From Bacteroidia bacterium (GTDB lineage: Bacteria > Bacteroidota > Bacteroidia > J057 > JAIXKT01): DNA of 50,250 nucleotides. Position 1 is the first letter of the stretch. Each line of letters begins with the position of its first letter. The position numbers and the translations under genes are program-made. The stretch is from assembly GCA_026932145.1 (NCBI GenBank), contig JAIXKT010000007.1, positions 413,168 to 463,417 of the forward strand, in the 5' to 3' direction. Below are positions 1 through 50,250 of this stretch, piece by piece. The notes beneath the pieces were generated by a model. It was not told the origin of the DNA. It did not search any database and saw only the letters and a program-made list of their open reading frames with translations.

Positions 1-3000
1 GTGATATTAAATAATTTAACAATTTTTACACCATTTTTAAACAACCTCTTAGATAACGTAACTTGGTACACCTACACCGTAAACGGCACTCCGGTACTCT
101 TTACAGGAAATACTGATGGTAATTCAACAGTAACCAATACTTTACAGGGATACATCCAAGCAAGGTATGTTCGTTTTCAGCCACAAACGTGGGCAGGAAA
201 CGGAATCGGCTTACGGGTAGAATGTTATACTGCACCACAGTTATCAATCACAAATCCCTATAATGTAGCTGCTGTCGGTAACTATGTTGTTCATGGACAC
301 GCAAATTCTTGTTCAGAAGTGAAAAAAGATACTGTATCTGTATCAAACCCAACCCAGATTCCGATGCATTATCGCAGCCGACAAAATGGAAATTGGACAG
401 ATCTAACAACGTGGCAGGTATATGATTCATTAACAGCCTCTTGGATAAATGCAGAATCTTATGGCCCTTGCGGAGGAGTGCCTTATCCAACTTGTTATAG
501 CTTAACCATACAGGTTAGAGATTCGGTAACCTATAACTTCACTATCCCGCAAGGAATTGATGAAACTACAATTGACCCGCTTAGTGTCCATAATTCAGCT
601 TATGGCGGCGTTATCTTTATTCCCAGCGGAATCACGCTTAGGTTAGTAGATAGCTCTATAACTCCTATCGTTGCAGACATCCAAAATAATGGCCGTTTGG
701 TAATTCAAGGAAATTTCACCCCAATAGGTATTGGGCTTCTGGTAAATAGTGATTCAAGCGCCGTTGCCTACGTTTCAAACAGTAATCAAACGATGTGGAA
801 TGGGCAATACGGTAAATTAGAAGCAAAAGTTGGTGGGCTGAAAACCGTATCTGGAACGGCTACTTTGGTGCGTACCGATGTGAAGTTCTTGAACGCACAC
901 ATTCAGCTACAAAATAGGTCAATCACATTAGATACAAACTGTACCATTACCAATGGTAGTTATCAAGGTTTTTTTGTAACAGATGGCTTAGGGCAAGTTG
1001 TCAAACGTAGAATTGGGGCGGGAGCAACTACCTCATTTGAGTTCCCGGTTGGCCCTGCGGCAAGTAGCTATAACAAAGCGATTTTAGCCAATAGCGGAAC
1101 AATAGATAACTTTGCCGTGCGCGTAGCTCCACAGTTTGAGTATCATAATAATTTCCCCGGTGATGAACTTGCCGATACCTCGTCAGTAAATCGAACTTGG
1201 TTTATTGACGAATCCGTAGCGGGTGGCTCAACTGTTGCATTAGATTTATTCTGGATAACAGCTCATGAAAATGCCAACTTTGATAGAACCCAAAGTACTG
1301 TGGGACACTACCTTAACCTAACTGGCTGGAAACGACTGAATATCGGTTCTAATGCACCTGGTAGCGGCAGCAATCCTGACCCATGGCATCAATTTGCATC
1401 AGGAATAACGTCATTCTCACCATTCTCAGTAGGAAGTTGCGCATTAGTACCGTTAGACTACCGCACCATTGCAGATGGTAACTGGACAGACTTAAATATC
1501 TGGGAAGTTTGGGTACCTACCCTAAGCCAATGGATGCACGCACCTATCGTACCTACAAGATGCGGGTCGGTTTCTTACCCCACCAGCCTCAGCCGAACCG
1601 TTCAAGTAAGGCATAATGTTCTATACAACTACTCAATCCCAATTGGAGTTGACCAAGTTACGATAACTTCAGCAGGCCACTTGACTGTTCCAGCTAACAA
1701 TAACTTGATTTTAGCTGACGGGCCGGGTTCAGACTTTGCCACAGCTTCTAACGGAATTGATATAGATAACCAAGGATATTTTGAAATAACGGGTAGTTTT
1801 ACCCTTCAATCTAACGCTTTGTTGCTAAACGCTGACAGTAGTATTGTTCATTACAATGGAGCTACGCAAACCCTATGGAATGGCAGCTATGGCTATCTAT
1901 ACTTAGATGGGCCGGATAGCAATGCCATGAATATCAAATCTGTATCAGGGCCAAATACCCAAATTAGAAGCGGCATTAAATTTATTAACGGGAAGATGCT
2001 CTTAGGATACTATAACTGTGAATTATTAGAGCGGGCACAGGTTATTACTCCGGGACAAAAAACCGGCTATATGATTGCGACAAGTGCCGGATTCTGTGTC
2101 TGGAACTATAAACAAGGTAGCCATCAAGTAAAAGGATTTCCAATAGGCGGAAATACCTATTCGCCTTGTTGGATTGATTTTGATAGTGTGATAACTGCTG
2201 GAACATTGCTTGGGCAGGTTAGAGAAACTATGCACCCAACACGCTACACCATTAAACGCTATTGGACTATGACACTTGGATCGCTAACTTTTGATACAAA
2301 TGGTTATAGTGCTAAATTCAATTATTCAGAACTCGATTTACCGGTTCAGCCAATCCTTACGCCCAATGATGAAATGATTCAAGTAGTACAAGGAGGTATT
2401 TACAACCCAAGTTATGCTGAACCCGGAGGCTGGCGAATTTCTCCAAACCATATTCCAAATACAATAGACATAAATGCAAATACTGGAACAATGCGGAATA
2501 ATATGTTCTCTGACTTTACATTTATGCCAATTAACCCTCCTCTACCGCTTGATGACATCCGCCTAACTGCTGAATGGCAAGGAGAAGATGCAATATTGGC
2601 TTGGACAATGGACGAACAACCGCGTAGCTCATTGGTTTATGAATTGTTACGTTCTGCTGATATGAATTACTTTGACGAAGTGGAAATGGTTCTTGCCGAA
2701 GATGGAACTACTTATTACCAATATCTTGATAAAAAACCGGAACTAAAAGACAGTAAAACACTTTACTATCAAGTTCGGAGAATTGACTCAGATGGTAATA
2801 CAAAGTATTCCAACACAGCCCAACTTAGCAAACAAACCGATGAAGCCGAGTTTTTAAATATTTATCCAAACCCAATTCATTTTGGTGAAAGATTAAATAT
2901 TGAATATTTCACACAGGTAGAAGGGGAGGTGTTTGTAGAACTCTATGACGCAACCGGTAGATTTGTAGAAAAACGTTCCTACTTTGCAAGTGAGGGGAGA

Positions 3001-3105
3001 AATACAGATTACTATCCAATTGCGCATCTTTCCGCAGGAGCTTACTCTCTGAGATTCAAAACACCAAACAATATCTATAATCGTAAGTTGGTGATTATCA
3101 GATAA
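1..3105 (+). CDS. T9SS-sorted multidomain surface protein, 5' end outside window
   Basis: The frame is open to the left edge, so the true start and signal peptide are probably outside the window; the GTG at base 1 is not good evidence of a start. The first ~80 residues end like an F5/8 type C (discoidin) domain (ARYVRFQP...GIGLRVECY). Two long similar modules follow, opening at about residues 122 and 485 with a shared NGNWTDLTTW / DGNWTDLNIW signature and continuing into beta-rich, adhesin-like sequence. Residues ~850-945 resemble the Ig/FN3-like domain that often precedes a sorting tail. The end (from LNIYPNP, ~residue 953, to the final KLVIIR) is a type A T9SS C-terminal domain, so the protein should be exported across the outer membrane and surface-attached or released. 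Its ligand is unknown. A stem-loop follows the stop codon. Confidence 0.85.
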   Translation: MILNNLTIFTPFLNNLLDNVTWYTYTVNGTPVLFTGNTDGNSTVTNTLQGYIQARYVRFQPQTWAGNGIGLRVECYTAPQLSITNPYNVAAVGNYVVHGHANSCSEVKKDTVSVSNPTQIPMHYRSRQNGNWTDLTTWQVYDSLTASWINAESYGPCGGVPYPTCYSLTIQVRDSVTYNFTIPQGIDETTIDPLSVHNSAYGGVIFIPSGITLRLVDSSITPIVADIQNNGRLVIQGNFTPIGIGLLVNSDSSAVAYVSNSNQTMWNGQYGKLEAKVGGLKTVSGTATLVRTDVKFLNAHIQLQNRSITLDTNCTITNGSYQGFFVTDGLGQVVKRRIGAGATTSFEFPVGPAASSYNKAILANSGTIDNFAVRVAPQFEYHNNFPGDELADTSSVNRTWFIDESVAGGSTVALDLFWITAHENANFDRTQSTVGHYLNLTGWKRLNIGSNAPGSGSNPDPWHQFASGITSFSPFSVGSCALVPLDYRTIADGNWTDLNIWEVWVPTLSQWMHAPIVPTRCGSVSYPTSLSRTVQVRHNVLYNYSIPIGVDQVTITSAGHLTVPANNNLILADGPGSDFATASNGIDIDNQGYFEITGSFTLQSNALLLNADSSIVHYNGATQTLWNGSYGYLYLDGPDSNAMNIKSVSGPNTQIRSGIKFINGKMLLGYYNCELLERAQVITPGQKTGYMIATSAGFCVWNYKQGSHQVKGFPIGGNTYSPCWIDFDSVITAGTLLGQVRETMHPTRYTIKRYWTMTLGSLTFDTNGYSAKFNYSELDLPVQPILTPNDEMIQVVQGGIYNPSYAEPGGWRISPNHIPNTIDINANTGTMRNNMFSDFTFMPINPPLPLDDIRLTAEWQGEDAILAWTMDEQPRSSLVYELLRSADMNYFDEVEMVLAEDGTTYYQYLDKKPELKDSKTLYYQVRRIDSDGNTKYSNTAQLSKQTDEAEFLNIYPNPIHFGERLNIEYFTQVEGEVFVELYDATGRFVEKRSYFASEGRNTDYYPIAHLSAGAYSLRFKTPNNIYNRKLVIIR

Positions 3106-3116
3106 AAACACTAATT

Positions 3117-3167
3117 CTCAATTCAGGATGTGCTTAACGCAAAAAATTAAGCACATCCTAAATTGAG
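3117..3167. terminator. Long stem-loop between convergent genes
   Basis: Two 21-base arms (3117-3137 and 3147-3167) are complementary except for one position and enclose a 9-base loop (CGCAAAAAA). It lies 12 bases after the stop of the upstream plus-strand gene and about 55 bases past the end of the convergent MscS gene. No T tract follows on either strand, so it may be a factor-dependent terminator or an RNA 3'-end stabiliser rather than a classical intrinsic terminator. Confidence 0.6.
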
Positions 3168-3221
3168 GAAGCAGTTACAATCCTCCGAATTACGTAAATA
3201 GCTGCTAAATCCAATAATCAA

Positions 3222-4349
3222 TTAGCTAATATCATCCGCAGATGAGGCAGGCAGTGTGTAAATGGTTCGGGTGGGGTAAGCAAAGGAAATATTATGTTTC
3301 GTTAATATTTCAAAAATACGAAGGTTAATTTCCTCCCGTACTTTTAAATAGGAAAAGAAACTACCATTATTTTCGATAACAGTGTAAACAACTTTAATTT
3401 TTAGACAACTTTCTTCAAAGTCAAACAAACGCACTGCTATTTCCGGTTTTATAGATGGATTTTCTGCTAAAAACTCATTTATTTCTGAAATTGCTAATTG
3501 AAGTGTATCTAATGGAGTTTCGTATTTAATGCCAATACTTTGCTGAATAAATCGGTGTGTTCTTAGTTGAAAATTTTCTACACTTGAATCTACTACTTTT
3601 TTATTTGGAACCGATAATAATGTTCCGTCTATGGTTCTCACTCGCGTAGAACGAATACCAACGTATTCAATAACTCCCTCAAAATCACCTACTTTTACGT
3701 AATCTCCAATTTTGAATGGTTTATCTAAAAAAATGGTTAATGAACCCAGTAGGTTTTCAATGGTTTCTTTTGCGGCCAAGGCTATGGCAATACCTCCAAT
3801 TCCGAATCCGGTAAGAATTGAGCCAACATTTAAACCAAGCCCCCAATTAAGGTATAATAATATCACAAATAAGCTAACAAATGCTTTAGCCAATGTAGCT
3901 GTTAGCTGAACCAATTGTAAATCAGGTAATTCCGCTCCGCCATTTCGGATTTCTAAGTTTTTATAGTACTCAGCAGTCAATCGAATAGCCCGAATAGTTA
4001 GCCAGAGTAATAGCCCTACCAAAACGAATTTGAATATAGCTCTTCCTATTTCTAAAATTTTATGGGCTGCTTCATTGCCAAATTCAGGGGGCATTTTAAG
4101 CTGCAATAGTGCTATGTATAGTATCCCAAACAGCACCAATGCTTCAAAAGGTTTACGAAGATGAAGTAATAAAGCTGTGATAGTTAGGTTATTGCTGGAA
4201 AGCAGGCGTACAATACGTAGCACAACTGCAGCAATCAATGAAGCTACTACAAACCTCAGCAAATATGCTAAAGCAATTAAGCCAACAAAGTATCCATAAT
4301 CTATAATTCGATTTCCCCAATAGACGTTCTGCAGCCAGCTCCAATCCAT
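3222..4349 (-). CDS. MscS-family mechanosensitive ion channel
   Basis: Inner-membrane channel of the small-conductance MscS family, which releases solutes on hypo-osmotic shock. At 375 residues it has several hydrophobic segments in the first ~180. A Gly/Ala-rich pore helix follows (GFGIGGIAIALAAKETIENL, ~residue 180). Next comes the MscS beta domain (FLDKPFKIGDYVKV, FEGVIEYVGIRSTRVRT, LLSVPNKKV) and a cytoplasmic alpha/beta tail ending near residue 360. ATG start. It is the last gene of the minus-strand run, 35 bases after the barrel-protein gene. Size fits a plain MscS/YnaI-like channel without added sensor domains. Confidence 0.93.
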   Translation of the reverse strand: MDWSWLQNVYWGNRIIDYGYFVGLIALAYLLRFVVASLIAAVVLRIVRLLSSNNLTITALLLHLRKPFEALVLFGILYIALLQLKMPPEFGNEAAHKILEIGRAIFKFVLVGLLLWLTIRAIRLTAEYYKNLEIRNGGAELPDLQLVQLTATLAKAFVSLFVILLYLNWGLGLNVGSILTGFGIGGIAIALAAKETIENLLGSLTIFLDKPFKIGDYVKVGDFEGVIEYVGIRSTRVRTIDGTLLSVPNKKVVDSSVENFQLRTHRFIQQSIGIKYETPLDTLQLAISEINEFLAENPSIKPEIAVRLFDFEESCLKIKVVYTVIENNGSFFSYLKVREEINLRIFEILTKHNISFAYPTRTIYTLPASSADDIS

Positions 4350-4384
4350 CGTATTTCAGGATAAAATAAATGAGGTAATTTAGA

Positions 4385-5620
4385 TCAGTCTATTTTCCGT
4401 TTAATAAACCATCTATCCACAAAACTTACACCAAGATAAATTTTCAGGTAATTTTCTTTTAAAAGTTGGTGCTGAGTTGTGCCTCTGGTGCCGAATACCA
4501 ATCCGAGATGTATTCGGGAAAAAGAACGTGGCATAGGAAAGCCGGCTCCTATACTAAAACCGGTGTGTATTAAACGATAATCTCTTAGGTTAAGATAACC
4601 TTGTTCAAAAAACATTCCGGCGCGGTAGTCCACCTTACTAAGGTAGCCGCTATTAGATGTTGGAAACCATTCGCCACCTATACGAACATCCCATTTTTGC
4701 CCCAAATTATCCTGTCGAGATAGATATTTGAATTTTCCCCAATCCTGCCAAGAGACATCTAAACCTAAGCGATATGATTTTCCAGAAAGGCCAAAGCCAA
4801 GACCCAATAGCATCGGAATAGTAATTTTTCCGGAAATTAATGAGACCGTATCCGAAACATAGTAGTTGATTAAGCGGTTTTCAGCCGTCAATTTGCTCGT
4901 TAATTCAGAAATAAGCCCAATAGAATACCGATGCTTATCATTGATGCTATCTTTCCAAAGTACACCAAGCCTTCCCAAAAAACCATTGGCATAAATTCTA
5001 TTTTGAAATTCAACGGCAGCAGAATTAGAAAGAGTTTGTGCCGAAGAGTAATAATAATTTGTCGTTCCAAATAAAAAAGCAAGTTCAGGTCCAATGGATA
5101 AATTCTTAGTCAGGCGGATACCACTTCCCAAGAAAGCTCGATTTAGGCCACCGTCAGCTTGGCGAAATAAGTTATTGGTAAATTGTATGGTATCTAAATA
5201 GCGGGTTTCAACTTGCCTAAAATGGTAGCCTGTAACACTATAGGGTGTAAAACCCATACTTAAACAAAACTTTTTGCGGGTAGGAAATGCAAAAGCTAAG
5301 CTGTTTAGCCCGCCGGAATATTGGGTGATACTTTTGGTATTACTCTGCTGGGAAACCAAACTGAAATAACCAGAAAAATCAAAACAAGTGAGTTGAATTT
5401 CTGAATATGAAGCCGGGTTAGATAGGTTTAAACTGGTAGCATCTGAAAGACCAATACCAACATTAGCCATACCTACTTGACGAATGGATGCTTTGGGATA
5501 TAAATCTCCAATACCATAAGCCGAATAGGGGCTAACCGATGAACCTTGGCTAAATAAGGAATTTATGCCCGCAAAAAAACAAACACAAAATAATAATATG
5601 TACAAAAATCTATTTAGCAT
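4385..5620 (-). CDS. Putative outer-membrane beta-barrel protein
   Basis: A 411-residue protein with a clear signal peptide (hydrophobic LYILLFCVCFFAGINSLFSQ). The body is full of alternating polar/hydrophobic strands with many Tyr, Phe, Gly and Ser, and the end is rich in aromatics (YLGVSFVDRWF). The N-terminal SPYSAYGIGDLYP / LSNPASYSE pattern resembles FadL/PorV-like barrels of Bacteroidota, which carry an N-terminal NPA motif. Its start overlaps the end of coaX by 11 bases, implying translational coupling. A barrel gene after coaX is, from memory, a common arrangement in this phylum. Substrate unknown; the exact barrel family is uncertain. Confidence 0.72.
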   Translation of the reverse strand: MLNRFLYILLFCVCFFAGINSLFSQGSSVSPYSAYGIGDLYPKASIRQVGMANVGIGLSDATSLNLSNPASYSEIQLTCFDFSGYFSLVSQQSNTKSITQYSGGLNSLAFAFPTRKKFCLSMGFTPYSVTGYHFRQVETRYLDTIQFTNNLFRQADGGLNRAFLGSGIRLTKNLSIGPELAFLFGTTNYYYSSAQTLSNSAAVEFQNRIYANGFLGRLGVLWKDSINDKHRYSIGLISELTSKLTAENRLINYYVSDTVSLISGKITIPMLLGLGFGLSGKSYRLGLDVSWQDWGKFKYLSRQDNLGQKWDVRIGGEWFPTSNSGYLSKVDYRAGMFFEQGYLNLRDYRLIHTGFSIGAGFPMPRSFSRIHLGLVFGTRGTTQHQLLKENYLKIYLGVSFVDRWFIKRKID

Positions 5621-6365
5621 TCAATTGATAATCAATAATTTTATTAGATCCGGTTAAAACTAAGTTTTGGCTCACAAAGGTTACACCTTTCAACTGTTTT
5701 TCAAAGTGTATTGTGTCGCCTCCGGTTAAACAGAACTTTAAATTTGGGTATAAATCTTGATAACGTTCATAAAATCCATTTATTTCATGGATAATTCCGA
5801 AAAGAATACCGCTAAGCATACATTTTTCGGTAGTATTACCAATAAAATTGGGAAATTCGGCAGGGATATTTAAAAAAGGTAACTTGGCGGTATAGTCGTG
5901 CAGTGCGCGTAAACGCATCATCAATCCGGGAGAAATACTTCCTCCGTGATAGTTTCCTGCTGAATCAACAAAGTCTAAGGTAATACAAGTACCCAAACCG
6001 GCTATTAAAACATTTTGTTCCGAAAAAATTTCCTGCCCAGCTGCTGCAAGTGCTATTCTATCCGCCCCAAGTGTCTCTATAGAAGCATATAAAGACGAAA
6101 AAGGCAATGGCATATTCGGGCTAATCCAGATAATATCTTTACCTTGAAAATAATATAATAAAAAATCTAAAATTGGCTCTTGATTCCGAACGCTACATAC
6201 TCCAACTGTGTCTATAAAATAGCTATTAACCCATTGCTCAAAAGTACCTGAAATAGCCCTAACATCATCTTGATAATTAAATACTACCGAAGATAATAAC
6301 TGTTGGTTAAAAAAAACACCCGCTTTTAGTCGGCTATTCCCCGCGTCTAATATTAATTTGTTCAT
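5610..6365 (-). CDS. coaX: Type III pantothenate kinase
   Basis: Cytosolic ASKHA-fold kinase that phosphorylates pantothenate, the first step of CoA synthesis. At 251 residues it matches the family length. Visible motifs are the N-terminal phosphate loop (LILDAGNSRLKAG), the GADRIALAAAG motif, the GLGTCITLDFVD phosphate/metal segment and GGSISPGLMMRLRALHDYT. No type I or II PanK features are seen. The ATG overlaps the birA stop in an ATGA junction (6362-6365), and the 3' end overlaps the barrel gene by 11 bases. CoaX and BirA occur next to each other, and sometimes fused, in several phyla. Confidence 0.95.
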   Translation of the reverse strand: MNKLILDAGNSRLKAGVFFNQQLLSSVVFNYQDDVRAISGTFEQWVNSYFIDTVGVCSVRNQEPILDFLLYYFQGKDIIWISPNMPLPFSSLYASIETLGADRIALAAAGQEIFSEQNVLIAGLGTCITLDFVDSAGNYHGGSISPGLMMRLRALHDYTAKLPFLNIPAEFPNFIGNTTEKCMLSGILFGIIHEINGFYERYQDLYPNLKFCLTGGDTIHFEKQLKGVTFVSQNLVLTGSNKIIDYQLNAK

Positions 6366-7126
6366 AAAATGAACTCAACTTCTTTAAAATCAAAATATTC
6401 TACAGTGTTCTGAATCTGGATTGCTAATTTTCCACTGGAATGAACCCCAATAATAAAACCCTCAAATATACCTGATTTATTTTGAAATAACCTTTTTTCT
6501 TGAAAACCTAACAAATAGGATAGGTATTCTCGATCTAACCAACTGGTATTTTGCTGTAAAATATCATACCACTTTTCTATATTTTGAAAAAGTACTGGCA
6601 AAATAGTACTTCGGTCAAACTCCTGATTCAGTTCTAAAAAGAGAGAAGTTGGCGAATAAGAAGCTGTAACCTCAAATTTCTTTTGATTGACATTTATACC
6701 GATACCAAAAACAGAGGCTAAAATAGTATTTCCCGAAAATTGATTTTCAATCAAAATTCCGGCTATCTTTTTGTTATTCAATAAAATGTCATTAGGCCAT
6801 TTGATGCAGGATATTCCATTTGGAACAAATTGTTGAACAGTTTGCAAAACGGCTAATGCAGCTACTTTGGTTAGCTGAAAAATACGGCCAACGGGCAGAA
6901 AGGTAGGATACAATAAAACAGAAAGCAATATATTTTGGCCGGAATCTGAATACCAAGTGTTATTACGCTGGCCTTTTCCTTTGGTCTGATAATCTGCAGC
7001 AAAGCAAGTTCCGTTTACCGGAGACGTAGGTAAGGCCGCCCACGCCCTGTCATTGGTAGAGTCTGTTTCCGGAAAATAAACAAAAGACTGCCCTACGTAG
7101 CGGGTGTTGATTGTAGGTAAAATCAC
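6362..7126 (-). CDS. birA: Biotin--[acetyl-CoA-carboxylase] ligase
   Basis: Attaches biotin to the carrier protein of biotin-dependent carboxylases through biotinyl-5'-AMP. Motifs: STNDRAW, the adenylate-binding KGKGQRNNTWYS loop, and KWPNDILLNNKKIAGILIE with the key Lys. There is no N-terminal winged helix, so this is a monofunctional ligase rather than a BirA repressor. Start choice: the longest frame begins with TTG at 7147, 25 bases inside fur. A GTG at 7126 instead forms a GTGA overlap with the fur stop, the same architecture as the birA-coaX ATGA junction, and gives 254 residues. I prefer the GTG. No obvious Shine-Dalgarno sequence is present. Confidence 0.93.
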   Translation of the reverse strand: MILPTINTRYVGQSFVYFPETDSTNDRAWAALPTSPVNGTCFAADYQTKGKGQRNNTWYSDSGQNILLSVLLYPTFLPVGRIFQLTKVAALAVLQTVQQFVPNGISCIKWPNDILLNNKKIAGILIENQFSGNTILASVFGIGINVNQKKFEVTASYSPTSLFLELNQEFDRSTILPVLFQNIEKWYDILQQNTSWLDREYLSYLLGFQEKRLFQNKSGIFEGFIIGVHSSGKLAIQIQNTVEYFDFKEVEFIL

Positions 7127-7566
7127 GAGATTTGAGATTCGGAACAATCTTTACAAATACCTTCTACCAAGAAATTAACTTTTGATATAATATAGCAAGG
7201 AGGGATCTGGATTTGGGGAATAATTGTTTCTTCGATACAAAAGGTCTGCTTACATTGATTGCAAGCAAAATGAATATGGTGATCTTGGTGGTTACCGGCG
7301 AGGCAATTCCCTTCTCCACAAAGAGCATATTTTGGTGAGCCGGCAGAATCCGGTATCTTATGTAAAATTCCGGCATCAATGAATGAAATAAGCGTTCTAT
7401 AAATAGTAACTCTATCAAAGTGTGCTCCTAAAATTGTTTCTAAGCATTGGTGAGACAATGCATGACTTGACTCCAAAAAAGAACGTAAAACAGATAATCG
7501 AGTAGCTGTCTGCCGAAAATTGTATTGTTTTAATAACTTACCTGCTTGCTCATTTAGGTTATCCAT
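7123..7566 (-). CDS. Fur-family metal/peroxide-responsive transcriptional regulator
   Basis: DNA-binding repressor of the Fur/Zur/PerR superfamily, 147 residues. The N-terminal winged helix (about residues 10-85) contains RQTATRLSVLRSFLES and DRVTIYRTLISFIDAGILHK. The dimerisation domain has the metal-rich HHIHFACNQCKQTF stretch and a second CKDC pair. These two CxxC pairs are the structural zinc site. The sequence does not decide between iron, zinc and peroxide sensing. ATG start, 10 bases downstream of the TlpA-like gene; the stop overlaps the birA GTG. Its place among cofactor genes suggests cotranscription, but no Fur box was recognised here. Confidence 0.92.
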   Translation of the reverse strand: MDNLNEQAGKLLKQYNFRQTATRLSVLRSFLESSHALSHQCLETILGAHFDRVTIYRTLISFIDAGILHKIPDSAGSPKYALCGEGNCLAGNHQDHHIHFACNQCKQTFCIEETIIPQIQIPPCYIISKVNFLVEGICKDCSESQIS

Positions 7567-7576
7567 TGCAAAAGAA

Positions 7577-8086
7577 TCATTTAGAACCTATTAGCTCTTT
7601 TACTTTCTCATAGAGTTTAACTTCATCACCGGGAACGTAAGAGGCGTGTTGCCAAACTACTTTTTGATTTCCGTCAAGCAAAAAAGTATGGGGAACCATA
7701 TTTACGTTAAGTGCTCGCTTAAAGTCATTATTTTCATCTAAGTAAACTTCATATTCCCAACCTTTTCCGCGTACAAAAGGAGCTACTTTACTGGAGTTAC
7801 GAACATCATCAATAGAAATAGCGATGAGTTTTACGCCGGTTTCTGCCTGCCAATCAGCATATTGCTCATGAATAGTTACTAATTCTTGTAAGCAGGGCTT
7901 ACACCATGTAGCCCAAAAACTGATGATGATAGGTTTCCCTTTATTTGAAAATGTATTTGAATTTACGGTTTTTCCGTCCAAATCTTTTAGTTTAACGGAT
8001 GGTAATTCAAAGTTTTTAGCAGGCACTTGCCCCCAAAGTGGTGCAGAAATGACTAATAAAAAGGCAAATATTAGGAATGATTTCAT
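7577..8086 (-). CDS. TlpA-like periplasmic thiol-disulfide oxidoreductase
   Basis: A secreted thioredoxin-fold protein of 169 residues. Signal peptide residues 1-19 (FLIFAFLLVISAPLWGQ), then an AhpC/TSA-Redoxin type domain with the catalytic WATWCKPC motif near residue 60. The conserved cis-Pro context appears as MVPHTFLLD. It probably reduces or exchanges disulfides in periplasmic proteins, as TlpA/ResA proteins do for cytochrome c maturation or envelope maintenance. ATG start. It lies 48 bases after the acetyltransferase gene and 10 bases before fur, inside the minus-strand run. Confidence 0.9.
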   Translation of the reverse strand: MKSFLIFAFLLVISAPLWGQVPAKNFELPSVKLKDLDGKTVNSNTFSNKGKPIIISFWATWCKPCLQELVTIHEQYADWQAETGVKLIAISIDDVRNSSKVAPFVRGKGWEYEVYLDENNDFKRALNVNMVPHTFLLDGNQKVVWQHASYVPGDEVKLYEKVKELIGSK

Positions 8087-8134
8087 CTTATTTTATGTCA
8101 GTAAGTTGTTTTGCAACAAATTTCAAGCCAGTTT

Positions 8135-8707
8135 TTATTTCAGGGATACCTGATTTCCCTCTAAGATATACACTTGGCCGGATTCAGGGCAAACTGCTAA
8201 GTTTTCTTCGTCAAAGTGGAGGGTATGTCCGTATTGGCTAACCCAGCCGCGTTGGCGACCCGGATTCCCGATAATTAAAGCATAAGAGGGTACAGATTTC
8301 GTTACGACCGAACCGGCTCCAATCATAGCATACATACCAATGGTTATACCGCATATAATTGTCGCATTTGCACCAATACTGGCACCTTTACATATTTTGG
8401 TCTTAACAAAATGCTCTCTTCGAGGAATAGCGGAGCGCGGTATCTTAATGTTTGTAAAAACGCAAGAAGGCCCCAGAAAAACATCATCTTCGCACTCTAT
8501 ACCGGTGTAAATAGAAACATTATTTTGAATCTTTACATTATTTCCGATACGTACATACGGAGAAATTACTACATTCTGGCCAATATTACAATGATGACCC
8601 ACCTCGCTATTTTGCATTATATGGGAAAAATGCCAAATCTTGGTGTTTTCACCGATGATGCAAGGCTCATCTACAACGGCAGTTGGGTGAATAAATGGAG
8701 CACTCAT
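8135..8707 (-). CDS. WbpD/WlbB-like sugar N-acetyltransferase (left-handed beta helix)
   Basis: A 190-residue hexapeptide-repeat transferase. The body is a run of [LIV]-G-x4 repeats (IIGENTKIWHFSHI, VGHHCNIGQNVVISPYVRIG, KIQNNVSIYTGIECEDDVF) followed by the family's FTNIKIPRS and IGANATIICGITIG segments. Such enzymes acetylate the 3-amino group of UDP-2-acetamido-3-amino-2,3-dideoxy-glucuronate to give UDP-GlcNAc(3NAc)A, a precursor of surface polysaccharide. The upstream neighbours are the matching aminotransferase and nucleotide-sugar dehydrogenase, which supports this role. ATG start; 24 bases after the aminotransferase gene. Confidence 0.9.
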   Translation of the reverse strand: MSAPFIHPTAVVDEPCIIGENTKIWHFSHIMQNSEVGHHCNIGQNVVISPYVRIGNNVKIQNNVSIYTGIECEDDVFLGPSCVFTNIKIPRSAIPRREHFVKTKICKGASIGANATIICGITIGMYAMIGAGSVVTKSVPSYALIIGNPGRQRGWVSQYGHTLHFDEENLAVCPESGQVYILEGNQVSLK

Positions 8708-8731
8708 TGATGTTAAATTAGATAATTAAAG

Positions 8732-9856
8732 TTAAGCTAAAAACTCATTAACAGAATTTGTAATGTAGGTTAGTTGTTCCATATCCATTTCTGTAGAAAT
8801 AGGAAGCGATAATACCGTTTCGCAGAGTTTTTCCGTAATAGGAAAGTCTCCTAATTGATAGCGGGCATCGAGATAGGCTTTTTGCAAATGTAGCGGAACG
8901 GGGTAGTAAATCATGGACGGTATATTTCTTTCTGACAAAAACTCCCGTAGTTTCCACCTATCTGCCCCAACAATCTGCATTGTATATTGATGGTAAACAT
9001 GCGTTGAATAAGGAGCTGTTTTGGGGGTGATTACTTTGGGCTGATTTGCAAATTGTTGGTTATAGAAATTGGCAACTATGTTTCTTTTTTCGTTAAAGTC
9101 ATCTAAGTATTTCAATTTAACTTTAAGGATTGCTGCCTGAATGCTGTCTAATCGGGAGTTTACGCCAATGGAGTCATGGTAGTATTGTTTTGACTGACCA
9201 TGGTTAACAATCATACGTATTTTGGCGGCTATATTGTCATCTTGGGTAAAGATAGCTCCTCCGTCTCCGTAGCAGCCTAAGTTTTTGGATGGAAAAAAAG
9301 AAGTACAACCAATATCTCCGATAGCTCCGGCTTTGAGTGGGTTTTCAAAGCCATTATGATTTGCTCCTAAGGCCTGCGCAACGTCTTCAATTACAATTAA
9401 ATTATGTTCTTGAGCTATTTCTAAGAGAGGCTTCATATCAGCACATTGACCAAAAAGATGCACCGGTACAATGGCTTTTGTTTTAGGAGTAATTGCCTTG
9501 CGCACTTGCTCCGGGTCTAAGGTAAAATACTCCGGATCTACATCCACCAATACCGGGCGGAGTTTCAGCAAGGCAATTACCTCAGCAGTAGCTATAAAGG
9601 TAAAGTCAGCGGTAATAACTTCATCTTCCGGTTGGAAATCATAAGCCATCATGGCTATCTGGAGAGCGTCCGTGCCATTGGCACAAGGAATAACGTGCTT
9701 TATATTTAGGTATGACTCTAATTCTTGCTGAAAAATCTTTACCTCAGGGCCATTAATAAATGCACAAGATTCTAAAACAGATGAAATTGCTTGGTCTATT
9801 TCTGATTTTAAGCGATGATATTGACTGCCTAAATCAACCATTTGAATTTTTTTCAT
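8732..9856 (-). CDS. DegT/DnrJ/EryC1-family sugar aminotransferase (WbpE-like)
   Basis: PLP-dependent aminotransferase that installs the 3-amino group on a keto nucleotide-sugar. Features are the KIQMVDLGSQY opening typical of WbpE/WlbC proteins, CANGTDALQIAM, a VIEDVAQALGA PLP-ring motif and the PLP lysine in FPSKNLGCYGDGGA. Start choice: an in-frame TTG at 9877 lies inside the upstream dehydrogenase gene, but the ATG at 9856 gives MKKIQMVDL, matches family N-termini and leaves an 8-base gap. That start gives 374 residues. It sits between dehydrogenase and acetyltransferase, in pathway order except for the missing oxidoreductase. Confidence 0.92.
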   Translation of the reverse strand: MKKIQMVDLGSQYHRLKSEIDQAISSVLESCAFINGPEVKIFQQELESYLNIKHVIPCANGTDALQIAMMAYDFQPEDEVITADFTFIATAEVIALLKLRPVLVDVDPEYFTLDPEQVRKAITPKTKAIVPVHLFGQCADMKPLLEIAQEHNLIVIEDVAQALGANHNGFENPLKAGAIGDIGCTSFFPSKNLGCYGDGGAIFTQDDNIAAKIRMIVNHGQSKQYYHDSIGVNSRLDSIQAAILKVKLKYLDDFNEKRNIVANFYNQQFANQPKVITPKTAPYSTHVYHQYTMQIVGADRWKLREFLSERNIPSMIYYPVPLHLQKAYLDARYQLGDFPITEKLCETVLSLPISTEMDMEQLTYITNSVNEFLA

Positions 9857-9864
9857 ACCCAAAA

Positions 9865-11160
9865 TTAAAGACTCCAATAATGCATCTGATGTATTTGATT
9901 ACGATACAATCCTTTAATATCTACGATTAATCCATCTGGCTTACATATTTTTTGGAAATCAGCCTCTGTTAGAACCTTGTAAGGTTCGTGAGGAACAGCT
10001 ATAATTACGGCATCATAGTCGTTATGTTTTTGATTTTCTTCAGTCAAGCTGAAACCATATTCTTCATGTACGTCTTCACTAACAGCAAAAGGATCGATTA
10101 TATCTACATTTACATGAAACTCTCTTAATTCTTTCACTAAGTCCACAACTTTAGAGTTTCTAATATCCTGAACATTTTCCTTGAATGTAATTCCCATAAC
10201 CAACACACGTGCTTCTGTGGCGAGTTTGCCCAATGCCGTTAATTTTTTTACGGTTGTTTCTCCGATATAAAACCCCATCGAATCATTGATTTGCCTACCG
10301 GAGAGGATTACTTTTGAGTGGTAGCCGAGTTCACTGGCTTTATAGGTGAGGTAATATGGGTCAACTCCTATACAATGCCCGCCGACCAATCCGGGTTGGT
10401 ATCGCTGAAAGTTCCATTTCGTTCCGGCAGCTTCTATTACGTCATAGGTGTTTATCCCCATTTTGTTGAATATCAGGGATAGTTCGTTCATCAGTGCGAT
10501 ATTTACATCGCGTTGGGTGTTTTCAATAATCTTTGCAGCTTCGGCTACTTTGATACTGGGAGCTTTGTGCAGACCGGCTTTTATTACTAAGGAATATACC
10601 TTTTCAATTTGGTCTAAAGATTCTGGATCGCAACCGGATACGATTTTAACGGTGTTATCCAATGTGTGGTGTCTATCACCGGGGTTAATTCTCTCGGGAG
10701 AGTAGCCTAATTTAAATTCAGTAGGGTAGGATAGGCCGGATTCTAACAAAATAGGGAGGCAATCTTCTTCGGTACATCCCGGATACACCGTAGATTCATA
10801 AACAGCGTAATCACCGGGCTTTAGCACCTTAGACAAGGTATCGCTTGCGCTTAAAACGGGAGTTAAATCCGGTTGGTTATGTTGGTCAATTGGGGTCGGA
10901 ACTGCTACAATATAAAAAGAGGCTTGGCGTAAGACATTCAAATCGTCTGTAAAGGTAATATCAACATCTTTAAAGTCTTCTGCGGTTAGTTCTCCACTTG
11001 GGTCAATATTATTACGCATCATTTCGATACGCTTTTGGTTAATGTCAAAGCCTATTACGGAGATTTTTTTAGCAAATAACAATGCAATTGGGAGACCAAC
11101 GTATCCAAGTCCTATTACAGCAAGTTTTTTTTCTTTTGAGATCAGAGAGTCATAAATCAT
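9865..11160 (-). CDS. UDP-N-acetyl-sugar 6-dehydrogenase (WbpA/WbpO/TviB type)
   Basis: NAD-dependent four-electron oxidation of a UDP-N-acetylhexosamine C6 to a uronate. It has the N-terminal Rossmann motif (VIGLGYVGLPIALLFA), the ESTVYPGCTEED segment and GYSPERINPGD. The catalytic cysteine is in VGGHCIGVDPYYL, and a C-terminal UDP-binding Rossmann half begins near VLVMGITFKENVQDIR. The sequence looks closest to the TviB/WbpO branch, so GlcNAc versus GalNAc specificity is unresolved. A GTG at 11169 is possible, but the ATG at 11160 gives a normal N-terminus (431 residues). A TAnnTTTG element lies 28 bases upstream, making this the likely first gene of the run down to MscS. Confidence 0.92.
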   Translation of the reverse strand: MIYDSLISKEKKLAVIGLGYVGLPIALLFAKKISVIGFDINQKRIEMMRNNIDPSGELTAEDFKDVDITFTDDLNVLRQASFYIVAVPTPIDQHNQPDLTPVLSASDTLSKVLKPGDYAVYESTVYPGCTEEDCLPILLESGLSYPTEFKLGYSPERINPGDRHHTLDNTVKIVSGCDPESLDQIEKVYSLVIKAGLHKAPSIKVAEAAKIIENTQRDVNIALMNELSLIFNKMGINTYDVIEAAGTKWNFQRYQPGLVGGHCIGVDPYYLTYKASELGYHSKVILSGRQINDSMGFYIGETTVKKLTALGKLATEARVLVMGITFKENVQDIRNSKVVDLVKELREFHVNVDIIDPFAVSEDVHEEYGFSLTEENQKHNDYDAVIIAVPHEPYKVLTEADFQKICKPDGLIVDIKGLYRNQIHQMHYWSL

Positions 11161-11188
11161 TGTAGGCACATTACTCTTAATTGAGCCG

Positions 11189-11196
11189 CAAAAGTA
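11189..11196 (-). promoter_or_regulatory. -7 element for the sugar-dehydrogenase gene
   Basis: On the minus strand the sequence reads TACTTTTG, an exact TAnnTTTG match 28 bases before the ATG. No clear -33 TTG was found at the usual spacing. It is the best candidate for the start of the long minus-strand transcription unit. Confidence 0.5.
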
Positions 11197-11337
11197 TCTC
11201 TTTTTTTGTTATAGTACATTGGGAAAAAATAAAAAAAAGACACTTAATTTACAAGACAAAAGCTATTAATTGACCCAAAAAATGAAGAGTACTTAACCGA
11301 TAAACAGTAAGCAATATTTGTAGTACAGTAGTTTAGA

Positions 11338-13455
11338 TTACTCAGAATCTACTTTTGTATCGGTATTTTCGGGGTTATTATGCTCCGTTGGTTTATCTAC
11401 GTTAGAGGCAGCGTTTTTTAGTTCTTTCAAAGTTTGGTTTAACTTTTCGGCTTCGCTTTTAGTTTGTGTTATTTGTGCATTAATAACTTCGCGTAATTTA
11501 TCTCCGGAAGAGCCTTTGGAAATGAATAGGATATTATTTTCATATTGAGATATTTTCTCTTCTAAAAGACGAATTTTATCTTTTATTTTTCGTTCTTCCG
11601 AGAGAGGTTTTGAATTATCGCGCTGGGCATAATTCGTATCATTATCTCTTCTATAGTTATTTTTGTGGAATGGCTTGTTTGCTCTTTTTTGTTTATAGAA
11701 GCCTTCAAAATAGTTATCGCAGGCTTTTCGGAAGCGTTGCCAGATTAGTTCTTTTTCTTTGATTGGCACCAGCCCGATTTCTTTCCATTTTGCTTGGAGT
11801 TCTTTGATTTCTTCGGTGTGGTCTTCGCTAAAGTCTTCGGTCAAGAAAGATTCTACGCGGGCGCAGATTTCTTGTTTTAAAGTAAGGTTTTCGAGTTCTG
11901 ATTGTTTTGCACTCTCAAAATGCTCACTTTTTCTTTTGAAGAATGTATCGCAGGCTTTTCTGAAACGTTTCCAGAGTTTTTCAGATTCTTTGTGGCTAGA
12001 GTAAGGGATTGTTTTCCACTGCTGCTGTAGCTGTTGGATTGTTGTTGCGGTTTTCTTCCATTCAATACTCTCTTGTAGTGCTTCAACTTGTTCTATAATT
12101 AACAGTTTTTGCTTCAAGTGTTCTTTGCGAATGGAGTCTAATGCGTCAAAAAAAGTAGATTTTGCAGCAAAAAATTTATTGCAAAAATCTCGGTATTCTT
12201 TCCAGAGTTGGCCACTAAGTTCTAAGGGGGTTTCCCCTACTGCCATCCAGTTTTTTTGCATTTCAAAGATGCGCTCTGTTGCTTGCTTCCATTCGTCAAT
12301 AGTTTGATACTCAAAACCGATAGCTTCGGTAAGCTGGGTCATGATTTCTTGTTTTAACTTAGCATTTTCGAGTCGTAGCGAATCCTGCTGTACATAATAT
12401 TCTTTACGTACATCATAAAACGCATCAGTAGCTTGCTTGAAGCGATTCCATACTTCGTCGGAGACTTCACTCGGGACGGGGCCAACCAACTTCCATACTT
12501 CGTGGATGTTTTTTACTTTTTCGCTGTTATCTCGCCAGTAAGCACCATTGACCTCTGTTGCATTTTCGGGTATTAAAGTTAATACTTCCTTAATGAGACT
12601 TTCTTTGGCTTCGAGATTTCGTTGCCTGTCAATATCTTCTAAGTCTTTGCGTTTTTTGCGTAAGGCGTAAAATTGGTCTAATAGAGTACGATAAGTCTGG
12701 ATTATATTTTCGCTTTTTTCGTTAATAACCGGGCCGATTTCTTTCCATTGTTGTTGAATATTTCTGACTTCTGCATCGCGCTCTAAGTCTTCTTTAGCAA
12801 CGATTTCTTTGAGTTGTCCCAGCAATTCTTCTTTTTTGTTTGTATTATCGGCTTTTTCAGCCTCTAATACTTTTTCGTATTCAACCTTAGTGGCGTTAAA
12901 TTTAGCTAAACTGGCCGAGAAACTTCTGGATATTTCATTAAATTTATCTTGTTCTGCTCTGCGTTTTTCTTCGTCAGCTATGGTTTTGATAAATTCAGAT
13001 TCTTCTTGTTTTTTCTTATCGAAGCTGCGTTTAATCTCTCCAACTTTAGATGTTTTGTTTCTGACTTCCTGAATAGGTGTTTCTGCGAGAGCCTGCATGA
13101 GCATCATGATTTCTTTGATTCCGGCGGTTTCCAGTATATGGTTAATATCGCTTTCTTCTAAGATATTCTGAATAGCTTTATGCTGTTCTTGCTTAATTTC
13201 TTGAAATGCTAAGGTTTCTGCATCGAGATGCACTTCTTCGGTTTCTGATGATTCAGATACAGAGGCGTTTTCTATCTCTTGTGTGTGCGCTTCCGGCAAG
13301 GTTAGGTCTGTTTCTGAATGCAGACTTGTATTTGCTAAATCAGACGGCAAACTTTCCTCAGAAGAAAGAGAGATTTCAGAGGTTGGCATTTCACGCTCCG
13401 TTTCAGTGGCGGACGGCGTAGTGTTTTCGGGAAACAATTCGGGAAGATCGGACAT
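11338..13455 (-). CDS. DUF349-repeat coiled-coil protein
   Basis: A 705-residue acidic, Gln/Glu/Lys-rich protein with no signal peptide. Residues 1-80 are Ser/Thr/Glu-rich and probably disordered. The remainder contains about five DUF349 units, each with a W-K-x-[IV]-G-x-[VI]-P-like core followed by a W..F/Y..AC..F helix. Examples are IQQQWKEIGPVINEKSE, VWKLVGPVPSE and LQAKWKEIGLVPIKEKE. The C-terminus is another coiled coil (LLEEKISQYENNILF) and an Asn/Glu-rich tail. Its biochemical function is unknown to me; cytosolic by composition. ATG start, monocistronic, divergent from the permease. Confidence 0.9.
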   Translation of the reverse strand: MSDLPELFPENTTPSATETEREMPTSEISLSSEESLPSDLANTSLHSETDLTLPEAHTQEIENASVSESSETEEVHLDAETLAFQEIKQEQHKAIQNILEESDINHILETAGIKEIMMLMQALAETPIQEVRNKTSKVGEIKRSFDKKKQEESEFIKTIADEEKRRAEQDKFNEISRSFSASLAKFNATKVEYEKVLEAEKADNTNKKEELLGQLKEIVAKEDLERDAEVRNIQQQWKEIGPVINEKSENIIQTYRTLLDQFYALRKKRKDLEDIDRQRNLEAKESLIKEVLTLIPENATEVNGAYWRDNSEKVKNIHEVWKLVGPVPSEVSDEVWNRFKQATDAFYDVRKEYYVQQDSLRLENAKLKQEIMTQLTEAIGFEYQTIDEWKQATERIFEMQKNWMAVGETPLELSGQLWKEYRDFCNKFFAAKSTFFDALDSIRKEHLKQKLLIIEQVEALQESIEWKKTATTIQQLQQQWKTIPYSSHKESEKLWKRFRKACDTFFKRKSEHFESAKQSELENLTLKQEICARVESFLTEDFSEDHTEEIKELQAKWKEIGLVPIKEKELIWQRFRKACDNYFEGFYKQKRANKPFHKNNYRRDNDTNYAQRDNSKPLSEERKIKDKIRLLEEKISQYENNILFISKGSSGDKLREVINAQITQTKSEAEKLNQTLKELKNAASNVDKPTEHNNPENTDTKVDSE

Positions 13456-13519
13456 GATTTTCTAACTCAAAAGAGTAAATCTAAAAGCGTAGTAAGATAC
13501 TTTCTGGTTCTTGCAGGTG

Positions 13520-13527
13520 CAAAATTA
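13520..13527 (-). promoter_or_regulatory. -7 element for the DUF349 gene
   Basis: Reads TAATTTTG on the minus strand, an exact TAnnTTTG match. A TTGG (-33-like) lies about 20 bases upstream (complement of bases ~13547-13550). The leader to the ATG at 13455 would be about 60 bases. Confidence 0.55.
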
Positions 13528-13638
13528 CAGAAAAACCTTACTAACTCCAAGAAATTATTCTTTTTGTTTAAAACTTGATTTCTTGCCCGAAAACTATGAT
13601 TCAGGGAATATAGCAGCCATTTCCTGCTGAATTATGAA

Positions 13639-13686
13639 CTTGTATTGGTTAAAAAAACACTTTTTTGAACCAATACAAGGATTTTT
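13639..13686 (+). terminator. Terminator-like hairpin in a divergent intergenic region
   Basis: Arms CTTGTATTGGTT (13639-13650) and AACCAATACAAG (13668-13679) pair perfectly. The stem continues through an A6/T6 pair after one mismatch, with a tiny CAC loop. A short T run (13682-13686) follows on the plus strand. There is no gene upstream on that strand, so its purpose is unclear; see findings. Confidence 0.55.
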
Positions 13687-13708
13687 ATTTAGTTTGAATT
13701 TTAGGTAG

Positions 13709-13738
13709 TTGCTACTTTCATAATGACAACTATCTTTG
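13709..13738 (+). promoter_or_regulatory. Promoter of the amino-acid permease gene
   Basis: TTG at 13709-13711, a 19-base spacer, then TATCTTTG at 13731-13738 (exact TAnnTTTG), 28 bases before the ATG. The layout matches the Bacteroidota vegetative promoter. Confidence 0.65.
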
Positions 13739-13766
13739 GAGGCTGTAATCAAAAAACGAAAATAGA

Positions 13767-15248
13767 ATGAATCGATTTTGGGCTAAAAAATCAATCGAAA
13801 AGTTAATAGACGAATCTTCTAAGGAGCATAACAATTTGAAGCGGACGTTAGGTGCTTCGGCGTTAATTGCCTTAGGTATTGGTGCAATTATAGGAGCCGG
13901 GCTATTCTCTATAACGGGTGCTGCTGCGGCAAATAACGCAGGACCTTCTGTTACTATATCGTTCATCATTGCAGCTATTGCCTGTGGTTTTGCCGGCCTT
14001 TGTTATGCAGAATTTGCGTCTATGATACCCGTTGCCGGAAGTGCATATACATATTCCTACGCTACTATGGGAGAATTTATAGCTTGGATTATTGGCTGGG
14101 ACTTAGTATTAGAGTATGCAGTGGGGGCTGCAACCGTAGCTATTAGCTGGTCAAGATATTTTGTGAAGTTTTTATCTTACTTTAATATAGACCTGCCGGT
14201 TTTTTTGACGCTATCACCTTTCGATACCGTTTCTTTATCAAATGGAGATACTGTGTCAGGGTTCATTAATATACCTGCTATATTCATTGTAGTAGCTATG
14301 TCTCTGGTCTTAATAAGAGGCACTAAGGAATCTGCCTTAGTTAATGGAATAATAGTTTTACTCAAGGTGGCGGTAGTGTTGATTTTTATTACGATTGGTT
14401 GGGGATTTATTAATGAAAGTAATTACACTCCCTATATCCCTGAAAACACGGGAAACTTTGGGAGTTACGGTTGGAGTGGGATTTTTAGGGCTGCGGGGAT
14501 TATCTTTTTTGCCTATATTGGTTTTGATGCCGTATCTACTGCTGCCCAAGAGGCCAAAAATCCCAAACGAGATATGCCTATCGGTATTTTGGTGTCATTA
14601 CTTATATGTACGGTACTTTATATTTTATTTGCTCACGTGATGACTGGTGTTGCTAATTACACAGCTTATCAAGGTGCTGACGGTATCGCGCCGGTTGCAG
14701 TTGCAATTGAGCACATGGGAAAACCGGATGCTTCAGGTGCCATTATTCCGGCTTATCCGTGGCTAAATAAAGCCATTGTTATAGCTATCCTGGCCGGATA
14801 CGCCTCGGTAATTATGGTAATGCTCCTCGGGCAGTCAAGGGTATTTTATTCAATGAGCAGTGACGGATTATTACCGGGATTTTTCTCAGCAGTTCATCAT
14901 AGATTTGGAACTCCCTTTAAGTCAAACTTATTTTTCATGCTTTTTGTAAGCCTCTTTGCCGGATTTGTCCCTGCTAACATCGTGGGTGAAATGACCAGCA
15001 TCGGAACATTACTTGCCTTTATAGTTGTATGCGCCGGCATTATAGTCCTTCGATACAAACAACCAAACGCACCTCGCTCTTTTAAAACACCCTTTGTCCC
15101 ACTAATTCCTGCATTGGGAATCGTCTGCTGCTTGCTAATGATGCTATCTTTACCCGGAGAAACATGGCTGAGGTTATTCGCTTGGCTTATGATAGGTTTA
15201 ATAATTTACTTTTCTTATGGATTGAAAAAAAGCAAAATAAGAGATTGA
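13767..15248 (+). CDS. APC-family amino-acid permease
   Basis: Inner-membrane amino-acid transporter of 493 residues with about 12-13 hydrophobic segments. The N-terminus has the APC consensus: LGASALIALGIGAIIGAGLF in TM1 and AGLCYAEFASMIPVAGSAY in TM2-3. The IFFAYIGFDAVSTAAQEAKN segment around residues 245-265 is typical of the cationic amino-acid transporter/YfnA-like branch. Substrate cannot be assigned; proteins of this branch carry basic or neutral amino acids. ATG start, own promoter, monocistronic. Confidence 0.93.
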   Translation: MNRFWAKKSIEKLIDESSKEHNNLKRTLGASALIALGIGAIIGAGLFSITGAAAANNAGPSVTISFIIAAIACGFAGLCYAEFASMIPVAGSAYTYSYATMGEFIAWIIGWDLVLEYAVGAATVAISWSRYFVKFLSYFNIDLPVFLTLSPFDTVSLSNGDTVSGFINIPAIFIVVAMSLVLIRGTKESALVNGIIVLLKVAVVLIFITIGWGFINESNYTPYIPENTGNFGSYGWSGIFRAAGIIFFAYIGFDAVSTAAQEAKNPKRDMPIGILVSLLICTVLYILFAHVMTGVANYTAYQGADGIAPVAVAIEHMGKPDASGAIIPAYPWLNKAIVIAILAGYASVIMVMLLGQSRVFYSMSSDGLLPGFFSAVHHRFGTPFKSNLFFMLFVSLFAGFVPANIVGEMTSIGTLLAFIVVCAGIIVLRYKQPNAPRSFKTPFVPLIPALGIVCCLLMMLSLPGETWLRLFAWLMIGLIIYFSYGLKKSKIRD

Positions 15249-15427
15249 TTTTTAAAGTATTAACTTACTTACAAAACAATTGGTTACTTTATCTTATCTC
15301 ACTTAGTAAAATAGCCCCCAATTTTTTTCCTAAATTAAGGTAATCTGTAAGGCTTATGCACACTGCACCTTGGCATATACTTTGTAATGCTTGAACTACT
15401 TTTCATAGCTGGGTATGAATTAGTACG

Positions 15428-15435
15428 TACTTTTG
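15428..15435 (+). promoter_or_regulatory. -7 element for the DUF1571/LysM gene
   Basis: TACTTTTG, an exact TAnnTTTG match 19 bases before the ATG at 15455. No convincing -33 element was found. It probably drives the two-gene unit 15455-17162. Confidence 0.5.
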
Positions 15436-15454
15436 TTTCGTTTTTGGTATAAAT

Positions 15455-16303
15455 ATGCCCTTTTGGTTATTCGGATTATTGTTTTTGAGTTTAAGTTGTG
15501 CTGATATTTTAGCCCAAACACCCTCAAAGTTAGAGATGACACAAAAATTGCTTCATGCAATAGATAATGTTTCTACACTTCGCTATCGGTTCAAGAAATA
15601 TGAACGGCATAAAGATAAACTGCTCTACGAAGAAATGGATGTTCGTTTAGCCAGAAATCCTTTTCGTGTTTATTTATACCAATATACACCCAACAAGGGA
15701 GCAGAGGTCTTATATACTGCCAAAGAATCCCCGAACAAAGCATTGGTAAATCCGGGCAAATTTCCCTATATCAATCTTTCCTTAGATCCGTATGGCTCTA
15801 TTTTATTAGAAGGGCAGCACCACCCGCTTATGCACACAGGTTTTGATAGATTTGCAGAAATCATACGGGTAGCCCTAAAAAAATATCAAAAAAACTTAGA
15901 TGAAGTCTTTACAATCGAAGGCTCTCTGGTCTGGAATCAAATAGATTGCTACAAAGTAGTGCTAACTCCAATTAACTTTTCGTGGATAGATTACACTGTG
16001 AAACCCGGAGAAGACCTCTGGAAAATTGAAAAAGAATTAGGGCTAAGCGCACACATGATCTTAGAAAAAAACCCCACAATAAAACATCAACGCGATATAA
16101 AAGCCGGACAAGTAATCAAAATCCCCACAGATTACGCCAAAAGAACCGTTCTCTATGTTGATAAAAGAACTTACCTCCCAATAGTTCAATTTATTTATGA
16201 CGATAAAGGTCTCTTTGAGCAATACGAACACCATAATTTAGAGCTAAACCCCAAAATGCTCCCAGATGAATTTACCAAAGAATGTAAATCATATCATTTT
16301 TGA
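15455..16303 (+). CDS. DUF1571-like envelope protein carrying a LysM domain
   Basis: A 282-residue exported protein. The signal peptide (FWLFGLLFLSLSCADILAQ) contains a Cys that could be a weak lipobox. Residues ~25-175 and ~225-282 look like one DUF1571-type, LolA-like beta fold (RYRFKKYERHKDKLLYEEMD, VRLARNPFRVYLYQYTPNKG and the closing LPDEFTKECKSY). Between them, at ~178-225, sits a complete LysM module (DYTVKPGEDLWKIEKELGL...IKAGQVIKIP). A LysM points to peptidoglycan binding in the periplasm. The SAM hydrolase-family gene follows 19 bases later and is probably cotranscribed. Confidence 0.8.
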   Translation: MPFWLFGLLFLSLSCADILAQTPSKLEMTQKLLHAIDNVSTLRYRFKKYERHKDKLLYEEMDVRLARNPFRVYLYQYTPNKGAEVLYTAKESPNKALVNPGKFPYINLSLDPYGSILLEGQHHPLMHTGFDRFAEIIRVALKKYQKNLDEVFTIEGSLVWNQIDCYKVVLTPINFSWIDYTVKPGEDLWKIEKELGLSAHMILEKNPTIKHQRDIKAGQVIKIPTDYAKRTVLYVDKRTYLPIVQFIYDDKGLFEQYEHHNLELNPKMLPDEFTKECKSYHF

Positions 16304-16322
16304 AACTTAAATTAGGTTAATT

Positions 16323-17162
16323 ATGGGAAATATCACGATTACGTCAGATTTTGGATATAGCGGAACGGCTGCTGCCGAACTACTGGGCGTATTACGGCAG
16401 TTTTTTCCCAATGATAATATTACCGAAGTTACACACGAAACCACACACGGAGATATTGTTCAATTAACTGCCTTAGTAAGAAGATTATACCGCTATTACC
16501 CTACCGGAACCATACATTTATTAGCTGCTGACGAAGGATATTCTGCTTACCACAAAGGACTTTTAATCACTTACTGGCAAGAACAATTTTGGGTAGCACC
16601 GGATAACGGTACTTTATTTGTCTTGACCGAAAACAGCAGACAACCGACTCACTGGATAGAGCCTATCCAAGAACATTGGCCTTGGTTATATGCAAAAGCA
16701 GCTCAACAGATTTACAATAACTCAAAATTAACTGATATTCAGTTACATAAAAACCCAATGGTTAAGCTTTGGCCGTATCCAACAACTACCAAAGACTCTA
16801 TAAACGGAACTGTTTTGTATGCTGATAAACAAGGTAACTTCATTACCAATATTTCCCGCCAAGAAATGGAATCTGTGGGGAAAAATAGACCGGCAAAACT
16901 ATTTATTCGTTCTGCTAAGCAAGAAATTATCTATAAAAGCCTTTTTGAAACCCCAAATGGAAATATTTATGTAGGCTTTGGCTCAAATGATTTACTCAAA
17001 GTGTGCATCCGAAACGGAGAAGCCTTTAAATTGTTATCTGCCGAAAAAGAAGACTTATTTACAATTGAATTTAGCCCAATAAATGATAACCCCGATAAAG
17101 AAAACCCAAAGTATAATCTCTCTTTTTCTATAGAAAACGAAATACACCACATAAAACCCTAA
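16323..17162 (+). CDS. SAM hydrolase / SAM-dependent halogenase-fold protein (DUF62)
   Basis: A 279-residue member of the S-adenosyl-L-methionine hydroxide adenosyltransferase family. Family marks are the N-terminal ITITSDFGYSG, HGDIVQLTALVRRLYRYYP, GTIHLLAADEGY and WVAPDNGTLF. A smaller C-terminal domain starts near residue 150 (GTVLYADKQGNFITNISRQE). Characterised members mostly hydrolyse SAM to adenosine and methionine; the few fluorinases and chlorinases are specialised relatives. Nothing here suggests halogenation. ATG start; shares a transcription unit with the LysM/DUF1571 gene. Confidence 0.85.
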   Translation: MGNITITSDFGYSGTAAAELLGVLRQFFPNDNITEVTHETTHGDIVQLTALVRRLYRYYPTGTIHLLAADEGYSAYHKGLLITYWQEQFWVAPDNGTLFVLTENSRQPTHWIEPIQEHWPWLYAKAAQQIYNNSKLTDIQLHKNPMVKLWPYPTTTKDSINGTVLYADKQGNFITNISRQEMESVGKNRPAKLFIRSAKQEIIYKSLFETPNGNIYVGFGSNDLLKVCIRNGEAFKLLSAEKEDLFTIEFSPINDNPDKENPKYNLSFSIENEIHHIKP

Positions 17163-17303
17163 AAAACAACCTGATTTTAACCTAAAACAAATTCAAGATA
17201 GAGTATATTATTCTGATAATAACCTTGTTGTAGCTTTAATAGCTGATCCTTATAGCTTAATTTACAGCCTATTTGAACAATATTATCATAAGTTAAAACT
17301 TTT

Positions 17304-17327
17304 TTTCTTTGCATATATGCAAGGAAA
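17304..17327. promoter_or_regulatory. 24-base imperfect palindrome upstream of the ABC transporter
   Basis: The core TTGCATATATGCAA (17309-17322) is a perfect 14-base palindrome. After one T/G mismatch the symmetry continues four more positions on each side. It lies 62 bases before the ATG at 17390, in a 227-base gap with no perfect TAnnTTTG. It has the size and symmetry of a binding site for a dimeric regulator; this is inference. Confidence 0.45.
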
Positions 17328-17389
17328 GTTGCTATTTTGGCCATTAAAACCAATACGATAATTGGGTTTAATTATTTATTGAACAAAAA

Positions 17390-20300
17390 ATGAATGAAAA
17401 ACTTGTAGAGGCACTAATGCACTTATTTGCAGTAATAGCAAAAGAAGATAGTGTAACGGCAGAAGAGGTTTCCGTAGTAAGGTCGTTTCTGCAGCAGCAA
17501 CTCACCCATGATTCTGCGAACCATTATCTTGGTATTTTTGAACGATTTGCCTCCGAAACCCAATCTGAAACAGTTGAAGAGTTATGCCACAAAGTAAACT
17601 CAGAACTCACCCAGAAGCAAAAAATTATCGTTATCGTTCGTTTAATAGAGTTGGTAAATGCTGATAAAAGTATTTCTCAAGTAGAGCAAGACGCAATTCA
17701 TACGGCAGCAGATATTCTGAACATAAAAGACCATGAATATAAGATTATCAGTGATTTTGTTTTGCATCAAACGCCCAAGGAGTTGGTTATTCCGGAGATG
17801 CTTTCTATTGGAGATAGCGCCTTGCAGGAAAGCCAGAATCCGCTCAATATTTTTGCGCATGGTTTTTCAGGTTATATTTCAGTGCTGCGGATTCCCAGCG
17901 TAGAAACCTACATTTTACGGTTCTTTGGTGAGCAAGAAACTACCGTTAATGGCTTGGCGTTGCTTCCAGACCAAGTTTACTTTTTTGCACCGGGTAGCGT
18001 TATTCGCTATCCTAAACATAACCCAATTTATTACAGCGATGTAGTTAGCCGCTTTTTGAGTGATGATAAACAACCTAAGGTCGTTTTTGAAGCCGATAAA
18101 GTTACCTTCCGTTTCCCGAACGGAAAAATCGGGCTGCATAATATCAATATCCGCGAAGAATCCGGTAAACTAATCGGACTTATGGGGGCCAGCGGAGCCG
18201 GAAAATCAACGTTATTAAACGTATTAAATGGAAGCTATAAGCCATCTTCAGGTGAAATCCGCATAAATAGCATCAATATCCACCAAAATAGCAAAGCTAC
18301 GGAAGGCGTTATCGGCTATGTCTCCCAAGATGATTTGCTCATGGAGGATTTAACCGTTTATGAAAATCTATACTATAACGCAAAACTCTGTTTTGATAAA
18401 TTATCCCCTGAAGAGTTAGATAAACTTACCTTAAAGACATTACAGAACTTAGGCTTGTTAGAAGCCAAAGACCTGAAAGTAGGAAACCCATTAAATAAAA
18501 AAATCAGCGGTGGCCAAAGAAAACGCTTAAACATTGGCTTAGAGCTGATTCGAGAACCGGGAGTTCTCTTTGTGGATGAACCTACATCCGGCTTGTCTTC
18601 CAGAGATTCTGAAAATATCATGGACTTACTTAAAGAACTTTCTTTACGCGGAAAGCTAATCTTCGTAGTCATCCATCAACCTTCATCGGATATTTTCAAA
18701 ATGTTCGATAAACTTTTTATCATGGATGTAGGCGGATATCCAATCTATTACGGCAATCCGGTAGAAGCCGTCAGCTATTTCAAAGCCGAAGTAAATCACG
18801 TAAATGCACAAACTGCTGAATGTTCCGAATGCGGAAACGTAAATCCAGAACAAATATTTAACATAATAGAAACCAAAGTATTAGACGAAAACGGAAACTT
18901 TACCAATCAACGTAAAATCAGCTCCCAAGAATGGTACGAACGGTTTCTGCAAAAAATAAAACTACCGGAAGTAAGCTCACAGAAAGATAAACCCATCAGC
19001 ACCCTGAGCATCCCCAACTGGTGGAAACAATGTAAAGTTTTTATTACCAGAGATGTTCTTTCCAAAATCAGTAACACTTCTTATTTAGTTATCAACTTTT
19101 TAGAAGCGCCGCTCTTGGCTTTGGTATTAGCATTTATTGTAAGATATTACAATACAGATGCTTCTAATACCTTGGGTTACAATTTATATGAAAACCTAAA
19201 CCTACCGGCCTATATGTTTATGTGCATTTTGGTTGCGCTGTTTATGGGGCTAACGGTTAGTGCCGAAGAAATCCTCAGAGACCGAAGAATCTTAAAACGA
19301 GAGGCATTTTTGAACCTAAGCCGGCAAAGCTATTTGCTCTCCAAAATCCTAATCCTTTTTGTGGTTTCGGCTATCCAAACATTTTCTTTTGTGATCATTG
19401 GAAATACAGTACTTTCACTGAGCGACATGACGGTAGATTATTGGTTAGTGCTCTTTACTGTATCTTGTTTTGCCAATATGCTGGGGCTAAATATCTCAGC
19501 GACATTTGATTCTGCGGTTACGATCTATATTTTGATACCGATTTTATTGATTCCACAAATTATTTTAAGTGGTGTAATTGTTCGTTTTGATAAGCTAAAT
19601 CCTGCTATCGCTTCCGTAGGAAGTGTGCCATTAGCCGGAGAAATGATGGCTTCCCGTTGGGCTTATGAAGCCTTAGCCGTAAACCAGTTTAAAAGTAATG
19701 ACTATGAAAAAAACTTCTATACCATAGAAAAACGCATGAGTGAAGCTCAATACAAACAAAATTATTGGCTGCGAAAATTAGAATCTAAAATAGATTTTTG
19801 TTTAGACCACATTCAAGACCCGAAAGAAAAAAATACCGTAACACAATATCTTTCTTTAATCAAAGAGGAACTTACCCGCGAACTTTCGCGTTTTAGTGGT
19901 CAAAAATTCCCATTCTTAGAAGACCTAACACCTGAAAAATTTACCGAAAAAACTGCCCAAGATGCCCGCGAAGTATTTACTGCATTACACAAGCTATACT
20001 CCAAAAAATTTAATGAAGCTAATGCAGATAAAGACAAAAAAATCCAAGAATTGGGTGAAGGAAATTCCGAAAAATTCCTTGAAATTAAAATGAAAAACCA
20101 CAACGAAAGCCTTGCCGACTTAGTTACCAACAAAACAGATAATACCAAAATCTTAGAAATAGATAATAAACTGATTCAGCAAATGGATCCTATTTTCTTA
20201 GACCCCCAAAGCATCTCTAATCCATTAGACTTTCGTACCCATTTCTTCGCCCCAACCAAACATTTTTTAGGGAAATTATATGATACTTTTTCATTCAACC

Positions 20301-20410
20301 TCTTGTTTATTTGGGTTTTATCCGTTGTTATGTACATAACGCTGTATTTTGAAACCTTCCGTTGGTTGATAGATAAAGGTTCTAATTTAGCACAGCGTAA
20401 AAAATTTTAA
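17390..20410 (+). CDS. ABCG-type ABC transporter (ATPase + permease) with TerB-like N-terminus
   Basis: A single 1006-residue chain. Residues 1-130 are helical and acidic, resembling a TerB-like domain (VIAKEDSVTAEEVSVVRSF). Residues ~145-230 are a beta-rich segment, possibly FHA-like (VNGLALLPDQVYFFAPGSVI). The nucleotide-binding domain has Walker A (GASGAGKST, ~264), signature SGGQRKRLNIGLEL (~373) and Walker B VLFVDEPTSG (~392). Permease helices lie between ~560 and 760. A ~200-residue mostly helical, charged insert (~765-965) precedes the last helix (LLFIWVLSVVMYITLYF). NBD-before-TMD order and the ABC2-type helices match ABCG half-transporters. The adaptor gene follows after 19 bases. 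Substrate unknown; export is likely. Confidence 0.9.
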   Translation: MNEKLVEALMHLFAVIAKEDSVTAEEVSVVRSFLQQQLTHDSANHYLGIFERFASETQSETVEELCHKVNSELTQKQKIIVIVRLIELVNADKSISQVEQDAIHTAADILNIKDHEYKIISDFVLHQTPKELVIPEMLSIGDSALQESQNPLNIFAHGFSGYISVLRIPSVETYILRFFGEQETTVNGLALLPDQVYFFAPGSVIRYPKHNPIYYSDVVSRFLSDDKQPKVVFEADKVTFRFPNGKIGLHNINIREESGKLIGLMGASGAGKSTLLNVLNGSYKPSSGEIRINSINIHQNSKATEGVIGYVSQDDLLMEDLTVYENLYYNAKLCFDKLSPEELDKLTLKTLQNLGLLEAKDLKVGNPLNKKISGGQRKRLNIGLELIREPGVLFVDEPTSGLSSRDSENIMDLLKELSLRGKLIFVVIHQPSSDIFKMFDKLFIMDVGGYPIYYGNPVEAVSYFKAEVNHVNAQTAECSECGNVNPEQIFNIIETKVLDENGNFTNQRKISSQEWYERFLQKIKLPEVSSQKDKPISTLSIPNWWKQCKVFITRDVLSKISNTSYLVINFLEAPLLALVLAFIVRYYNTDASNTLGYNLYENLNLPAYMFMCILVALFMGLTVSAEEILRDRRILKREAFLNLSRQSYLLSKILILFVVSAIQTFSFVIIGNTVLSLSDMTVDYWLVLFTVSCFANMLGLNISATFDSAVTIYILIPILLIPQIILSGVIVRFDKLNPAIASVGSVPLAGEMMASRWAYEALAVNQFKSNDYEKNFYTIEKRMSEAQYKQNYWLRKLESKIDFCLDHIQDPKEKNTVTQYLSLIKEELTRELSRFSGQKFPFLEDLTPEKFTEKTAQDAREVFTALHKLYSKKFNEANADKDKKIQELGEGNSEKFLEIKMKNHNESLADLVTNKTDNTKILEIDNKLIQQMDPIFLDPQSISNPLDFRTHFFAPTKHFLGKLYDTFSFNLLFIWVLSVVMYITLYFETFRWLIDKGSNLAQRKKF

Positions 20411-20429
20411 CTTAGTACCTATAAAATAC

Positions 20430-21500
20430 ATGAAATCATCTTTTGCGGAAGCAGCCCTTTTGATAAAGTTAGGACTTTTCGGTCTTATTTTTACTTGGGG
20501 TTGTAGTAATGCTGATAAAGACCTCAAAAATACCCCCCAAAAAGGACAGGGAAAACCACCCTCGGTAATCGTTCAAGTAATGTCTCCCGAACTCGTTTCT
20601 AATGAGTTAGAATTTGGCGGTGCCGTTTCTCCGGGAGAATTTGTAGAAATCCGCCCAGAAATATCTGGAAGAATTGTCTATCTAAATACAGAGGTAGAGG
20701 GAAAATCAGTATCTACCGGAACTGTCTTGGCGAAGCTAAACGCCGCCGAATATGAAGCACAACTCAAACGATCTTTAGCCCAACAAGAATTTTCTCAAAA
20801 AACGGAAGCACGCGCCAAAAACTTGATAGAAACGAAAGCTATTACGCAGCAAGAATATGATGCAGCTCTCCAAAGCAAAGAAACTGCTGCCGCAGACGTT
20901 TTGTACTACCAAGCTATGATAGAAAAAACAATCATAAAAGCTCCTTTTTCCGGCGTAGTAGGGCTTCGAGCTGTCAGTAACGGCGCTTATATAACCCCAA
21001 CAACGGTTTTAACTACCTTACAACAAACGAACCCAATAAAAATCGACTTCACCGTCCCAGAACGTTACTTAGCTTACGTTCAGATTGGGCAGACTGTAAA
21101 AATAGAGATTGATTCTAAGCAATATACAGCACGCATTGCGGCGGTGGACACTAGGTTAGAAAACAACTCTCGTAATCTGCGCGTCCGTGCGTTGCTCCAG
21201 CAGAACGCCGTATTACCCGCCGGAGGGTATGTCCGGGTGGTCATAACGCCCAAACCAGAACCCTCTTTCTGGTTGCCTACAGCAGCTATTTTGCCGGATG
21301 CCAAAAGCAAACAAGTAATTCGGGTCAAAAATAACACTGCCGAAATGGTGAATATCCAAACCGGAATCCGATCCGAAAATAAAATCGAAATCCTAAGCGG
21401 AATCCAAACCGGAGACTCTATTGTAGTCAGCGGAATGATGTTTGTAAGACCCAACAAACCTGTTTTGGTTTCGCAAACCAGCAAAAATAATCCCGAATAG
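20430..21500 (+). CDS. Periplasmic adaptor (membrane fusion protein) of an efflux system
   Basis: A 356-residue HlyD/AcrA-type adaptor. The N-terminal hydrophobic segment ends in TWGC, a slightly atypical lipobox that could anchor it to the inner membrane. Next come the beta-barrel/lipoyl half (GEFVEIRPEISGRIVYLNTE), a short alpha hairpin (~residues 105-155, QQEFSQKTEARAKNLIETKA), the second lipoyl half (IIKAPFSGVVGLRAVSNGAY) and a C-terminal membrane-proximal domain. RND pumps usually follow such genes, but here the only adjacent transporter is the upstream ABCG-type protein and a hairpin closes the unit. Sequence alone cannot exclude that it works with an RND pump encoded elsewhere. Confidence 0.9.
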   Translation: MKSSFAEAALLIKLGLFGLIFTWGCSNADKDLKNTPQKGQGKPPSVIVQVMSPELVSNELEFGGAVSPGEFVEIRPEISGRIVYLNTEVEGKSVSTGTVLAKLNAAEYEAQLKRSLAQQEFSQKTEARAKNLIETKAITQQEYDAALQSKETAAADVLYYQAMIEKTIIKAPFSGVVGLRAVSNGAYITPTTVLTTLQQTNPIKIDFTVPERYLAYVQIGQTVKIEIDSKQYTARIAAVDTRLENNSRNLRVRALLQQNAVLPAGGYVRVVITPKPEPSFWLPTAAILPDAKSKQVIRVKNNTAEMVNIQTGIRSENKIEILSGIQTGDSIVVSGMMFVRPNKPVLVSQTSKNNPE

Positions 21501-21504
21501 TATT

Positions 21505-21540
21505 CTATTGGCAAATAGCCAGCTATTTGCCAATAGTTTT
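21505..21540 (+). terminator. Rho-independent-type terminator after the adaptor gene
   Basis: Perfect 15-base arms (21505-21519 and 21522-21536) around a 2-base CA loop start four bases after the adaptor stop and are followed by TTTT. It also sits in the leader of the next plus-strand gene (ATG 21552), so readthrough may feed that gene. Confidence 0.8.
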
Positions 21541-21551
21541 AAAATTGCAAA

Positions 21552-22679
21552 ATGAATAATGCCCGAATTTGCCATTTAACGGTACTAAATTCGGTTCTTC
21601 ACAGCCGCATTTTTTTTAAACAAGCTATAAGCCAGCAGAAGGCTGGTTATCAAGTATTTGTAATTGGATGCAGCGCAAAACAAGAAACCTATTACCAGCA
21701 AGAAATTCAGGTTTTCTCGCTTCCATTTATCAACAGAACATCCTGGAAACGTTTTTTTCGCCCTTGGCAAGTTGTCTGGAAAGCGCGTAATCTAAAAACC
21801 AACCTTTACGTACTGCACACTCCCGAACTTATTTTGCCGGCTATATTGCTGCTGCCATTGTCCCAAATCGTGTATGATATACATGAAGATTATCTTCAAA
21901 ATATTTTATCAGAAAACACGTATCCAAAGTGGATTAGAAAGCCGCTTGCTATTTTGGTTCGTTCATTGGAATATTTTTTTACGCAGAGAATTGCCGGAAT
22001 AACCGTAGCCGAAAAGATTTTTTATCCAATATTTTTTCCTAAAAATAAACAAATTGTAATCATTGAGAATAAATGTATCCTACCGAATCAGTTAGAAAAA
22101 AAACACAAACCACTTGTTAATAGACACATAAACTTTGTTTTAACTGGAAATCTATCGGAAACGTGGGGGCTTTTCAGCGCCATTCATCTATTTAAGCAAA
22201 TTGTAGCTGTAGAAGAGGCTTTTTTGACCATTGCCGGCTTTTGCCCACATAGTTCTGACTACGAAAACGCTGTTTTGTTGATTCAAAATTTAGGTTTAAA
22301 AGACCAAGTAAAGTGGATTGGGGGCTTAACGCCTGTTCCTTATCCTGAAATTATGCAGCAAATTGCAATAGCTGATGCTGGCTTCGCTTTATATAGCCCC
22401 AAGCCAAATATCATTACCCGAACACCCACTAAGTTTTTTGAATATTTAGCGACCCAAACTCCGTTGATTTTTACAGACGTTCAAAGTTGGAATTTTTTTT
22501 CTGCCGAAAACCACTTGGGATTTAATACTACTGAGCTAATATCTTTCTTAGAGAGAAAGATATTACGAGAAAAGCTACAGCTATTTTATAAACAAAGTGC
22601 TGAAAACAAGGAAGTTTGGAGCTGGGAATATGAGCAGAAAAAACTGATTGATTTTTATTCAAATATTTTGGGACAATAA
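21552..22679 (+). CDS. Glycosyltransferase, GT4/GT-B-like
   Basis: A 375-residue protein with a two-Rossmann GT-B layout. The N-terminal half opens ICHLTVLNSVLHSRIFFKQA and has VYDIHEDYLQNI, a His-Glu-containing segment common in GT4 enzymes. The C-terminal half includes FVLTGNLSETWGL, VKWIGGLTPVPYPEIMQQI and RTPTKFFEYLATQTPLIFTD. That last segment matches the nucleotide-sugar-binding region (K-x-x-E/FEY) of the family. It probably transfers a sugar to an envelope glycan or lipid; donor and acceptor unknown. No TAnnTTTG match was seen upstream. The last 25 bases overlap the convergent nth gene. Confidence 0.82.
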   Translation: MNNARICHLTVLNSVLHSRIFFKQAISQQKAGYQVFVIGCSAKQETYYQQEIQVFSLPFINRTSWKRFFRPWQVVWKARNLKTNLYVLHTPELILPAILLLPLSQIVYDIHEDYLQNILSENTYPKWIRKPLAILVRSLEYFFTQRIAGITVAEKIFYPIFFPKNKQIVIIENKCILPNQLEKKHKPLVNRHINFVLTGNLSETWGLFSAIHLFKQIVAVEEAFLTIAGFCPHSSDYENAVLLIQNLGLKDQVKWIGGLTPVPYPEIMQQIAIADAGFALYSPKPNIITRTPTKFFEYLATQTPLIFTDVQSWNFFSAENHLGFNTTELISFLERKILREKLQLFYKQSAENKEVWSWEYEQKKLIDFYSNILGQ

Positions 22680-23326
22680 AGTGCTATGGCGCAGTCATCA
22701 CATTTTGGCTTTCGGGCGATGCAAATCCGCCGACCATGTAAAATCAGCAAATGATGTGCCTGATGAACTTGTTCTGGATTTATGAACCGCATTAAATCTT
22801 TTTCAACGGCTTCTGGCGTTTTTCCAGCCGAAAAACCCAGTCGGTGTGAAATTCTAAACACGTGGGTATCAACTGCTAATGTAGGCATCCCAAATAAAAC
22901 GGAGCAAATTACGTGTGCCGTTTTTCGGCCAACACCGGGTAGTTTTATCAACTCACTCACTTGATTGGGAATAATACCTTGGTGGTTTTGAACCAACTGT
23001 TTGGCCATTTCAGCAAGGTTTTTTGCCTTTGAATTGGGATAAGAGATAGAGCGAATGTAAGGATAAATTATTTCAGTGGTTGCGGCTGCCATAGTTTCGG
23101 AATCCGGAAAAGTATCAAATAATGCAGGAGTTACTTTATTGACCCTTTCATCAGTGCATTGCGCCGACAATATAACGGATACCAACAACTGAAACGGATT
23201 TTGGTAGCGTAACTCCGTTTGGGCATCAGGATAAATTTTATTTAATTCCGCTAAGATTAAGCCCATTCTTTTTTGATTGTATTGGTAATCAGATAGCTCA
23301 ATAGAGTTTTTATTTAACATAGACAT
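22655..23326 (-). CDS. nth: Endonuclease III (base-excision DNA glycosylase/AP lyase)
   Basis: A 223-residue HhH-GPD glycosylase that removes oxidised pyrimidines. The helix-hairpin-helix LPGVGRKTAHVI carries the catalytic Lys135, and Asp153 lies in AVDTHVFR. The C-terminal [4Fe-4S] ligands are exact (C-x6-C-x2-C-x5-C, CIARKPKCDDC onward). Two ATGs (23326 and 23320) are both possible starts. It lies 9 bases after the NRDE gene and is probably cotranscribed with it; it is convergent and overlapping with the glycosyltransferase. Confidence 0.96.
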   Translation of the reverse strand: MSMLNKNSIELSDYQYNQKRMGLILAELNKIYPDAQTELRYQNPFQLLVSVILSAQCTDERVNKVTPALFDTFPDSETMAAATTEIIYPYIRSISYPNSKAKNLAEMAKQLVQNHQGIIPNQVSELIKLPGVGRKTAHVICSVLFGMPTLAVDTHVFRISHRLGFSAGKTPEAVEKDLMRFINPEQVHQAHHLLILHGRRICIARKPKCDDCAIALYCPKIFE

Positions 23327-23335
23327 TCAGTAATG

Positions 23336-24040
23336 CTAACGATTGAGTACATTAAGGTTAGATTCACGGGTTAGTAAATCTTGATATAAAAAGTTAATTT
23401 GAGAAGAAGTAACCACAATGGAAGAAACACTAACGGTAGAGAGTAATTCTGGAATATGAATTTGAATAGATTTTTTAGGGTCTTCATCCCATTGGGTATG
23501 AAAGTTCAATAAACTTTCGGGAGAAATCGGTTGTTCTTGTAAAAAATGATGGAAATTATCACTCCTTGCTTTCCGGATTGGGGCAGGATACAGCATAGCA
23601 GAAGCCCATAGTTTTGAGGACGTTAGCTCATGCCGAGATAAAAATACTTTTTGTTGCCAATTTATTTCCCAGATAACATTTTGATTTAAGTCTGCCCAAA
23701 TTAGCGTAAAGGGTTCAATATTATCCAAAGAATATTGAGTTAAAAATACAGTTGGGTTTTCATAGTTAAAACTTTCCAAGACGATTTTTCCACGGCTTTT
23801 TCGGTAAGGAGGTCTGGGTTGATGGGGAAAAAATGCGCCGTTTAGTAGGCAAATAACCCTACTTTTGGATGCAGCCAGCCACGTTCCGCCACCGTCAGGG
23901 TCTATCGGGTAGATTAACTGAATATTTTCAAAATCATAAATATTTGGCAATAAGGCTTTCGAGCGTAAAAAACGCTCATCCCTATTAGAAGTAAAAATAA
24001 TTTCTTGACTATTAGAAATTGCGTAACTAAATGTACACAT
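23336..24040 (-). CDS. NRDE-family (TANGO2-like) protein
   Basis: A 234-residue protein with the N-terminal MCTFSYAI and the name-giving N-R-D-E motif (FTSNRDERFLRSKAL), followed by DPDGGGTWLAASKSRVICLLNG. The family has an Ntn-hydrolase-like layout in which the Cys after Met is conserved. The eukaryotic homologue TANGO2 is linked to lipid and haem metabolism; the bacterial role is unknown. Start choice: a TTG at 24055 would add five residues before the conserved Met-Cys, so the ATG at 24040 is used. It leads the two-gene unit with nth and is divergent from the response regulator. Confidence 0.88.
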   Translation of the reverse strand: MCTFSYAISNSQEIIFTSNRDERFLRSKALLPNIYDFENIQLIYPIDPDGGGTWLAASKSRVICLLNGAFFPHQPRPPYRKSRGKIVLESFNYENPTVFLTQYSLDNIEPFTLIWADLNQNVIWEINWQQKVFLSRHELTSSKLWASAMLYPAPIRKARSDNFHHFLQEQPISPESLLNFHTQWDEDPKKSIQIHIPELLSTVSVSSIVVTSSQINFLYQDLLTRESNLNVLNR

Positions 24041-24075
24041 AAAAAAACATTTCAATTTCGTAAAATAATTATTTT

Positions 24076-24108
24076 TTTGTTTTTATTATAAAAAAAAATT
24101 TAATTTTG
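24076..24108 (+). promoter_or_regulatory. Promoter of the response-regulator gene
   Basis: TTTG at 24076-24079, a 21-base spacer, then TAATTTTG at 24101-24108 (exact TAnnTTTG). The leader to the ATG at 24157 is about 48 bases and AT-rich. Confidence 0.6.
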
Positions 24109-24156
24109 CACAGACTTTAATAAACAATTCTAAAAAAATTATCATTGTAAATTAAT

Positions 24157-25602
24157 ATGCGTATTTTCATAGTAGAGGATGATGTCGTTTTTGCAAATGC
24201 ACTGAAAAATGCTTTATTATCATTAGACTATCTTGAGATTTTTGTATTTAATTCAGGCAAAGAGTGCATACAAAATTTAGAAATATATCGGCCAGAAATT
24301 ATCACCTTAGACTATTTATTGACTGATATGGTCGGAACAGATGTTTTGAGAGAGATTCGGAAAGTATTACCAGATTCTTATGTAATAGCAATTTCGGGGC
24401 AAGATGAGCCGGAAGTTGTTTCTGAATTGCTAAAGAATGGTGCGTATGATTATATTTCAAAAAAGACGGATGCTGTAATTCGGCTGCAAAATAGTGTAAA
24501 AAACCTGATTTCAAGAATATTTTTAGTACAAGAAAATCAGCGTTTAGAAGAAATGACGGAGTTTCATAATCGCTTAGAAAACTTAACGGGAAATAGCCCT
24601 GCGATGCGCAATATTTTCCGTCAGGCAGACCGAGTATCTAAAACAAATGTATCTGTTTCATTATTAGGAGCTATTGGCACAGGAAAGGAAACCTTAGCCA
24701 AAGCGATTCACTTAGAAACCCCCAGCGTTAAAGGGAAATTCATTGCACTAAGCCCCGGAGCCTATACCAAAGAAAACTTTGATAATGCTTTGTGGGGTTA
24801 TTCCAAAGATTCTTTTGGATCACCAAACTCTAACCAGCCGGGAGCATTTGAATTAGCTGCTAATGGTACGCTCTATATCAGTGAAATCACCGAAGTTCCA
24901 CTTACTACTCAAGTTGCCCTTTTGAGAGCCTTACAGGAAAAGCATTTTTGCCGCGTGAATAGTGATAAAATGGTCCCAATTACCTGCCGGGTTATCATTG
25001 GAAGTTCTAAAGACTTACTAAAATGCCGTGAATTAGGAACCCTAAGAGAAGAACTCTATTATCAAATTATGGGTTTGGTTATTAAAATCCCGCAACTATC
25101 TGATAGAAACGATGATATACTACTTTTAGCTCGGCATTTTGTAAACCAATATACAGAATCAAATTTGCTATCAGGGATAACAATTAGCCTTGATGCGCAA
25201 AAAGCATTACTTCGCTACACTTGGCCGGGTAACTTACGTGAATTACGTTCCGTTATAGAGCGTGCCTGCGTGGCTTGTTCCGAAAATATTATCACTGCCA
25301 ATGATCTTGGGCTAAACGCCGTTAATCCACTCGCAGAGTTTTTGCAAGAAGACCTAACATTAGACCAAATTAAAACAAAGGTTATCCTTCATTACCTTAC
25401 CAAATATGATAACGATATTCCAAAGGTATCCGAAATATTGGATATAGGGCAAGCTACTGTCTATCGAATGCTGAACCGTTCAAACTTTACACTATCAAAC
25501 ACCACTAACGTTAAGCCCAGAAAAAACAGCATATTCAACCGCTTCAAACAGGATTCAGAAGATACTAACGAATCTTTGCTAAAAGAATTGGAAGCTGAAT
25601 AA
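24157..25602 (+). CDS. NtrC-like response regulator with degenerate AAA+ domain
   Basis: A 481-residue, three-part regulator. The receiver domain (1-120) is intact: acidic E7/D8/D9 and phospho-acceptor D52 (ITLDYLLTD). The central AAA+ domain keeps Walker A (GAIGTGKETLA, ~171). However, the GAFTGA loop that contacts sigma-54 is replaced by KDSFGSPNSNQ, Walker B reads GTLYISEI (Ser for the usual Asp) and the sensor/arginine-finger region is altered (LREELYYQI, IPQLSDRNDD). The C-terminal Fis-type helix-turn-helix (ILDIGQATVYRML) is intact. It is probably a DNA-binding regulator that does not remodel sigma-54. No sensor kinase is adjacent. Confidence 0.9.
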   Translation: MRIFIVEDDVVFANALKNALLSLDYLEIFVFNSGKECIQNLEIYRPEIITLDYLLTDMVGTDVLREIRKVLPDSYVIAISGQDEPEVVSELLKNGAYDYISKKTDAVIRLQNSVKNLISRIFLVQENQRLEEMTEFHNRLENLTGNSPAMRNIFRQADRVSKTNVSVSLLGAIGTGKETLAKAIHLETPSVKGKFIALSPGAYTKENFDNALWGYSKDSFGSPNSNQPGAFELAANGTLYISEITEVPLTTQVALLRALQEKHFCRVNSDKMVPITCRVIIGSSKDLLKCRELGTLREELYYQIMGLVIKIPQLSDRNDDILLLARHFVNQYTESNLLSGITISLDAQKALLRYTWPGNLRELRSVIERACVACSENIITANDLGLNAVNPLAEFLQEDLTLDQIKTKVILHYLTKYDNDIPKVSEILDIGQATVYRMLNRSNFTLSNTTNVKPRKNSIFNRFKQDSEDTNESLLKELEAE

Positions 25603-25619
25603 CAAATTAACTGCAATTA

Positions 25620-26108
25620 TCAGTTTGTTTTGTTCGCCAATATTTGAGTAATTATTTTTGAGGTGCTAAAACCCTCTGTTAATGGGAGGCAAATTACTTG
25701 CCCCCCATTTTTTATTACCTCTTGGTAACCAACAACTTCTTCGGGTTTGTAATCGGCTCCCTTTACCAATATATCCGGTAAAAGGGTCTGAATTAGTTTT
25801 AGGGGAGTGTCTTCATCAAAAATCACGACTGCATCTACACACGATAGTGCCGCTAATAATCCTGCTCGGGCATATTCGGGGTTAATAGGCCGAATTGCGC
25901 CAGACTTCCCCTGTCTGCGAACTGATTCATCACTATTTAAACCTACAATAAGCCGGTTTCCCAGCTTTCGAGCTTGCTGCAAATACGCTACGTGCCCTAA
26001 ATGCAAAATGTCAAAACAACCATTCGTGAATACAATACTATCTCCACGAAAACGCCACATATATTGCTTTCGCTCTAATTGAGCTATTGAAAATAGTTTA
26101 TTTTCCAT
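25620..26108 (-). CDS. rfaE2: RfaE2-like (HldE C-terminal domain) nucleotidyltransferase
   Basis: A 162-residue cytidylyltransferase-superfamily enzyme with the signature [20 protein letters not shown]. Further family motifs are [46 protein letters not shown] and the closing [11 protein letters not shown]. RfaE2/HldE-C activates D-glycero-beta-D-manno-heptose 1-phosphate with ATP to ADP-heptose for the LPS inner core. The HldE kinase half and other heptose genes are not in the window, so the substrate is assigned by family only. ATG start; 25 bases after the lipoprotein gene, probably cotranscribed. Confidence 0.88.
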
Positions 26109-26133
26109 TTAATAATCTAATTCTAAAATATCG

Positions 26134-27564
26134 CTACCAATCAAAGGATTCTTTTACGGCCTGAAAAAAACTTTGTAGGTTAGTATTACCATCTAAGTTT
26201 TGTAGTGGAATAACAGAAAAGATTTGATTTATCTTGTTATTATTTTGATTGCGTAATGCTGTTATGACAGCCGTAGAATCCGTCCATGTATTTCCAGAAT
26301 ATTGTAACTCAGCACGATACAAAACCTCTGCACTGATTTTTTGAATAACCGGATTGATACCCGATATAAACCCGGGGCCTTTATTTTTTAGGGTAGGAAA
26401 AGAAGCAGCACTTCCCGAAACCGGATATACTAAGCCCTGATTTACAATCTGGGCATTGCTGGTTTGTGTTAAAGATTCAAAGGGAGCAAAACGAAATATA
26501 GCAGATTCAGCCTGCGTTGATGATGGTAGCGGAACTACCATCAATAGTTTTTTATCCTGATTCAAATATTGCTGTATAACTGATTCCGCATTTTCAATCA
26601 ACAAAATTTGACTTGAATTATTCGTAGAAAACCAAAATACTTCAGAATAACTATTTAGCAACAAGAGTAAGGTCGGATTTAATAACCTAAATTGATTTGC
26701 AGGTTTGGTATAGTCCAAATAATCATAGCTACCCCAAACGTTATTTAGAATAGGAGAATAAGTATTTATGGCTCGTGGATTAATCGGGGAATTATCTATG
26801 ACCAATAAATTGCTGGTTTTGGGTTTCACAAAGATCGTTTTTGCTGTATCCGGCTGTGAATACAACCCGCCTTGGTCTCTTACTCGTATGTATAATGTGT
26901 TCCAACCACCATTATTCCAATTAGATAGCGTAGTAGATAGCGGCTTTCCGGTTGTTTTAGGATAAACAAGTGCCTCTCCGATGCCTACTGAAGCAGGGTT
27001 TTCTGCTACGAATGAAATCAGGGTTTGATTAATATCTAAATTCATCCAAGGGCCGTCATTTGCCCGAATTTGAACTTCTGTTATGGTAGAATTTCCATCT
27101 AAATCTATTGCAGACCATTGATAACTAACAACCGAAAGCACTGTATCATAGGGATACAATGTAGAATCAAAGGCTACTACCGGAGGAGTATTTTTGATGG
27201 GAATACGCAAATAAGCAGGAGAGGGGTCTCGCATCTGAAAGTTATCTATAGAACGCACCCAAAAATGAATATCTGTGGTATCTTGGCCTTGTGGAATCAA
27301 AAATTGAATGCTGGTATCCCGTCTGGTGGTAAAAAACCAATCTTGATTATTTAGCGATATTTCATAACCGGTAACCCACCCGTCAATGTCTGACCCTTGC
27401 CAATACAAAGAGACAATACTATTTAAACGCTGAGGGCCAGATAACGCAACGCTATCCAAAAAAATCTTGGTATCCGGTGGATTATTTTCTAATAAACTGC
27501 CTTTTTTGCAGCCAAAAACTCCTGCCAAAATAACGATAAAGAAAAATATTCCGATTCTGAACAT
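26134..27564 (-). CDS. Secreted lipoprotein with Ig/FN3-like domains
   Basis: A 476-residue lipoprotein. The short N-terminus (IGIFFFIVILAGVFGC) is a textbook signal peptide with lipobox Cys19, which fixes the start. Residues ~25-125 and ~130-250 are two tandem Ig/FN3-like beta domains; the first has LYWQGSDIDGWVTGYEISLN and the second YQWSAIDLDGNSTITEVQIR, each ending in a conserved W/Y-x-V-R-x-x-D strand. The C-terminal half (KTSNLLVIDNSP onward) resembles the glutamine-amidotransferase-like part of other Bacteroidota surface proteins only vaguely. Function unknown. An exact -7 element lies 7 bases before the ATG. Confidence 0.8.
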   Translation of the reverse strand: MFRIGIFFFIVILAGVFGCKKGSLLENNPPDTKIFLDSVALSGPQRLNSIVSLYWQGSDIDGWVTGYEISLNNQDWFFTTRRDTSIQFLIPQGQDTTDIHFWVRSIDNFQMRDPSPAYLRIPIKNTPPVVAFDSTLYPYDTVLSVVSYQWSAIDLDGNSTITEVQIRANDGPWMNLDINQTLISFVAENPASVGIGEALVYPKTTGKPLSTTLSNWNNGGWNTLYIRVRDQGGLYSQPDTAKTIFVKPKTSNLLVIDNSPINPRAINTYSPILNNVWGSYDYLDYTKPANQFRLLNPTLLLLLNSYSEVFWFSTNNSSQILLIENAESVIQQYLNQDKKLLMVVPLPSSTQAESAIFRFAPFESLTQTSNAQIVNQGLVYPVSGSAASFPTLKNKGPGFISGINPVIQKISAEVLYRAELQYSGNTWTDSTAVITALRNQNNNKINQIFSVIPLQNLDGNTNLQSFFQAVKESFDW

Positions 27565-27571
27565 CTTGCAG

Positions 27572-27579
27572 CAAAGTTA
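27572..27579 (-). promoter_or_regulatory. -7 element immediately before the lipoprotein start
   Basis: Reads TAACTTTG on the minus strand, ending 7 bases before the ATG at 27564. If transcription starts at the usual 5-8 bases after this element, the mRNA is leaderless or nearly so. Confidence 0.55.
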
Positions 27580-27716
27580 AAAATTAAAAATAGATAGTAT
27601 GAACCAAGTCTCATAATGTTCGCAATTATCTGTTTTTTTGTACCTAAAAGATAACTTTAAATTATCTTGGAAACTATCACGCCATAGAAAAAACAATCTT
27701 GAGACTTATCTTTTTG

Positions 27717-27724
27717 TAACTTTG
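27717..27724 (+). promoter_or_regulatory. -7 element for the ALDH7 gene
   Basis: TAACTTTG, an exact TAnnTTTG match 14 bases before the GTG start at 27739. A TTG at 27699-27701 is a possible -33 element, although its 15-base spacing is short. Confidence 0.5.
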
Positions 27725-27738
27725 CAAAAAATATATCC

Positions 27739-29280
27739 GTGCAATCATTAGACGTTGTTTTATCCAAACTTGGGCTTAAATCAGAAGAATTTGGTGTAAC
27801 TACCGGTTCTTTAGACATTCATACAGATGGTGAAACCTTGGTGAGTTACTCTCCGGTAGATGCCAACCAGATAGGAACGGTACGTATGTGTACCCGCATG
27901 AGCTATGAAACAGTTATCGAAACGGCTTCAAAAGCCTTTGAATACTGGCGCACTGTTCCTGCTCCCAAACGGGGAGAAATAGTGCGGCAATACGGCGAAG
28001 TTCTCAGGGAATACAAAGAACCTCTTGGCTGGCTCGTCTCCTATGAAATGGGAAAAATTTATCAAGAAGGGCTTGGCGAAGTTCAGGAAATGATTGATAT
28101 ATGTGATTTTGCAGTAGGTCTGTCGCGCCAGTTATATGGTTTAACGATGCATTCTGAGCGCCCAAAACACCGGATGTATGAGCAATGGCATCCGCTTGGA
28201 ATCTGCGGCGTTATTTCTGCCTTTAACTTTCCGGTAGCTGTTTGGTCATGGAACGCTATGTTAGCCACCGTTTGCGGCAATCCGGTTATCTGGAAGCCCT
28301 CTGAAAAAACACCCATCACGGCATTAGCTTGCCATAAGTTACTACAGCAGGTACTGAAAAAAAACAACTTGCCGGAAGGCCTTTTTAACGTAATTATTGG
28401 AGATAGAGCAGTAGGAGAGTGGTTAGCTGCCGACAAGCGCGTTCCCATAATTTCGGCAACCGGTTCTACCCGAATGGGGCGTTCCGTAGGCAAAACCGTA
28501 GCAGAACGCTTTGGCCGCGCCTTGTTGGAATTAGGCGGTAATAACGCTATTATCTTAACAGAACACGCCGACCTCAAATTGGCTATCCCAGCGATACTTT
28601 TTGGCGCAATAGGCACTTGCGGCCAACGCTGTACCACAACGCGCCGAATCTTTATTCACCATTCTATCTATGAAAAAGTAAAAACCACATTACTATCTGC
28701 ATACAAAACCTTAGAACATAGAATTGGTAATCCATTGGATAGCAATATATTAATTTCTCCATTGATTGACGAACAAGCCGTAAATGCAATGCAACACCGA
28801 CTTAAAGCGGTAGTTCAAGAAGGTGGTACAATATTATTTGGCGGGAAACACTTAGATGCAAAACAATATGGATCACCTTGTTATGTAGTGCCGGCTTTGG
28901 TAGAAGCCCAAAATCATTTTCAAAGTGTTCAGGAGGAAACCTTTGCACCTATTTTATATCTGATGCAATATGATACCCTTGACCAGGCTATTCGGATGCA
29001 AAACGATGTTCCGCAAGGGTTATCATCTGCTATTTTTTCAAATAACATCCGAGAAACAGAGTTATATTTAAGTGCAGAGGGTTCAGATTGCGGTATTGCT
29101 AATGTAAATATCGGTACTTCCGGAGCAGAAATCGGAGGTGCTTTCGGGGGCGAAAAAGAAACCGGAGGAGGCAGAGAATCCGGCTCAGATGCTTGGAAAT
29201 GGTATATGCGCCGCCAAACAAACACAATTAACTTTTCGGATACCCTTCCATTAGCACAAGGAATAAAATTCGACATATAA
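27739..29280 (+). CDS. ALDH7-family aldehyde dehydrogenase (probable piperideine-6-carboxylate/aminoadipate semialdehyde dehydrogenase)
   Basis: An NAD(P)-dependent aldehyde dehydrogenase of 513 residues, close in layout to antiquitin (ALDH7A1). Catalytic Cys298 lies in GQRCTTTRRIF, the family-specific TTTRR context, and Glu264 in ALLELGGNNAI. Other ALDH7 marks are SAFNFPVAVWSWNAML, IWKPSEKTPITALAC and the end GGAFGGEKETGGGRESGSD. The likely reaction is oxidation of L-2-aminoadipate 6-semialdehyde (lysine catabolism), but members also act on other aldehydes. Start codon GTG at 27739, just after a -7 element. No other lysine catabolism genes are in the window. A VanZ-like gene follows 27 bases later. 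Confidence 0.9.
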   Translation: MQSLDVVLSKLGLKSEEFGVTTGSLDIHTDGETLVSYSPVDANQIGTVRMCTRMSYETVIETASKAFEYWRTVPAPKRGEIVRQYGEVLREYKEPLGWLVSYEMGKIYQEGLGEVQEMIDICDFAVGLSRQLYGLTMHSERPKHRMYEQWHPLGICGVISAFNFPVAVWSWNAMLATVCGNPVIWKPSEKTPITALACHKLLQQVLKKNNLPEGLFNVIIGDRAVGEWLAADKRVPIISATGSTRMGRSVGKTVAERFGRALLELGGNNAIILTEHADLKLAIPAILFGAIGTCGQRCTTTRRIFIHHSIYEKVKTTLLSAYKTLEHRIGNPLDSNILISPLIDEQAVNAMQHRLKAVVQEGGTILFGGKHLDAKQYGSPCYVVPALVEAQNHFQSVQEETFAPILYLMQYDTLDQAIRMQNDVPQGLSSAIFSNNIRETELYLSAEGSDCGIANVNIGTSGAEIGGAFGGEKETGGGRESGSDAWKWYMRRQTNTINFSDTLPLAQGIKFDI

Positions 29281-29307
29281 ACAGTATTAACTTTTACAGA
29301 AATAATA

Positions 29308-29664
29308 TTGTTGCAGTTTACCTTACGCCTTTGGCAAATTATATTTGGGATTTATGTCCTCATTATTACGGTTTTAGCTACTTGGCCTATATCACTTCCG
29401 GAAATCCCCGGAGGGGATAAAACAAATCATATTATGGCTTTTGCCGTAATGATTGTTTTGATAAAACAAGCATGGCCTAAGGGGCATTGGATGCTACATC
29501 TGTTATGCTGCTTTTTGTACGGTATTTTAATTGAAGTAATGCAGTCCTTCTTACCGTTTAGGGTAGCATCAATAGGAGATATTATTGCTGATATTGTTGG
29601 TATATTGATAGGTAAAAGTGCTGTTATTGCTTATAGTGCTTTTGCAAAACCCAAGAAATACTAA
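29308..29664 (+). CDS. VanZ-like membrane protein
   Basis: A 118-residue hydrophobic protein with about four membrane helices. It shows the VanZ-type pattern: LATWPISLPEIPGGDKTNHI (loop with D-K-x-x-H after TM1), MAFAVMIVLI, and a last-helix GILIEVMQSFLPFRVASIGD, where E...Q..P.R..S..D is the family signature. Start is TTG at 29308 (or the adjacent TTG at 29311); no ATG is available before TM1. It probably shares a transcript with the ALDH7 gene. VanZ of enterococci is linked to low-level teicoplanin resistance, but most relatives are of unknown role. Confidence 0.8.
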   Translation: MLQFTLRLWQIIFGIYVLIITVLATWPISLPEIPGGDKTNHIMAFAVMIVLIKQAWPKGHWMLHLLCCFLYGILIEVMQSFLPFRVASIGDIIADIVGILIGKSAVIAYSAFAKPKKY

Positions 29665-29708
29665 AATAAACCGATGTTCTCTAATTTAGAGACATAGGTT
29701 TATTTTAG
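29661..29708. terminator. Bidirectional terminator hairpin between vanZ-like and acyl-CoA dehydrogenase genes
   Basis: A near-continuous inverted repeat covers 48 bases. The outer 12-base arms CTAAAATAAACC and GGTTTATTTTAG pair perfectly, and the inner TCTCTAA/TTAGAGA pair closes the top after one mismatch and one bulge. The VanZ stop codon (29662-29664) is inside the stem. The AT-rich outer stem gives a U tract on both strands, so it can serve both convergent genes. Confidence 0.75.
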
Positions 29709-29728
29709 TGTTTCTGGGCTACAAACAA

Positions 29729-30898
29729 TTAGCGGAGTAGCTGCCGTTCGTGCTGAACTTCGTCAATGACGAGTTTAGAGATTATTTCGTGCATGATTTC
29801 AGAGGTTCCAGCACCAATCGTAGTGAGGCGGGCATCACGCCAAGCTCTTGCTAAGCCGTATTCTTCCATATATCCCCATCCGCCATGAATCTGTAGCGCT
29901 TCGTCAATGATTTTGATACTATTTTCGGTAGCAAATAATTTAGCGATGGTTATAACTTTAGTAGCAGTACTTCCGTTAGCCATAAATTGATGAATAGCTT
30001 CAAAGGTCAGTGCTTTACAGGCTTCAAGGCTTACGGCCATTTCAGATAGTTTATGACGAATAACCTGAAACTTTGCCAGTGGTTTACCAAAACTTTCGCG
30101 TTCGCGGGAATATTTTTTAGCTTTTTCAAAAGCCCATTCCGCACTGAATGTGGACATAACCGCAGCAATTAACCTTTCTTCCTGAATATTATTCATCAAA
30201 TAGTAAAATCCCATACTGGGCATTCCCAATACGGCTGTTTTAGGTACTTTACAGTTTTCAAAAAAGAGTTGGCTGGTATCTGAGGTGTGCATCCCCAGTT
30301 TGTGTTTTACGGGAATAGCTTGGAATCCGGGTGTTTTAGTGTCAAAAATAAACAAGGTCAGGTCATAACCTTCGCCGGTTTTGGCAGATAGTACGATAAA
30401 GTCTGCCAGTGTTCCGTTGGTAATCCACATTTTAGAACCATTGATGAGGTAATGGTCTCCCATGTCCTTTGCGAATGTTTTCATTCCGCCGACATCAGAG
30501 CCGCCACTGGGTTCGGTAATCGCTAATCCACAAATTTTTTGACCTTGCAATGCCGGTTTGAGGTAGTTTTGTTTTTGGTCTTCTGTGCCAATAGCGTTAA
30601 TAAGCGGCAAAGGTAGGTAAGTGTGTGCAAATAAGGACATTGCCAGCCCACCACAGTTTGCATAAGCTATTTCTTGGGAAAAAATCACCGCAGACCAGAA
30701 GTCCATTCCGCCGCCGCCATATTCTGAAGGAAAATTAGGGCCAATGAAGCCTAACTTGCCCATTTTTTCAAAAATAGAACGTTCACAAATTTTTTCTTCT
30801 TCCCAATGCTGAACGTTAGGGAGTATTTCTGAATCAATAAACCGCCGCAAAGATTGGCGGTACATTTCCTGCTCTTCTGTAAACAACGGTAAACCCAT
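29729..30898 (-). CDS. Acyl-CoA dehydrogenase
   Basis: FAD-dependent alpha,beta-dehydrogenation of an acyl-CoA thioester, 389 residues. The N-terminal helical domain starts FTEEQEMYRQSLRRFID. The middle beta domain has the ACAD signature CGLAITEPSGGSDVGGMKTF and LINGSKMWITNGTLADF. The C-terminal domain has RESFGKPLAKFQVIRHKLSE, LQIHGGWGYMEEYGLARAWR and the end GAGTSEIMHEII with the Glu used as base in most members. The chain-length or branched-chain substrate cannot be told. ATG start with an exact -7 element 22 bases upstream; monocistronic. Confidence 0.95.
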   Translation of the reverse strand: MGLPLFTEEQEMYRQSLRRFIDSEILPNVQHWEEEKICERSIFEKMGKLGFIGPNFPSEYGGGGMDFWSAVIFSQEIAYANCGGLAMSLFAHTYLPLPLINAIGTEDQKQNYLKPALQGQKICGLAITEPSGGSDVGGMKTFAKDMGDHYLINGSKMWITNGTLADFIVLSAKTGEGYDLTLFIFDTKTPGFQAIPVKHKLGMHTSDTSQLFFENCKVPKTAVLGMPSMGFYYLMNNIQEERLIAAVMSTFSAEWAFEKAKKYSRERESFGKPLAKFQVIRHKLSEMAVSLEACKALTFEAIHQFMANGSTATKVITIAKLFATENSIKIIDEALQIHGGWGYMEEYGLARAWRDARLTTIGAGTSEIMHEIISKLVIDEVQHERQLLR

Positions 30899-30920
30899 AC
30901 ACTACATCATTTTATACTTG

Positions 30921-30928
30921 CAAAGTTA
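30921..30928 (-). promoter_or_regulatory. -7 element for the acyl-CoA dehydrogenase gene
   Basis: Reads TAACTTTG on the minus strand, 22 bases before the ATG at 30898. No clear -33 element was seen at normal spacing. Confidence 0.5.
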
Positions 30929-31023
30929 AACTAAGTTATGCAGTTTGGTTACATTATTCCCAAAAAGAGTTTGTTTTTCGGCTAAACTTCATCTATTTTT
31001 CTCAACTGAAATAATTAGTTTTG

Positions 31024-31031
31024 TTACTTTG
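31024..31031 (+). promoter_or_regulatory. Near-consensus -7 element before the small secreted protein
   Basis: TTACTTTG, seven of eight positions of TAnnTTTG, ends only 5 bases before the ATG at 31037. It suggests a leaderless or near-leaderless transcript if used. Confidence 0.4.
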
Positions 31032-31036
31032 CGGCA

Positions 31037-31549
31037 ATGTTTTTTTTTAGATATTTTCTCTGCCTCTTATTCTGCGGGACGCAATTCTTATTACTTGCTC
31101 AACCTAATGACGGGAGTAGTTTTAAAACTAAGCAACAAGAAATGCTTGCTTTAATGGCCAGCCAAAAGCCAATACTAAATAAATTATCTGAAAATATGGA
31201 AGAATATCGCCAGAAGTTAGACCAATGGATTGATGTTCTTAAATATCCGTCTAAAATTCGGGATAATAAAACGGCTGCTACACAGGCTGTTGTTACCATT
31301 CGGAAATTTAATGATACCGCTTTTTCACAATTTAAAGAGCTTACTGCTAAATGGTTTCAATATAATTTGCATCTAATGGCTGTTTATACTCGCTATGGAG
31401 AGCAAAAAGAACGCGGTAAAATAGATCCCGAACTAACCGAATTTCTGAAAGAACATCGCGCACATTTAACACAAATGGATTCTGTTTACTCTAAAATCCA
31501 AGATGTCTTTAATGATTGTGATTTTCTGCTGAATTCAAAGCTGAACTAA
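31037..31549 (+). CDS. Small secreted helical protein of unknown function
   Basis: A 170-residue protein with a signal peptide (FFFRYFLCLLFCGTQFLLLAQ). The mature part is almost wholly helical and charged, with heptad-like spacing (LNKLSENMEEYRQKLDQWID, FKELTAKWFQYNLHLMAVYT). I recognise no domain. The ATG is fixed by the signal peptide. It is the first gene of a pair with the isoprenoid-synthase-like gene, 10 bases apart. It could be periplasmic or lipid-facing, but that is a guess. Confidence 0.7.
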   Translation: MFFFRYFLCLLFCGTQFLLLAQPNDGSSFKTKQQEMLALMASQKPILNKLSENMEEYRQKLDQWIDVLKYPSKIRDNKTAATQAVVTIRKFNDTAFSQFKELTAKWFQYNLHLMAVYTRYGEQKERGKIDPELTEFLKEHRAHLTQMDSVYSKIQDVFNDCDFLLNSKLN

Positions 31550-31559
31550 GTACTTTGCA

Positions 31560-32555
31560 ATGATACAACCAGTCAAAGCCATACAAAAGCTATTGGTTGG
31601 TTTTCAGGCTTTTGTGTGGGTTTTATATACTTCTGAAAAGCATAAGCGTTGGTTAAAAAAACACCTAATACCAATAATAGAATCTTTTTTTGAGCATGAT
31701 GACGGAACGCTAAAAGAAATTGGGCAGAAAAAAATCCTCAGTTATGCTACCTTAGTACCGATTTTTATAAGCCATAATACCGCAACTTTATATGGAAAAA
31801 AACTTTCCCATATAGAACTTTCATTGCAGGTGTATTTAGCCGCAATCACACCGTTGATTGATGAGTTTTATGAAACCTCAAAAAAAGATGCACTGCAAAA
31901 TCTTTCCAATCTTTTAAATTCGCCAAACCAATATAAACCTCAAAATACGCACGAAGAACTGACGTTATTTCTTTGGAAAAAAATTTTAGGACTCGTAAAA
32001 CAGCCAGTTGTTTTTCACCAAACTATTTCACAAGTAATTGATATTCAGACAAAAAGTAAACTTCAGCATCAATCTTTATCGGTTTCAGAAATAAAGCAAA
32101 TTACCCTTGAAAAAGGGGGGCGTTCGATGTTGTTATTTTTGGTTACGTTGCCTTTTCCGGTAAATCCAGAAACGGAACGCTTGTTTTACAACTTAGGTGC
32201 TGCTATTCAGCTATTGGATGATTTGTTGGATATTTATGAAGACTCACGTGCAGGCATACAGACTTTGGCTACCGGCCAAAATATAGAATTGGCTTTTAGA
32301 GAGTTTCGCAAGGCACACCAACAAGTAATTGAGATAACAAAAACGCAGATTAACAGTAAATCCAAAAGTCTTTTTTTAGCAATTTTGGCAATGTTGTTAC
32401 TTTCCGGTTATGTTGCTATTCACAATATTCAAAAATTGTATAGCCATTCAGGACATGATTTTAACCCATTGAATTACAGCCGTTCTCAGTTAGTTACGGA
32501 TATGGAAAAAGCCAGTAATTGGTGGATTGCTATTCGTTATTATTTTCAGCTATAG
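31560..32555 (+). CDS. Class I isoprenoid-synthase-like protein
   Basis: A 331-residue, mostly helical protein. Two acidic clusters sit where class I terpenoid synthases bind Mg-pyrophosphate. The first is D101-E-F-Y-E105 (ITPLIDEFYETSK) and the second D220-D-L-L-D224 (GAAIQLLDDLLDIYEDSRAG), about 120 residues apart and on predicted adjacent helices. KGGRSMLLFLVTLP upstream of the second cluster also fits this all-helical fold. A hydrophobic helix (LFLAILAMLLLSGYVAIHNI) is near the C-terminus. The assignment rests on motif placement and is moderate. No other terpenoid genes are nearby. The end overlaps the convergent rsmE by 10 bases. Confidence 0.62.
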   Translation: MIQPVKAIQKLLVGFQAFVWVLYTSEKHKRWLKKHLIPIIESFFEHDDGTLKEIGQKKILSYATLVPIFISHNTATLYGKKLSHIELSLQVYLAAITPLIDEFYETSKKDALQNLSNLLNSPNQYKPQNTHEELTLFLWKKILGLVKQPVVFHQTISQVIDIQTKSKLQHQSLSVSEIKQITLEKGGRSMLLFLVTLPFPVNPETERLFYNLGAAIQLLDDLLDIYEDSRAGIQTLATGQNIELAFREFRKAHQQVIEITKTQINSKSKSLFLAILAMLLLSGYVAIHNIQKLYSHSGHDFNPLNYSRSQLVTDMEKASNWWIAIRYYFQL

Positions 32556-33283
32556 TGCTGGTTATTAGCTATATTCATATACGTTAAGGCAATGAAGGCT
32601 GCTGTTTCGGTTCGGAGTCTGTTTTTCCCAATACTAAAAGTAGGAAAACCTACATCTTTCATTTTTTTGATTTCTTCTTGGGAAAAATCTCCTTCCGGCC
32701 CAATTATACAAGTGCTGAATTTGGGGTTGGAACTATGAATTGAAAAGGGAACTGCCCCTTGTCGAGCTAACCAACAGCCAGTTAGATCTTTTTCTGTATT
32801 TAGCCAATCAATAAAAGTGATAGGATTGTGGAGTATTGGTAGCCGACTACGTCTGCATTGCTTGAGTGCAGACCATAATATTTTTTCAGAACGTAATAGA
32901 TTAATTTTCACATACTTATCTGTATGTTTGCAATATATTGGAATAATTTCGGAAACGCCTATTTCGGTAGCTTTTTCTAATAGCCATTCCCAATGTTGCT
33001 GATGTTTAATCATTCCCACAACTAAGCGGAGTTGGTAGTTAGCCTCTCCAAAATCCGGAAATGATTCGATAATCTGCAATTGAGCTGTTTTGTCTATCTG
33101 ATTTATCTGTGTTTTCCAAAACCCGCCCTTGCCGTCAGTAGTAAAACAGAAACTCCCTGAACTTAGCCGTAAAACCTTGATAGCATGAATACTATCATCT
33201 TCGTTTAAGGATAATTCTGATGTATTTGGGTTATATCTTGCCTGAAAAGTTGGCAGGTCGTCAGTTATTTCGGCTGCCTTCAT
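32546..33283 (-). CDS. rsmE: 16S rRNA (uracil1498-N3)-methyltransferase RsmE
   Basis: SPOUT-class methyltransferase of 245 residues. It has a PUA-like N-terminal part (HAIKVLRLSSGSFCFTTDGK) and then the RsmE core: WLLEKATEIGVSEIIPIYCK, ALKQCRRSRLPIL, and the knot with IIGPEGDFSQEEI and GKNRLRTETAAFIAL. It methylates U1498 in the ribosomal decoding region using SAM. The ATG at 33283 lies 23 bases inside the upstream cytochrome-like gene, implying coupling. Last gene of the SUI1 unit. Confidence 0.95.
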   Translation of the reverse strand: MKAAEITDDLPTFQARYNPNTSELSLNEDDSIHAIKVLRLSSGSFCFTTDGKGGFWKTQINQIDKTAQLQIIESFPDFGEANYQLRLVVGMIKHQQHWEWLLEKATEIGVSEIIPIYCKHTDKYVKINLLRSEKILWSALKQCRRSRLPILHNPITFIDWLNTEKDLTGCWLARQGAVPFSIHSSNPKFSTCIIGPEGDFSQEEIKKMKDVGFPTFSIGKNRLRTETAAFIALTYMNIANNQHYS

Positions 33284-33650
33284 GAATCCATGTTAAAATA
33301 GGATTGGTTAGACAAGCAGGTAAAGTTTGGCTGGGGGGCATCGGTGTGTAACCCGATTTACGCATAATAACGCCTTCTAATTTTCCGTTAAGGGCAACTG
33401 TTTGAACATTTTGGTAGCTATTTAGGAGTATATTTCCCATAGAATTTCCCGGCTGGTGGCAGGAGATGCAGTGTTTTTCGAATATCGGCTTTATCGCTAA
33501 ACTGTAAGATACGTTGGTTGTATCTCCACTGATTTGTGGGCAGGTAGTGTCTTGGCTTGGATTGGCGGGGTCTTTACGGCATGAGTATATGCTCATCATC
33601 AATATTATCCAGAAACCTAAGCCCACAAAGGTTTTAAGCGAAGAAATCAT
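33261..33650 (-). CDS. Monohaem cytochrome c-like lipoprotein
   Basis: A 129-residue exported protein. The N-terminal hydrophobic segment ends in MMSIYSC (lipobox-like Cys near residue 24). The mature part has one c-type haem site (FEKHCISCHQPG, CxxCH) and a plausible distal Met in MPPSQT. The arrangement resembles the short cytochrome-like domains of planctomycete-type and surface-attached proteins in Bacteroidota. It may carry electrons or only bind haem in the periplasm. It starts within the stop of the upstream gene (ATGA, 33647-33650) and ends inside rsmE, so it is embedded in a coupled unit. Confidence 0.75.
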   Translation of the reverse strand: MISSLKTFVGLGFWIILMMSIYSCRKDPANPSQDTTCPQISGDTTNVSYSLAIKPIFEKHCISCHQPGNSMGNILLNSYQNVQTVALNGKLEGVIMRKSGYTPMPPSQTLPACLTNPILTWIHEGSRNN

Positions 33651-34726
33651 TCGTCTTTTTGGGTATCTTGAGCAGGTGGCCGTCTTCGGTTGTTTGGGTT
33701 ACGAGGCCGCTGAATTGCACTTGAATTATTGTGTGTGCTTGAAACAGAATATTGGTTAAAAAGTTCTATATTCGGCCAGTTGATAAAAGAGCAGGTTTGC
33801 CGGTCTATTTCGGTAATACATTTATGCTGAACCAAAAATGCAACCAAGGCGTTCACACCTCCCTGAAAAACTTCAACGGAGGGTTTACTTGTTGCTTGAT
33901 TTACCAAAGTACCGATATATCCTTTCCGGATTGGAACATTTAGCTCAACTTGTTTTTGTAGGTGCTCTAAAAATTTCGTTACCAATTCTTTATCTATTTC
34001 TATGGTTTTTGGTAAAGCCGGCTTTTTGTCTGGATTTAGTTCAGTATTTTTGGGTAAAGCCGTTTTTTTGTCTGTGGCAGGAACTTTTACAGGAGCTGGT
34101 GTTTTGTTTTCTTGTAAATCCGGTTGGTTAGAGTTTAAGGTTTCTACTTTTGGCTTATTATCTTTGGGTTGCTGTTGTTTATGAGGGTTTTTATGAACTT
34201 CTTTTACGGTGTTTTGTGGCGTATTATCTTTATTATTAGTTTGTTCTTCTACGTTTGAGCCGTTTTTATGGGTAGGATTTCTTTCATTGGTTCGGGTTTT
34301 ATTTCGGTTGAATTTATTTTCCTCTGAAATATAATGTACAACGGATTCAACATTATGTAGTTTAAAGAAAGGAGTAATATTTTTCAGTGTAGAAATTCCG
34401 GTTACGATAGAAACGAAGGCGTATTTGTGAAAAGCTGTTTCCCACACAACGTGGTAGGTGAGTAGAGAAGATGTTTTTGCTTCGGGGTTTTGAAGTATTA
34501 TGAACTCGGATTTTTGATGCACAAATACGGCGTTCCATGCCGGCATTTGATTTTTGTCTTTTAAAAAAACTAAGATACGATAGTTAGCTATGTTTTTGAG
34601 GATTTCGGTAGGAACTTGGCCTGGCCTAACAAATTCGCCGTCAATAGCCAGTAGTTTTGTTGTTTGAGATTCGTTGGTGCTGTTAGAAGTAAATATACTG
34701 CTAAGAAATTTTGATAATTTTTTCAT
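33647..34726 (-). CDS. Unknown protein with a long low-complexity linker
   Basis: A 359-residue soluble protein without signal peptide. Residues 1-135 form an apparent alpha/beta domain (LLAIDGEFVRPGQVPTEILK, YRILVFLKDKNQMPAWNAVF). Residues ~140-240 are a disordered Asn/Lys/Gln/Pro-rich stretch with short internal repeats around KTALPKNTELNPDKKPALPK. Residues ~243-325 are a second helical domain (KFLEHLQKQVELNVPIRKG), and the tail is Arg/Asn/Pro-rich and basic (NPNNRRRPP). I recognise no family. The basic tail and neighbours (SUI1, RsmE) would fit RNA or ribosome association, but this is only contextual. ATG start 9 bases after the SUI1-like gene. Confidence 0.6.
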   Translation of the reverse strand: MKKLSKFLSSIFTSNSTNESQTTKLLAIDGEFVRPGQVPTEILKNIANYRILVFLKDKNQMPAWNAVFVHQKSEFIILQNPEAKTSSLLTYHVVWETAFHKYAFVSIVTGISTLKNITPFFKLHNVESVVHYISEENKFNRNKTRTNERNPTHKNGSNVEEQTNNKDNTPQNTVKEVHKNPHKQQQPKDNKPKVETLNSNQPDLQENKTPAPVKVPATDKKTALPKNTELNPDKKPALPKTIEIDKELVTKFLEHLQKQVELNVPIRKGYIGTLVNQATSKPSVEVFQGGVNALVAFLVQHKCITEIDRQTCSFINWPNIELFNQYSVSSTHNNSSAIQRPRNPNNRRRPPAQDTQKDE

Positions 34727-34735
34727 GTGAAGTAG

Positions 34736-35077
34736 TTAGATGCCGGCAATCTTGAATCGGTACCCAAGTCGGGTAAGTTCTATTTTTACCTTATCTAAGC
34801 AGTTACCTTGTAGGATAATTTCACCATTTTTGGCTGTGCCCCCGCAGCCACAAACGGTTTTGAGGTGCTTAGCTAAACTCGTCAATTCGTTTTCGCTACC
34901 CAAAAAACGATAAATGACAGTAGCTTGTTTGCCTCCTTTTAGTTTTTTATCCAAAGTAATGCGTAAATCTTGCTGGGCAGGAAGTATTGGCTCTACTGAT
35001 TCCGCATCGGGTGTTTCCGGTTGCCAATCAGGGTCAGTAGAATAAACAAGTCCGAACTCATTATTACGGCGTTTCAT
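34736..35077 (-). CDS. SUI1/eIF1-like translation factor (YciH family)
   Basis: A 113-residue protein. After ~40 variable residues comes a full SUI1 domain: LKGGKQATVIYRFLGSENEL, a Cys/Gly-rich turn VCGCGGTAKNGEIILQGN and a final helix/strand VKIELTRLGYRFKIAGI. Bacterial YciH relatives affect initiation accuracy and act as inhibitors of translation in some studies. First gene of a four-gene coupled unit ending in rsmE. A -7 element lies 8 bases before the ATG. Confidence 0.92.
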   Translation of the reverse strand: MKRRNNEFGLVYSTDPDWQPETPDAESVEPILPAQQDLRITLDKKLKGGKQATVIYRFLGSENELTSLAKHLKTVCGCGGTAKNGEIILQGNCLDKVKIELTRLGYRFKIAGI

Positions 35078-35085
35078 TTAGGCCG

Positions 35086-35093
35086 CAAATTTA
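35086..35093 (-). promoter_or_regulatory. -7 element immediately before the SUI1 start
   Basis: Reads TAAATTTG on the minus strand and ends 8 bases before the ATG at 35077, the same close spacing as at 27564. Confidence 0.5.
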
Positions 35094-35414
35094 CACGTTA
35101 TTACGTTATCTTACTCTAAATATTTAGCAAAAATTATACGGATTTACACCCCATAAATCCCAACCCGTAAATTGAATAAGCCAGAAAGCAATTAAATAAA
35201 CAATTAAAACAACCTAAAGACTTTTACCAAATAAATAAAATACCCATTTTTAGCTAAGTATTAAATACGAATAATATTACTAAAATAATATCAAAATATA
35301 AAAATTAATTTCAAAATAATAGAGTGGCATTTATTCAAATAATTTAGTAAAAAAATCATAATAGCTTAAAAGATCTTATTGTTGATTGTGTATAATTATT
35401 ATTTTAAAAAAACA

Positions 35415-35443
35415 GTTGTTTTTTAACAATCCTATTATCTTTG
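35415..35443 (+). promoter_or_regulatory. Promoter of the PAS/SpoIIE gene
   Basis: GTTG at 35415-35418, a 17-base spacer, then TATCTTTG at 35436-35443 (exact TAnnTTTG). The leader to the ATG at 35506 would be about 55 bases. Confidence 0.6.
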
Positions 35444-35505
35444 CAGAGTTATTTTTGATACTATATTACTTTTTTCCCTAGAATTATTACTAAAATACTT
35501 TCCGT

Positions 35506-37092
35506 ATGTCAATAATTGATGATATATTTTCTAAGTCTAAGTATCAGTTGATTGCAGAGACTTCTTCTGATGCTATCATTTCCATTGATACGAACCATAC
35601 AATATTATCATGGAATAAAGCTGCCGTAAAAATGTTTGGCTACACTGCGGATGAAATTATCGGCAAAAAAGTCATGACAATAATCCCCGATAAGTATAAG
35701 GATTTGCATATACGCGGGGTTGAAAACTATATTCAGACAGAAAAACCCAAGATTATGGGAAGCCCTGTTGAGGTTTCCGGCCTAAAAAAGAATGGTACTG
35801 AATTTCCTATTGAGCTAACGCTTTCAAGTTGGAAAGATGGCAAGAAACTATATTTTGCCGGCATTATCAGAGATATTACGAAAAGAAAATCTTCTGACGC
35901 ACGGATGAAAGCTATCTTAGAATCTTCAAATGACGCGATTATTTATATTGATTCTAATCACATAATACGCTCATGGAATAAAGCCTCAGAAAGAATGTTT
36001 GGTTACTCATCAGAAGAGGCAACAGGTCAAAAAGTTATGCTAATTATTCCCGATAGATTTAAAGAATTACATCTAAAAGGAGTTGAAAATTTTCTTTCAA
36101 CCAAAACGCTTAGAACAATGGGAAAGCCGGTTGAAGTTGCTGCTATCGGAAAAAATGGCATAGAATTTCCCATAGAACTAACCCTCTCTGCTTGGCAAGA
36201 CGGCGAAGAATATTACTTCACCGGTATTCTTAGGGATATAACAGAACGAAAAATAGCCGAAAAACTAATTTTAGAAAAAAACACACAATTAGAAGTTGAA
36301 AAGAAGTTAGTACTTCAAAAGCAACAGGAGATTACTGACAGCATTAACTATGCGAAGCGGATTCAGTATGCACTGCTGCCGCGTATCGAGGAAATAACAG
36401 CCTGTATTCCAAATTCATTTGTTTTGTATATGCCCAAAGATATTGTGGCCGGAGATTTTTATTGGTTTCATAAAACACCTAAAAAAATACTGATTGCGGC
36501 AGCAGATTCTACGGGGCATGGTGTACCCGGTGCGCTCACCAGCATGATTTGCTCCGGAAAACTTGATGCAGCATCAGAAATAACCGATAATCCGGGTGAA
36601 ATATTATCTATAACCAATAAAGGAATCAAACGCTTATTTAAGCACCATGAAGAAGCAGATAACTTCACAAAGGTAAAAGACGGAATGGACATCGCCCTTT
36701 GCAGTATTGATTTAGAAAACTATCTATTGGAGTATAGCGGAGCTAATAGGCCGTTTTGGTTAATCAGAGAAGGAGAACCGGAAATCATAAAAATCATTCC
36801 TACAAAAGCCTCCATAGGAGGTGATAGCAGCGATGAACAAGTATATGAAAATCACACCATCCCAATATTCTCCAAAGATATTATCTATTTATTTACAGAC
36901 GGTTACTCAGACCAAGACGGAGGCGAAAAAAATAGAAAACTCTCCTCGAAAACACTTTCAGAGATATTGTTTAACAACCAAGCTATGACAATGGAGGAGC
37001 AGAAAAAACTCTTGTATGAAACCATCAGAGATTGGAAGGGAGATAAAGAGCAGCGCGATGATATTTTGATAATAGGAATCAAAATACCTTGA
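35506..37092 (+). CDS. PAS-PAS-SpoIIE (PP2C-type) sensor phosphatase
   Basis: A 528-residue soluble signalling protein. Two PAS domains (about 12-125 and 135-250) are so alike (LIAETSSDAIISIDTNHTIL against AILESSNDAIIYIDSNHIIR) that internal duplication is likely. A coiled-coil linker (~255-285) leads to ADSINYAKRIQYALLP-like sequence and a SpoIIE/PP2C domain (~310-528) with the metal Asp motifs PKDIVAGDFYWFHK, AADSTGHGVPGALTSM and LFTDGYSDQDGG. Such proteins dephosphorylate Ser/Thr on anti-sigma-antagonist-like partners; no partner-switching gene is adjacent. No histidine kinase domain. ATG start, monocistronic. Confidence 0.93.
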   Translation: MSIIDDIFSKSKYQLIAETSSDAIISIDTNHTILSWNKAAVKMFGYTADEIIGKKVMTIIPDKYKDLHIRGVENYIQTEKPKIMGSPVEVSGLKKNGTEFPIELTLSSWKDGKKLYFAGIIRDITKRKSSDARMKAILESSNDAIIYIDSNHIIRSWNKASERMFGYSSEEATGQKVMLIIPDRFKELHLKGVENFLSTKTLRTMGKPVEVAAIGKNGIEFPIELTLSAWQDGEEYYFTGILRDITERKIAEKLILEKNTQLEVEKKLVLQKQQEITDSINYAKRIQYALLPRIEEITACIPNSFVLYMPKDIVAGDFYWFHKTPKKILIAAADSTGHGVPGALTSMICSGKLDAASEITDNPGEILSITNKGIKRLFKHHEEADNFTKVKDGMDIALCSIDLENYLLEYSGANRPFWLIREGEPEIIKIIPTKASIGGDSSDEQVYENHTIPIFSKDIIYLFTDGYSDQDGGEKNRKLSSKTLSEILFNNQAMTMEEQKKLLYETIRDWKGDKEQRDDILIIGIKIP

Positions 37093-37124
37093 TGAACCTA
37101 TCCCATTCTTAAAATCAGTTAGAC

Positions 37125-37154
37125 TTTGTTTAACCGTTTTCGTTGCTATCTTTG
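37125..37154 (+). promoter_or_regulatory. Promoter of the BtuF-like/nuoC unit
   Basis: TTTG at 37125-37128, an 18-base spacer, then TATCTTTG at 37147-37154. This is the best match in the window to the two-part Bacteroidota promoter, and it ends 19 bases before the ATG at 37174. Confidence 0.7.
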
Positions 37155-37173
37155 TAAGTTCTTATTATAAAAG

Positions 37174-38130
37174 ATGATTTTTGGCAAGAGAAACTTACTT
37201 TTTCTAAGCAAGATATTGCTTCTTGGAATATACTTAATCTCTTGTAAACGTACTGATTTAAAGGCTATTGAAGATGCTCCTTTACTCACAATACGTTTTA
37301 AAGATGATATTCAGCAGGAAATAGTTTTATCTAAGCCTCCACTTCGGATTATTTCTTTTTCGGCACAGCTCACAGAAGTCTTTGTTGCTTTGGGGCTTAC
37401 AGATCAGTTGGTAGCTGTTTCAGATAGCTATCGAGGTAACCTTCCGGAGTCTGTTGTTCGCTTTACTCCCGGTAATATTCAGGCAGAAGCAGAATTAACC
37501 ACTCTGAACCCCGATTGTGTGGTATATGGTTTAAGTTCATTTTTACCAGATGAAAAACCCAATATAGGCTTTTGGAAAAGGCAAAACATCCCTGTTATTA
37601 CGCTTCAAATTGAACATCTGGATAATGTTTGGGGAAATATCCAAAAGATAGGGACACTAACGGCTAAAATCCAAGAAGCAAAAGTATTACAAGATTCTCT
37701 ACAAAATATCTGGAAAGGTATAACATTACAAACCAAAGAGTTAGTTAGATATTCTGTTATTGGGCTTTTTAGCATTGAACCTTTGGGAGCTTTAGGGAAA
37801 AACCATTGGCTTGTAGAGCAGTTACCGAACTTGGGGGGAAGGCCGGCAAATGAAAATATACACGGATCTTTTACCGCGATACAAGCAGATTCGTTGCTCA
37901 AATGGAATCCCGAATATTTACTGATTTTAGCCTCTAATGACCAATTTTTGGCAAATTTAATCAGTACCTATCCGGTATTAGATAATTTGCAGGCAGTTGA
38001 AAAGAAGCAGTTTTTTCAATTTTTACCAACAACTACACTTGTCCCGAGTATTTCGAGTATTAGCACACTGGTTCAAATTGCCCAGAGCTTGCATACACAG
38101 GTATCTCTTTCTAATAAAAAACATCCATGA
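37174..38130 (+). CDS. BtuF/FhuD-type periplasmic substrate-binding lipoprotein
   Basis: A 318-residue lipoprotein (LLLGIYLISC lipobox) of the class III periplasmic binding fold used for vitamin B12, haem and siderophores. Typical stretches are PLRIISFSAQLTEVFVALGL, LVAVSDSYRG, LNPDCVVYG and the lobe-linking helix at ~165-185. C-lobe marks are LGALGKNHWLVEQLPNLGG and WNPEYLLILASND. The ligand is not determinable. No permease or ATPase is nearby, and the stop overlaps the start of nuoC (ATGA, 38127-38130). Confidence 0.85.
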   Translation: MIFGKRNLLFLSKILLLGIYLISCKRTDLKAIEDAPLLTIRFKDDIQQEIVLSKPPLRIISFSAQLTEVFVALGLTDQLVAVSDSYRGNLPESVVRFTPGNIQAEAELTTLNPDCVVYGLSSFLPDEKPNIGFWKRQNIPVITLQIEHLDNVWGNIQKIGTLTAKIQEAKVLQDSLQNIWKGITLQTKELVRYSVIGLFSIEPLGALGKNHWLVEQLPNLGGRPANENIHGSFTAIQADSLLKWNPEYLLILASNDQFLANLISTYPVLDNLQAVEKKQFFQFLPTTTLVPSISSISTLVQIAQSLHTQVSLSNKKHP

Positions 38131-38615
38131 ACTTAATAGACTATTTCATGCAGCATTTTCCGGATGTTCAGTTAATTTCGCCTGAAACTCCGTTACCACA
38201 TTCCCAAACCACATTTCTGGTTCCAGCAAATCAGTTAATTTCAGTTTGCAGTTTTTTACACACAGAAAAGACAACTTCATTTGAAGTGTTAAGTTGCTTA
38301 ACTGCTGTGGATTATCCGGATTTTATAGAAACTGTTTATCATCTGCAATCAATTTCTCATGGAACTTTTTGGGTTTTAAAAACAAGGGCTACTAAAGGTT
38401 GTAATTCGGAAAAGTTGCCGAGTATCCCCAGTGTAACTTCGATTTGGGCTGCTGCAAATTGGTATGAGCGGGAAGCCTATGATTTATTGGGCGTTTATTT
38501 TGAGAATCATCCGAATTTAGAGCGTATCTTGATGCCAAAAGATTGGGAGGGTTTCCCGCTACGCAAAGATTACAACAATATAACTGATTATCATAAAATT
38601 CCAACGGCCTTATAG
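38127..38615 (+). CDS. nuoC: NADH-quinone oxidoreductase subunit C
   Basis: The 30-kDa peripheral-arm subunit of complex I, 162 residues. The domain shows VLSCLTAVDYPDFIETVYHL and the complex I 30-kDa signature WYEREAYDLLGVYFENHPNL followed by RILMPKDWEGFPLRKDY. It contains no NuoD fusion. Its ATG overlaps the stop of the BtuF-like gene, and a terminator hairpin starts inside its last codons, so it is cut off from any nuoD. Complex I subunits are normally in one operon; see findings. Confidence 0.95.
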   Translation: MNLIDYFMQHFPDVQLISPETPLPHSQTTFLVPANQLISVCSFLHTEKTTSFEVLSCLTAVDYPDFIETVYHLQSISHGTFWVLKTRATKGCNSEKLPSIPSVTSIWAAANWYEREAYDLLGVYFENHPNLERILMPKDWEGFPLRKDYNNITDYHKIPTAL

Positions 38616-38638
38616 TTTAATAAGGCCGTTGGAATTTT
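38595..38638 (+). terminator. Terminator hairpin overlapping the end of nuoC
   Basis: Perfect 19-base arms (38595-38613 and 38620-38638) around a 6-base loop. The left arm is the last codons of nuoC, with the stop codon at 38613-38615. GC-rich in the middle (CCAACGGCC), with T-rich sequence from 38644 on. It can also stop the convergent gene ending at 38662. Confidence 0.75.
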
Positions 38639-38661
38639 AGTAGGTTTTGTTTTTTTAGGTT

Positions 38662-39465
38662 TTACTTGATGCCATCATAAATTACTTCGATGGCTTCTTG
38701 GTCTGGTGTGCCATAGGTTTCCGAAACAAAGGCGTAGATTTCATCTAAGGTTTCTTTTTTAGATTTTCCGGCATTTGCATTTTTAATCATTTTGATTTGT
38801 TGCGCTAATTCTTCTGGAATAGGAAAGCTAAATTGAACGACTGATATTGGGTCAGAAACTTCTTTGTGGAAGTAAAATAAGGTTAGAGGGCCGGTTATGT
38901 CTGATTCTGCAATCGGCTTACCATCAACAGAAAAGAGGTTTTGTTTTTCTACAAAAAACTTGTCGTTTTGAAACTCTAACTGCTTATTAACATCTTCACC
39001 CTTGTATTTGTAGCGGATGTAAAAGAAGTGGTCATTATCAAGTGGAAAGGTGCTTGCATTTACACTTATGGCAAGTTTTCCGGTAACAACAACAGGTGTT
39101 TTTCCTTCATCAAAATACTTTTTGAGGTCTAATGAGTTGTTAATCAGTCCTTTTCGGGTGCTTAGTTTACTACTGGCTGGAGAAATACTGGATTTTACGT
39201 ATGCTACAATTTCGCTATTGGCATTTGCGGCTGGGCCGCTTTTCATTACAAAACGCCCTTTTTGTGGGCTAATTACCGCAGCCATTGCATCACCTCTGAA
39301 TACTAATTGATCTTCAGAGCTAATCATATCTCCGGGTTTAAGGATTTTTCCAGATGCTTTCACCATGATAGTTCCTTTGACGTGCAAAACTTGATAAGAA
39401 TCACCACCGGCAAAGACTGAAACAGAAAAGAAAAACAGGCTAAGTATTAAAAGCAATTTTTTCAT
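38662..39465 (-). CDS. Secreted protein with FecR-like N-terminal domain
   Basis: A 267-residue exported protein with signal peptide (LLLILSLFFFSVSVFA). Residues ~25-90 (VLHVKGTIMVKASGKILKPG, DQLVFRGDAMAAVISPQKGR) resemble the beta-rich FecR domain found in secreted proteins of Bacteroidota; the rest is a mixed beta/helical region that I do not recognise. There is no transmembrane helix or anti-sigma motif, so it is not a classical FecR regulator. ATG start, monocistronic. Confidence 0.65.
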   Translation of the reverse strand: MKKLLLILSLFFFSVSVFAGGDSYQVLHVKGTIMVKASGKILKPGDMISSEDQLVFRGDAMAAVISPQKGRFVMKSGPAANANSEIVAYVKSSISPASSKLSTRKGLINNSLDLKKYFDEGKTPVVVTGKLAISVNASTFPLDNDHFFYIRYKYKGEDVNKQLEFQNDKFFVEKQNLFSVDGKPIAESDITGPLTLFYFHKEVSDPISVVQFSFPIPEELAQQIKMIKNANAGKSKKETLDEIYAFVSETYGTPDQEAIEVIYDGIK

Positions 39466-39542
39466 ATAAAATATTTTATTTTATCGGATGTAACAATAAT
39501 AGTACCAAAATTTAGCGCAAGTTAAGTGTTTTTTAAATACAT

Positions 39543-39598
39543 CTGGCATATATTTGAGTAAAATATTTAAAAATATTTTTATCTCAAATATATGCCAG
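39543..39598 (-). terminator. Terminator-like stem-loop after the PhoD gene
   Basis: Perfect 16-base arms (39543-39558 and 39583-39598; CTGGCATATATTTGAG) with an A/T-rich inner pair. On the minus strand it starts 33 bases after the phoD stop at 39631, so it probably ends that transcript. It also separates phoD from the downstream FecR-like gene. Confidence 0.7.
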
Positions 39599-39630
39599 CG
39601 ATTTATGCTAAATAATTTGGTTTATTAGAA

Positions 39631-41499
39631 TTACTGTTTGATTATTTTTCGGGTAATTTGGGTTTTTCCGGCAGTCATTTTGAATAGATAAACGCCATTT
39701 GGCAGGTTTTCGGCAATGACTTCAGCATAATTAACACCGGCAGGTATCTTCCCGTAGTTTTCAGCATAAATTACTTTTCCTGCTAAATCTAATATTTCAA
39801 TGGAAACAGGCTGAACTACATCTAAAGAATATTGAATCACGAATTTTTTGGTAAATGGATTTGGCCAAGTACCTACCACAATAAGTTCCGGTGAGTCTGC
39901 GTCAAGACCTGTTGGAACAATACAGGTGGGAGCTAATGGCGGATTTACAAACTGAGCGGTAGAAGCTGCGTTTGCTTTTTTCAGAAATCGGGTGTTATTA
40001 TCTACATACCAGCCTTCTGCAAAAGTTTCCCCTTCGTCTGGGGTGTTAATGGTATTTACGAAGTAAAAATCTCCTTGAACTTTGCTGGGTGTAATGTCTA
40101 ATAAAACGTACCCTTTTTTGGTTAGTTCAGTAAATTTCATGTGCTGATTTTGTGTTTTGATGATGGCTGTGCTTCCGGGTATTGGGCTTCCGGGTGATGT
40201 TACGCTGGTAGTTACAAATTCAACGCCTGCGGAACCGGCTCCGGTAGAGGAGTTATAGCTTCTTGCCGGTAAATCGCCAGCCCAAGCCGTGTGAATATCT
40301 CCAGTTAAAACAACGATATTTTTGATGTTATTATCTAAGATGTCATTCCAAAGTTTTTGTCTTTGAAACGGATAGCCGTCCCATTGGTCTAAATTTACGG
40401 CTGTGCCAAATACCCGCAGTGGCATCATCATCACTTGCTGTCCCAGAATATTCCATGTTTTGGTAGAAGACTTCATGTTCGTCATTAGCCAATCGTATTG
40501 AGTTTGGGATATAATTTTTCGGGTTGTATCATTAAGTTCTGGGGCACCAAGAGCTACCTGCTTATCACGTCCTTCTGAGCGGGTATCCATCATATAGAGA
40601 TTGATTAAATCTCCGTATTCTATTTTTCGGTAGATAATAGCTGGGTCATTTGAATTTGGGAGGCGTAAGGGTAGCCATTCGTCATAGGCTTTATTGGCAC
40701 CGGCTTTACGAACGTACCAATCGCCTTCTGTGGAATCGTGGTTTTGTGCGCCATCTCGGTATGCATCATTGGCTTTTTCGTGGTCATCCCAAACAGTAAT
40801 AAAAGGAAATTGTTGGTGAAGCGCACTTAATTCAGGGTCTAAATGATAATGAGAGTAACGTGTGCGGTAATCATCTAAGGTAATGATTTCATGTTCAGGT
40901 TGTGTTTTTTCACGTCCTTGTAAGTTGGAACTCATTCCGCCGGTTCCATATTCGTAGATATAATCTCCCAGGTGCAAAACGGCATCAATATCATTGCGTT
41001 GTAATATCTTACGATAAACATTAAAGAATCCGCTTTCATAATTTGCACAAGAAACAACGGCAAAACGTGCGTTATTAATTCCTCCAACGGGGGCTGTTTT
41101 GGTACGGCCAATTAGGGATTTTTTAGCATCAGATTCAAACCGATAGTAGTAGAAAGTTCCTGCTTGCAGGCCGGTTATATCTACTTTTACGGTATAATCA
41201 CGGTCTGGTTTGGCTTGATAGCTTCCGGAAGATACTACGGTTGCAAAGGTTGTATCGGTAGCTACTTTGTAGGTTACTAAGATACTGTCAGGTGTTCCGT
41301 TGGTAGGAGTAACGCGCGTCCATATCATCACGCTACTGGAGGTAGGGTCGCCTGATGCAACACCGTGATAAAATGGCTCTAAGCAAGAGTTTATCTGGAG
41401 TCTTGGAACTCCGGTAGGAGTTGCAGACTGCCCAAAGGCTGAAAATCCCAGCAATATCCAGCAAAATATTACTGCGGATTGGTTTAAAATTGACCTCAT
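39631..41499 (-). CDS. PhoD-family alkaline phosphatase with T9SS sorting domain
   Basis: A 622-residue phosphodiesterase/phosphomonoesterase. After the signal peptide (IFCWILLGFSAFGQ), the PhoD N-terminal domain (YHGVASGDPTSSSVMIWTRV) precedes the metallophosphatase core. Core marks are RFAVVSCANYE, AVLHLGDYIYEYG, FITVWDDHEKANDAYRDG, INLYMMDTRSEG and VLTGDIHTAWAGDLP, i.e. the metal-ligand segments. The C-terminal ~75 residues (VGTWPNPFTKKFVIQYSLDV to the final KIIKQ) are a T9SS tail, so the enzyme is exported to the cell surface or medium to scavenge phosphate. A -7 element lies 25 bases upstream. No Pho-box was identified. Confidence 0.93.
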   Translation of the reverse strand: MRSILNQSAVIFCWILLGFSAFGQSATPTGVPRLQINSCLEPFYHGVASGDPTSSSVMIWTRVTPTNGTPDSILVTYKVATDTTFATVVSSGSYQAKPDRDYTVKVDITGLQAGTFYYYRFESDAKKSLIGRTKTAPVGGINNARFAVVSCANYESGFFNVYRKILQRNDIDAVLHLGDYIYEYGTGGMSSNLQGREKTQPEHEIITLDDYRTRYSHYHLDPELSALHQQFPFITVWDDHEKANDAYRDGAQNHDSTEGDWYVRKAGANKAYDEWLPLRLPNSNDPAIIYRKIEYGDLINLYMMDTRSEGRDKQVALGAPELNDTTRKIISQTQYDWLMTNMKSSTKTWNILGQQVMMMPLRVFGTAVNLDQWDGYPFQRQKLWNDILDNNIKNIVVLTGDIHTAWAGDLPARSYNSSTGAGSAGVEFVTTSVTSPGSPIPGSTAIIKTQNQHMKFTELTKKGYVLLDITPSKVQGDFYFVNTINTPDEGETFAEGWYVDNNTRFLKKANAASTAQFVNPPLAPTCIVPTGLDADSPELIVVGTWPNPFTKKFVIQYSLDVVQPVSIEILDLAGKVIYAENYGKIPAGVNYAEVIAENLPNGVYLFKMTAGKTQITRKIIKQ

Positions 41500-41524
41500 A
41501 ATGGTTGTATTTTTTTCTTTTGCG

Positions 41525-41532
41525 CAAATTTA
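41525..41532 (-). promoter_or_regulatory. -7 element for the PhoD gene
   Basis: Reads TAAATTTG on the minus strand, 25 bases before the ATG at 41499, in the 82-base gap after bcp. It suggests that phoD has its own promoter rather than being driven only from bcp. Confidence 0.5.
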
Positions 41533-41581
41533 AATTTTATCAAACAAAAAAACATCTTTATAAGTTAAAGAAGCAATATTT

Positions 41582-42061
41582 TTAAGGTTTTGGGGCTAAT
41601 GCAGCTTGCAGAATTTGTTCAGCATGATTTTCTGTCTGCACTTTGGGGAAAACATGCTGAATTATACCTTGTTCATCAATAAGGTACGTAACTCTATGAG
41701 TGCCCATATACTTTTTGCCATAGTTGTTTTTCTCACCCCACACATGATATAGCTGCACTATTGCTTGGTCGCTATCCGTAATTAAGGGAAATGGCAAGTT
41801 GTATTTGGTGATAAATTTTTGATGCGAATCAGCCGAATCTATACTTACGCCGATAACTTGAATATTATTTTTCAATAATGCTGTGTAATTATCTCTTAGG
41901 TTGCAGGCTTGTTTGGTGCAGCCGGGGGTGTCATCTTTTGGGTAAAAATAGAGAGCTATCTTTTGCCCCAAAAATTGAGAAAGTTTTAAATCCTGCCCTG
42001 TTTGTGTTTTGGCTTGAAAATCAGGAGCTTTAAATCCGGGTTGTAATAACGATAAAGACAT
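41582..42061 (-). CDS. bcp: Thioredoxin-dependent peroxiredoxin Bcp
   Basis: A 159-residue cytosolic atypical 2-Cys peroxiredoxin (BCP/PrxQ) that reduces hydrogen and organic peroxides. The peroxidatic Cys is in DDTPGCTKQACNLRD, and the second Cys five residues later is the resolving Cys. Other marks are YFYPKDDTPG, IGVSIDSADSHQKF and the C-terminal R in GTHRVTYLIDE. ATG start; divergent from the nuoE unit, with a weak -7-like match (7/8) upstream. Confidence 0.95.
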   Translation of the reverse strand: MSLSLLQPGFKAPDFQAKTQTGQDLKLSQFLGQKIALYFYPKDDTPGCTKQACNLRDNYTALLKNNIQVIGVSIDSADSHQKFITKYNLPFPLITDSDQAIVQLYHVWGEKNNYGKKYMGTHRVTYLIDEQGIIQHVFPKVQTENHAEQILQAALAPKP

Positions 42062-42250
42062 ATTTAGTGAAAAAATAGTTGCTTGTGGTTCAGTAATTGG
42101 TAAGAAGGAATGACTTTACAAACTAAATTAGAGATAACAATTTTTATCAAAATTAATTCCTTGATAGTTCTAAATCGGGATTACTTTAGTATAAAGTTAA
42201 TTTTTGGATGAAAATTCCTCACTTTGTGGGGTAGTTGAACAAAGTTTATG

Positions 42251-42258
42251 TAGATTTG
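42251..42258 (+). promoter_or_regulatory. -7 element for the nuoE-carA unit
   Basis: TAGATTTG, an exact TAnnTTTG match 17 bases before the ATG at 42276. It lies inside the longer frame that could begin with TTG at 42204, which argues for the ATG as the true start. A TTTG at 42223-42226 is a loose -33 candidate (24-base spacing). Confidence 0.55.
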
Positions 42259-42275
42259 CCGCGATTAGTAAAGAA

Positions 42276-42851
42276 ATGGGACACGGTTCAGTAGCATATC
42301 CAATATTTGACGATGCGGGGCATTATGAGTTTACTGAAGAAGAACTTAAGCAAATAGCCTTCCATAAATCTAAATATCCTTCTACAAGGTCAGCAGTAAT
42401 GCCTGCTTTGTGGATAGCACAAGAAAAATATGGCTGGCTTTCGATGGGTGTAATTAAGTTAGTAGCAGATACTTTGGAACTTCCTTTTGCGCAAGTTTAC
42501 GGTGTAGCTTCTTTTTACACAATGTATTTAAAGCAAGAAGTAGGTAGTTTTTTATTAGAGATTTGCACTTGTTTTACCTGCGGAGAATGTGGCGGGGATA
42601 CGTTATATGAATACGCAAAACGAGTATTACAGTTAGATGAAAACGGGCGTTCGGCAGACAAAATGTTTACCATACGGGAAGCCGAATGCTTAGGAGCCTG
42701 TGATACTGCACCGGTTTGCCAAGTTCACAATCGCAGGATTACGCATAGTATGACACCAGAATCTTTTGACACCTTGGTAGCGGAGTTACGTCAGGGAAAA
42801 TATCCTGATTACAAGGCCGTGCCTCTACCAGACCAAAAGAATTTATTCTGA
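42276..42851 (+). CDS. nuoE: NADH-quinone oxidoreductase subunit E
   Basis: The 24-kDa [2Fe-2S] subunit of complex I, which with NuoF/G forms the NADH-oxidising tip. Cluster ligands are the CTCFTC pair and the CLGACDTAP pair (EAECLGACDTAPVCQV). Other marks are RSAVMPALWIAQEKYGWLS and VASFYTMYLKQEVG. Start choice: a TTG at 42204 gives a longer frame, but the -7 element at 42251-42258 lies within that extension. The ATG at 42276 (191 residues) gives a normal NuoE N-terminus. NuoF and NuoG are absent here; carA follows after 7 bases. Confidence 0.93.
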   Translation: MGHGSVAYPIFDDAGHYEFTEEELKQIAFHKSKYPSTRSAVMPALWIAQEKYGWLSMGVIKLVADTLELPFAQVYGVASFYTMYLKQEVGSFLLEICTCFTCGECGGDTLYEYAKRVLQLDENGRSADKMFTIREAECLGACDTAPVCQVHNRRITHSMTPESFDTLVAELRQGKYPDYKAVPLPDQKNLF

Positions 42852-42858
42852 TAAAACT

Positions 42859-43947
42859 ATGCCGGAAGTAGCCTGCTTGTACCTACAAGATGGTACTCTT
42901 TGGCGCGGACGCTCGGTTGGGTTATCCGGTACCAAATGGGGCGAGTTGTGCTTTAATACCGGAATGACCGGTTATCAAGAAATATTTACAGACCCGTCTT
43001 ATGCCGGTCAGATTGTGTTGTGCACACACCCACACATCGGAAATTATGGAACCTGTGATGCAGAGCAAGAAAGTAGCAAGATTCAGATAAATGGATTAAT
43101 CTGCCGGTCTTTCTCCCATAATTTCTCCCGAATTGATGCGCAAAAATCTCTATTTCAATATTTTAAAGATCAAAAAATTATTGCTATTGATGAAATAGAC
43201 ACACGTTCATTGGTTCGGCATATCCGAAATCAAGGCGCGATGAATGCTGTTATAAGCACAGAAACCGATAATGTGTCAGAATTAGCAGCATATTTATCCC
43301 AATGCCCGGCTATGGACGGGTTAGAATTATCTTCCGCCGTAACCACCTCTTGCCCTTACACTGTGGGGGACGAAACGGCTCCCTATCATGTGGCTGCATT
43401 AGATTTTGGGATTAAACGCAGCATCTTAACAATGCTAAATATGTATGGCTGCCGCGTAACTGTTTTCCCTGCCAATGTTTCTATATCAGAACTTTTAATC
43501 TATCAATTTGACGGTTATTTTTTATCCAATGGACCTGGAGACCCTGCCGCTATGAATTATGCGTTAAAAACAGTTCAAGAACTGACCAAACAAGATAAAC
43601 CGATTTTTGGGATTTGTATGGGGCATCAACTGCTTGGGTTGAGTTTTGGGCTACAAACCTATAAAATGTTTAACGGACACCGTGGATTAAATCATCCGGT
43701 AAAAAATTTACAAACCGGCTTGTCTGAAATAACTTCCCAAAATCACGGCTTTGCAATCTCGATGGATTCTCTTAAAAAATCCGCAGAAGTGTCGCTAAGT
43801 CATATCAACCTAAACGATAATACGGTTGAGGGAATTATCATTCGAGATAAACCTTTTTTTTCTGTACAATATCATCCTGAATCTTCTCCCGGCCCACATG
43901 ATAGCCATTATTTATTCCAAAAATTTGTTCAATTAATGGCTAACTAA
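42859..43947 (+). CDS. carA: Carbamoyl-phosphate synthase small (glutaminase) subunit
   Basis: A 362-residue subunit that hydrolyses glutamine and passes ammonia to the large subunit, feeding pyrimidine and arginine synthesis. The N-terminal domain shows GELCFNTGMTGYQEIFTDPS and IDTRSLVRHIRNQGAMNAVI. The class I amidotransferase has the nucleophile Cys253 (FGICMGHQLLGL), and the His/Glu pair in QYHPESSPGPHD. ATG 7 bases after nuoE. No carB is in the window, so the large subunit must be elsewhere. Confidence 0.96.
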   Translation: MPEVACLYLQDGTLWRGRSVGLSGTKWGELCFNTGMTGYQEIFTDPSYAGQIVLCTHPHIGNYGTCDAEQESSKIQINGLICRSFSHNFSRIDAQKSLFQYFKDQKIIAIDEIDTRSLVRHIRNQGAMNAVISTETDNVSELAAYLSQCPAMDGLELSSAVTTSCPYTVGDETAPYHVAALDFGIKRSILTMLNMYGCRVTVFPANVSISELLIYQFDGYFLSNGPGDPAAMNYALKTVQELTKQDKPIFGICMGHQLLGLSFGLQTYKMFNGHRGLNHPVKNLQTGLSEITSQNHGFAISMDSLKKSAEVSLSHINLNDNTVEGIIIRDKPFFSVQYHPESSPGPHDSHYLFQKFVQLMAN

Positions 43948-43955
43948 GACTGTTT

Positions 43956-44822
43956 ATGAGCAGCAACAACCCTAAATCGGTAGTTTTGCTAAATAGAGAG
44001 TTTGCTACAGCCTCATCTATTACGCAAACCTTAGATAACCGAGCTTTTCGATTTGGGGACGGCGTTTTTGAAAGCATTCGGGTCATTCAAGGAAGACCAT
44101 TATTTGTTTCACATCACTATAAGCGTTTGACAAATGGGCTTAGAATACTGGGCATAGAACTTCCGGATTGGTTTAATGAGAGTCTGTTTATCAGTCAATT
44201 AGAACAATTATGTTATCATAACAAAGTTTTTTTTGGGGGGAAAATTCGGTATCAAGTGTATCGGTCTGGCTCTGGTGTGTACGCTCCGATGCAAGATGAA
44301 GCTACCTTTTATGCCGATATTGCTCCTTTTGACTTAGAAACCTATGACCTCAATGCTATTCAGAAATTAGCTGTTTATGAGGGAATTAAGTTACATTTTT
44401 CGGCTATCTCTACTATCAAAACCTGCAATAGCTTACCGTATATTTTAGCTACTAAATATGCTCGCCAGCAAGGCTATCATAATGCATTGTTAATGAGCCA
44501 TTCCGGTAATTTAGCAGAAGCAAGTAATGCAAATTTGTTTGTAGTTCAAGGAGGAAATTTATTTACTCCGCCGGCCTCTGAAGGAGTCTTGCTTGGTGTT
44601 ATGCGCCAGCAAATACTCACTATCGCAAATGCCTTAGGCATACCTACACATGAAACCCCCATTTCTCTAAATATGGTTAATCACGCGCAAGAAGTATTTA
44701 CTACAAACGTAATTACAGGCCTGCAACCTATCCGGTTTATCAAAGGCTTAGAAACAACTTTCTCTGTAAATGGGGAAATCTTGACAAGGCTATTTCAGGC
44801 TTTGTTAGGGCAAATTCAATAA
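43956..44822 (+). CDS. Class IV aminotransferase (BCAT / aminodeoxychorismate lyase-like)
   Basis: A 288-residue PLP fold-type IV enzyme. It has FRFGDGVFESIRVIQGRPLF, the PLP lysine region IKTCNSLPYILATKYARQQG, LAEASNANLFVVQGG and PPASEGVLLGVMRQQIL. The size and the sequence around the last segment allow either a 4-amino-4-deoxychorismate lyase (PabC, folate) or a small branched-chain aminotransferase. Neighbours do not decide between them. ATG 8 bases after carA; a strong terminator follows, so it ends the nuoE-carA unit. Confidence 0.85.
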   Translation: MSSNNPKSVVLLNREFATASSITQTLDNRAFRFGDGVFESIRVIQGRPLFVSHHYKRLTNGLRILGIELPDWFNESLFISQLEQLCYHNKVFFGGKIRYQVYRSGSGVYAPMQDEATFYADIAPFDLETYDLNAIQKLAVYEGIKLHFSAISTIKTCNSLPYILATKYARQQGYHNALLMSHSGNLAEASNANLFVVQGGNLFTPPASEGVLLGVMRQQILTIANALGIPTHETPISLNMVNHAQEVFTTNVITGLQPIRFIKGLETTFSVNGEILTRLFQALLGQIQ

Positions 44823-44902
44823 GATAGTAGTATCACACCCCTCCATAAGAATTACGTTAAACATAGTTCACAGCTAACTTCATGTTGTTAATATCGTTTA
44901 TT

Positions 44903-44943
44903 AGCAATTAGGGGCGCAAGTTGCGCCCCTAATTGCTTTTTTT
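44903..44943 (+). terminator. Strong intrinsic terminator after the nuoE-carA unit
   Basis: A perfect 17-base GC-rich inverted repeat (44903-44919 and 44921-44937, core GGGGCGCAA/TTGCGCCCC) is followed directly by seven T residues (44937-44943). It ends the plus-strand unit; the convergent amidase gene stops at 44942, immediately next to it. Confidence 0.92.
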
Positions 44944-47900
44944 AACGTTGAATGATTATTTTCGTTCGTTCTTTTCTTTCTCCTATTTGTAAGGTTACAA
45001 AGTATAGGCCATTGGCTAAATTGCCTACATCTAATATTTGATGATTTGATCCCTCTGTTGTCGGAATTAATTGTTGAAAAACAGTTGCTCCTTGTAAGTC
45101 AGTAATAGTGTAGCTTGCTGAAAATAAAGCTCCTGGGTTATCAAGCGTGAAGAAGCAGTTCAACCAATTATCTGTTGGATTTGGATAAAATTGAGCTGGT
45201 TTTTCAATAGCACTTAACTCGTCAGGCGAGAATATTCCCTCTTCTTTAAACGGAGTAACCGATGTTTCGGCTAATATTTCGTAGTCAAGTGAGTTATCAA
45301 ACTCTCCGGCTACGGCTGCATACAAGCGATAATAATAATTTCCTGCCGGTAAATTGTTTCGTGCAACCACTTCATTAGTAGTTCCACTATTGTATGACCC
45401 TGAAATATATGTTCCGCCGACATAGTGCTCCATATTGATATTAAAAGGCAATTTAGATGCTGTAACACGTAGATTTGTAGTAGAAGATAATGTAACTACG
45501 AACCAATCTACGTCATTGGCAGCACATATTTTACCTATTTTCTTAACTCCCTGAGTTAAGGCTGTGGAGGTAACGCTGGAATTATTGCTTTCATAAGCAT
45601 CATAACAAGTTGCTTTTGTGGTAAAAGTATCGGTAGTATAACTTGAATTTTGCCCGGAACATACAGATGCTACTTGCCAATTGTAAACAGTTGAAGCTGA
45701 TAGACCCGTTAAAGAGTAGGTAGTGTTAGAGGTTGTTACTGTCGTCCATGATCCGCCAGATGGCTTGTATTGAACAGAATAAGACGTAGCACCACTTACC
45801 GTATTCCAATTTAAAGTAGCAATTTGGGTAGATAAATATGTTACTGATAATGAAGTGGGGGATAGGCACGGGGGTAAGGTGGTGAACGTAGAACCGGTAA
45901 CATAACTCGATGAGTCTCCGGTACAGTTAGAACGAACTTCCCATGTATAAGCGGTAGATGCCGTTAAACCGGAAATAACATAAGGAACACTGCTCACTGT
46001 TACAGAAGTCCATGATTGACCGCCTGTTGGTTTGTATCGAAGGGTGTAGTTATTGGCGTTTGTGGTAGTCCATGATAGTGTTACGCCAGATGAAGTGATT
46101 GAGGACGTAATAAGGTTAGATGCAGCATTACAAATTGGATAAGTGGTAAATGTAGAGCCGGTAACATAGCCCGAAGAACCTCCGGTACAGTTAGAGCGAA
46201 CTTCCCACATATAAGCAGTAGCTGGCGTTAAGCCGGAAACAACGTAAGAACCACTATTTACCGTTACAGAAGTCCAGGTAGAACCGGCTGTTGGTTTGTA
46301 CCGAAGGGTGTAGTTATTAGCGTTTGTGGTAGCCCATGACAACGTTACGCCGGATGCGGTAATGGCGGATGAAACGAGGTTAGAAGCAGGATTGCAAACA
46401 GGGTAAGTGGTAAAAGAAGATGCAGTATAGGCGGAATTTTGGGCATTACAAACGCTCATTATCTCCCAGTTATAGGTCGTACCTCCTGCTAAACCGCTTA
46501 ACGCATAACTATTAACTGCAATTCCCGATACGGTTGTCCAGACTGTGTTTGTAGATTTTTTGTAACGAAGGGTATAAGATGTCGCACTCGGAGAAACAGC
46601 CCAAGATAAATTAGCAGCAGTAATAGTAATGCCGGAAGCTGTTAAATTGGACGGAGTAGTACAAGGGGAAATCGTTGTAAAGCTACTTGTAGCAAAAGCA
46701 GAATTTCCCCAAGGGCAACTCGTTCTTACTCTCCATTCATAAGTAGTTCCTGATGTTAAAGAACTTAGGTTATAGGTTGGGTTTATCAAGGCAACGGCTG
46801 TCCAAGTAGCAGTTCCTACCTGACGATACTCGAAGCGGTAAGCATTTGCATTTACAACTGAATTCCACGAACAAGTTGCAGATGTTGTAGTTAGGTTGCT
46901 GTTTGCTAACCCTGTAGGATTTCCGCAGGCAGGATTGAATACGATGTATGAGTTTTGGGCTACAATAGCAGACCAATTTGCCGCGCCATCTTGCACAATG
47001 CTATTAATCTTGCAGGCATAGGTATTGGAGTCAGGGCTTTCATAACGTATATCGCCGGCTACTCCTAAGGTAATTGTAGCAGAAGTCGAACGTGATTTAT
47101 AAACCTTAACATCATCAAAGGTAGCTTCACAATCGCCATTTCTAAGAGAAATAAAATTACCGTTTGTTAAAGGGGTTGGATCAGTATAGCTACCTTTCAG
47201 TTCGTTATCGATAAAAACTTCAATCAAGCCATTAGTTGGATTGTAGGTTACTTTAAACTGATACCAAACTGAAACATCAATAGGGAAGTTAATTGAGGCA
47301 ACTGTGTTTAAAACATCATTTACTGTTTTGTATATTTCGATTTTATCTTGGTCTGCACGGAACCAAACGAGGTAAGAATTACCACGATTAGACTTGGCAG
47401 CAGAATCAGCAAAGAAGTGAAAACCGAATCGGCGGTTAGTGCCGGAGCCGTCCATTTTTCCTGACCAAGTATATAACCATGAAGTTGAGGTATTTTGGGC
47501 TAACGATGTATAGAGGTTGGTGTTGGTAACGGATTGATTTGTTTGTTTTAATTGCCCTGAATTAACAGCCCAAGTTCCGGCAGTAGATGACCATGACGGA
47601 TGAACCGCTGTATTAAAGTTGTCATTGAAAAACCCTCGATTTGGGTTAGCGCGCCATTCACTTCCGTTCCAGTCTAATACTTGATAAAAACGTTTTGCAA
47701 CACCACTGTAATTATCTTGGTCAGTAAAATTGGCTGTAAAATCTTGATATTGCCATGTACCGGCTACAGAAATTTGGGTTGTTGGAGGTACATTATCAAT
47801 ATAAGTTGTTGAAAATGTTGCTGTTGCATAATTTGATCCTCCCCACGGGCAGTTTGTTTTTACGCGCCAATTGTATGTCTGGTTGGCTGTTAAGCCATTA

Positions 47901-50149
47901 AGTACTATGGAAGTTAAGCTGGTTGTGGTTACTGATAGCCAGGTAGGAGAGGCTGAGGGTTTATATTCTATGGTGTAGTTAGTTGAATTCACAACTCCAC
48001 TCCAGTTTAAAGTAGCATTTGTAGTGGTAATGTTAGTAGTAGTTAAGTTTTGTGGTGTTCCGCAAGCAGGGTTAAATGTTACAAAAATATTCTGAGAAAC
48101 TATTGAAGACCAATTTCCGGCATTATCAACAACAGTTGTGTTGATTCTACAAGATTCTGTTACGGAATCGGGGCTTTCATAGCGCACGTCTTGTCCGGCA
48201 CCTATGGTAACTATCACAGAACTTCCCCGAGATTTACGAACCTTTAAGTCTTCAAAATAAGCCTCACAATCGCCATTTCGGAGGGAGATATAGTTGCCGG
48301 AAGTAAGCGGGCTGGAATCAGTATAACTGCCTAAAAGACTGTTATTCATATAAATATCAATCTTTCCTTTGGTCGGATCATAAGCTACTTTAAAATCATA
48401 CCAAGTAGATGGATTAATACGGACGTTATTAATAGTATAAATGACATTTAAAACATCGTTTACTGTTTTGTAGAGTTCAACTTTACCTTGATCTACACGA
48501 AACCAAGCGAGATAAGAATTTCCTCTATTAGATTTTGCAGCAGAATCAGCAAAGAAATGCAGCCCAAATCTTCGGTTCGTGCCGGAACCTTCTACCTTTC
48601 CTGACCATGAATATAAATAGGAATTGGAAGCAACTTGGGTAAGTGGTGCATAAATATTGGTGTTAGCAACTGATTGGTTACTTTGTTTTAGCTGTCTGGA
48701 AACGCTTCCCCATGTTCCTGCGGTTATTGTCCATTCTGGGTGAATAGCATTATCAAAGTTATCATTAAAGAATCCTTTGGTGGCATTTCCGCGCCATTCT
48801 GTTCCATTCCAGTCTATTACTTGATAAAACTTATTATCAACACCGCTTCCGCCGACATTATCTTGGTCATTAAAAGAGACATTAAAGTTTTGATACTGCC
48901 AATTACTATTCGTTGTGATTGATGTAGTAGGTGGGGTTACATCAGCTACCACGCCATTTATTAAGTTGTAATAATTAGACCAGTTCCAGTAAGGGCCAGG
49001 GTCTGTATGGGTTTGGTTAGGGTAATGCTGATGTCCCTTGATTTTGTAAGCAGATGATAACAGTTGCAATCCGGAGGTAGGGGGGCCGTTGTAGCAGGTT
49101 GTACGGTTAATGCCGTGGCTTAAACATATATCGCTTACTAAGGTGGCTGAGGCTTGATACATTGCGTTGGTGTACCACGTATTTCCACTTTCTGCATAGC
49201 CTTCATGCTCGATCCCAACGGTATAAGGATTTTCACTTCCTACGTGCCACGCTTTATTGGATTCTAAAACCATCTGGGTTACTTGACCGTCCGAAGAACG
49301 AACTACATAGTGTGCTGAAACGCTTGCAGCAGGATTCTGAAACCATGAAATACAGGAAGCATAAGTTCCCTGAACAGTATGAATAGTAACAGCACTAATT
49401 GATGTTCCATTACGGGAGGAATAATTACTGGAATTGGCTGCAACCCATAAAGCCGGCGGATAATCCGTAGATTGGGTCGTAGGAGGTACATAAACATTAG
49501 AACCATTTGTTATTTGCTTATTAGTACCTTGATTAATTATGATAACATGAGGTGAACGGAGAATGTCATAGGTAGATTGTGGAAATAACTGCATCCAGTT
49601 AATTGATTGTGGTTGCTTTAACAGCCGATTGTGGTTGTATCCATCCTGAATATTTCGCATTATCTCATAAACCCACACATCTTGCGCATATAAGTTAATA
49701 ACGTTATTATTGGTTGGTATCTCCGAAAAGTTTTTCAGTAAAATATTATATGATTCTATATTTGCCTGAAAACCAATGTTTTTCTGCGTTCTGAGATAGT
49801 TTATGGCTTTAGCAACAGCCATAATTTGGGTACTCTCATCTTGCAAAAATTGCTGCTTCGTAATTCCAGAAAGATTTAAAACAAAGTTTAAGTTTTCGTT
49901 GAAATAGCCGTGTCCGTCTTCAACTAAGCCGAATAAACCATAATAACCGGGGCCGTGATGTAAATCGTCTTCATCAGGGATTACATTCGTAAACCTTGTA
50001 GCCGAATACGCCATGCTTTCTAACAAACCAGCCGGAAGTGCCGGATACTGATTATAAGCAGCAAAAAAAGCCGCCCCCAAAGGCTGGCCCTGGCCAAAAA
50101 CCGCATTTGCAAAAAAACAAATACAAGAAACAATAAACCACTTTTTCAT
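44942..50149 (-). CDS. Very large T9SS-exported modular amidase with LamG-like and FN3 repeats
   Basis: A 1735-residue secreted protein. The ATG at 50149 (MKKWFIVSCICFFANAVFG) gives a proper signal peptide; a TTG at 50182 adds only a poor N-terminus. An amidase_2/PGRP-like N-acetylmuramoyl-L-alanine amidase domain (~250-390) carries zinc ligands in AVTIHTVQG and HTDPGPYWNW. Then, twice, an Ig-like strand, a LamG-like jelly roll and a link (about 405-695 and 785-1075). FN3 domains follow (one between the jelly-roll modules, then five more to ~1510). A pre-peptidase C-terminal domain (CYDAYESNNSSV, DVDWFVVTLS; ~1515) and a T9SS tail (FYPNPTDNWLNCFFTLDN) complete it. Likely role is peptidoglycan or glycan binding and cleavage outside the cell. 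Confidence 0.9.
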   Translation of the reverse strand: MKKWFIVSCICFFANAVFGQGQPLGAAFFAAYNQYPALPAGLLESMAYSATRFTNVIPDEDDLHHGPGYYGLFGLVEDGHGYFNENLNFVLNLSGITKQQFLQDESTQIMAVAKAINYLRTQKNIGFQANIESYNILLKNFSEIPTNNNVINLYAQDVWVYEIMRNIQDGYNHNRLLKQPQSINWMQLFPQSTYDILRSPHVIIINQGTNKQITNGSNVYVPPTTQSTDYPPALWVAANSSNYSSRNGTSISAVTIHTVQGTYASCISWFQNPAASVSAHYVVRSSDGQVTQMVLESNKAWHVGSENPYTVGIEHEGYAESGNTWYTNAMYQASATLVSDICLSHGINRTTCYNGPPTSGLQLLSSAYKIKGHQHYPNQTHTDPGPYWNWSNYYNLINGVVADVTPPTTSITTNSNWQYQNFNVSFNDQDNVGGSGVDNKFYQVIDWNGTEWRGNATKGFFNDNFDNAIHPEWTITAGTWGSVSRQLKQSNQSVANTNIYAPLTQVASNSYLYSWSGKVEGSGTNRRFGLHFFADSAAKSNRGNSYLAWFRVDQGKVELYKTVNDVLNVIYTINNVRINPSTWYDFKVAYDPTKGKIDIYMNNSLLGSYTDSSPLTSGNYISLRNGDCEAYFEDLKVRKSRGSSVIVTIGAGQDVRYESPDSVTESCRINTTVVDNAGNWSSIVSQNIFVTFNPACGTPQNLTTTNITTTNATLNWSGVVNSTNYTIEYKPSASPTWLSVTTTSLTSIVLNGLTANQTYNWRVKTNCPWGGSNYATATFSTTYIDNVPPTTQISVAGTWQYQDFTANFTDQDNYSGVAKRFYQVLDWNGSEWRANPNRGFFNDNFNTAVHPSWSSTAGTWAVNSGQLKQTNQSVTNTNLYTSLAQNTSTSWLYTWSGKMDGSGTNRRFGFHFFADSAAKSNRGNSYLVWFRADQDKIEIYKTVNDVLNTVASINFPIDVSVWYQFKVTYNPTNGLIEVFIDNELKGSYTDPTPLTNGNFISLRNGDCEATFDDVKVYKSRSTSATITLGVAGDIRYESPDSNTYACKINSIVQDGAANWSAIVAQNSYIVFNPACGNPTGLANSNLTTTSATCSWNSVVNANAYRFEYRQVGTATWTAVALINPTYNLSSLTSGTTYEWRVRTSCPWGNSAFATSSFTTISPCTTPSNLTASGITITAANLSWAVSPSATSYTLRYKKSTNTVWTTVSGIAVNSYALSGLAGGTTYNWEIMSVCNAQNSAYTASSFTTYPVCNPASNLVSSAITASGVTLSWATTNANNYTLRYKPTAGSTWTSVTVNSGSYVVSGLTPATAYMWEVRSNCTGGSSGYVTGSTFTTYPICNAASNLITSSITSSGVTLSWTTTNANNYTLRYKPTGGQSWTSVTVSSVPYVISGLTASTAYTWEVRSNCTGDSSSYVTGSTFTTLPPCLSPTSLSVTYLSTQIATLNWNTVSGATSYSVQYKPSGGSWTTVTTSNTTYSLTGLSASTVYNWQVASVCSGQNSSYTTDTFTTKATCYDAYESNNSSVTSTALTQGVKKIGKICAANDVDWFVVTLSSTTNLRVTASKLPFNINMEHYVGGTYISGSYNSGTTNEVVARNNLPAGNYYYRLYAAVAGEFDNSLDYEILAETSVTPFKEEGIFSPDELSAIEKPAQFYPNPTDNWLNCFFTLDNPGALFSASYTITDLQGATVFQQLIPTTEGSNHQILDVGNLANGLYFVTLQIGERKERTKIIIQR
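45876..46403 (-). repeat. Tandem duplication of an FN3-coding unit (2 x 264 bp)
   Basis: Two neighbouring FN3 units of the amidase are separated by exactly 264 bases (the GTACAGTTAG landmark occurs at 45921 and 46185), giving 88-residue periodicity. They share most bases by eye, including the AGGGTGTAGTTATT stretch, so this is a recent duplication. The two protein units share NNYTLRYKPT and WEVRSNCTG. Confidence 0.85.
46920..47800 (-). repeat. Jelly-roll module copy 2 of the amidase gene
   Basis: About 880 bases encoding an Ig-like strand, a LamG-like jelly roll and a short link. It is highly similar to the copy at ~48060-48940, including GTNRRFGFHFFADSAAKSN and the YKTVNDVLN stretch. Boundaries are approximate. 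Confidence 0.8.
48060..48940 (-). repeat. Jelly-roll module copy 1 of the amidase gene
   Basis: The partner of the module at ~46920-47800, separated from it by one FN3 unit. Both start with a PPTT...W-Q-Y-Q strand and end in an NPACG link to FN3. Boundaries are approximate. Confidence 0.8.
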
Positions 50150-50250
50150 AAAACAAAACCCAAGTTCTAACGCGAATATCAATATTTTTTGAATACAAAT
50201 ACAATAAAATTATAACTTTTTTAAAATTGAAAATTTTATCCTTTCCGAAA

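Follow-up and report, generated by a model that had tools for sequence, protein, structure and literature searches.

In the trans-isoprenyl-diphosphate synthases (trans-IPPS), such as FPP and GGPP synthases, the KxxR motif, the RR pair, and the post-motif lysines bind the second substrate, IPP. The sections of PMC7484799 that deal with these enzymes define the DDxxD motif of the prenyl synthases and the terpene synthase triad (N/D)DxxS/TxxxD/E, and consider what the KxxR arginine contributes to IPPS activity as opposed to that of terpene synthases. In the same sections, certain terpene synthases of fungi and insects are described as having arisen from IPPS, with an IPP-binding arginine implicated.

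The protein considered here, P0001 (331 aa), is encoded by an intact ORF at 31560-32555 of the window, which is the whole stretch of 50,250 nucleotides from a Bacteroidia bacterium that was analysed; all window features given below are on its + strand. P0001 belongs to a sparse, unnamed Bacteroidota family with the predicted fold and the metal-binding residues of terpene-making enzymes and, as judged from sequence and models, is probably itself an enzyme, so far undescribed, that makes terpenes or transfers prenyl groups. A first-pass annotation had described a helical protein, likened to the class I isoprenoid synthases, with two acidic motifs about 120 residues apart, the second of which lacks the G-x-ED form. 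Each of these features was seen again: DEFYE and DDLLDIYED start at D101 and D220, which are 119 residues apart, the G-x-ED form is absent from the second motif, and the AlphaFold2 model is all-helical. DEFYE is a conservative variant and not DDxxD itself.

The AlphaFold2 models of P0001 (pLDDT 90.1, pTM 0.87) and of a second family member with canonical motifs, L039:9576-10580:+ (pLDDT 93.4, pTM 0.91), were compared with known structures by Foldseek and VIA-align. In Foldseek, CrtM fills the top rows for P0001 (best E 6.9e-4) and a GGPP synthase is the best match of L039 (E 1.5e-4); these E-values are modest, with TM-scores of about 0.3-0.65. In VIA-align, P0001 matches the BjKS ent-kaurene synthase with Z 17.6 (242 aligned residues, 3.5 A), MoeN5 with Z 16.9 (244, 3.6 A), FPP synthase with Z 16.6 (244, 3.9 A), and a class IB terpene synthase with Z 16.5 (277, 4.4 A), while L039 matches MoeN5 with Z 17.5 (250, 3.6 A) and class IB with Z 17.2 (277, 4.2 A). 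For helical models without a clear match, the best Z in VIA-align is typically 14, and at rank 50 it has dropped to 6 (13 at most), as against 15.8 and 15.2 at rank 50 for the two models here. All of the best 50 rows from both programs and for both models are class I isoprenoid synthases, and they include prenyl synthases, terpene synthases, CrtM/squalene synthase, MoeN5, and a carbazole prenyltransferase. Since the top VIA-align rows are tied within about 1 Z, the fold gives the superfamily and not the reaction, and an assignment to subfamily from the fold was dropped for the same reason. Searches of solved structures with profiles also brought up growth-hormone and clathrin-adaptor chains (best E 0.045-0.1), which have the look of chance matches between helical proteins.

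The two acidic motifs lie at the ends of model helices 84-105 and 203-223. Taken together, the fold matches and the motif conservation described below strongly support the placement of P0001, on models and sequence, among the class I isoprenoid synthases, as had been proposed, and the structure comparison suggested in the first-pass annotation returned members of this superfamily in all rows listed. The narrower suggestion of a squalene/phytoene-synthase-like enzyme held for the superfamily and not for that branch, as the sequence is slightly nearer to trans-IPPS.

The family is patchily distributed. A single-sequence search detected homologues in 9 of 100 genomes of relatives, and a profile search in 19 of 395 sampled genomes of the class (Bacteroidia); they are present in 11 of 395 genomes of the phylum and in 5 of 22 of the order. 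The window's own genome is part of every count, and the samples share genomes. The contigs that carry them in the named collection are Bacteroidia/Bacteroidota MAGs. Members are 16-29% identical to P0001, according to a 28-row alignment that omits L031, a close relative of L052:10131-11117, and their tree does not track the bacterial families closely, although it has weak deep forks and long branches. The sole Pfam match of P0001 is polyprenyl_synt, which it matches with 16.8 bits where the cut-off is 27, and no NCBIfam model matched it. None of the scanned members attains a Pfam isoprenoid cut-off; the commonest sub-threshold match is again polyprenyl_synt (7 of 28 members), and SQS_PSY matches one of the 28 (E 0.012). 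Since the Pfam and NCBIfam models do not flag the family, its genes would be overlooked by genome mining that relies on such models. A search of open-licence PMC papers, with subscription papers and preprints outside its scope, found no description of the family. NCBI labels some Bacteroidota proteins as 'class 1 isoprenoid biosynthesis enzyme', and the superfamily assignment may thus already stand in public annotation. L039, the single member tried for a mobile or viral origin, had no match in plasmids or phages.

Tandem pairs of paralogues are present in four genomes of one genus, g68 (G075, G228, G254, and G300), three of which have a third copy elsewhere. The pairs (L045:9133-11101:+, L052:9149-11117:-, L053:8812-10780:-, and L020/L031) keep the motifs in both members, an arrangement that would suit a heteromer (heterodimer) or a two-step pathway.

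Across an alignment of 29 members, which omits a copy split over two frames (L061), four copies from another class (f81), and three longer relatives (L156-L158), D101, Q163, K185, G213, Q217, D221, D224, and D228 are invariant. The first motif, D101-E105 (31860-31874), mostly has the form D-[D/E]-x-x-[D/E] in the family: residue 102 is acidic in 27 of the 29, and residue 105 in all of them (27 D, two E). Ahead of it, the sole conserved basic residue is K58 (31731-31733), which is K or R in every member. Q163 (32046-32048) aligns with the Q of the trans-IPPS GQ motif and K185 (32112-32114) with the K of the KT motif. The second motif, G213-xxx-Q217-xx-D220-D221-xx-D224-xxx-D228 (GAAIQLLDDLLDIYED; 32196-32243), has D at residue 220 in 16 members and N in 13, as counted by eye from the alignment columns, so that its family form is (N/D)DxxDxxxD, which includes the DDxxD of prenyl synthases. 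It departs from the canonical triad of bacterial terpene synthases: the spacing fits, as do the first position (N/D) and the last (the acid at i+8), but i+4 is D and not S/T in all 29. E227, the E of the 'ED' in P0001, varies across the family, and therefore the likeness to the D-x-x-ED of phytoene synthase and class IB enzymes belongs to P0001 and not to its family. Near the C-terminus is a signature, R308...D314-M315-x-K317 (32481-32510), which may form a diphosphate-binding lid, with R308, D314, and M315 each retained in 27 of 29. Since they are conserved in all 29 members, the acidic motifs of P0001 are more than chance; their acidic residues, whose constancy the earlier annotation had proposed to check, are constant in the aligned members of the class and vary in one outlying subclade.

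The family alignment was compared by hhalign with two sets of known enzymes. Against 31 of 32 trans-IPPS proteins (one misread short ORF was omitted, and the rows kept include one that is out of register), the match has P 0.0047 and a probability of 7.5%, and it brings the first motif, Q163, K185, and Q217..D224 into register; against 29 of 30 PSY proteins (one of 537 aa was omitted), it has P 0.03 and covers a shorter stretch. In the trans-IPPS set, 30 of the 31 rows share K24, R27, R72, R73, K152, K207, and K217. The family keeps a counterpart of K152, namely K185, and possibly one of K24/R27, namely K/R58, whereas no residue conserved in the 29 members corresponds to R72, R73, K207, or K217. 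Since residues of the IPP site are missing, chain elongation is unlikely, and a reaction with a single substrate or with an acceptor other than IPP is favoured.

The most likely function of P0001, as far as sequence and models indicate, is the Mg-dependent ionisation of a prenyl diphosphate, either as a single-substrate terpene synthase or as a prenyltransferase to a non-IPP acceptor. The balance of probability leans modestly towards the former, that is, a terpene synthase of the class I isoprenoid synthase fold from an undescribed Bacteroidota family, which would act on one substrate and quench the cation intramolecularly. P0001 would bind one prenyl diphosphate via a Mg cluster on D101/E105 and on D220/D221/D224/D228 of the facing helix, and the diphosphate may be held by K58, K185, and the C-terminal lid of R308/D314/K317. 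Loss of the diphosphate would then leave an allylic cation in a hydrophobic pocket. This cation would most likely be quenched intramolecularly, by cyclisation or elimination, and not by IPP, since the IPP-binding basic residues of the trans-prenyl synthases are missing.

The surroundings of the gene were also scanned. The first-pass annotation had noted the lack of terpenoid neighbours, and indeed the ten other ORFs scanned at 26-38 kb of the window include no recognisable isoprenoid or terpenoid gene; they match aldehyde dehydrogenase, VanZ-like, acyl-CoA dehydrogenase, RNA methyltransferase, SUI1, PAS/SpoIIE, and periplasmic binding protein families, or (three of them) no Pfam family. Three PF00348 synthases above the cut-off are encoded in the same genome, and they could supply the substrate of P0001. 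PF19086 has no match in this genome, nor in any of 14 control genomes, and is hence uninformative. A conserved terpenoid cluster was also considered and rejected: over the 23 loci compared, no neighbour family occurs at more than five, the commonest other one being a response regulator (five), and the neighbours scanned are mostly housekeeping or unrelated. Possible isoprenoid neighbours were seen at only two of the 23 loci, namely those of a distant copy (L056) and of the frame-split copy (L061).

At L056:8218-11617:-, a methyltransferase, the family member, and a flavoprotein stand in a row on one strand. The methyltransferase matches geranyl-diphosphate 2-C-methyltransferase (PDB code: 4f84; E 7.3e-18), although a generic methyltransferase is the better match, and the flavoprotein is nearest to digeranylgeranylglycerophospholipid reductase (PDB code: 3oz2; E 5e-24). 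At L061, a methyltransferase lies 13 nt upstream of the enzyme copy, which is split over two frames. Methyltransferases partner terpene synthases in non-canonical terpene clusters, as described in the part of PMC13022886 that concerns such clusters; since they are common, those at L056 and L061 are a hint only. Of the loci with a member of the P0001 family, L056 is the likeliest to be a small terpenoid cluster.

The gene just upstream (31037-31549; 170 aa) ends 10 nt ahead of the start codon of P0001. It had been taken for a small secreted helical protein of no known family, which agrees with its hydrophobic N-terminus, as read from the sequence, and with the lack of any Pfam match above the cut-off. 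The two genes had further been proposed to form a lipid or terpenoid module, and this part of the proposal fails. In the same 100 genomes, homologues of the upstream gene occur in nine (eight and the window's own) and the enzyme in nine, and the overlap is one, the own genome: the enzyme is absent from the eight other genomes with the upstream gene, and the upstream gene from the eight others with the enzyme. A two-gene module was rejected on these counts. Elsewhere, the upstream gene has surroundings of its own, with a DUF3467-type gene nearby in three of the five loci fetched and, in two of these, a YicC-type gene just beyond, where the families were confirmed for L073, and DUF3467 for L074, and the rest were assigned by similarity. 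In the family of the upstream protein, W106, R119, G121, E122, and C161 are invariant in 8 of 8 aligned sequences. The gene is best read as a separate, undescribed family that is probably unlinked to the enzyme and stands ahead of it by chance, and it is possible that the two are co-transcribed in this genome.

Among the other explanations of P0001, a prenyltransferase to a non-IPP acceptor, acting head-to-middle as MoeN5, head-to-head as squalene/dehydrosqualene synthase, or on a small molecule, has a lesser though appreciable probability. The rows led by MoeN5 for L039 in VIA-align and by CrtM for P0001 in Foldseek point in this direction, as does the single SQS_PSY match, and the Q..(N/D)xxxDxxxD helix would suit an enzyme of this type; however, the structural rows are tied and the fold does not discriminate, PF00494 has no match in P0001 at E<=10, and no acceptor-making gene was recognised among the neighbouring ORFs scanned. 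It is improbable that P0001 is a divergent trans-IPPS which elongates with IPP via a rebuilt IPP site. Although trans-IPPS is the closest family by sequence, to which it aligns at the first motif, GQ, K, and the second motif, and a K/R at 58 could be a remnant of KxxR, the RR pair and the post-motif lysines are without conserved counterparts in the 29 members, and the same genome already has the three PF00348 synthases above the cut-off.

Some distant relatives have degraded motifs. In the four homologues from another class (f81), Q163 is lost in all four, and in L155, as read by eye, D101 is replaced by E, the acid at 105 by R, K185 by R, and Q217 by R; because of this loss, the family is not uniformly catalytic. 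The f81 copies (L152:9719-10762:-, L153:9028-10008:+, L154:9318-10475:-, and L155:9332-10312:-), in which the catalytic residues are progressively lost, stand in conserved synteny with SmpB, a tyrosyl-tRNA-synthetase-type enzyme, LepA, and a signal peptidase, and they are a possible pseudoenzyme lineage. The longer, distant relatives (413-420 aa; L156:9202-10440:+, L157:8732-9991:+, and L158:6203-7441:-) have the first motif DN(Y/G)(L/I)D, as well as KGG(S/T)SVL and QL(I/V/L)DD, with no Pfam match at E<=0.01, and make up another undescribed group of this kind.

The degraded motifs of the syntenic f81 copies, the tandem paralogues in four genomes of one genus, and the PF00348 synthases of the own genome as possible partners would also fit P0001 as a non-catalytic partner of a genuine prenyl synthase, either small-subunit-like or a pseudoenzyme; but the acidic residues and K185 are kept in 29 of 29 members at low identity, which is unexpected for a pseudoenzyme, and this explanation is slightly less probable still than that of a divergent trans-IPPS. 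Coincidental likeness of an all-helical protein, to which the sub-threshold sequence similarity to known families could be ascribed, is very improbable in view of two confident models, structural matches listed that all belong to one superfamily, and invariant motif residues.

With the single-substrate terpene synthase as the preferred reading, a broader evolutionary proposal can be made, although only tentatively and at somewhat less than even probability: the family may comprise patchily distributed class I terpene synthases of Bacteroidota that are missed by Pfam-level searches and have descended from a trans-prenyl synthase scaffold that lost its IPP site, with (N/D)DxxDxxxD as a hybrid, intermediate second motif in which the DDxxD of prenyl synthases is combined with the i+8 acid of terpene synthases. 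If this reading of the motif is true, a route from a chain-elongating enzyme to a bacterial terpene cyclase becomes testable, and the hybrid second motif together with the missing IPP site would make the family a test case for the change from prenyl synthase to terpene synthase. If active, the family would be an added terpene-forming or prenyl-transferring lineage in Bacteroidota.

Compared with known systems, P0001 resembles the head-to-middle prenyltransferase MoeN5 in that this enzyme is the best or a tied structural match of the two models, and it differs in its low identity (about 8-10%) and in that no moenomycin-type context was recognised among the neighbouring ORFs scanned. The squalene, phytoene, and dehydrosqualene synthases (PF00494) share the fold, with CrtM in the top Foldseek rows, whereas their profile match to the family is the weaker one (P 0.03), and PF00494 is also without a match in the own genome. 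The class IB terpene synthases (DUF2600/PF10776; BalTS and YtpB) give the longest alignment to P0001 (277-280 residues, Z 16.5), and DDLLDIYED is spaced like DY(F,L,W)IDxxED, as given in the part of PMC7839719 that defines the class IB motifs. However, the first motif of P0001 and its family is not the DYLDNLxD defined there, E227 is not conserved in the family, and PF10776 has no match in P0001 at E<=10 and none in the own genome.

The trans-IPPS (PF00348) share the fold (Z about 16-17), and the first acidic motif, the Q of GQ, the K of KT, and QxxDDxxD are in register. P0001 differs from them in scoring below the PF00348 gathering cut-off, and the family differs in lacking the RR pair and the post-motif lysines, in keeping at most one residue of KxxR (58), and in having the extra acid at i+8 and the C-terminal R..DMxK signature. 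In its IPPS-type scaffold with changed IPP-binding residues, the family is similar to the IDS-like terpene synthases of fungi and insects, as these are presented in the relevant sections of PMC7484799 and PMC13143122. Those enzymes, according to the same sections, are recent eukaryotic offshoots of GGPPS/FPPS, whereas the P0001 family is very diverged and bacterial, with a putative activity.
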